Origin: Lactiplantibacillus garii
Lineage (GTDB): Bacteria; Bacillota; Bacilli; Lactobacillales; Lactobacillaceae
Length of the DNA: 32,654 nucleotides
Direction: 5' to 3'
Assembly: GCF_003885105.1 (NCBI RefSeq)
Contig: NZ_QWZQ01000038.1
Coordinates: 1 to 32,654 of the forward strand
The notes below the pieces were generated by a model. It was not told the origin of the DNA. It saw nothing but the letters and a program-made list of their open reading frames with translations, and ran no database searches. The position numbers were made by a program, and so were the translations under genes. Below are positions 1 through 32,654 of this stretch, in pieces. Each line of letters opens with the position of its first letter. The stretch's first letter is position 1.

Positions 1-345
1 CATATGATAAGCAGATCCCATATAAAATTGTTGACTATCTATTAACTTTTTCAAAACGCTTATATCAGTATAATGATAAACAGTATCAACTTTCAGTGGA
101 TCAACATCAAATCTACGTGCAATATTTTCTCCAGAGGCGTGTTTTTGAAAATCAGAGTTTACGTCCATAAGTGCTTTTAGAGCCTTAATGCCTTCATCAT
201 TTAGATCGTTTAGTTCTGCTTTCACTTTTTTCTCAACAACAGCATTTATAATTGCAGAATAATAATTGCCTATCAAACTGCTAAGTCCTTGTATGTTAAT
301 GCATTTTTCGATCAATTCCAAAGATAATCTAGTTAATTCATCCAC
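1..345 (-). CDS. DUF2971-like protein, 5' part only (runs off the left edge)
   Basis: An open frame of 115 codons starts at a GTG (343-345) and continues past base 1. The start is supported by AGAGG eight bases upstream (minus strand). The first 80 residues are helical and charged and I do not recognise them. Around residues 93-115 comes VYHYTDISVLKKLIDSQQFY followed by MGSAYHM. This resembles the opening of DUF2971 proteins (tyrosine-rich 'YHYT' start, then a short helix, then a segment that usually runs into an Asn-Asp). DUF2971 proteins have no settled biochemical role and are often found in accessory and defence-rich loci. The gene is much more AT-rich than rlmD next to it, suggesting horizontal transfer. 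The family call rests on a short motif, and the remainder of the gene lies outside the window. Confidence 0.55.
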   Translation of the reverse strand, partial: MDELTRLSLELIEKCINIQGLSSLIGNYYSAIINAVVEKKVKAELNDLNDEGIKALKALMDVNSDFQKHASGENIARRFDVDPLKVDTVYHYTDISVLKKLIDSQQFYMGSAYHM

Positions 346-372
346 AATCGTTTACCTCTATTTATAGTTATA

Positions 373-409
373 TATTAAGTATACCGTCTTATTGTAATTT
401 TTAAATTAC
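373..409 (-). promoter_or_regulatory. Promoter with a perfect palindrome, upstream of the DUF2971-like gene
   Basis: Reading leftward, TATACT (about 378-383) makes a good -10 box about 35 bases before the GTG start. No strong -35 is present; TTTAAA 16 bases upstream is the best candidate. Overlapping that -35 zone is a perfect inverted repeat, GTAATTT-TT-AAATTAC, at 394-409. A dyad at this place is typical of an operator for a small dimeric repressor, but no regulator gene is visible in the window. The -10 and dyad are seen directly; the operator role is inferred. Confidence 0.4.
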
Positions 410-419
410 CAACGTTAAC

Positions 420-560
420 TTAACCCTCAGCACTAAATTGGCTCATTTTCGCATCAGCAGTATTTGCCTTCATATCAACCTTTACGAACACTTTCACCAC
501 CCTAATCAACACGACTTGCCAAACTGGACCTTCGTATACTCGACTATCGAAATAGGACAT
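420..560 (-). CDS. Possible 46-residue small protein, unrecognised
   Basis: An ATG at 558-560 opens a frame of 46 codons ending in TAA at 420-422. The product begins MSYFDSRVYEGPVWQVV and has a hydrophobic, valine-rich middle followed by a polar tail. The only ribosome-binding-like sequence is a weak GGTCGAG about seven bases upstream. It lies between the rlmD terminator and the DUF2971-like gene in AT-rich DNA. The frame stays open further upstream to a TAG near 600, so it could also be the tail of a decayed gene. I do not recognise the product and this may be chance. Confidence 0.25.
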   Translation of the reverse strand: MSYFDSRVYEGPVWQVVLIRVVKVFVKVDMKANTADAKMSQFSAEG

Positions 561-581
561 TGAATACTCGACCCGCCAATC

Positions 582-637
582 CCAAATAGAAAAAGTGTAC
601 TAATTCCAATCGTTAAAATCAGAATTGGTACACTTTC
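582..637 (-). terminator. Intrinsic terminator of rlmD
   Basis: A 15-base stem with one mismatch (592-606 with 622-636, 15-base loop) lies about 40 bases after the rlmD stop. On the minus strand it is followed by TTTTTCTATTT. The stem is AT-rich, so its strength is moderate. The arms (AAAGTGTAC... / ...GTACACTTT) could also be the relic of an insertion-sequence end, but there is no transposase around it. Confidence 0.5.
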
Positions 638-674
638 AATCATCTGTAAATACCGTCACACCGGCGTTTATCGA

Positions 675-2051
675 CTATTTTTCTGTACGTTCAAGGACAG
701 TAACGCTCTCAACATGCGGCGTCTGTGGGAACTGGTCGACCGGTTGGACCGGCGCACTGATCTCGTAGCCGTACTCGGCAAACCGTTGCACGTCACGTAC
801 CAGTGTCGACGGGTTGCAGCTGATGTAAACGACCTTCTTCGGGGCCATTTCACCGGCACTTTTAATGAATTCGGCGTCTAACCCTTTACGGGGCGGGTCA
901 ACGACCACGACGTCCGGTTTCAAACCGTCTTCCTGCCACTTAGCCATCACTTTTTCGGCACTACCAAGGACAAACTTGGCGTTCTTGATCCCGTTCTTAT
1001 CGGCGTTTTGCTTGGCGTTTTCCACGGCGGACGGTACGATTTCCACGCCGTAGACCTGCTTAGCGTGTTGGGCCATCGTTAACGAAATTGTCCCGATACC
1101 GGAGTAAGCGTCCACGACGGTTTCGTTGCCGGTCAAACCGGCCTGGTCAATCGCCAACTGGTAAAGTTTTTCGGTTTGTTGGGGATTAACTTGGTAAAAC
1201 GAACCGGCGGAAATGGCGAAGGTCAAACCTAACAGCTGGTCGTTGATCGTCGACTTACCGTACAACACGTTGTTGTCCGGTCCAAGAATCACGTTGGTCT
1301 TCTTCTGGTTAACGTTTTGAATGATGCTAACAACTTCTGGTAAGGCGGCCTGAATTTCCTGGGTCACCACGTCGGCCATTGGTAAGTGCTTCGTCCGGGT
1401 CACGATGACCACCATCATTTCGTGGCTGTAGTAGCCCCGGCGGACCATGATCGTCCGAATCGTCCCACTGTGGTGGAATTCGTCGTAAGCCGCTTCGTGG
1501 TACTTCCGTAAAATGTCCCGGACCACCACGATGGCCTTATCGATTTCAGGATCTTGGATGTAGTAGTCTTCGATTGGCATTAACTGGTGACTGTTCTTCT
1601 TGTAAAAACCGGTCGTTAACTTACCCTGCACTTGTCGAACGGGCACTTGGGCCTTATTGCGGTACTGGGTCGGGTTGGCCATCCCAATCGTTGGCAACAC
1701 TTCAACGTCGTCCATGTGGACCTTGGCAAACAGTTCGGCCACTTGGTGCTGCTTGAACTTCAACTGTTCACTGTATTCTAAATGTTGTAACGGGGCGATC
1801 CCGGTTTGACGGTAAACGCGGCCTTTCGGGTTGACCCGGTGGGGACTGACCTGGTTAATTTTAACCACGTCACCAAACGCGAAGTTTTTCGTCGTTTTGG
1901 TCACTTTGACCGTGATTTTTTCTTCGGGCAAGGCGTTTTCGATGAAGATCGGATAGTTGTCGACTTTGGCGACCCCCATGCCTTGATACGTTAAATCAAT
2001 GATGGTGACGTCGAGCTCTTCACCCTTGTGGACTGGTAAATTAGTTTTCAT
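675..2051 (-). CDS. rlmD: 23S rRNA (uracil-5-)-methyltransferase RlmD/RlmCD type
   Basis: SAM-dependent enzyme that places the methyl group of m5U in 23S rRNA; Gram-positive members (B. subtilis YefA, S. pneumoniae RlmCD) modify U747 and U1939. Of the 458 residues, an N-terminal TRAM-like beta domain covers about 1-60, and the Rossmann SAM motif VVDAYSGIGTISLTMAQ is in the C-terminal half. It is followed by DPPRKG, the nucleophile Cys412 in SCNPS and the general base Glu448 in HVESV. The start at 2051 is chosen because GAGGG precedes it by six bases; an upstream ATG at 2171 would add 40 unrelated residues. Cys412 is the only cysteine, so the [4Fe-4S] cluster of E. coli RlmD is absent and the region where it would sit reads GIAPLQHLEYSEQL. 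A -10 box lies just upstream, and a hairpin terminator follows. Confidence 0.93.
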   Translation of the reverse strand: MKTNLPVHKGEELDVTIIDLTYQGMGVAKVDNYPIFIENALPEEKITVKVTKTTKNFAFGDVVKINQVSPHRVNPKGRVYRQTGIAPLQHLEYSEQLKFKQHQVAELFAKVHMDDVEVLPTIGMANPTQYRNKAQVPVRQVQGKLTTGFYKKNSHQLMPIEDYYIQDPEIDKAIVVVRDILRKYHEAAYDEFHHSGTIRTIMVRRGYYSHEMMVVIVTRTKHLPMADVVTQEIQAALPEVVSIIQNVNQKKTNVILGPDNNVLYGKSTINDQLLGLTFAISAGSFYQVNPQQTEKLYQLAIDQAGLTGNETVVDAYSGIGTISLTMAQHAKQVYGVEIVPSAVENAKQNADKNGIKNAKFVLGSAEKVMAKWQEDGLKPDVVVVDPPRKGLDAEFIKSAGEMAPKKVVYISCNPSTLVRDVQRFAEYGYEISAPVQPVDQFPQTPHVESVTVLERTEK

Positions 2052-2100
2052 TGGTTCCCTCGATTTTCTTTTTTTGGTTAATGGACTTACAAACTTATGG

Positions 2101-2106
2101 ATTATA
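2101..2106 (-). promoter_or_regulatory. -10 box of rlmD, abutting a palindromic repeat
   Basis: TATAAT on the minus strand lies 50 bases before the rlmD start. The sequence upstream of it, where the -35 should be, is already the end of repeat unit A (which begins at 2109). No good -35 hexamer is visible there. Confidence 0.55.
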
Positions 2107-2108
2107 TC

Positions 2109-2226
2109 GAAACGTGCTCCGGCTGAACTGGGCTTCCGGTTAGCTACGCAGTTATCAACAGGACAACTCACCTGCCGATACCCGCTGGGCTAATCCTCAC
2201 CCCAAACCGTTCAGACCTCACACTCT
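2109..2226. repeat. Palindromic intergenic repeat, unit A (118 bp)
   Basis: Unit A starts GAAACGTGCTC and ends CACTCT. It differs from unit D (2417-2534) at about five positions. It folds back on itself: GGCTGAAC near the left end can pair with GTTCAGACC near the right end, GGTTAGC with GCTAATCC, and GCAG with CTGC nearer the centre. It has no significant open frame. It fills most of the gap between the rlmD promoter and the dgkB terminator together with units B-D. Confidence 0.8.
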
Positions 2227-2230
2227 TTTT

Positions 2231-2300
2231 GAAACGTGCTCGGGTTGGCTGACGCTTGCGTTTGCTACGCTAGCGTTCCAATGCAAAAACCGCACGTTTC
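2231..2300. repeat. Palindromic intergenic repeat, unit B
   Basis: A diverged and shorter relative of unit A, beginning GAAACGTGCTCGGGTTGG. Its ends form a perfect nine-base inverted repeat, GAAACGTGC ... GCACGTTTC, with further pairing inside (TTGG with CCAA, and complementary GCG/CGC blocks around TTTGCTA). A short tail CTTACTTTTGTTGCT follows and recurs in similar form after unit C, so B and C look like tandem duplicates of one cassette. Confidence 0.7.
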
Positions 2301-2315
2301 CTTACTTTTGTTGCT

Positions 2316-2400
2316 GAAACGTGTTCGGGCCAGGCTGGGGCTTCCGGTTAGCTACGCGGTTGCCAATATGCCTAAACCGCACACTGTCACCCGGACGTTT
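2316..2400. repeat. Palindromic intergenic repeat, unit C
   Basis: Begins GAAACGTGTTCGGGCCAGG, shares the block GGCTTCCGGTTAGCTACGC with units A and D, and ends CACCCGGACGTTTTC, which pairs with its own start. The same short tail as after unit B (CTTACCTTTGTTGCT) leads directly into unit D. Confidence 0.7.
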
Positions 2401-2416
2401 TCTTACCTTTGTTGCT

Positions 2417-2534
2417 GAAACGTGCTCGGGCTGAACTGGGCTTCCGGTTAGCTACGCAGTTATCAACAGGACAAACCACCTGCTGATACCCGCTAGGCTA
2501 ATCCTCACCCCAAACCGTTCAGACCTCACACTCT
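2417..2534. repeat. Palindromic intergenic repeat, unit D (118 bp)
   Basis: Near-identical to unit A, in the same orientation, about 308 bases away. It ends in CACTCT directly at the T-run of the dgkB terminator (2535 onwards), so the repeat sits just past the 3' end of the dgkB transcript. Confidence 0.8.
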
Positions 2535-2577
2535 AAAAAAATTACCGCTTCCCATTCTACGGGTAAACGGTAATTTA
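2535..2577 (-). terminator. Intrinsic terminator of dgkB
   Basis: On the minus strand AAATTACCG pairs with CGGTAATTT, with an inner CCC/GGG step, and is followed directly by a run of seven T. It begins seven bases after the dgkB stop codon. Confidence 0.88.
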
Positions 2578-2583
2578 AGCAAG

Positions 2584-3600
2584 TTATTCAGATTGTTGAT
2601 CGTTTTCGTTATCGTTTTCCGGTAACTGGTCGACCGCCGAAACGAAGTGCCGTTCCGCGTCTTCCACTTCCGGATCGGTGATCGCATCGTCCGGAATCCG
2701 GTCGGTATCGGCAAACATTTCAATGTGCTGCTTTAAGTTTCTAAAGGTCATCGGCGCGTCGCCACCGTACTCCCCGTCAATGTTGATCATTAACCGGTCC
2801 TTCGGTGACTTGGCCACCACTTTATGGGTCTTAACGTAAATGATGCTCGGGTCGTTGATGTGCTTTCCCCCGTTTAATACGAGGGTCATCAAGTGGAGCA
2901 TCTTAGCTAAGTTCCCGGTCTTGACGATGATCATGGTAAACTTCCCGTCATCTAGGGAAGCGTCCGGGACCAGCTGTTCAAAACCACCAACCGAATTGGT
3001 CAGCGCTAGGAAAAACATCGAGGCTTTACCGATAAAGTGGCCACCGTCGTACTTCAAGTCCATTTCAACCGGCTTGACCCGCGGGAGCAACTCCGCCCCC
3101 TTGGCTAAGTAGGCCGCGTAACCAAAAATCGACTTCAACTGTGACGGAACGTCGTAGGTCAATTCCGTCAACAGGCCGCCCGCGGCAATGTTGATGAAGT
3201 ACTGTTCACCGGCTTGGCCGATGTCCATTTTGACCGTCTGATTCTTTAAAACAACCTTCGCCGCTGCGACCGGATCGTCACGGGGAATCCGCAGGGCCCG
3301 CGCGTAATCGTTGGTCGTGCCCGCCGGAATGATGGCCATTTTGGGCCGCCGTTTTAACCCGGCTAAGCCGTTTACTACTTGATTGATGGTCCCATCACCA
3401 CCAGCTGCAATGATCAATTCAAACCCGTCCTTGGCACACCGCCGCGCTTCGTCAGCCGCCGAATTGGGTGCCGGCGTCGTCGCGTACGCGCTGGTTTCGT
3501 AACCAGCCTGTTCAAAAATACCAAGAATTTCCACCAGGTCGTGAGCCAAAGCTTCACGTCCCGACGTGGGGTTATAGATAAGTCGTGCCCGTTTACGCAT
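2584..3600 (-). CDS. dgkB: Diacylglycerol kinase, soluble DgkB type
   Basis: Phosphorylates diacylglycerol to phosphatidic acid, returning the diacylglycerol released during lipoteichoic acid synthesis to phospholipid metabolism (family knowledge for B. subtilis DgkB/YerQ). The 338-residue product has the DAGK catalytic domain: N-terminal RARLIYNPTSG, the nucleotide loop GGDGTINQVVNGL at about 67-79, and PAGTTNDYARAL at about 92-103. The C-terminal beta-rich domain runs to about residue 300. The last 35 residues are strongly acidic and Asn/Asp/Glu-rich, which looks like a flexible tail. The start at 3600 is set by GGAGG upstream; a longer frame to 3657 lacks support. A position between gatB and rlmD matches the B. 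subtilis order gatB-yerQ-yefA. Confidence 0.92.
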   Translation of the reverse strand: MRKRARLIYNPTSGREALAHDLVEILGIFEQAGYETSAYATTPAPNSAADEARRCAKDGFELIIAAGGDGTINQVVNGLAGLKRRPKMAIIPAGTTNDYARALRIPRDDPVAAAKVVLKNQTVKMDIGQAGEQYFINIAAGGLLTELTYDVPSQLKSIFGYAAYLAKGAELLPRVKPVEMDLKYDGGHFIGKASMFFLALTNSVGGFEQLVPDASLDDGKFTMIIVKTGNLAKMLHLMTLVLNGGKHINDPSIIYVKTHKVVAKSPKDRLMINIDGEYGGDAPMTFRNLKQHIEMFADTDRIPDDAITDPEVEDAERHFVSAVDQLPENDNENDQQSE

Positions 3601-3645
3601 GTTCCCTTTTCCTCCGAACGCCCGGTAAGTGTCATTGCACATGGG

Positions 3646-3683
3646 AAAGGACGCCACCGATTAGGTATCCAGTGATGTCCTTT
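3646..3683. repeat. Small inverted repeat in the dgkB leader
   Basis: AAAGGACGCCAC and its near-complement GTGATGTCCTTT face each other across a loop of about 14 bases. No T-run follows on the minus strand, so it is unlikely to be a terminator. It sits about 45 bases before the dgkB start and could form a 5' leader hairpin. The role is unknown. Confidence 0.4.
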
Positions 3684-3684
3684 C

Positions 3685-3800
3685 GAAACGTGCTTTTACA
3701 GGGCAGCCCCCTCCGCTTAGCACCTGAACCGGCCCCATGCCCAAACCGCATGCGACCGGTTCTATGCTAATGCTCAGGGGCTACCGCCCTGTAACGCACT
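3685..3800. repeat. Long palindromic repeat between gatB and dgkB (same family as units A-D)
   Basis: Starts GAAACGTGCTTTTACAGGGC and ends GTAACGCACTCT, one base before the gatB stop codon. It folds over nearly its whole length: GTGCTTTTACAGGGC (3690-3704) with GCCCTGTAACGCAC (3786-3799), then CCCCCT with CAGGGG, TTAGCA with TGCTAA, GAACCGG with CCGGTTC, and an apical CATGC/GCATG. It shares with units A and D the starts, the ends, the TCCGsTTAGC block, AAACCG and GCTAATsCTCA. Some paired positions differ in a pairing-preserving way. There is no poly-T, so it is not a classical terminator, although a hairpin this long would probably stabilise or block the gatB 3' end. Confidence 0.8.
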
Positions 3801-5225
3801 CTACCGCGCCTTTAATGATGTCATTAATAATTGGTTGACCACTTTCGGGTTGGCCTGGCCACGGGTCTTCTTCATGATCTGACCAACCAAGAAGCCAACC
3901 GCCCGGTCCTTCCCGTTCTTAAAGTCGTCGATCGACTGCTGGTTGTTTTCCAACACTTCGTCAATGATCGGCTGTAACTTCGCCGGGTCCGACAACTGAA
4001 CTAAGCCCTTGTCATTGACCCATTTGACCGGTTCACTCCCGGCCATGATCGCCTTGAAGACCTTCTTCGCGATTTTACTTGAAATCGTTTCGTCGGAAAT
4101 CATCTTAATCATGCCCGCTAAGTTGGCCGGCGTCAAGTCAGTTTGTAACAAACCAACCTTGTTTTCGTTCAAGTAGGCGTTAACGTCCCCTTGCAAGTAG
4201 TTTGAAGCTAGCTTCGGATCCGCACCCTTGGCCACCGTGGCGTCAAAGAAGTCGGACATTTCCTTAGTTTGCGTCAAAACGCCCGCGTCGTAGGCCGTTA
4301 ACCCAAATTCGTTGATGTAGCGTTCACGCCGCGAACCCGGCATTTCCGGAATTTCAGCCTGAACCTTTTTGATCCAGTCGTCTTCGATGTTTAAGGCCGG
4401 AATATCGGGTTCTGGGAAGTAACGGTAATCGTCGCTGCCTTCCTTGACCCGCATCAAAATAGTCTTACCGGTGGTTTCGTCAAACCGGCGGGTCTCTTGT
4501 TGAACCTTACCGCCGGACATCAGAACCCGTTGTTGCCGTTGCTCTTCGTATTCCAACGACTTGCGGACGTAGTTGAAGGAGTTTAAGTTCTTCATTTCGG
4601 TCTTGACCCCGAACTTGTCGGAACCGGCCGGACGAATCGAAATGTTCACGTCGACCCGCATCGAACCTTCTTCCATCTTAACGTCGGACACACCGGTAAA
4701 TTGAATCCGTTGCCGCAACGCTTCACAGTAAGCGTAAGCTTCCTCGGGCGAGTTGATCTCCGGTTTCGAAACAATTTCAATCAGCGGCGTCCCCTGCCGG
4801 TTTAAATCGACGTAGGAGTAGTCGTTTTCGTGGGTGTTTTTACCGGCATCTTCTTCAATGTGCATTTCTTCGATACCGACTTTTTTCTTCTGACCGTCAA
4901 CCTCAATTTCAATCCAGCCGTCGTGAGCAATCGGCTTATCGTGTTGCGTGATTTGGTAAGCCTTCGGGTTATCCGGATAGAAGTAGTTTTTCCGGTCAAA
5001 GTACGTATGTTTTTCAATTTGAGCGTGCAGGGCCGTCGCGGCCTTGATCCCGGCTTCAACCACGCCCTTGTTCGGCGTTGGCAAGACCCCGGGATAGCCC
5101 CAGTCGATCACGTTCGTGTTGGCGTTTGGTTCGGAACCAAATTGCACGGGTGACGGACTAAAGATTTTCGAATTCGTTTTTAATTCAACGTGGACTTCCA
5201 GCCCAATCGTAGTTTCAAAATTCAT
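3801..5225 (-). CDS. gatB: Asp-tRNA(Asn)/Glu-tRNA(Gln) amidotransferase subunit B
   Basis: The tRNA-binding and kinase subunit of GatCAB: it activates the side chain of Glu mischarged on tRNA(Gln), or Asp on tRNA(Asn), so that ammonia from GatA can amidate it. The 474-residue length is normal. The protein opens [19 protein letters not shown] (the GatB signature GLExHxxL). It then has the cradle-domain blocks [18 protein letters not shown] and HIEEDAGK, and ends with the helical YqeY-like tail domain (about 330-474, including [18 protein letters not shown]). Its ATG shares one base with the gatA stop (TAATG), so translation is coupled. It is the last gene of the pcrA operon before a long palindromic repeat. 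Confidence 0.96.
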
Positions 5226-6688
5226 TAGTTAGCACCTCCGACTTTAGGCGTTTGTTGGTGAACATCCGTGGCCTGTTCAAAGGCGTAACCGGCTTTATAA
5301 AGCGTGCTTTCGTCAAACGCTTTCCCAATTAGTTGTAACCCAACTGGTAAGCCGTCCGCAAAGCCCGCTGGAACCGACATCCCTGGTAACCCGGCTAAGT
5401 TGACCGGAATCGTTAAGACGTCGTTCATGTACATCGTGATTGGGTCGGAAATTTCGTCACCAATCTTAAAGGCCGGCGTTGGGGCAACCGGACCCATGAT
5501 CATATCGTAGTCTTCAAAGACCTTGTTAAAATCGTTGATGATCATCGTCCGGACTTGGCCCGCCTTATGGAAGTAGGCGTCGTAGTAACCAGCGGACAGT
5601 GAGAACGTCCCTAACATGATCCGCCGTTTAACTTCGTCCCCGAACCCTTCGGAACGGCTGCGTACGTAAACGTCTTCCAAGTTCTTAACGTCCTTTGCCC
5701 GGAAACCGTAGCGAATACCGTCAAACCGTTGCAAGTTGGACGATGCTTCGGAACTGGCGATGATGTAGTAGGCGGACACGCCGTACTTGCTATTTGGCAG
5801 GGAAACTTCTTCAACGGTCGCGCCGAGTTCTTCAAACTTCTTAACGGCGTTATTGATCACTTCGCGGACCTTGGGATCGATTCCTTCACCCATGTATTCT
5901 TTTGGTAAGGCGATTTTCATGCCCTTAACGTTGCCGTCCAAGCCGGCCGTAAAGTCGGGCACGGCTTGTTTAGACGACGTGCCGTCGTGCTGGTCGTAAC
6001 CGGCAATCATGTTTAAGGCGGCGGCGTTGTCCTTCACGCTGCGAGTTATTGGGCCGATTTGGTCCAGCGAAGAACCAAAGGCGATCAAGCCCCAACGCGA
6101 AACCCGGCCGTACGTTGGCTTCATCCCAACGACCCCGTTAAACGAGGAAGGTTGGCGAATGGAACCCCCAGTATCGGAACCGAACGCGACCGGTACCTGA
6201 CCGGAAGCGACGGCCACGGCCGAACCACCCGACGAACCACCGGGAACCCGGCTAACGTCCCACGGGTTGTGGGTCACTTTAAAGGCGGAGTTTTCCGTCG
6301 ACCCACCCATGGCAAATTCATCCATGTTGTTTTTACCAATAATGATGGCGTCACTGGCACGCATCTTTTCAACAACCGTGGCGTCGTAAACCGGCACGAA
6401 GTTTTCCAACATTTTGGAAGCCGCCGTAGTGGTCAGACCCTTAGTCACAATATTGTCTTTAACCGCGACCGGAATCCCGGCCATCACGTTATCGGGGTTG
6501 ATCCCCTTGGCGTCAATTTCAGCGGCCCGCTTCAACGCGGCGTCTTCGTTTAAGTTTAGGAAGGCCCCGAGTTGCGGGTCAACTTGCCGTAAGTTTGCGA
6601 AAGTGGCCTTAGTCAGCTCGAGTGCGCTGATTTTTTTAGCAACTAAGTCAGCGTGTAAGCTGGTTAAATCTTGGTCGAAATAGTTCAT
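5225..6688 (-). CDS. gatA: Asp-tRNA(Asn)/Glu-tRNA(Gln) amidotransferase subunit A
   Basis: The glutaminase subunit of GatCAB. It hydrolyses glutamine and passes ammonia to the GatB site. It belongs to the amidase-signature family: Lys77 in AVKDNI, the cis-Ser152 in PGGSSGGSA and the nucleophile Ser176 in DTGGSIRQP form the expected Ser-cisSer-Lys triad. At 487 residues it is full length. One-base TAATG overlaps on both sides (with gatC and gatB) indicate coupled translation, which fits the fixed stoichiometry of the complex. Nothing unusual is seen in it. Confidence 0.96.
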
Positions 6689-7017
6689 TATTCGCCGTCC
6701 CCACTTTCATCAATAATTGCTGGCACCTTAATTAAGCCGTTAGCCGTTTCCGGTGCGTTTTTGAGTAACGCGTGGCGGAGTTCGTCACTACTCTTAACGG
6801 CCTGATCTTCACGCAAGTTAGCTTCGCGCAAGGTATCGTCGCTCAGCCGCATCGTTGCGGGCACGTCGGTCGTATCAACCGTGCTTAACTCTTCGAACAT
6901 GCCAATAATTTTTTCCAACTGACCGGTAAAGGTCTCAAGTTCGGCCGGGTTAAATTCAAGCTTGGCTAACCCCGCAACGTGTTGAACTTGGTCGGCATTG
7001 ATCCGTTCTTCAGCCAT
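6688..7017 (-). CDS. gatC: Asp-tRNA(Asn)/Glu-tRNA(Gln) amidotransferase subunit C
   Basis: Small belt subunit that wraps around and stabilises GatA-GatB. The 109-residue product begins [20 protein letters not shown], the usual helical opening, and has the conserved central stretch ending in [16 protein letters not shown]-like sequence. The start at 7017 is preferred because AAGGA lies eight bases upstream and homologues begin there; an upstream GTG/ATG extension would add 17 residues overlapping the camS 3' region. It is separated by 31 bases from camS and overlaps gatA by one base. Confidence 0.94.
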
Positions 7018-7048
7018 CAAATTTCCTTCTTTCTCAAATCTTACTGAA

Positions 7049-10275
<3,227 letters not shown>

Positions 10276-10281
10276 CTAGCA

Positions 10282-12549
10282 CTAGTCTTGAACTTTTTGA
10301 ATCGGCGCAAACGCCGCTAATAATCGTTTAATGCCTTCCGACTTGAAGGCGATGTCTAATTCGGCATCTTCACCGGCGCCGGTGACTTTAACCACCGTCC
10401 CGGTGCCCCACTTACGGTGCTTGACCTTGTCGCCAATCGACCAGCTATTCTTATCGGCGCCGGTGCCGGCAGCCTTCTTAACCGTTGGCCGGGTGCCGAC
10501 CGGGTTCTTCTTGTAACTTGGGGTAAAGGCCCGCCGTTCGCGACTGTTGCCAAACGGCACGTCCGGTCCGGTACTGCTCTGACCGTCTAAGGTGTTTTCG
10601 TTTTTGATCAAACTCTGATCAATTTCTTCTACGAAACGGGAAGCCGGGTTGTTTTGCCGGCGACCGTACAACATCCGCGAGTACGCGTTGGTCAGGTACA
10701 GTTTCTTTTCGGCCCGAGTGATCCCGACGTAGGCTAAGCGGCGTTCTTCTTCCAGTTCATCTTCGTCCATCATGGCCCGGGAGAGTGGGAAGATCCCGTC
10801 TTCCATCCCAATCATGAAGACCACCGGGAATTCCAGCCCCTTGGCCGCGTGTAACGTCATCAACGTCACGGCCTGTGGTTCCTCTTCCACGTTATCGATA
10901 TCGGAAACCAGTGCCAAGTCGGCTAAGAAGTCCACGAATTTATCGCTGTCCTCGTCTTCGGGTTGGTAACTGTCGTCAAACTGTTTGGTGACCGATAAAA
11001 ATTCTTCGATGTTTTCGATCCGGGTCTGGGCTTCTAAGGACTTGGAAGCCACCTGGTCCTTTAAGACCTTCATGTAGCCGGTCCGGTCCAAGATCTCGTT
11101 GGTCAAGTCGGTCACCGACAAATACTCGCGCATCGCCCGCAACTCGTTCATCGTGCTGGCAAACTTGGCTAAGGAACCCTTGGCCCGCGTGGAGATCCCG
11201 TTGGCCATGTCGACGTTGCTGGCCGCTTCCAACATGGAGTAGCCGGCTTCATCGGCAAATAACCGCAATTTTTCCACGCTGGTTTGACCAATTCCCCGCT
11301 TCGGTTCGTTCACGACCCGTTCAAAGTTCATCGAATCCTGGTCGTTAACGACTAACGTCAAGTAGGACAAAACGTCCCGAATTTCCTTACGGTCGTAGAA
11401 CTTGTTACCCCCGACCATCGTGTAAGGAATGTTAGCCTTAACCAGTGATTCTTCCATGACCCGGGACTGCGCGTTGGTCCGGTATAAAATGGCGAAGTCG
11501 CCGTAACCGAACTTCTTTTCCTGCATGTTTTCCTGGATCTTCGAAATGACAAAGTGGGTTTCGTCGCTTTCACTCTGCCCCCGGTAATAGGAAATCAGGT
11601 CCCCGGTCGTGTTATCGGTCCACAACTTCTTCGGCCGCCGGGTGGTATTGTTATCGATCACGTCGTTGGCTGCCGCTAAAATGTTTTTCGTTGAGCGGTA
11701 ATTTTGTTCCAACATAACGGTGTCGGCCTGCGGATAATCCTTTTCAAAGTCGAGGATGTTTTCCATGTTGGCGCCCCGCCAGCCGTAAATTGACTGGTCG
11801 GCATCCCCGACCACGCAAAGGTTCTTGTACTTGTCGGCTAACATGTTGACCAACGTGTACTGGGCGTTGTTGGTATCTTGGTATTCATCCACGTGGATGT
11901 AGTGGAACTTGTTTTGGTACCATTCCAACGTTTCTTTGTGTTGTTTAAATAACTGAATCGTCAGCATGATCAAGTCGTCAAAGTCGACCGCCTGATCCGC
12001 GGCGAGTTCGCGTTGGTACTGCAAATAAACGTCGGCCACGACGCTTTCAAACGGACTAGCCGCCGCTTCCTTATACATTTCCGGCGTCTGCAGATCGTTC
12101 TTCGCGTTTGAAATGGCGGATAAGATCGAGCGCGGGTCAAACTTCTTGGAATCAATGTTTTGTTCCGTCAAAATCCGTTTGACCAACGTCCGCTGTTCAC
12201 TCGTCCCGGCAATCGTAAAGGCCCGGTTATAGCCGATTTGTTCAATATCGCGGCGTAAGATCCGCACGCAGAGGGCGTGGAAGGTTGAAACCCACACGTC
12301 CTGCGCGGAATCGCCCAACAATTTACCGACCCGTTCACGCATTTCGCGCGCGGCCTTGTTCGTAAACGTAATGGCTAACACGTTCCAGGGATTGACCCCT
12401 TGTTCTTCGATTAAATAAGCTACCCGGTGTGTCAGTACTCGCGTTTTCCCCGAGCCGGCACCGGCCATAATTAGTAGCGGTCCTTCAGTGTCTAAAACGG
12501 CTTCCTGTTGCTTGTCATTCATTCCTGCCAATAGGCTTTCTTTCGACAC
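10282..12549 (-). CDS. pcrA: ATP-dependent DNA helicase PcrA (UvrD/Rep family)
   Basis: SF1A 3'-5' helicase for nucleotide excision repair, rolling-circle plasmid replication and clearing of stalled complexes. Motifs are intact: Q-motif/Walker A (LIMAGAGSGKTRVLTHR), Walker B VDEYQDTN, motif III GDADQSIYGWRGA, motif IV QNYRSTKNIL, and motifs V/VI TLHAAKGLEFPVVF and VGITRAEK. A Tudor-like RNA-polymerase-binding tail lies near the end (WSIGDKVKHRKWGTGTVVKV). The start is uncertain between two GTG codons, at 12549 and 12561. The 12549 choice places GGGTGG at good spacing and gives the usual MSxxSL..GMNDKQ beginning; at 12561 the purine-rich AAAGG would touch the start codon. It is the first gene of the operon. 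Confidence 0.95.
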   Translation of the reverse strand: MSKESLLAGMNDKQQEAVLDTEGPLLIMAGAGSGKTRVLTHRVAYLIEEQGVNPWNVLAITFTNKAAREMRERVGKLLGDSAQDVWVSTFHALCVRILRRDIEQIGYNRAFTIAGTSEQRTLVKRILTEQNIDSKKFDPRSILSAISNAKNDLQTPEMYKEAAASPFESVVADVYLQYQRELAADQAVDFDDLIMLTIQLFKQHKETLEWYQNKFHYIHVDEYQDTNNAQYTLVNMLADKYKNLCVVGDADQSIYGWRGANMENILDFEKDYPQADTVMLEQNYRSTKNILAAANDVIDNNTTRRPKKLWTDNTTGDLISYYRGQSESDETHFVISKIQENMQEKKFGYGDFAILYRTNAQSRVMEESLVKANIPYTMVGGNKFYDRKEIRDVLSYLTLVVNDQDSMNFERVVNEPKRGIGQTSVEKLRLFADEAGYSMLEAASNVDMANGISTRAKGSLAKFASTMNELRAMREYLSVTDLTNEILDRTGYMKVLKDQVASKSLEAQTRIENIEEFLSVTKQFDDSYQPEDEDSDKFVDFLADLALVSDIDNVEEEPQAVTLMTLHAAKGLEFPVVFMIGMEDGIFPLSRAMMDEDELEEERRLAYVGITRAEKKLYLTNAYSRMLYGRRQNNPASRFVEEIDQSLIKNENTLDGQSSTGPDVPFGNSRERRAFTPSYKKNPVGTRPTVKKAAGTGADKNSWSIGDKVKHRKWGTGTVVKVTGAGEDAELDIAFKSEGIKRLLAAFAPIQKVQD

Positions 12550-12586
12550 GCTGTTCGCCACCCTTTCTAAAAATCAGTCAACAAAT

Positions 12587-12595
12587 ATTATAGCA
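12587..12595 (-). promoter_or_regulatory. Promoter of the pcrA-ligA-camS-gatCAB operon
   Basis: An extended -10 box TGCTATAAT (minus strand; TATAAT at 12587-12592) lies about 40 bases upstream of the pcrA start. No clear -35 hexamer is visible 17 bases further upstream, as is common for extended -10 promoters. Confidence 0.65.
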
Positions 12596-12740
12596 AATTT
12601 TCGGCGTGCTTGCTGGTTTTTAAGGCGCTTTCCCGGACATTCCGCCCGACTTATTTTTGAAACCGTGTTCGCGTTTGTTCGGTCAGGTACGTTGGCCGTC
12701 AAAACGTTAAATTTTGGTCAAAAATAAAGATTTTTTATTA

Positions 12741-12950
12741 GCGCTGATATCCTCAAAGTTAGCGCTACCTTTCCGCCGTCCGGGCGGCCGCGATTGGTCT
12801 GGAGCGCGGTGGACACAGCTTGAAGCCAAGCACACCCGCTTGTCTTTAAGTCTGGTCTTTCACTAGGCCGGGAAAATACCCCGACCAAGTGAAATTTCAC
12901 CGCTGAGCCCATCGCGACACGCCCTCCCGGCTAAACTAGTCGTTGGCGCC
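12741..12950 (-). repeat. Structured intergenic element, left copy (minus orientation)
   Basis: Read on the minus strand it starts GGCGCCAACGA and ends near GAGGATATCAGCGC. It is a diverged homologue of the element at 13172-13472. Shared blocks, in order, are GGCGCCAACGA, GTTTA.GCCGGGAG, GGTGAAATTT, GCTCCAG..CAATC, CGGACGGCGGAAAG and GAGGAT.TCAGC. It contains a hairpin (TTTCAC...GTGAAA arms with a GC-rich neck, + strand 12858-12894) and a second one with CTTAAAG/CTTCAAG and CAAGC/GCTTG arms. It has no convincing reading frame. It may be a structured RNA or a mobile palindromic element. Confidence 0.7.
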
Positions 12951-13171
12951 GTGTGAAGTGGGTATACCTTGTTATTAATTAGCTTTTACTTTAAAAATTG
13001 CTGTTGCGAAACTGAATATAAAATTAAGCTGATTATCATTGGCGTTAAGCTGAATATCTAATTATCAAAGCAATGCGATTTGCTGAATGCGGAAATACCG
13101 CAATTTAAATTTCAGGGATTGGTATCAAGAACAGAACAGCCGTTAAAACACCACGATTGTGTGCCAGACGT
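12951..13171. other. AT-rich spacer with direct repeats between the two structured elements
   Basis: No gene is seen. The spacer is far more AT-rich than its flanks. It holds a direct repeat TTAAGCTGAwTATC at 13024-13037 and 13045-13058 (one mismatch, 21-base period) and a further CTGAATATA at 13012-13020. It also holds a small perfect hairpin TGCGG-AAATA-CCGCA near 13089. A 21-base period corresponds to two helical turns, as in direct-repeat sites of some response regulators. I could not identify a convincing promoter beside the repeats. Confidence 0.4.
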
Positions 13172-13472
13172 GGCGCCAACGAGCAGTTTAAGCCGGGAGC
13201 GACAGCGCTGATGAGCTCAGTGGTGAAATTTGACTTACGGTCGGTTTTTTCGACCGTTACGTCAAAGGCCGAGGTTGAAGACCGGCGCGGGTTTCGGCGG
13301 GCTCCAACTCGTGCCCACCACGCTCCAGCTCAATCAGCGCCGAGCGGGAGGCGGGGATGACCACTAACTCAGAAACTATCAGCGCCAATCCCGTTGTTTT
13401 TTCTAAAATCGGCCAGCCCAATCGCGGCCAACCGGACGGCGGAAAGTACCCACCAACTTAGAGGATTTCAGC
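13172..13472 (+). repeat. Structured intergenic element, right copy (plus orientation)
   Basis: Begins GGCGCCAACGAGCAG and ends GAGGATTTCAGC. It is homologous to the left copy but carries roughly 85 extra bases near 13330-13415, with partly duplicated sequence (GCTCCAGCTCAATC and GGCCAGCCCAATC). Its first hairpin (13229-13266) has arms TTTGAC/GTCAAA and ACGGTCG/CGACCGT around a T-rich loop. The left copy has TTTCAC/GTGAAA at the same place, so a C-G pair has become G-C with pairing kept. A second stem has arms GGTTGAAG and CTCCAAC. No gene is seen. Confidence 0.7.
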
Positions 13473-13484
13473 ACAATTTTTAGA

Positions 13485-13516
13485 ATTTAAAAAAGCCGTC
13501 AGCGTAAACTGACAGC
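13485..13516 (-). terminator. Intrinsic terminator of the PurK-like gene
   Basis: On the minus strand AGCTGTCAG pairs with CTGACGGCT (one G-U pair) across TTTACG and is followed by TTTTTTAAA. It starts seven bases after the stop codon. Confidence 0.88.
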
Positions 13517-13523
13517 TAAAAAG

Positions 13524-14696
13524 CTATTCTTCAGAATAATCGGTGGTTGCGGCCGCACTGGGGCCGTTGAAGTTCCAGATGTTGGTATCGTCGATTTGGT
13601 CGAGGGCGTCCTTGACCGTTGGGGCTTCAACAAGGACGTGGCCGGCAACCGGGGCCTTGTCCGCTTGTAACAGCGTCCGGTGGTAGAAATTAAAGAACCA
13701 GTTGGTTTTAATTTGCCACTGGGTACGGATGCCGCTTTCCTGGGCCGGCGTGAAGTAGACGGCGACCACGGGCATCAGTTGTTTGACCGGCATTAGTGGT
13801 AGGCCGGCCACCGCCCGGAGGTGTTGTTCGGCCATGCTGATGTTGGTGGCGCGGTCGAAAACGTAGCCGGCTTGGTGCATGGCCGGCACGATTCGTTTAA
13901 CGTAGAGGTTGCCGCTCTTCGTGAGGAAGAAGGCAACTTCAAAGATCCCAGTGTAACTGAGGTTATCACTAATTTCCTTGGTGATCCGTACCATTTCGTC
14001 GTTGACGGCGCCGTCAATTTGGGCCGGCACGATCGTGGCTAGTAGTTCGTGGTCACGGTAACGATTTTCCACGGTGGGGAAAAACTCGGTGCTGGTCGCG
14101 TTCTTGGCGACAAACACGGAGAGTTCCTTATCGTAAGGAATCAGAGATTCCAGTAAATAGGTCCCCCAGTCCAGGAGGTCGGCGGCCTTAACGATGTCCG
14201 ACTGCGTTTTGATCACCAGTTGGCGGTTTTGACCGAGTCCCTTTTGAATGGGTTTTAAAATGCTGGGGTAACCGATCGAGCCAATCGCCTGGTAGACGTC
14301 GTCTAAGCTGACGATGGTGGCGGACGGGGCCACGTTTAAATTAAGCTGGCTGAAAAACGCCCGTTCCAGCGAACGGTCCTGCATGATTTCCAAGGCGTCC
14401 GCGCCTTGCGGAACCCGGGTGTGGGCCGCAAGGAAGTTTACGACCGACGCATCGACCGTTTCGGACTCGTAAGTCACGACGTCGCAGCGTTCGGCGAAAT
14501 TTTGTAGTTGTTGCTGGTCATTGAGGGCCCCGACAACGCGAAAGTCGGCCAGTTCCATGGTCTCGGTATTTTCATTGTCGCCGTAAACGCCGACGTTAAT
14601 GCCGGCATTGCGCGCCGCAATCACCAAGCCAACACCATTAGTACTACTTCCAATGATGCCAAGCGTACCACCTGGGTTTAAAATCGAGTTGTCCAC
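13524..14696 (-). CDS. PurK-like ATP-grasp protein with degenerate active site
   Basis: The 390 residues align along their length with N5-carboxyaminoimidazole ribonucleotide synthase (PurK): QDRSLERAFFSQLNL, LESLIPYDKELSVFVAKN, FFPTVENRYRDHELLATIVPAQI and QHLRAVAGLPL. Key positions are altered. The usual GYDGxGQ loop is shortened to KGLGQN. The first metal-binding Glu (MECF in E. coli) is Ala255. The motif NELAPRVHNSGH has become KRIVPAMHQAGY (267-278), losing the second Glu, the Arg, Asn and final His. The N-terminal GGGQLG is also changed. No purE or other purine biosynthesis gene is adjacent. The start is a GTG with AGGG eight bases upstream, and a good terminator follows, so the gene looks intact and expressed. 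It is probably a PurK-derived protein with a different substrate or a non-catalytic role. Confidence 0.75.
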   Translation of the reverse strand: MDNSILNPGGTLGIIGSSTNGVGLVIAARNAGINVGVYGDNENTETMELADFRVVGALNDQQQLQNFAERCDVVTYESETVDASVVNFLAAHTRVPQGADALEIMQDRSLERAFFSQLNLNVAPSATIVSLDDVYQAIGSIGYPSILKPIQKGLGQNRQLVIKTQSDIVKAADLLDWGTYLLESLIPYDKELSVFVAKNATSTEFFPTVENRYRDHELLATIVPAQIDGAVNDEMVRITKEISDNLSYTGIFEVAFFLTKSGNLYVKRIVPAMHQAGYVFDRATNISMAEQHLRAVAGLPLMPVKQLMPVVAVYFTPAQESGIRTQWQIKTNWFFNFYHRTLLQADKAPVAGHVLVEAPTVKDALDQIDDTNIWNFNGPSAAATTDYSEE

Positions 14697-14852
14697 TTCA
14701 GTTCCCTACTTTCTTAATCCATTTGACTATTTAGTGCTGAGTTTAAACCAACGTTTTGAAACTCAACTTTTATACCGTACGAGCCGCCCGCATGGGGGTG
14801 GCACTCCGTTAGTTAATGATACTTGGTGCGCGGTGCGCTTGCAAGTCCCAGC

Positions 14853-15398
14853 TTAGATTTTTCGCCGGGCGTTGCGGTGGCGGACCCGTTTGACCCAGAA
14901 ACCACCGGAAATGTAGCGCGGTTCGTAAGCAATCACGAACGCGTTGGGCGTCTGTTCCTTGATCAAACCGTATAACCGCCGTTCGTTTTTACGCGGGGCC
15001 AGGATGTCTAGTTGCAGGCGTTCACCTTCCAACCCGTAGGCCGTGTGCTGGGTCACGCCAAAGCCGTTTTCCCGGAGTACACCGGGCAGCGACGACTTGG
15101 GATCGGGTAAAATGACCGAGATCATCGTGTACCCGAGGGCCAGCTTGTCTTCAAGCACCATGCCGACGTAAACGCCAACCCCGTAACCGAGGGCGTAAAC
15201 CACCAGGTTGATCGGGTTATCAAGCCGGTTTAGGACCAGTGACAGTCCTAACACGTAGATCGTGATCTCGATCACACTGGCAAAAGCCGCAAAATACCGG
15301 TACCCGCGCATCACGAGCAAAAAACGTAACGTATTTAACGTAATGTAAGCAAAGTTGATCACAAAAATTAAGCCCAACATCCCAATATCAATTCGCAT
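14853..15398 (-). CDS. DUF2179/DUF5698 (UPF0316) membrane protein
   Basis: A 181-residue protein with three N-terminal membrane segments (about 5-26, 36-56 and 62-82). A soluble C-terminal DUF2179 domain follows (about 90-170: MISVILPDPKSSLPGVLRENGFGVTQHTAYG... RLYGLIKEQTPNAFVIAYEP). This is the UPF0316 arrangement (YebE-like). DUF2179 is an ACT-like domain suspected of ligand binding; the function of the family is not established. The gene starts 21 bases after xpt, with a G-rich Shine-Dalgarno (GCGGGGGCAACC), and is probably co-transcribed with it. The last residues are very basic. No clear terminator follows; a GC-rich hairpin without T-run lies near 14790-14808. Confidence 0.85.
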   Translation of the reverse strand: MRIDIGMLGLIFVINFAYITLNTLRFLLVMRGYRYFAAFASVIEITIYVLGLSLVLNRLDNPINLVVYALGYGVGVYVGMVLEDKLALGYTMISVILPDPKSSLPGVLRENGFGVTQHTAYGLEGERLQLDILAPRKNERRLYGLIKEQTPNAFVIAYEPRYISGGFWVKRVRHRNARRKI

Positions 15399-15419
15399 GG
15401 TTGCCCCCGCTTTCTTGAT

Positions 15420-16004
15420 TTAGTCCGTTTGTTCCGAAGCAAAGTGGACCCGGTCATCGTCAAACGACGTGATCTGGGCGAGTGATTCCAACCGCACCCC
15501 GCGGTCGTGCACGAGTTGGTGACCCGTTTGAAAGACCTTTTCGATCACGATACCGACACCGGCAACGTCCGCCTTGGCCTGGTCACAGATCTCAAAGAGA
15601 CCCTGAACGGCCTGGCCGTTAGCTAAGAAATCATCAATTAATAATACTTTATCATCCGCGCTCAAAAACTTCTTGGCAATCGAAATGTGATTGGACGTTT
15701 TTTTCGTATATGAATAAACTTCCGCGGTGTAGAGGTCGTCGATCAAGGTGACGGACTTGTGTTTACGGGCAAACACGACCGGCACGTGTAAGGCTAAGCC
15801 GGTCATAACAGCGGGCGCGATTCCGGAAGATTCCACGGTTAAAATCTTGGTGACGCCGGCGTCCCTGAATAAGTGGGCAAACTCCGTCCCCATGTTAAAC
15901 ATTAGGTCCGGATCGACCTGGTGGTTCAAAAAGCCGTCGACCTTTAACACTTCGCCGGGTAAGACCCGACCATCCTTCAAAATGCGTTCTTCAAGTTCTC
16001 GCAT
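15420..16004 (-). CDS. xpt: Xanthine phosphoribosyltransferase
   Basis: Salvages xanthine to XMP with PRPP. The 194-residue product begins [32 protein letters not shown], the characteristic Xpt opening with substrate-contacting residues. It has the PRPP-binding loop [17 protein letters not shown] (about 124-140), and the ESSGI pyrophosphate loop lies at about 58-62. Its start has AGGAGGT six bases upstream. Only 34 bases separate it from the glucosaminidase gene upstream, so there is no room for the purine riboswitch that often precedes xpt in Firmicutes. I do not see such a leader upstream of the glucosaminidase gene either, so control probably differs here. Confidence 0.93.
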
Positions 16005-16038
16005 GGCTACCTCCTAGATAATGGCAAGTTTTCAGTTA

Positions 16039-16692
16039 TTACTCTCTATCATACCGTTGTAAGTCGTATTTTTGAATAATATTAATTAATTTTTGTGCGT
16101 AAGTCGGGTCCGTCGCGTAGCCGGCCGTTTGCAGCGCCTTAGCGGCCGTTTGGTAGTCCGTGGCGGCCGTTACCGCCGCGTAGTGCTGCGCGTCCCAGGG
16201 CGTGCCGTTAGCCAGCTTCTTGGCGTGGGCAACTAGCGAGTCGTGCCAGCTATCGTAAACGGCAAAGCGCCGTTTAACGGTGTGGTAGGCCCCGTCGTAA
16301 TATTCCTGCGTGGTCATCAGCCGCCCGGCTTGCGTGGCGTACGCTTTGACCCCGAATAAGTTGTTATTCTCGGTGGCGTTGGTACTTTGGCCCCAGTCTG
16401 ATTCCAGAATGGCCTGACTCAAACTGATGCTGGCGAGCACGTGATACTGCTTTTGCACCGCCTGGGCTTCCGGGGCCAACTTCTTAATAAAGCCACTCCG
16501 GGTCGTGACCGCACTCGTTGCCGTCGCCGTAGCGGCCGGCTTGGCTTCCCAACCGTGCTTCACGAACCAGCCGAGCCCGAACAGGACCAGGCACACGATC
16601 AATAAGTTCAGCCACTGCAGCCGCCCGTTTTTTAAGAACGGACCCGTTCGTTTTTTGCCGCGGCGCCGCGGGCGTTTGCGTTTAGTGGCCAT
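16039..16692 (-). CDS. Membrane-anchored N-acetylglucosaminidase (GH73)
   Basis: Peptidoglycan hydrolase cutting the glycan chain. The 217-residue protein has a very basic cytoplasmic start (TKRKRPRRRGKKR) and one membrane segment (about 27-45, LNLLIVCLVLFGLGWFV). An Ala/Thr linker leads to a GH73 domain with catalytic Glu97 in SQAILESDWGQS, then NNLFGVKAY and the closing YATDPTYAQKLINIIQKYDL. There is no cleavable signal and no cell-wall repeat, so it should stay tethered to the membrane. The start at 16692 is set by AGGAGG six bases upstream. It is the first gene of a probable glucosaminidase-xpt-DUF2179 transcript. Confidence 0.9.
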   Translation of the reverse strand: MATKRKRPRRRGKKRTGPFLKNGRLQWLNLLIVCLVLFGLGWFVKHGWEAKPAATATATSAVTTRSGFIKKLAPEAQAVQKQYHVLASISLSQAILESDWGQSTNATENNNLFGVKAYATQAGRLMTTQEYYDGAYHTVKRRFAVYDSWHDSLVAHAKKLANGTPWDAQHYAAVTAATDYQTAAKALQTAGYATDPTYAQKLINIIQKYDLQRYDRE

Positions 16693-16795
16693 CCACTGCC
16701 TCCTAGTTAAAGTCCTTACCGAATCAAGCATACCCTATTCTAACGATTTTCTAGGAAAAATAAAATGGAATCCACCCCGCAATTGTTTATTTTTT

Positions 16796-16804
16796 TGCTA
16801 AAAT
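16796..16804 (+). promoter_or_regulatory. Promoter of the Gfo/Idh/MocA oxidoreductase gene
   Basis: An extended -10 box TGCTAAAAT (TAAAAT at 16799-16804) lies 38 bases before the start codon, downstream of an AT-rich stretch. No strong -35 is present. Confidence 0.5.
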
Positions 16805-16842
16805 GAAGGTGTTCTTTATCGATGCTTAGGAGGCAAAAATTT

Positions 16843-17823
16843 ATGGCAAAAACGTACCGGTGGGCGATCGTTGGTTTAGGAAATATCGCCCATAGTTTTG
16901 TAAAGTATTTTGACCAACCCGACGGCGAAATTTACGCGGTTTGTTCCCGTTCACAAGCTAAGGCGGACGCGTTCGCGCGCGACCACCAGATTCCTAAGGC
17001 TTACGGCAACCTGGACGACCTGTTAAAGGATGATCAGGTCGACATTATTTACGTGGCGACCCCGCATAATTACCACATCGACACCATTTTACCGGCGTTG
17101 CGGGCCGGCAAACACGTCCTCAGTGAAAAGGCAATCACGATGTCGAGTGCGCAACTCGACATCGCTAAGGAAGTCGCGCGCAGTAACCACCTGATCTTGG
17201 CGGAAGCGATGACCCTGTACCACATGCCGCTGTACGAAAAATTACACGAATTCGCGGCGGAACGGCACTTGGGCGCCCTTAAAATGATTCAGGCCAGCTT
17301 CGGGAGTTTTAAAGAACCCGACCCGACCAACCGCTTCTTTAACCCCGACTTAGCCGGGGGCGCGCTGCTCGACATCGGGGTGTACGCGTTAGCCTTCGTC
17401 GAAGAATTTTTGACGGCCAAACCGTACGTGACCGGTACGAGCATGCACCGTTTCAGCAGCGGCGTGGACGAATCCGAAACGATCACGCTACGCACCGCTA
17501 ACGACGAACTCGCGACGGTGGCGCTAACGTTTAGGGCCAAAATGCCTAAACGCGGGATCGTGGCTTACGAAAACGGCTACTTCACGGTCGACACCTACCC
17601 GCGGGCTGACGAAGCCACCTTTACCGATAGTGCGGGCCACACGGAAGTCATTAAGGCCGGGGATACCACCAACGCCATGAACTACGAGATCGCCGACATG
17701 CAAAAAATGATTGCTGGCGAATTACCGAACACCAGCCTCGCGAAGACTAGTGCCGTCATGGACGTCATGACGGCCGCGCGGGCGCAGTGGGACTACCGCT
17801 ACCCGTTTGAAAACCAAGACTAA
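16843..17823 (+). CDS. Gfo/Idh/MocA family NAD(P)-dependent oxidoreductase
   Basis: A 326-residue sugar- or diol-type dehydrogenase. The N-terminal Rossmann fold has AIVGLGNIAHSFV (about 9-20), then CSRS and ATPHNYH. The catalytic-lysine motif is SEKAITMS (Lys96, where most relatives have EKP). The C-terminal beta-sheet domain contains GGALLDIGVYAL. The overall pattern resembles the dihydrodiol-dehydrogenase-like branch of the family; the substrate cannot be told from sequence. The start at 16843 follows AGGAGG at about ten bases; a frame from 16822 would place the start before the Shine-Dalgarno. It is a single-gene unit, divergent from the glucosaminidase gene and ended by a strong hairpin. 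Confidence 0.9.
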   Translation: MAKTYRWAIVGLGNIAHSFVKYFDQPDGEIYAVCSRSQAKADAFARDHQIPKAYGNLDDLLKDDQVDIIYVATPHNYHIDTILPALRAGKHVLSEKAITMSSAQLDIAKEVARSNHLILAEAMTLYHMPLYEKLHEFAAERHLGALKMIQASFGSFKEPDPTNRFFNPDLAGGALLDIGVYALAFVEEFLTAKPYVTGTSMHRFSSGVDESETITLRTANDELATVALTFRAKMPKRGIVAYENGYFTVDTYPRADEATFTDSAGHTEVIKAGDTTNAMNYEIADMQKMIAGELPNTSLAKTSAVMDVMTAARAQWDYRYPFENQD

Positions 17824-17841
17824 TTTGAAATTCTGCAACTA

Positions 17842-17878
17842 AAAGGAGGCTGTGACTTTTGTCACAGCCTCCTTTCCA
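17842..17878. terminator. Strong hairpin after the oxidoreductase gene
   Basis: A perfect 15-base stem AAAGGAGGCTGTGAC / GTCACAGCCTCCTTT with a TTTT loop. The T-run on the plus strand is short (TTT then CC). Lying between two converging genes, it can act on both strands, though the minus strand reads AAAGGAGG...TTTAG after it. Confidence 0.75.
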
Positions 17879-17895
17879 TCTCCGAATAATTATTG

Positions 17896-17964
17896 TCGAA
17901 ACGGGTTTCAAAAGTCAGCGGGCTCAACTTAACGGCTAACCGACTTTTGGCCCACTCTGATTTC
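17896..17964. repeat. GAAACG...CACTCT hairpin repeat, copy at the menA 3' end
   Basis: Begins GAAACGGGTTTCAAAAGTC and closes at GACTTTTGGCCCACTCT. CAAAAGTC pairs with GACTTTTG and AGC with GCT. It shares start, end and the GCTAACCGACTTT block with the element at 20125, and the same outer ends with the longer units at 2109-3800. It directly follows the terminator of the upstream gene and precedes the menA stop. Confidence 0.65.
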
Positions 17965-17979
17965 TAGCAGGCCGTTGGG

Positions 17980-18894
17980 TCAGTTAAAAATCAAACCGAG
18001 CCCCATGAACACGACGAACGATAAGCAAATAATGGTCGCGTTTTTAATCGCTAATATAAACGTTTCGGTTTTGACCTGTTTGCGCATGAACTGGCGTGTA
18101 TTTTTAAACACCGGTACCGCGCTAATTAGCGTTAACAGGCTTAGCCACGGTAAAACGCCTAACCAGACCGCCGCCGCTAAGCAAACGTAACCGGCAACGT
18201 AGCTCCAGGCAAAAACGCGCAGCATCACCGGTTTTCCTAGGTAGGAAACGATGGTGTGGCGTCCCAGCGCAACGTCTTCGTCCGCGTCACAGATGTTGTT
18301 AGCTAACATAATGTTGGCAATCGCAAAAATCGCTAACCCGGACGCGATTAAGACGGCCAGCGTGTTCGCCCAAGTCAGCGGCACGCGGTCGTAGGTGTTG
18401 ATAAAAACGGCAATCCAAAAAATCATGAAGCCCATCGTAAAGCCGGAAAAGAACTCACCGAAGGGTCCCGAAGAGATCGGTTTGGGACCGCCAGCGTAAA
18501 AGTAACCGACCGCGTACGAATACAGCCCCATCCATAACAAAGGCAAACCGGTCTGGGTGACCAGCCACAGCCCCATCACCAGGGAAACGCCGCCCAACCC
18601 AAAGGTGATCGTGCGGGCCTGCCGAATCGAAATTTGATTGACCCCGACCACGTTGGTCGTTTCCAAGAACTCCTGGTTGTCGGCGTTCCGTGGCGCGTTT
18701 AAGAAGTCCTGGTAGTTATCGTTAGCGTTCGTCGCCATGTGAAACAGTGACGAAGCGATGAAGAACAGGACCAGGTAGCCGAGGTGCACCTGGTGGTAAT
18801 TATACAGCGCGTACAGCGTGCCCAAAACGAAGGGCAACACGCTGGCAATTAAGGACTTGATCTCAACGAACTCGAGAAAAACTTTTGGTTTCAA
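17980..18894 (-). CDS. menA: 1,4-dihydroxy-2-naphthoate polyprenyltransferase (UbiA family)
   Basis: Attaches the polyprenyl tail to dihydroxynaphthoate, giving demethylmenaquinone. The 304-residue protein has the two Asp-rich motifs of UbiA prenyltransferases: NANDNYQDF (about 56-64) and NNICDADEDVALGRHT (about 199-214). About eight to nine hydrophobic segments surround them. The start is a TTG (18892-18894) with GGGGGG seven bases upstream; no ATG or GTG offers a better match. It is divergent from a polyprenyl diphosphate synthase gene that can make its second substrate. Other men genes are not in the window, so the naphthoate precursor may be made elsewhere or taken up. Confidence 0.9.
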   Translation of the reverse strand: MKPKVFLEFVEIKSLIASVLPFVLGTLYALYNYHQVHLGYLVLFFIASSLFHMATNANDNYQDFLNAPRNADNQEFLETTNVVGVNQISIRQARTITFGLGGVSLVMGLWLVTQTGLPLLWMGLYSYAVGYFYAGGPKPISSGPFGEFFSGFTMGFMIFWIAVFINTYDRVPLTWANTLAVLIASGLAIFAIANIMLANNICDADEDVALGRHTIVSYLGKPVMLRVFAWSYVAGYVCLAAAVWLGVLPWLSLLTLISAVPVFKNTRQFMRKQVKTETFILAIKNATIICLSFVVFMGLGLIFN

Positions 18895-18913
18895 AAAAAT
18901 ACCCCCCTTTTGA

Positions 18914-18942
18914 TTGACAACCTTAATAGTTATTTGTAAGTT
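18914..18942 (+). promoter_or_regulatory. Promoter of the polyprenyl synthase gene
   Basis: TTGACA (18914-18919), a 17-base spacer, and TAAGTT (18937-18942). The -35 is perfect and the -10 is weak. It overlaps the 5' leader of the divergent menA transcript. Confidence 0.55.
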
Positions 18943-18950
18943 TAAGTTAA

Positions 18951-18979
18951 ATTGTATTTTAGAATGTGCCTGGCTGCAA
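18951..18979 (-). promoter_or_regulatory. Promoter of menA
   Basis: On the minus strand TTGCAG (18974-18979), exactly 17 bases, then TACAAT (18951-18956), about 57 bases before the TTG start. The two divergent promoters are close together, which would suit joint regulation of tail synthesis and attachment. Confidence 0.6.
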
Positions 18980-19035
18980 GTGTTGGCGTCCTAGCGACTT
19001 CGAGCCATTTCTAAGATTAACGGAGGAAGTTTAAG

Positions 19036-20013
19036 ATGATGCAAACCATTTGGCAACCTAATAGCGCCGTCCAAGCCCAGCTGGCCGCGCTCAAACCGTA
19101 CCTCGCTAAAAACGTGCGGATCGATAACGGGCCCATCAACGACCGGGTCCACGCCCTGTTAGCGGCCGGCGGAAAATTTTTACGACCGGGCTTTTTTTAC
19201 CTGTTTAGCCAATTTGGTGACGACCAGGACCCCACCCGCCTGCGTGCCGGGGCGGCCGCGATGGAAATGCTGCACGTGGCAACGCTGATCCACGACGACG
19301 TGATCGACCAGTCGCCGGAACGCCGCAACGTCACCACCATTCACCAGGACTACGGCCAGCGGAATGCAATCTACGCCGGCGATCTGCTGTTCACCTGCTA
19401 CTTTGACCAGGTGCTGATTGCCGCGAAGACGGCCAACGACGTCAAGGTCAACACCGCCGCCATGCGGGCCATTTTACAGGGTGAGTTGGATCAAATGGCC
19501 CACAACTTTAACCCGCAGACCACGGTGAACGACTACTTAACGGTCGCCCGGGGAAAAACCGCCCGGCTGTTCAGCCTCAGCTGCGAACAGGGGGCCCACC
19601 TCGCTAACGCGCCGCTGGCGGTGGTCACGCTCGCCAAAAAAATCGGTGAAAAGATGGGCTTAGCCTACCAAATGTTAGACGACGTACTGGATTACGCCGG
19701 TGACGAAGCGCTGACGCACAAGCCGGTCCTGACCGACTTACGCGACGGCGTGTACTCGCTGCCACTGATTTACGCGTTGCGCGCGACGCCCCAGCTGGCA
19801 GATCAGCTGCCGATGCCCGGCGACCCCGTTGATAACGACCAGTTGCTCCTGATCCGCGATCAGGTCATCGTTTCCGGCGGGGTCACGCGGGCCCAGGCCC
19901 TCGCGACCCGGTACACGCAGGACGCCCTGGACCTAATCGACCAGTTACCGACCGGCGAAACGCAGCAAACCCTACGCCGGCTGGTCACCCAGCTGCTCGT
20001 ACGGAACCATTAA
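19036..20013 (+). CDS. Long-chain polyprenyl diphosphate synthase (heptaprenyl-type, large subunit)
   Basis: Condenses isopentenyl diphosphate units onto an allylic primer to give the isoprenoid tail for MenA. The 325-residue protein has GGKFLRPGFFYL (about 45-56), the first Asp-rich motif HDDVID (87-91) and the second YQMLDDVLDYAGD (215-219). Ala82, five residues before the first motif, is small, which in this family goes with long products; the exact chain length cannot be read off. GGAGG lies about nine bases upstream. No gene for a HepS-type small subunit is nearby. It is followed by a very long terminator. Confidence 0.9.
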   Translation: MMQTIWQPNSAVQAQLAALKPYLAKNVRIDNGPINDRVHALLAAGGKFLRPGFFYLFSQFGDDQDPTRLRAGAAAMEMLHVATLIHDDVIDQSPERRNVTTIHQDYGQRNAIYAGDLLFTCYFDQVLIAAKTANDVKVNTAAMRAILQGELDQMAHNFNPQTTVNDYLTVARGKTARLFSLSCEQGAHLANAPLAVVTLAKKIGEKMGLAYQMLDDVLDYAGDEALTHKPVLTDLRDGVYSLPLIYALRATPQLADQLPMPGDPVDNDQLLLIRDQVIVSGGVTRAQALATRYTQDALDLIDQLPTGETQQTLRRLVTQLLVRNH

Positions 20014-20041
20014 GCTCATCAGTAGCACTTGCAAGTGAACT

Positions 20042-20099
20042 AAAAATAAGGCGGCTACGTTACTAAAAGTAAACCGAGTAACGTAGCCGCCTTATTTTT
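20042..20099. terminator. Bidirectional terminator with a 23-base perfect stem
   Basis: AAAAATAAGGCGGCTACGTTACT (20042-20064) is exactly complementary to 20077-20099, across a 12-base loop. T-runs flank both sides, so it can end both the polyprenyl synthase transcript (+) and the cyd transcript (-). Confidence 0.9.
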
Positions 20100-20112
20100 A
20101 CGTCTTGTCAAT

Positions 20113-20205
20113 GGCAATATTGCCGAAACGGATACCAAAAGTTAGGTTATTCACGTTAAGGTTCACAAGCTAACCGACTTTCAGCTCACTTTGATTTTTG
20201 GCCCA
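20113..20205. repeat. GAAACG...CACT hairpin repeat, copy at the cydC 3' end
   Basis: Starts with a 12-base perfect palindrome GGCAATATTGCC (20113-20124), immediately followed by GAAACGGATACCAAAAGTTAG. The other end reads GCTAACCGACTTTCAGCTCACTTTGATTT, matching the element at 17896. AAAGT..TAG and CTA..ACTTT can pair. As at 17896, it follows a strong terminator and sits just beyond the stop of a leftward gene. Confidence 0.6.
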
Positions 20206-20221
20206 CTCATGATTATTCAAG

Positions 20222-21970
20222 TTATGACGCGTCCCGCCCGCGGTCCAAATCATAGAGCCGTTTAAACCTGGGCGCGTTGGCATACAGTTCGTCCGGCGTG
20301 CCGGCCATGTCAAACTTGCCGGCTTCCAGGAAGCGGACCTGGTCAACGTTTTCGACGCCGGCCAAGTGGTGAGTGACCCACAGGATCGTTTTATCGTGTA
20401 AGACCCGGAAAACGGTCGTTAACAGGTGAGCTTCCGTAATCGGGTCAAGGCTGACGGTTGGCTCGTCCAAAATGATGATGGGCGCGTCCTGTAACAGGAT
20501 CCGGGCCAGCGCTAACCGTTGCCGTTCACCACCCGAGAAGCGGGCGCCCCCCTCTTCCACGACGGTTTCGTAGCCGTCCGGTAACGTTTGGATCAGCGGT
20601 TCCAGTTCGACCGCCTTTAACGCGGCCTTGACCTGTTCGTCGGTGGCCCGTTCGTTCCCCATCCGCACGTTATTTAGAATCGACGTGTTAAACAGGTACG
20701 GTTGCTGATCCAACACACCAAACAGTTGGGCCCGCTGGTTTTGCAACCGGCTAACCGGGACGTCGTTAAGTTGGACGCTGCCGTCATCCGGTTGTAAATC
20801 ACCCAAAATCAGCTTCAACAAGGTACTCTTCCCGGTCCCGGACGGCCCGAGCAGCGCCAGCTTTTCGCCGGCTTGCAGGGTCAAATTCAGGTGGTCAAAA
20901 ATCGGCCGGTCACCCGCTGGGTACTGGAAATTCAGGTCAGCGACCCGCAGCACTTGAAACGGTTCTGTCAGCACGGTCTGGTCGCTTTCGTCAACCGGCG
21001 CGGTGTCTAACGCGTTGACCCGCCGAATCGACCGTTGGTAACTCGGCCACTCGCTGACCCCCTGACTAACGGACAGCAGCGCGTCCACCAGCGGGAATAC
21101 GGACAAAACGAAGGCCGCGATCCAGTTGGAACTAGCTTTGTCGGTGGTCCAATAAAAACTGCTCCAAACAAGCAGTGCGAGGCAGATCACACCAAAGACC
21201 ATTTGGATGGTGAAGTCCCGCCACCACTGGAAACGGTGGTCCTGGCGCCTAAGCGCCGCAATCTGTTCAATCGGTTGGGTTTGCCGGTCGTAAAAGTCAC
21301 GCTGGCGACCAGAAATGAGCCAGTCACCTAGTCCCATCACCGCGTCGGTCAGCTGGGTGTAAAAGCCCTGTTGAATTTGCCGGCTCTGCGACTCGCGGGC
21401 CCCGTTTAACAGGACCGACCACAGCGGCATCACGATGACAACTAACCCAAGCAGTAACAGCATCAACAACCCGAACCACCAGGTAAAGTAACCCAGCGCG
21501 AGGACGATCAGCACGTACATGATCAGCGCGATGACCGTCGGAAACACCGTCCGCAAGTAGAGGTTTTCAATGTGGTCGATGTCGTCGGCTAGAAGGCTGA
21601 GAACGTCGCCAGTCTGAAAGTTCTGGCGGATAGCGACGGCGTGCTTGGCAACCGCCTGGTACAACTTTTTCCGAAAATCGGAAACGATCCGCAGCACCCA
21701 GTTATGGCTGGTGATCCGTTCGGCGTAGCGAAACGCCGGCCGGCCGATCCCAAACGCCCGGGTCAAAACGATCGGGACGTAGATCATTAAAATGTTATAG
21801 GGATGGCGGGCGGCCTTACTGATCAAGTAACCGGAATTAAACATCAGCGCAGACCCGCAGAAAAAGGTCATAAGTCCTAAAAACAGCGTCAGCGCCAATA
21901 ATTTTTTGTACTTGCGCAGGTAGGGCATGACCCAGCTATCGTGTTTAAACGTTGCAAAAAAGTCTTTCAT
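20222..21970 (-). CDS. cydC: Thiol reductant ABC exporter, CydC-type subunit
   Basis: One half of the heterodimeric CydDC exporter needed for assembly of the bd oxidase (exports cysteine/glutathione in E. coli; a role with heme has also been proposed). The 582-residue protein fuses a six-helix membrane domain (about 20-310; SALMFNSGYLISKAARHPYN and RYAERITSHNWVLRI are CydC-like) to an ATPase domain. The ATPase has Walker A LLGPSGTGKST, signature FSGGERQR and Walker B IIILDEPTVSLD. Its ATG shares one base with the cydD stop. B. subtilis nomenclature would call this gene cydD; I follow the family (E. coli) names. Confidence 0.9.
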   Translation of the reverse strand: MKDFFATFKHDSWVMPYLRKYKKLLALTLFLGLMTFFCGSALMFNSGYLISKAARHPYNILMIYVPIVLTRAFGIGRPAFRYAERITSHNWVLRIVSDFRKKLYQAVAKHAVAIRQNFQTGDVLSLLADDIDHIENLYLRTVFPTVIALIMYVLIVLALGYFTWWFGLLMLLLLGLVVIVMPLWSVLLNGARESQSRQIQQGFYTQLTDAVMGLGDWLISGRQRDFYDRQTQPIEQIAALRRQDHRFQWWRDFTIQMVFGVICLALLVWSSFYWTTDKASSNWIAAFVLSVFPLVDALLSVSQGVSEWPSYQRSIRRVNALDTAPVDESDQTVLTEPFQVLRVADLNFQYPAGDRPIFDHLNLTLQAGEKLALLGPSGTGKSTLLKLILGDLQPDDGSVQLNDVPVSRLQNQRAQLFGVLDQQPYLFNTSILNNVRMGNERATDEQVKAALKAVELEPLIQTLPDGYETVVEEGGARFSGGERQRLALARILLQDAPIIILDEPTVSLDPITEAHLLTTVFRVLHDKTILWVTHHLAGVENVDQVRFLEAGKFDMAGTPDELYANAPRFKRLYDLDRGRDAS

Positions 21971-23703
21971 TACATGGCACCTACCATTTCATGCCGTAAC
22001 CGGACGTACGCCCCGTTGTGCGCTTCCAGTTCGGCGGGAGTTCCCTGTTCCACGATCTGCCCGTGGTCCATCACGAGCACGTAGTCCATCTGGTTGATCC
22101 AGTGGAGCCGGTGGGTCGCGAAGAACACGAGGTGGTCGTCTAAGACCGGTAAAATCGTCTTTTTGAGCTCGGCTTCGGTCTCAATGTCCAGGTGGGCGGT
22201 CGGTTCGTCAAACAGTAACACCTTCCGTGAGTCGTCCAAAAAGGCCCGGGCTAACGCGATCCGTTGGGCTTGGCCGCCACTGACCCCGCGGGCGCCCTCC
22301 CCGATCTGGGTGTTGAGGCCGTCCGGCAAAGTCTTGATCCAGGCCGTCAACCCGGCCTTGTCCGCCGCTTGACCAATCGCACTCAGGCCGGCTTGCGGTT
22401 GGTAAAAGGCGATGTTTTCGGCGAGGGTCGCATGGAAAAGGTACGGATTTTGGGGAATGTAAAAGAAACTTTGCTGCCAGGCCTGCTGGCTCAAGTGGGT
22501 CACGGGTTGGCCGTTGACCGTAATCGTCCCCTTACCGGGAGTGGGCGTTAGAAAACCGCCCAACAAGTTGATTAAGGTCGACTTGCCGGAACCCGACGCC
22601 CCGATGATCCCAATCCGTTGGTACCCGTGCGCCGTTACGTTTAACTGCTTGAGGGCCGGCTGCTGATCATCATAGCTAAAATCAACGTTCGTTAGAGTTA
22701 ACGTACTATCCGCCTGCCAGTGTAACGGCGTGGTCCCCAACTGCTGGCGTTCGTCCGCAACCGGTAAGGCCAGCATCGCCTGTACCGCGGCAAAGGCGTT
22801 TTTCCCGTTTAACGTGGCGTGGTAGTCGCTGGCAAACTGTCGCAGCGGTAAAAAGTAGTCCGGTGATAACACCAAAATCACTAACGCGGGCAGTAGGCTG
22901 ATGGTCCCGTCAACCAGGCCAAAGCCTAAGAAGACCGCGACGACCGCGATCGACAGCGTGGTGAAGAAGTCCAGCGCGAAGGTCGACAACATCGCAATCT
23001 TGATCACCGCCATGGTTTGTTTACGGTAACCCTCACTCACGTGGTAAACGTTGTTGGCGTACTGCTTGCTGAGCCCCAACTGCTTTAAGGTCGGGAGTCC
23101 CCGCAGCGTATCAACAAAGTGGTTCGACATGCGCTGGTAGCCAACGTACTGGCGGTCCGCCTTGGCCTGCGCCGCGTAGCCCAAAATAATCATAAACACG
23201 ATGATCAGGGGAAAAATGGCTAATAAAAAGAGGGCTTCGCGCCACCGTAAAAAGGCGATGTAAATCAAAATGACCCACGGGATCACCATCATGTCGATAA
23301 CCTTGATCACGACGAGCATCAGGTAGGTTTGGACCTTATCGATTCCTTCGAGCGCGGTCGTCACCACGTTCCCCGTCCCGGTTTTAGCCACGTAACTCGG
23401 GCCCAGTTGGTACAACTTTTGCATCACTTGACGCCGCAAGTCCCCGCTCGTTTTTTCAACCATCGGGTACATCAAACGGTTCTTAACAACCACTAATAAC
23501 TGGCGGCCGACCCACGCGAGCGCAAAGATCAGCATGGGCTGCACGATTGAGCTGAGGCTGTGCAGCTGCCACAGCCCCACGATGGCCAGCGACAAAAAGT
23601 ACGCTTGCGCAATAATACATAAACCTTCGACGACCGCTAACAGCGCTAATAACACCGTTAGTCGGCGCATCCCCGGTAGTTTAAATAAAGCCGGATCAAA
23701 CAC
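21970..23703 (-). CDS. cydD: Thiol reductant ABC exporter, CydD-type subunit
   Basis: The partner of CydC. The 577 residues comprise an N-terminal transmembrane domain (about 15-300, containing the CydD-typical LDFFTTLSIAVVAVFLGFGL and SPDYFLPLRQFASDYHA) and an ATPase domain. The ATPase has Walker A GIIGASGSGKST, signature VSGGQAQR and Walker B VLLFDEPTAHLD. The start is a GTG (23701-23703) with GGAGG nine bases upstream. A strong terminator sits between cydB and this start with no room for a new promoter, so expression must come from read-through. It is translationally coupled to cydC. Confidence 0.9.
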   Translation of the reverse strand: MFDPALFKLPGMRRLTVLLALLAVVEGLCIIAQAYFLSLAIVGLWQLHSLSSIVQPMLIFALAWVGRQLLVVVKNRLMYPMVEKTSGDLRRQVMQKLYQLGPSYVAKTGTGNVVTTALEGIDKVQTYLMLVVIKVIDMMVIPWVILIYIAFLRWREALFLLAIFPLIIVFMIILGYAAQAKADRQYVGYQRMSNHFVDTLRGLPTLKQLGLSKQYANNVYHVSEGYRKQTMAVIKIAMLSTFALDFFTTLSIAVVAVFLGFGLVDGTISLLPALVILVLSPDYFLPLRQFASDYHATLNGKNAFAAVQAMLALPVADERQQLGTTPLHWQADSTLTLTNVDFSYDDQQPALKQLNVTAHGYQRIGIIGASGSGKSTLINLLGGFLTPTPGKGTITVNGQPVTHLSQQAWQQSFFYIPQNPYLFHATLAENIAFYQPQAGLSAIGQAADKAGLTAWIKTLPDGLNTQIGEGARGVSGGQAQRIALARAFLDDSRKVLLFDEPTAHLDIETEAELKKTILPVLDDHLVFFATHRLHWINQMDYVLVMDHGQIVEQGTPAELEAHNGAYVRLRHEMVGAM

Positions 23704-23721
23704 AGACGATCCCTCCCAGCT

Positions 23722-23772
23722 AAAAAAATAATTAAAGGGTCGTGACTCGGCACCCCGGCCAAGTCACGACCC
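23722..23772 (-). terminator. Intrinsic terminator/attenuator between cydB and cydD
   Basis: On the minus strand GGGTCGTGACT pairs perfectly with AGTCACGACCC, with an inner GGC/GCC step, followed by TTTAATTATTTTTTT. Only about 18 bases separate the T-run from the cydD GTG, too few for a promoter. It should lower cydDC expression relative to cydAB. Confidence 0.9.
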
Positions 23773-23835
23773 CTCCGTGCTATTAAATTCATTGTACCAC
23801 CGCACGCCGTGGTACCCCGTTCAAAACGTCACTCG

Positions 23836-24831
23836 TTACGAAGCTAAGCGCTTGTAAAAGACCCAGTAGCTCCAAATGAAATAGATCAACATGATCGGTA
23901 AGACCGTCAGCGAGATCACCGTCATCAAATGCAGCGTGTACGGTGAGTTTGAAGCGTCCTTGATCAGGATACTGTTGACCGGGTTGTTGGCGATCATGAC
24001 CCGTGGGAAGAGCCCGTTAAATAACAGTACCACCACGTCGATCAGGGACAACCCGCTACTAATAAACGATAACCATTCGTGGTTGCCGTAAACCCCGTAA
24101 GTTGCTAGGCAGGTCAAAACGACCAGCGCAACTACCAGGATCAGGGTCGAAACCGGCTTTTTCGTAAAGAAGTCGGTGTTAAAGAAGAGCAGGATGGCGA
24201 AAACGACTTCGCCGGCAAACAGGACCCAATAGAGCGGTTTAGCCCACTTTAAGGCCCGTTCGCGCAGGGTCCCGGTCGTCTTTAAGCGGATAAAGTTTAA
24301 CCCGTGGAGGTAGCAGAGTAACGTGACGGCGACCCCACCGACGATTGAGAACAAGTTCACGTAGTCGGTAAAGTGCGCGGTCATGTCGCCGTTCGCGTTG
24401 ATCGGCATGCCCTTGACCATCGCGGTAAACATCATCCCAAACAGGAAGGCGGCACAGCCGCTCCCAATGGCCGCGGCCCATTCCCAGAAGTTCCGTCCGG
24501 CTTCACTTTCCATCCGGCTGCGGAATTCGAAGGAAACGCCCCGCATGATCAGGGCCACCAGGATCAGCAGTAAGATCAGGTAAAACCCGGAGAAGAGTGA
24601 CGCGTACCACATTGGAAACGACGCGAACATCGCCCCGCCGGCCGTGATCAACCAAACTTCGTTGGCATCCCAGTGCGGGCCGATGGTGTGAATCACCACG
24701 TCGCGTTCTTCGCGGGTCTGCGCCAGGCTCTTAATGGCCATACCGACCCCGAAGTCAAAGCCTTCCAGGAAGAAGAACCCGCTAAACAGCACGCCCACCA
24801 GAATAAACCATAAAAATTGTAAGTTACTCAT
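23836..24831 (-). CDS. cydB: Cytochrome bd quinol oxidase subunit II
   Basis: Membrane subunit pairing with CydA in the bd-type oxidase that reduces O2 to water with quinol electrons. The 331-residue protein begins MSNLQFLWFILVGVLFSGFFFLEGFDFGVG, the standard CydB opening. GPHWDANEVWLITAGGAMFASFP follows and about nine membrane segments are present. The start at 24831 follows AAGGAGG by nine bases and overlaps the cydA 3' end by eight bases (ATGAGTAA), so the two are translated together. An upstream start at 24870 would lie within cydA and lacks support. Confidence 0.95.
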   Translation of the reverse strand: MSNLQFLWFILVGVLFSGFFFLEGFDFGVGMAIKSLAQTREERDVVIHTIGPHWDANEVWLITAGGAMFASFPMWYASLFSGFYLILLLILVALIMRGVSFEFRSRMESEAGRNFWEWAAAIGSGCAAFLFGMMFTAMVKGMPINANGDMTAHFTDYVNLFSIVGGVAVTLLCYLHGLNFIRLKTTGTLRERALKWAKPLYWVLFAGEVVFAILLFFNTDFFTKKPVSTLILVVALVVLTCLATYGVYGNHEWLSFISSGLSLIDVVVLLFNGLFPRVMIANNPVNSILIKDASNSPYTLHLMTVISLTVLPIMLIYFIWSYWVFYKRLAS

Positions 24832-26263
24832 TGCTGAACGCCTCCTTACCATAAGGATCGTACGGTGCATCGTCCGGCGCGTTCAACAAGTCGTCCGGAC
24901 CGTGGTGTAACGCTCGCCGTGATAAGACGATCATGACGATTCCTAAACCACTAAACAGGCAGAAGTAGATAATGTTGGAAGTTAATAACGAAGCAACGCT
25001 GACGTTTGGTGAAACCGCGTCGGCAATCGTTAACAGCCCGTAGACGACCCACGGGTAACGGCCCAGTTCGGTAATGAACCAGCCGGCCGTGTTAGCGACA
25101 AACGGTAGGAACGTGCAGATTCCCAGGACCCACAGGAACCAGCGTTGCCGCTCGATCAGCGTGGAACTGGCCCGGTTAAAGATCAGCCCGATAATGGCAA
25201 TCAGCGCGAACAGTCCCCCGGAAAAGGCCATCGTCCGGAAGCTCCAGAACAGGGTCTTAGTTGGGACGTAGTAGTTCATGTCCTTGCCAAACTTCTTATC
25301 GTACTTGGCGTGTAACTCTTTGTTGATCCGGTTTTGGCCCTTCACGTTCCCGTGGAGTTTGTGGTAACTCAAAATATCCAAAACGTACGGTACTTCGATC
25401 GACCACTTACTCTTATGGTTTTGTGAATCGATACCTTCAATGACCGCCCAAGCCGCCGGTGAACCAGAATCCTTGTATAAGCCTTCGGTCGCGGCAAACT
25501 TCATCGGTTGTTCTTTAATGATGTAACGGGTTTGAACGTCCCCCATGCCGACCACGCCAATCGTGGCGATTAAACCAATAATTAAACTAACCTTGATCGA
25601 CTTGCGGAAGAACTGCACGTTCTTTTTCTTTAAGAGCGCGAAGGCCGCCATCCCGGCAACGACGAACGAACCAGTCACGAACGCCCCGAACAAAACGTGG
25701 GGTAATTCGTACCACAACTGGGGGTTCTTAACAACGGCCCCGAAGCTGGTCATTTGGGCCCGCCCGGTTTTGGCGTTGATCATGAACCCCACCGGGTTTT
25801 GCATGAAACTGTTGGCGGCTAAGATCCACATCGCCGAGATCATCGTCCCAATCGACGTGAGCCAGATAAACGCACAGTGCAGTTTGGCGTTAAAACGGTC
25901 CCAGCCAAACATCCATAACCCGATAAACGTGGATTCCATAAAGAACGCGACCAGCGCTTCAATCGCTAGCGGTGCGCCAAAAATGTCACCCATAAAACGT
26001 GAATATTCAGACCAATTCATCCCAAATTGAAATTCTTGAATAATCCCCGTCACGACCCCAACGGCGAAGCTAAGTAAAAAGATTCGGCCCCAGAATTGCG
26101 CCATATGTTTGTACATCGTGTCTTTTTTCACGACGTAGATTGTTTCCATGACCGCAACTACGAAGGCTAATCCAATTGATAATGGCACGAAGAAGAAATG
26201 AAACACCGTCGTCATCGCGAATTGGAAGCGTGCTAAGGATAAAATACTTAATCCGAGATTCAT
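24824..26263 (-). CDS. cydA: Cytochrome bd quinol oxidase subunit I
   Basis: Heme-bearing subunit of the bd oxidase. The 479-residue protein has His22 (heme ligand, in TTVFHFFFVPLS) and the block WSEYSRFMGDIFGAPLAIEALVAFFMEST with conserved acidic residues. LPHVLFGAFVTGSF supplies another heme His, and GRYPWVVYGLL is the lactobacillal form of GRQPW. The length suggests the short Q-loop type. Lactobacilli generally need external heme for this enzyme (established knowledge). The start at 26263 follows a G-rich Shine-Dalgarno (GGGGGG, eight bases upstream); longer frames to 26359 run through the promoter. It heads the cydABDC operon. Confidence 0.95.
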   Translation of the reverse strand: MNLGLSILSLARFQFAMTTVFHFFFVPLSIGLAFVVAVMETIYVVKKDTMYKHMAQFWGRIFLLSFAVGVVTGIIQEFQFGMNWSEYSRFMGDIFGAPLAIEALVAFFMESTFIGLWMFGWDRFNAKLHCAFIWLTSIGTMISAMWILAANSFMQNPVGFMINAKTGRAQMTSFGAVVKNPQLWYELPHVLFGAFVTGSFVVAGMAAFALLKKKNVQFFRKSIKVSLIIGLIATIGVVGMGDVQTRYIIKEQPMKFAATEGLYKDSGSPAAWAVIEGIDSQNHKSKWSIEVPYVLDILSYHKLHGNVKGQNRINKELHAKYDKKFGKDMNYYVPTKTLFWSFRTMAFSGGLFALIAIIGLIFNRASSTLIERQRWFLWVLGICTFLPFVANTAGWFITELGRYPWVVYGLLTIADAVSPNVSVASLLTSNIIYFCLFSGLGIVMIVLSRRALHHGPDDLLNAPDDAPYDPYGKEAFSNE

Positions 26264-26303
26264 AATGGTCCCCCCTTTATTTAAAATTGCTGTTTCAACT
26301 ATA

Positions 26304-26317
26304 AGAAAGCGGAAACA
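26304..26317 (-). promoter_or_regulatory. cre-like site in the cydA leader
   Basis: AGAAAGCGGAAACA (plus-strand reading) matches the CcpA catabolite-response consensus TGWAARCGYTWNCA at about 11 of 14 positions. It lies downstream of the cydA -10, where CcpA binding would block elongation. Catabolite control of cyd genes is known in lactic acid bacteria; its use here is inferred. Confidence 0.35.
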
Positions 26318-26330
26318 ATGATTCATCCTT

Positions 26331-26359
26331 ATCATATCAAGCGATAAGTGAAAATTCAA
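26331..26359 (-). promoter_or_regulatory. Promoter of the cydABDC operon
   Basis: Minus-strand TTGAAT (26354-26359), 17-base spacer, TATGAT (26331-26336), about 68 bases before the cydA ATG. Confidence 0.65.
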
Positions 26360-26631
26360 TCAATCTCAACTTTTATTCCTAAAATAGTCAAACTGGTTAA
26401 TTTTCAAAGCCGGTTGCTAATTGATTTGGCGTTGATTAGGTTAGTTTACGGACCACAACTTGACGACTCCAAACGCGGTACCACTACTTCTAAACCCAAA
26501 ATTGATGTCCAACCCGCGTCGGCGGTCACGTGACATTTAGCTTCATAGTATGAACAGATACCGGTAGCATTTAAAAGCCTCCGTTTTTGACCATTATAAA
26601 ATTAATAAGCGCTAACAAAACCCGTTATACA

Positions 26632-26640
26632 TGGTATATT
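26632..26640 (+). promoter_or_regulatory. Promoter of the LPQTSE surface protein gene
   Basis: An extended -10 box TGGTATATT (TATATT at 26635-26640), 40 bases before the ATG. No clear -35 is visible. Confidence 0.5.
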
Positions 26641-26680
26641 CGTAATGCGAAATAGATTAAATCATTGCGAGGAGTAAATA

Positions 26681-29626
26681 ATGAACAGAAAACCGCTAAC
26701 CAAGCCGGTCATTAACCGGTATAAGATGTTTAAGTACGGTAAGCATTGGGTCTACGCGGGAATCACGTTAGCTAGTGTGGGGACAACGCTATTACTGACG
26801 ACCACCGCCCAAGCAGCTGCCACCAATCCAAACGACGCGACGCCTAACGCCGCCGTCGCCGCACAACCGACCACGGCCGCGCTGACGACCGCAGCCGTGA
26901 CGGACGGGGCCGCCGCGCCGGCAACAACGCCGGAAGCGACCGTTCCTGACGCCGAAGGAAACGGGGACGGGACGACACCAACGGACAATCAGGGGACGAC
27001 TAATGATGTCCCAACCACCCCGGGTTCTGAAAACAACCTGCCCACTAGCCAGGACGGTTCCCAAGCCGACAACCAGCGCCCTTCCGATGCCGGAACGGCG
27101 AGCGACGCCGGGCAACCGTCGCAAGGCAGTACAGACGGCTCAAGCGAAGATACGGGTGCAAGCGCCGCGCAGCCATCCGACGGCACCGTTAATTCCGACG
27201 CGGCATCGGACGACCAATCTGGCGATGCCACGCCCGCGGACAGTTCCGAAGTCACGGATTCATCAACGGCCGGTACGCCGGCAACTTCAACGAACGGTAC
27301 TGACCAGTCGGAAGCGGCCACCACGCCAACCCTAAAGCGCCCGGCAACCGTGTCGGCCGTGGCGACGAGTGCACCGCTAACGACGGCGGCGTCCCACGGT
27401 CCCGTCTACACCACCGACGACAAAACGTTGTATAACGACGGCAAAGTCACCATTGAACAAACCGGGCCGTACGCCATTACGTGGAAACAGGTTTCCAATA
27501 CGACCACCACGGAGACCCGCACCGTCACGCTGGACGCCAGCGACTTCGTTAACCTAGTCAAAACGATCAACGACGCGACGGGAAACACCGCCAAAATTGC
27601 TGCGGCCAAGGCGAAGTATCAAGAAATGCTGGCCCAGTTAAAGGCCCTGCCAAGCAAAATTGCCAGCCAACTCGTCGGCAACCTGCTTTACCAAGTGGTC
27701 TTTACCGGAACCGGGTCCCAGGCGCTCTCCAATTTCCGGACGGCGTTAGACCCGACTCGTTACGACATTTCCAATACTTGGACTGGGCTTGATCCGGTGG
27801 CCTACGCCGCCGACCGGGCTGCCGCCGAAACTTACTACCCGGCCGCCGTGACTTGGTACAACAACGTCGCTAAGGAAACCTGGTCTTTGCCAGAGTACAA
27901 CCAGCCGACGCAGTACGTCCGGGCGACCTACATTCAAAACGGCGACGCCACCAAGACGGTCGTCATTGGTCAGGGGTGGACGGAACGTCCCGACTGGATC
28001 GGTTACGTGTCTAAAATTTGGTACGACATGGGTTACAACATTTTAATGCCGAGTCAGCGGGGCCAATTTCTGAGCGACGGCAACGACATGACCTTCGGCT
28101 ACCAGGACAAGTACGACTGGCTCAACTGGGTTCGCTTAGTTGACGAACGAAACGGCAAAGATAGCCAGGTCGTGTTCTACGGGCAGTCGTTAGGTGCCGA
28201 CACGGTGATCGAGGCGGCGTCCGTACCGGGCCTATCCAAATCGGTCAAGGCCGTGATCGCCGATGCCGGTTACGCGACCCTGCCAGAATTAGGGAGTTCG
28301 CTGTATAACAAGGCGGTCGCCGCCGTTTCGACCAAGCTTCAATCGGTGGGCTTACCAGCCATTACCAGCATCCCGTTCTTGTCGTACGACCAAGTGTTGG
28401 CCGTCATCAACAACCGTTTAATGAAACAACAGGGCTTTAGCATTGACGACGTATCCGGCGTGAGTGCCGCTAGCAAGGTCACGGTACCGCTAATGCTGAT
28501 CCACACCGAAGACGATGCCTTTATTCCGTACACCCAGTCCTTAGAACTGGCCGCCGCGAATAATTCCAAAATCAAAACGGTATGGATCCTGCCCGGCGAA
28601 GTGGGCGGACACGCCGGTGCCAATAACGCCGTGTTGCAATATACCCAGCACATTAAGGACTTCTTAGCCGAAGCCACGGCAACCGCCACCGACGTGGATA
28701 CGGGCGAAGCAACGGTACCCGATGGAACGACCACTACTCCGGATGAAACTACCGCTACGGACGGTCACACGACCCCCGAAACTCAGCCCGACGCGGGTAC
28801 CACTGGTCAAACAACCACGAGCGGTCAAACCGGCAGCCAGGCGACTACAAACAACGGTCAGCCGAACGGGACTGACCAACCGAAGAACCAGACACCAACT
28901 GAGACTGATAATGCGGCCGTCACTGACCAACCGTCTGCGGACAACGGGCAGACCAGTCACCCAACGATCACCGTGTCCGAGAGTACCAGCACCGATCAGT
29001 CAACTGATCAATCGTTGACTTCGACGACGGCACCACGGACCGGTACGGTTGAGCAGACTCCTAACGCAACGACTGCGCCATCAATAACGCCGGGTACCAC
29101 GACGCTGGCCCAAGCCGAGCCCGAGGACGTCGACGCACCGACGAACCCGGTCACCTTAGCACCAACGACTACCAAGGCGGCCACGCCAACTCAGCCAAGT
29201 ACGGCTGTCGCATTAAACGTGTTAACGGACACCAACGCGAGTCCCGTGAGTGCCGCGGCCATCGCAGCCGCCCACAATTTGAACGCTTCAACGGTCAAAC
29301 CAATTCAAAACGCCGACCAGTTGATCACTCAGGATCACAGCGGTTCGGTCGTCACGGCCAGTTTGATGGTTGACGAAAGTACGCCGGTGGACGCGACAAC
29401 GACGCTGGCCACCGTTGCGCCCGTTGCCACCACCGCCGTCGTGACCCCGACCCCCTTAGTGGATCACACGACCGCCCCCACCAGCGCGGCCGCGGATCAC
29501 GCTAAAGCCGCGACGTTACCGCAAACGTCCGAACGGCCACAATCGTGGTTAGCCGCGTTCGGTGCGAGTTTAGCCGCCCTGGCGACCGGACTGTGGGCCA
29601 GCTTGCGGCGCCACTTCAACCGTTGA
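26681..29626 (+). CDS. LPQTSE-anchored surface protein with alpha/beta-hydrolase core
   Basis: A 981-residue secreted and wall-anchored protein. The N-terminus YKMFKYGKHWVYAGITLASVGT fits the KxYKxGKxW-type signal, with cleavage probably after AQA near residue 46. Residues about 47-245 are Ala/Thr/Ser/Asp-rich and low-complexity. Residues about 250-675 form a globular part holding an alpha/beta-hydrolase fold: nucleophile Ser503 in YGQSLGAD, acid Asp611 or Asp612 in IHTEDDAFIP, and His644 in GGHAGA. Another Thr/Asp/Gln-rich linker follows (about 676-940). The end has LPQTSE (946-951), a hydrophobic segment and RRHFNR, a sortase signal of the LPQTxE form seen in L. plantarum. It is probably a surface esterase or acyl-hydrolase, but the substrate is unknown. 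The Shine-Dalgarno GAGGAG lies six bases upstream. No sortase gene is nearby. Confidence 0.85.
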   Translation: MNRKPLTKPVINRYKMFKYGKHWVYAGITLASVGTTLLLTTTAQAAATNPNDATPNAAVAAQPTTAALTTAAVTDGAAAPATTPEATVPDAEGNGDGTTPTDNQGTTNDVPTTPGSENNLPTSQDGSQADNQRPSDAGTASDAGQPSQGSTDGSSEDTGASAAQPSDGTVNSDAASDDQSGDATPADSSEVTDSSTAGTPATSTNGTDQSEAATTPTLKRPATVSAVATSAPLTTAASHGPVYTTDDKTLYNDGKVTIEQTGPYAITWKQVSNTTTTETRTVTLDASDFVNLVKTINDATGNTAKIAAAKAKYQEMLAQLKALPSKIASQLVGNLLYQVVFTGTGSQALSNFRTALDPTRYDISNTWTGLDPVAYAADRAAAETYYPAAVTWYNNVAKETWSLPEYNQPTQYVRATYIQNGDATKTVVIGQGWTERPDWIGYVSKIWYDMGYNILMPSQRGQFLSDGNDMTFGYQDKYDWLNWVRLVDERNGKDSQVVFYGQSLGADTVIEAASVPGLSKSVKAVIADAGYATLPELGSSLYNKAVAAVSTKLQSVGLPAITSIPFLSYDQVLAVINNRLMKQQGFSIDDVSGVSAASKVTVPLMLIHTEDDAFIPYTQSLELAAANNSKIKTVWILPGEVGGHAGANNAVLQYTQHIKDFLAEATATATDVDTGEATVPDGTTTTPDETTATDGHTTPETQPDAGTTGQTTTSGQTGSQATTNNGQPNGTDQPKNQTPTETDNAAVTDQPSADNGQTSHPTITVSESTSTDQSTDQSLTSTTAPRTGTVEQTPNATTAPSITPGTTTLAQAEPEDVDAPTNPVTLAPTTTKAATPTQPSTAVALNVLTDTNASPVSAAAIAAAHNLNASTVKPIQNADQLITQDHSGSVVTASLMVDESTPVDATTTLATVAPVATTAVVTPTPLVDHTTAPTSAAADHAKAATLPQTSERPQSWLAAFGASLAALATGLWASLRRHFNR

Positions 29627-29646
29627 TCACTATCTAAAAAATCCTA

Positions 29647-29670
29647 ACCGTGTTATAGTAACGACACGGT
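29647..29670. promoter_or_regulatory. Palindrome spanning the -10 of the DUF2187-like gene
   Basis: ACCGTGT and ACACGGT form a perfect seven-base inverted repeat around TATAGTAACG. The extended -10 TGTTATAGT lies inside it. It could be an operator, and its right arm touches the putative GTG start. Confidence 0.45.
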
Positions 29671-29854
29671 GCACGGGGAGGAAATTGGCACGCAGGTTCA
29701 CTTTAAATTAGAAGGTCAGCCGCACGTTGGCACGATTGCCAAGGCGTACACCAACGCTTACCTGATTGAATTTGAAAGCACGGACCCTGAAATTGTGGAT
29801 AAGTATCATAATAAAGTGATTATTAGTCAGAAGCAGGTTCAGGCCGTCAAATAG
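29669..29854 (+). CDS. DUF2187-like small protein
   Basis: A 61-residue protein reading IGTQVHFKLEGQPHVGTIAKAYTNAYLIEF and on to VIISQKQVQAVK. This matches the small all-beta DUF2187/KOW-like proteins (YkvS type) of Firmicutes, whose function is unknown. The start is unclear. The GTG at 29669 has no upstream Shine-Dalgarno, and with the promoter at 29654-29659 it would be nearly leaderless. A fine GGGGAGG lies after the GTG (29675-29681); in frame behind it come only ATT (29684) and ACG (29690). The latter has ideal spacing but is a very rare start codon. The gene is monocistronic and ends at a strong terminator. Confidence 0.75.
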   Translation: MHGEEIGTQVHFKLEGQPHVGTIAKAYTNAYLIEFESTDPEIVDKYHNKVIISQKQVQAVK

Positions 29855-29855
29855 C

Positions 29856-29891
29856 AAAAACGCGATCTTCGAATGAAGGTCGCGTTTTTTT
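29856..29891. terminator. Bidirectional terminator between the DUF2187-like and ECF genes
   Basis: AAAAACGCGATCTTC / GAAGGTCGCGTTTTTTT across a GAAT loop, with T-runs usable on both strands. It ends both converging genes. Confidence 0.92.
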
Positions 29892-29904
29892 GATGGTCTT
29901 TTAA

Positions 29905-30489
29905 TTAGTTGCGCTTAAATCGTAACAGGGCCGTCCCAATCAGCGGCGTTAGGATCCCGGCTAAAATGGCCTCCGGTACCCCGTTGGTCCCCACGATAGT
30001 CAGCAGGTACGGCATAAGTTTACTCAGGTCGAGCTGGTAAAAGCCGGCCGCCTGGTTGCGGTACAGCGTCCCAATCAGTCCTAGTACGAGGATGGTATTG
30101 GTCAGCGACCCGGCCACCCCCGCGAGTGTTAAACCCAGCGTTGGTTGTTTGCGGCGGTTGAACCAGATAAACAGCCAGCCGGCCATCACCCCAATCAGGA
30201 CCCGCGGAACGACCGATACCAACGGGTTGGTAAAGACGATTGGGGCTAACGCGCTGGTGGGCGCCACGAAGGCCCGAATCCAATCGATCAGTCCCCAGAT
30301 GCCGCCAATTAACGCCCCGTCCCTGGGCCCTAAGATCACGGCGGCAATGATCACCGTGATGTGGATCGTCGTCAAACTCAGCCCCGCAATCGGAATGTAC
30401 CCGAAAAACGGAACAATATTTTGAATAATAATAATTGCCATTAAAACGGCTAGAACACTAATGTGGTAGGCGTTTGACCGTCGCTGCAT
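29905..30489 (-). CDS. ECF transporter S component (possibly pantothenate, PanT-like)
   Basis: Substrate-binding membrane subunit of an energy-coupling-factor vitamin transporter, expected to share the EcfA1A2T module encoded elsewhere. The 194 residues form about six membrane segments. The block TTIHITVIIAAVILGPRDGALIGGIWGLIDWIRAF resembles the COG4684 group that includes PanT. An ECF module is not adjacent. The substrate call is tentative; other small vitamins remain possible. GGGGTG eight bases upstream supports the ATG, and a TGTTATAAT extended -10 lies about 40 bases further up. I see no riboswitch in the short leader. Confidence 0.78.
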   Translation of the reverse strand: MQRRSNAYHISVLAVLMAIIIIQNIVPFFGYIPIAGLSLTTIHITVIIAAVILGPRDGALIGGIWGLIDWIRAFVAPTSALAPIVFTNPLVSVVPRVLIGVMAGWLFIWFNRRKQPTLGLTLAGVAGSLTNTILVLGLIGTLYRNQAAGFYQLDLSKLMPYLLTIVGTNGVPEAILAGILTPLIGTALLRFKRN

Positions 30490-30529
30490 CCCCGTTCACC
30501 CCAAACCTTCGAATTTACTGAATGTGTTC

Positions 30530-30538
30530 ATTATAACA
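30530..30538 (-). promoter_or_regulatory. Promoter of the ECF S-component gene
   Basis: Minus-strand extended -10 TGTTATAAT (TATAAT at 30530-30535), immediately downstream of the permease terminator and 41 bases before the start codon. The -35 is weak. Confidence 0.6.
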
Positions 30539-30557
30539 TTGCCGTTTTGCGCGGACT

Positions 30558-30591
30558 AGCTAAAAAACGAGCCCGCAAGCGGACCCGTTTT
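30558..30591 (-). terminator. Intrinsic terminator of the amino-acid permease gene
   Basis: Minus strand: AAACGGGTCCGC pairs with GCGGGCTCGTTT (two G-U pairs, TT loop), followed by a run of T. It lies 14 bases after the permease stop. Confidence 0.9.
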
Positions 30592-30604
30592 GATAATTGT
30601 TTAG

Positions 30605-32026
30605 TTATTTTTCCGTTTGACGCAAGTTGGCTCGAATACGGGAATGCCGGTAACTGTATAGGAAGTAGATAATGAGCCCAATCACTAACCAGATGGCAAA
30701 CATGTGCCACGTAAAGGCCTGCAGGTTGATCATGAGGTACAGGCACGCGAGAAACGATACAACCGGCAATACCGGGTAGAACGGCACTTTGAACGAACTG
30801 TTAATTTGTTGCAGCGTTTCGTGTTGCCGTAAAAAGACGACCCCGATCGAAACCATCGCGAACGCAAACAGCGTCCCAATGTTAACGAGTTCGGCAATTT
30901 TATCCAGCGGGATCACCGCGGCGAAAATGCTGGCAATCACGCCAAAGATCCAGGTACTCTTGACCGGCACCTTGGTTTTAGGACTGAGTGTCCGGAACGC
31001 CTTGGGTAACAACCCGTCCCGGCTGATAGCGAACAGTAAGCGGGTTCCCCCGTACAGCATCACGATCAGCACGGTCGTCATCCCGACTACGGCCCCCAGG
31101 GAAACGATTCCGGCCGCCCAGTTTTGGTGGATCACGGCGAGCGCGTAGGCAACCGGGTCACCCACGTTTAACTTGGAATAGTGCACGACCCCGACCAGCA
31201 CGGCCGCCATCGCAACGTACAGGATCGACGCGACGACCAGCGAGCCAATGATCCCAATCGGCATGTCGTGCTTGGGATTTTTAACTTCTTCGGAGGCCGT
31301 TGAAACGGCGTCAAACCCGATGTAGGCGTAAAAGGCTAGCGACGCCCCCTTGACTAACCCGTGGACCCCGTGGGGCATGAACGGGTGGAAATTGGCCGGC
31401 TTAACGAAGAAGATCGCTACGGCAATGAACAACACGATCACTAAAATCTTAACGATCACCATGATCGAATTGACCCGGGTCGATTCCTGGACCCCGCCAA
31501 CCAGCAGAAGTGAAATTGCTAAAACCACTACGAAGGCAATGATATTAAACCCGGCGTGCGGTGCGCCGGCGGTCCCGGCCGCGGCGGACCAAAATTCCGG
31601 CAGTTTAAGTCCAAAACCACTAATTAAGTTTTGGAAATACGACGACCAGCTGACCGCCACCGACGAGACCGCGAACAGGTATTCAGAAATTAAGGACCAG
31701 CCTAAGATCCACGCGAGAAACTCACCAAAGACGGTATAGACGTAGGTGTAGGCACTCCCGGCGAGCGGGATGGTCGACGCAAACTCGGCGTAACAAAGGG
31801 CAGCTAACGAACAAACCGCGGCAGCAATCACAAAGGAGAGCATGGCGGCCGGCCCGGCGTACTTCGCCGCGATGATCCCGGGGGTGATAAAGATCCCGGA
31901 GCCGACGATCGCCCCGACCCCCATCATCGTTAAGCTAAACGCGTTTAACGTTTTGGCGAGGCCGCTTTTATTAAAATTGGCTGGATTGACCGGCTTTTTC
32001 ACCAGTAGCCGCCGTGATTCTTTCAT
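30605..32026 (-). CDS. APC family amino-acid permease
   Basis: A 473-residue membrane protein of the amino acid-polyamine-organocation superfamily, closest in pattern to the cationic amino-acid transporter (CAT/YfnA) branch. It has the TM1 motif GVGAIVGSGIFITPGIIAAKYAGPA, TM3 CYAEFASTIPLAGSAYTYVYTVFGE, and the TM6 region YAYIGFDAVSTASEEVKNPKHDMPIGI. Twelve or more hydrophobic segments are present. The substrate cannot be fixed from sequence. The start at 32026 follows AGGAGG at ten bases; an upstream extension of 30 residues to 32116 would run across the -10 box. It is monocistronic with its own promoter and terminator. Confidence 0.9.
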   Translation of the reverse strand: MKESRRLLVKKPVNPANFNKSGLAKTLNAFSLTMMGVGAIVGSGIFITPGIIAAKYAGPAAMLSFVIAAAVCSLAALCYAEFASTIPLAGSAYTYVYTVFGEFLAWILGWSLISEYLFAVSSVAVSWSSYFQNLISGFGLKLPEFWSAAAGTAGAPHAGFNIIAFVVVLAISLLLVGGVQESTRVNSIMVIVKILVIVLFIAVAIFFVKPANFHPFMPHGVHGLVKGASLAFYAYIGFDAVSTASEEVKNPKHDMPIGIIGSLVVASILYVAMAAVLVGVVHYSKLNVGDPVAYALAVIHQNWAAGIVSLGAVVGMTTVLIVMLYGGTRLLFAISRDGLLPKAFRTLSPKTKVPVKSTWIFGVIASIFAAVIPLDKIAELVNIGTLFAFAMVSIGVVFLRQHETLQQINSSFKVPFYPVLPVVSFLACLYLMINLQAFTWHMFAIWLVIGLIIYFLYSYRHSRIRANLRQTEK

Positions 32027-32072
32027 TTTATCGTTGCCTCCTAATCGAATTCTTATTAATACAACGTTTTTA

Positions 32073-32101
32073 ATTTTATTGATTTTCACACAAAGTGTCA
32101 A
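32073..32101 (-). promoter_or_regulatory. Promoter of the amino-acid permease gene
   Basis: Minus strand: TTGACA (32096-32101), 17 bases, TAAAAT (32073-32078). It is near-consensus and should be strong. The spacer contains a small dyad ACAC-TTT-GTGT. Confidence 0.8.
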
Positions 32102-32346
32102 GCAAAACCGGACCACTTCGACTAATTTTCGTTATAAAGCCGATAAATAAGCGGTTTCATCTACTTTGGTCATTTTAAACAAACGTTGATTTTTATCCAT
32201 TACGGTGGCAATTATCAAAACTTATTATTCAATTAAAATTAATCACATTCTAATATTAAAAATTTGATCGACAACCTCAAAAAAATGGCTATCGTAAATG
32301 GCAAAACTTTATCTATCGAGTTCAAGTTTCATTTAAAATAAAAATT

Positions 32347-32381
32347 ACAAAAAAGAACCCAATTCGTAAATGAATTGGATT
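32347..32381 (-). terminator. Leftward intrinsic terminator
   Basis: Minus strand AATCCAATTC pairs with GAATTGGGTT (one U-G) across ATTTAC and is followed by CTTTTTTGTAATTTTTA. On the plus strand the same pair is a C-A mismatch and no T-run follows, so it works leftward. Confidence 0.7.
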
Positions 32382-32420
32382 CTCAAATTAGTCCTTATCA
32401 GCACCGGTTGACAAAGAGCC

Positions 32421-32486
32421 TTTAAAAATCAACCAAGTCGACAACCTCCAATAATTTGACGACTGTCGACCTGATTGATTTTTAAA
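32421..32486. repeat. Long inverted repeat (23-base arms)
   Basis: Arms 32421-32443 (TTTAAAAATCAACCAAGTCG...) and 32464-32486 differ at two pairs only (one can be a G-U) and enclose a 20-base loop. It lies upstream of the leftward terminator, so it would be part of that transcript. It could be a structured RNA, a decayed terminator or a miniature transposon relic. Confidence 0.7.
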
Positions 32487-32528
32487 TGTTATTTCAGAGT
32501 AACATCTCATTACATCCACTACTTCATA

Positions 32529-32609
32529 TCATTGGTCATCTTCTATACACTCATTATAAGAATCATTCATCTCATAATGGTACCACCAATTGCCGTAACA
32601 ACTTTCCAT
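32529..32609 (-). CDS. Possible 26-residue peptide, unrecognised
   Basis: ATG at 32607-32609 to TGA at 32529-32531. The product starts MESCYGNWWYHYEMND and ends ECIEDDQ. The composition (two Trp, several Tyr, two Cys, acidic end) looks protein-like rather than random. There is no Shine-Dalgarno, and the frame is open 11 codons further upstream, so it may be the tail of a decayed gene. It is the only frame of note ahead of the leftward terminator. Confidence 0.18.
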   Translation of the reverse strand: MESCYGNWWYHYEMNDSYNECIEDDQ

Positions 32610-32654
32610 ACATATTCTAGGAGTTTTTGTAGAAACGAAGCATTAAAAAATTTT

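Follow-up and report, generated by a model that had tools for sequence, protein, structure and literature searches.

A dispersed, mobile-looking intergenic repeat with two outward-facing structured arms in Lactiplantibacillus garii and other Lactobacillaceae

The window analysed here is the whole 32,654-nucleotide contig NZ_QWZQ01000038.1 of Lactiplantibacillus garii, in which two genes that we take to be pcrA and a purK-like gene are separated by a gap of 962 nt with two divergent arms of approximately 165 nt inside it. The features of this region are:

10282..12561, minus strand: flanking gene, an ORF call with orthologues found, which we take to be pcrA (UvrD-type helicase)
12741..12764, no strand: left strand of the outer helix P0 (GCGCTGATATCCTCAAAGTTAGCG; inverted repeat I3), with predicted pairing to 13362-13385 in the fold of 12725-13400
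12765..12930, minus strand: arm A, a three-way-junction element reading leftward (covariance model R1, 147.6 bits, full length)
12858..12894, minus strand: hairpin H1 of arm A, TTTCAC...GTGAAA (arms 12858-12863/12889-12894; helix 4 of the covariation test)
12931..12950, minus strand: conserved 5' tail of arm A (GGCGCCAACGACTAGTTTAG; inverted repeat I4), kept in the five pairs compared
12951..13171, no strand: AT-rich spacer between the arms, 221 nt, 35% G+C, poorly conserved among copies
13172..13192, plus strand: conserved 5' tail of arm B (GGCGCCAACGAGCAGTTTAAG; repeat search and pair comparison)
13193..13362, plus strand: arm B, a three-way-junction element reading rightward (R1, 136.8 bits, full length)
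13229..13266, plus strand: hairpin H1 of arm B, TTTGAC...GTCAAA (arms 13229-13234/13261-13266; helix 4 of the covariation test)
13362..13385, no strand: right strand of P0 (CACTAACTCAGAAACTATCAGCGC), pairing with 12741-12764 in the predicted fold
13413..13472, plus strand: separate truncated third fragment, the 3' end of an A-type arm, with an 82% inverted match to 12743-12802 over 60 nt
13524..14696, minus strand: flanking gene, an ORF call and a conserved neighbour of pcrA, presumably purK-like

A sequence-only reading of this region had described two diverged inverted copies of one element that face outward across an AT-rich spacer. Both parts of that description hold, as the arms are 70% identical over 224 nt as inverted copies (repeat search, I1-I4) and the spacer has a G+C content of 35%, compared with 61-62% for the arms and 52% for the whole window. 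The boundaries on the right had to be redrawn: the plus-strand copy, which had been taken to extend from 13172 to 13472, is present and ends near 13385, and the block described as conserved near its end (GGCGGAAAG) lies in the third fragment, arm B reading GGCGGGGATG at the equivalent place. The unit from 12741 to 13385 measures 645 nt, its two outer ends are predicted to pair with each other (fold of 12725-13400), and each arm is a full three-way junction, beyond the hairpin and second stem originally recognised. A simple scan of the purK-like/pcrA gap located one promoter-like site (1.0 expected) and four terminator-like sites (1.5 expected), an excess that is no proof of function; the latter include a purK-side hairpin at 13517-13494 and a site just past arm B at 13380-13396. 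A coding interpretation was rejected: ORFs of 64 and 67 aa overlap the conserved blocks, and their frame is apparently not kept (by-eye reading of the alignment). Identity with tRNA, tmRNA or an Rfam family was likewise set aside, as the searches gave none; no gathering-level Rfam match was obtained for the window and eight further loci, and a relaxed search of the gap returned only hits with E values of 0.94 and 3.2. Elsewhere in the window, a 981-aa ORF (26681-29626) is surface-protein-like by eye, with Ser/Thr-rich low-complexity parts, a start that we take to be of the KxYKxGKxW type and an end presumably of the LPQTS type.

The fold was examined by aligning 48 arms drawn from 15 genomes (alignment A1); the structure was itself predicted on A1, a procedure that favours structure. 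It comprises an outer stem, a junction stem beside CTCAGYGGTGAAATTT, hairpin H1, a second hairpin and then GTTCCAGC. Pairing was observed in 93.8% of cells compared with 74.1% in shuffled alignments, none of 500 shuffles scoring as high; at least one double change occurs in 35 of the 39 pairs, with 373 double-change cells as against 105 after shuffling; and sliding the partners caused pairing to fall to 31.6-45.1%. The change in H1 between the two window arms, from TTTCAC/GTGAAA to TTTGAC/GTCAAA, had been read from the letters as compensatory. At the H1 pair of columns 41/78, all 48 arms keep a pair (C-G in 24, G-C in 11, U-A in 11 and A-U in two) and it is never broken; the compensatory change is not due to chance. 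The second stem, previously noted as kept, covaries in these homologues (columns 83-95/130-142), as does the junction stem (columns 29-34/144-150), and the loop blocks CTCAGYGGTGAAATTT and GTTCCAGC are conserved in sequence across species. Furthermore, the same branched fold was obtained from the arms of genome G015, 48 of 50 of which are absent from A1.

A typical unit consists of two divergent structured arms of approximately 160-210 nt, separated by an AT-rich spacer and closed by an outer helix. In G015, 56 matches to R1 resolve into 26 divergent (minus-plus) pairs and four solos at 30 loci, with no pair in the other orientation and a median gap of 274 nt. Similarly, the 91 matches of G010 form 35 minus-plus pairs and 21 solos, all 35 detected pairs being divergent, and each pair carries exactly one B-length arm (173-178 nt), a regularity matched by none of 10,000 length-class shuffles. 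The partners of these B arms, in a classification that rests on match length only, are 25 'A' arms (17 strong, eight weak or partial) and ten C arms of approximately 206 nt. The rule is less clear in G001, where 105 loci (E<=0.01) yield 29 divergent pairs, one tandem pair and 75 solos, and many pair partners are weak matches; tandem arms are also present in L061 and G151, and the pairs at L011 and L023, which have a longer gap, hold or adjoin unrelated genes. The helix equivalent to P0 covaries copy by copy in G015: the outer ends, which lie approximately 60-107 nt beyond the arms, form inverted repeats whose two sides agree in any one copy and vary from copy to copy, with both-side changes at 14 of 21 positions over 22 copies (22 of the 26 pairs; L120, L128, L131 and L141 had no clear outer repeat and were omitted).

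Several variants of this layout were noted. In six of the 26 G015 pairs the spacer is approximately 115 nt above the median (gaps of 382-394 nt), and that of L130 contains a 24-bp hairpin (positions 304-361 of the folded stretch), perhaps a nested mini-element. The arm at L066:5532-5737 (206 nt) has a large extra stem by eye and resembles the G010 C arms. At the camS-gatC gap of L071, at L218:2406-2458 and at L217:2939-3147, collapsed units consist mainly of outer ends lying close together, as if the arms had been deleted between repeats.

The window pair is one of many, with 31 R1 matches at E<=0.01 in its own genome. At this threshold, R1 matches 19 of the 21 genomes from the genus, all but G018 and G019, and does so more than 100 times in seven, namely 119 in G005 and 128 to at least 140 in G001, G004, G008, G012, G016 and G017, where the counts for G004, G012, G016 and G017 are lower bounds (all 140 scored candidates matched). 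A covariance model search of the Lactobacillaceae, which had been proposed as a check, identified arms in 56 of 201 genomes and 12 of 40 genera (E<=0.001 with stricter filters), 49 of the 56 genomes lying outside the genus. The units are intergenic in that none of 42 loci overlaps an ORF of at least 130 aa (mechanical ORF calls); one arm lies between camS and gatC (L070), and the L122 unit has a TATAAT-like box on one side and a start codon on the other, both read by eye.

Occupancy of the purK-pcrA junction varies between species. A divergent pair is present in Limosilactobacillus (L088; 53.2 and 92.9 bits), a strong pair in L. songbeiensis, a stronger arm together with a weak one (19-38 bits) in L. 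nangangensis, L. pingfangensis and L. plantarum EGD-AQ4, and a single arm in L. modestisalitolerans. In L. plantarum EGD-AQ4 (L066, 14 kb) the pair is located at 4981-5146 (minus, 19.2 bits) and 5532-5737 (plus, 68.2 bits), and there is an additional arm at 78-283. The gap measures only 164-185 nt in L. plajomi, L. daowaiensis and L. mudanjiangensis, compared with 962 nt in the window, and in four other species it spans 251-387 nt with no match to R1. The junction has been filled by different members, because the gaps of 802 and 623 nt in an uncultured relative and in L. xiangfangensis, whose PcrA proteins are 97% and 96% identical to that of the window, respectively, hold only very weak matches (17.7 and 15.8 bits). 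The purK-pcrA gaps of L064 and L110 look structured and have almost no similarity to the window arms despite 96-97% PcrA identity, which suggests replacement or very fast turnover.

Comparison of orthologous sites revealed presence/absence differences. While 17 of 30 G015 loci share a flank with a G010 element locus (three of these via one flank only), 13 do not; the L122 unit interrupts AACTAAATAGA/GTGGG, which is continuous at the empty G010 site, and the L134 unit is absent at the orthologous sites of G010, G012 and G016. Some plantarum-group units have IS982-type ends, which read ACGC[A/G]TTGTGCTAGTTA. Exact flank repeats of at least 7 nt occur at eight of 32 G010/G015 loci (0.19 expected) and are lacking at 24. 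When anchored on AC...GT ends, exact abutting repeats of 7-9 nt were found at five of 17 loci, all in G010 (0 in 500 shuffles); allowing one mismatch raises this to eight of 17 (shuffle mean 0.12, maximum 2), the other nine having none. According to PMC7335449, the IS982 family is characterised by 5'-AC ends and by direct repeats whose length varies, and it includes ISLpl4 of L. plantarum. An intact IS982-family element (NF033520, 6e-70) with the ends ACCCGTTGTGCTAGTTG is present in G010 (L227:2872-3834, on the 49-kb contig G010:C4). Two further copies, whose ends are the same or nearly the same as those of the repeat units, may be ISLpl4-like: one is split over two frames, carries exactly the unit end ACGCATTGTGCTAGTTA and has a 9-bp duplication (L235, G016:C1:194126-194832), and the other has one internal stop, ACGCGTTGTGCTAGTTA at both ends and a 7-bp duplication (L230, G004:C22).

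The sequence-only reading had named a match to the ends of a known insertion sequence as an outcome that would overturn it; such ends were found for plantarum-group sister units and not for the window copy. Around units, IS982-type ends were seen only in G010, G012, G015 and G016, with a weak instance in L066; loci from 11 further genomes showed none, with one or two loci covered in ten of these. The L013 unit of G016 has them, and ten other loci from other species show no clear end repeat. In the L. garii genome, no IS982-type end was found in 17 element loci (57 kb) and no IS982 transposase match was obtained; the flanks of 12741/13385 show neither such an end nor a duplication, and nothing clear was visible by eye at the ends of a second subfamily in this genome. 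IS982 content does not track copy number, as G008 has 134 arm matches and no IS982 match, and G012 has none above the cut-off. G001, G003, G004 and G009 contain IS982 copies with similar ends, yet the few units examined there lack them. IS982 copies were also noted in G019, which has no arm match. An autonomous version was sought among 13 of the 47 G010 end-pattern matches; a single intact IS982 (L227) was present, no pair of arms was found, and the remainder were ends that stood alone or had collapsed. Plasmid and phage collections gave no match to the single query used, the L036 unit. A REP/RAYT-type mobiliser was rejected, the Y1 transposase being absent from the element-rich G001, G004, G009, G010 and G015 and present in the element-free G018 and G019.

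The initial proposal of a structured non-coding RNA is borne out as regards its conserved unpaired blocks and covarying stems (48 arms), and not as regards RNA genes special to this locus: the pair belongs to an intergenic repeat that is dispersed, looks mobile and is present in some species and absent from others at a given site. The family as observed combines the arm structure, mostly divergent pairs, intergenic placement at the loci examined and orthologous sites that are empty; plantarum-group units add IS982-type ends, some of them with target duplications. We consider it probable that the unit is MITE-like and mobile and carries two outward-facing structured RNA modules. They would have spread by IS982-family (ISLpl4-like) transposition, carried along as MITE-like passengers. 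The window copy may be an old member of a sister subfamily whose IS982-type ends were lost or never present; its own spread by this route is putative.

The unit might instead act as DNA, namely as a cruciform or topological site whose extruded hairpins bind nucleoid proteins or gyrase, transcription being incidental; this reading is possible, although we hold it to be rather unlikely. It would fit the outer helix of G015, which covaries without strand bias (G-U 21, A-C 15), and the arms, which cross-pair as stably as they fold alone (local junction folding was better in 12 of 23 units, i.e. 22 of the 26 G015 pairs plus the window unit). Units of the L. garii genome (G000) also lie in convergent gene gaps at eight of 11 loci, the other three being tandem, compared with 14 of 61 background gaps; this count covers 12 loci, 11 with both neighbours, and leaves out the fragment-only L045 and L052-L055 as well as the window pair, addition of which (tandem) gives eight of 12. 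However, the 30 G015 unit gaps (10 convergent, 13 tandem, seven divergent) are not clearly above background in their convergent share. Furthermore, both outward-read arms prefer G-U over A-C, which is not predicted by DNA extrusion. The G-U:A-C ratio is 100:29 in A1 in the outward sense; for the union of pairs it is 100:75 in A1, 42:24 in G015 arm A and 88:31 in G015 arm B; and for pairs predicted by the folds of both strands it is 35:18 (a weaker signal in A1), 11:0 and 6:3, respectively (50 of the 56 G015 arms, the six weakest being left out). Both arms look selected in the outward sense, the unbiased counts being small, and the outward folds of G015 are more stable than their complements (-63.0 vs -52.3; -70.8 vs -51.5).

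Functional divergent small RNAs, i.e. trans-acting regulators selected at each site and spread by duplication rather than transposition, would account for the unpaired blocks conserved in the 48-arm alignment, but such an origin seems improbable given that seven genomes have more than 100 matches each, that orthologous sites differ in presence/absence, that sister units show target-site duplications and IS-type ends, that promoter-like sites in the window gap are at chance level and that two congeners have no match. Least likely of all, the covariation could be a by-product of quasi-palindrome correction by template switching rather than of selection on the fold, as the outer repeats match copy by copy over approximately 20 bp and differ between copies, but that process gives Watson-Crick pairs on both strands, against the G-U:A-C counts of the arms (100:29, or 35:18 for both-fold pairs), and the loop blocks keep their sequence from species to species.

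Judged by its published description rather than its sequence, the L. plantarum supermotif (LPSM) is probably the same unit. LPSM is described as a transcribed, stable, cruciform intergenic element of 800-1000 nt, present in many copies and reportedly specific to L. plantarum (Wels et al. 2009, as relayed second hand in PMC5643018). Its cruciform nature accords with the DNA-level reading and its transcription and stability with that of small RNAs. Both LPSM and the present unit are cruciform-like, here with an outer helix and arms. They would also agree in being large, intergenic and multi-copy, as far as the three arms in the 14 kb of L. plantarum EGD-AQ4 go; the reported length compares with 516-1041 nt for the 32 G010/G015 units with both ends and 645 nt for the window unit. 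The reported absence of LPSM from other Lactobacillus species contrasts with an arm family that reaches 19 of the 21 genomes of the genus and 12 of the 40 genera sampled. Covarying three-way junctions and IS982-type ends in one group are additions to that description. Our searches of the open-access literature found no account of the element beyond the second-hand mention of LPSM, and a term search of a stem-loop family list (PMC2267715) and a MITE review (PMC10969869) did not return the word plantarum.

The units resemble IS982/ISLpl4-derived MITEs in their 5'-AC ends, the shared end ACGC[A/G]TTGTGCTAGTTA and direct repeats of 7-9 bp, but no transposase remnant was noticed inside them, their interior consists of two structured arms, and such ends were seen in plantarum-group units only. 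BIME/REP elements are intergenic, occur in many copies and consist of inverted pairs of structured units; binding of their hairpins by nucleoid proteins or gyrase has been proposed, and they are thought to keep insertions harmless or to stabilise transcripts. Intergenic placement, copy number and inverted structured pairs are common to both, although the arms described here are several times longer, have a branched fold and lack a link to a Y1 transposase. With Rfam families the arms share the nature of a structured intergenic RNA, but they have no gathering-level match among them. New here are the covarying three-way junctions, the rule that arms pair facing outward, the closing helix that varies in step within each copy, the range across the genus and the family and, for one group, the connection with IS982.

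Returning to the MITE-like mobile unit, its folds would act as RNA, because the outward-read arms both prefer G-U over A-C. Whichever way the unit inserted, its outward-facing arms mean that read-through in either direction produces one fold in the correct orientation on the side where transcription leaves. By analogy with REP/BIME, such an outward fold would keep the insertion harmless or stabilise the transcript. A more specific form of this idea, which we put forward tentatively and rate as unlikely, if less so than the small RNA reading, is a mobile, orientation-proof RNA device in which the sense three-way junction acts on the polymerase or the transcript so that leaders and operons are not silenced; its action could be processive antitermination, insulation or 3'-end stabilisation.

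A structured element with no Rfam match exceeds 100 matches in seven of 21 genomes of a genus widely used in food and found in the gut. How the repeat came to be so common, and whether its folds act on transcription, can be approached through the rule of pairing, the helix that closes each copy and the IS982-type ends, all of which are testable. If the RNA device is real, it would represent a class of structured RNA that makes a transposable unit tolerable.
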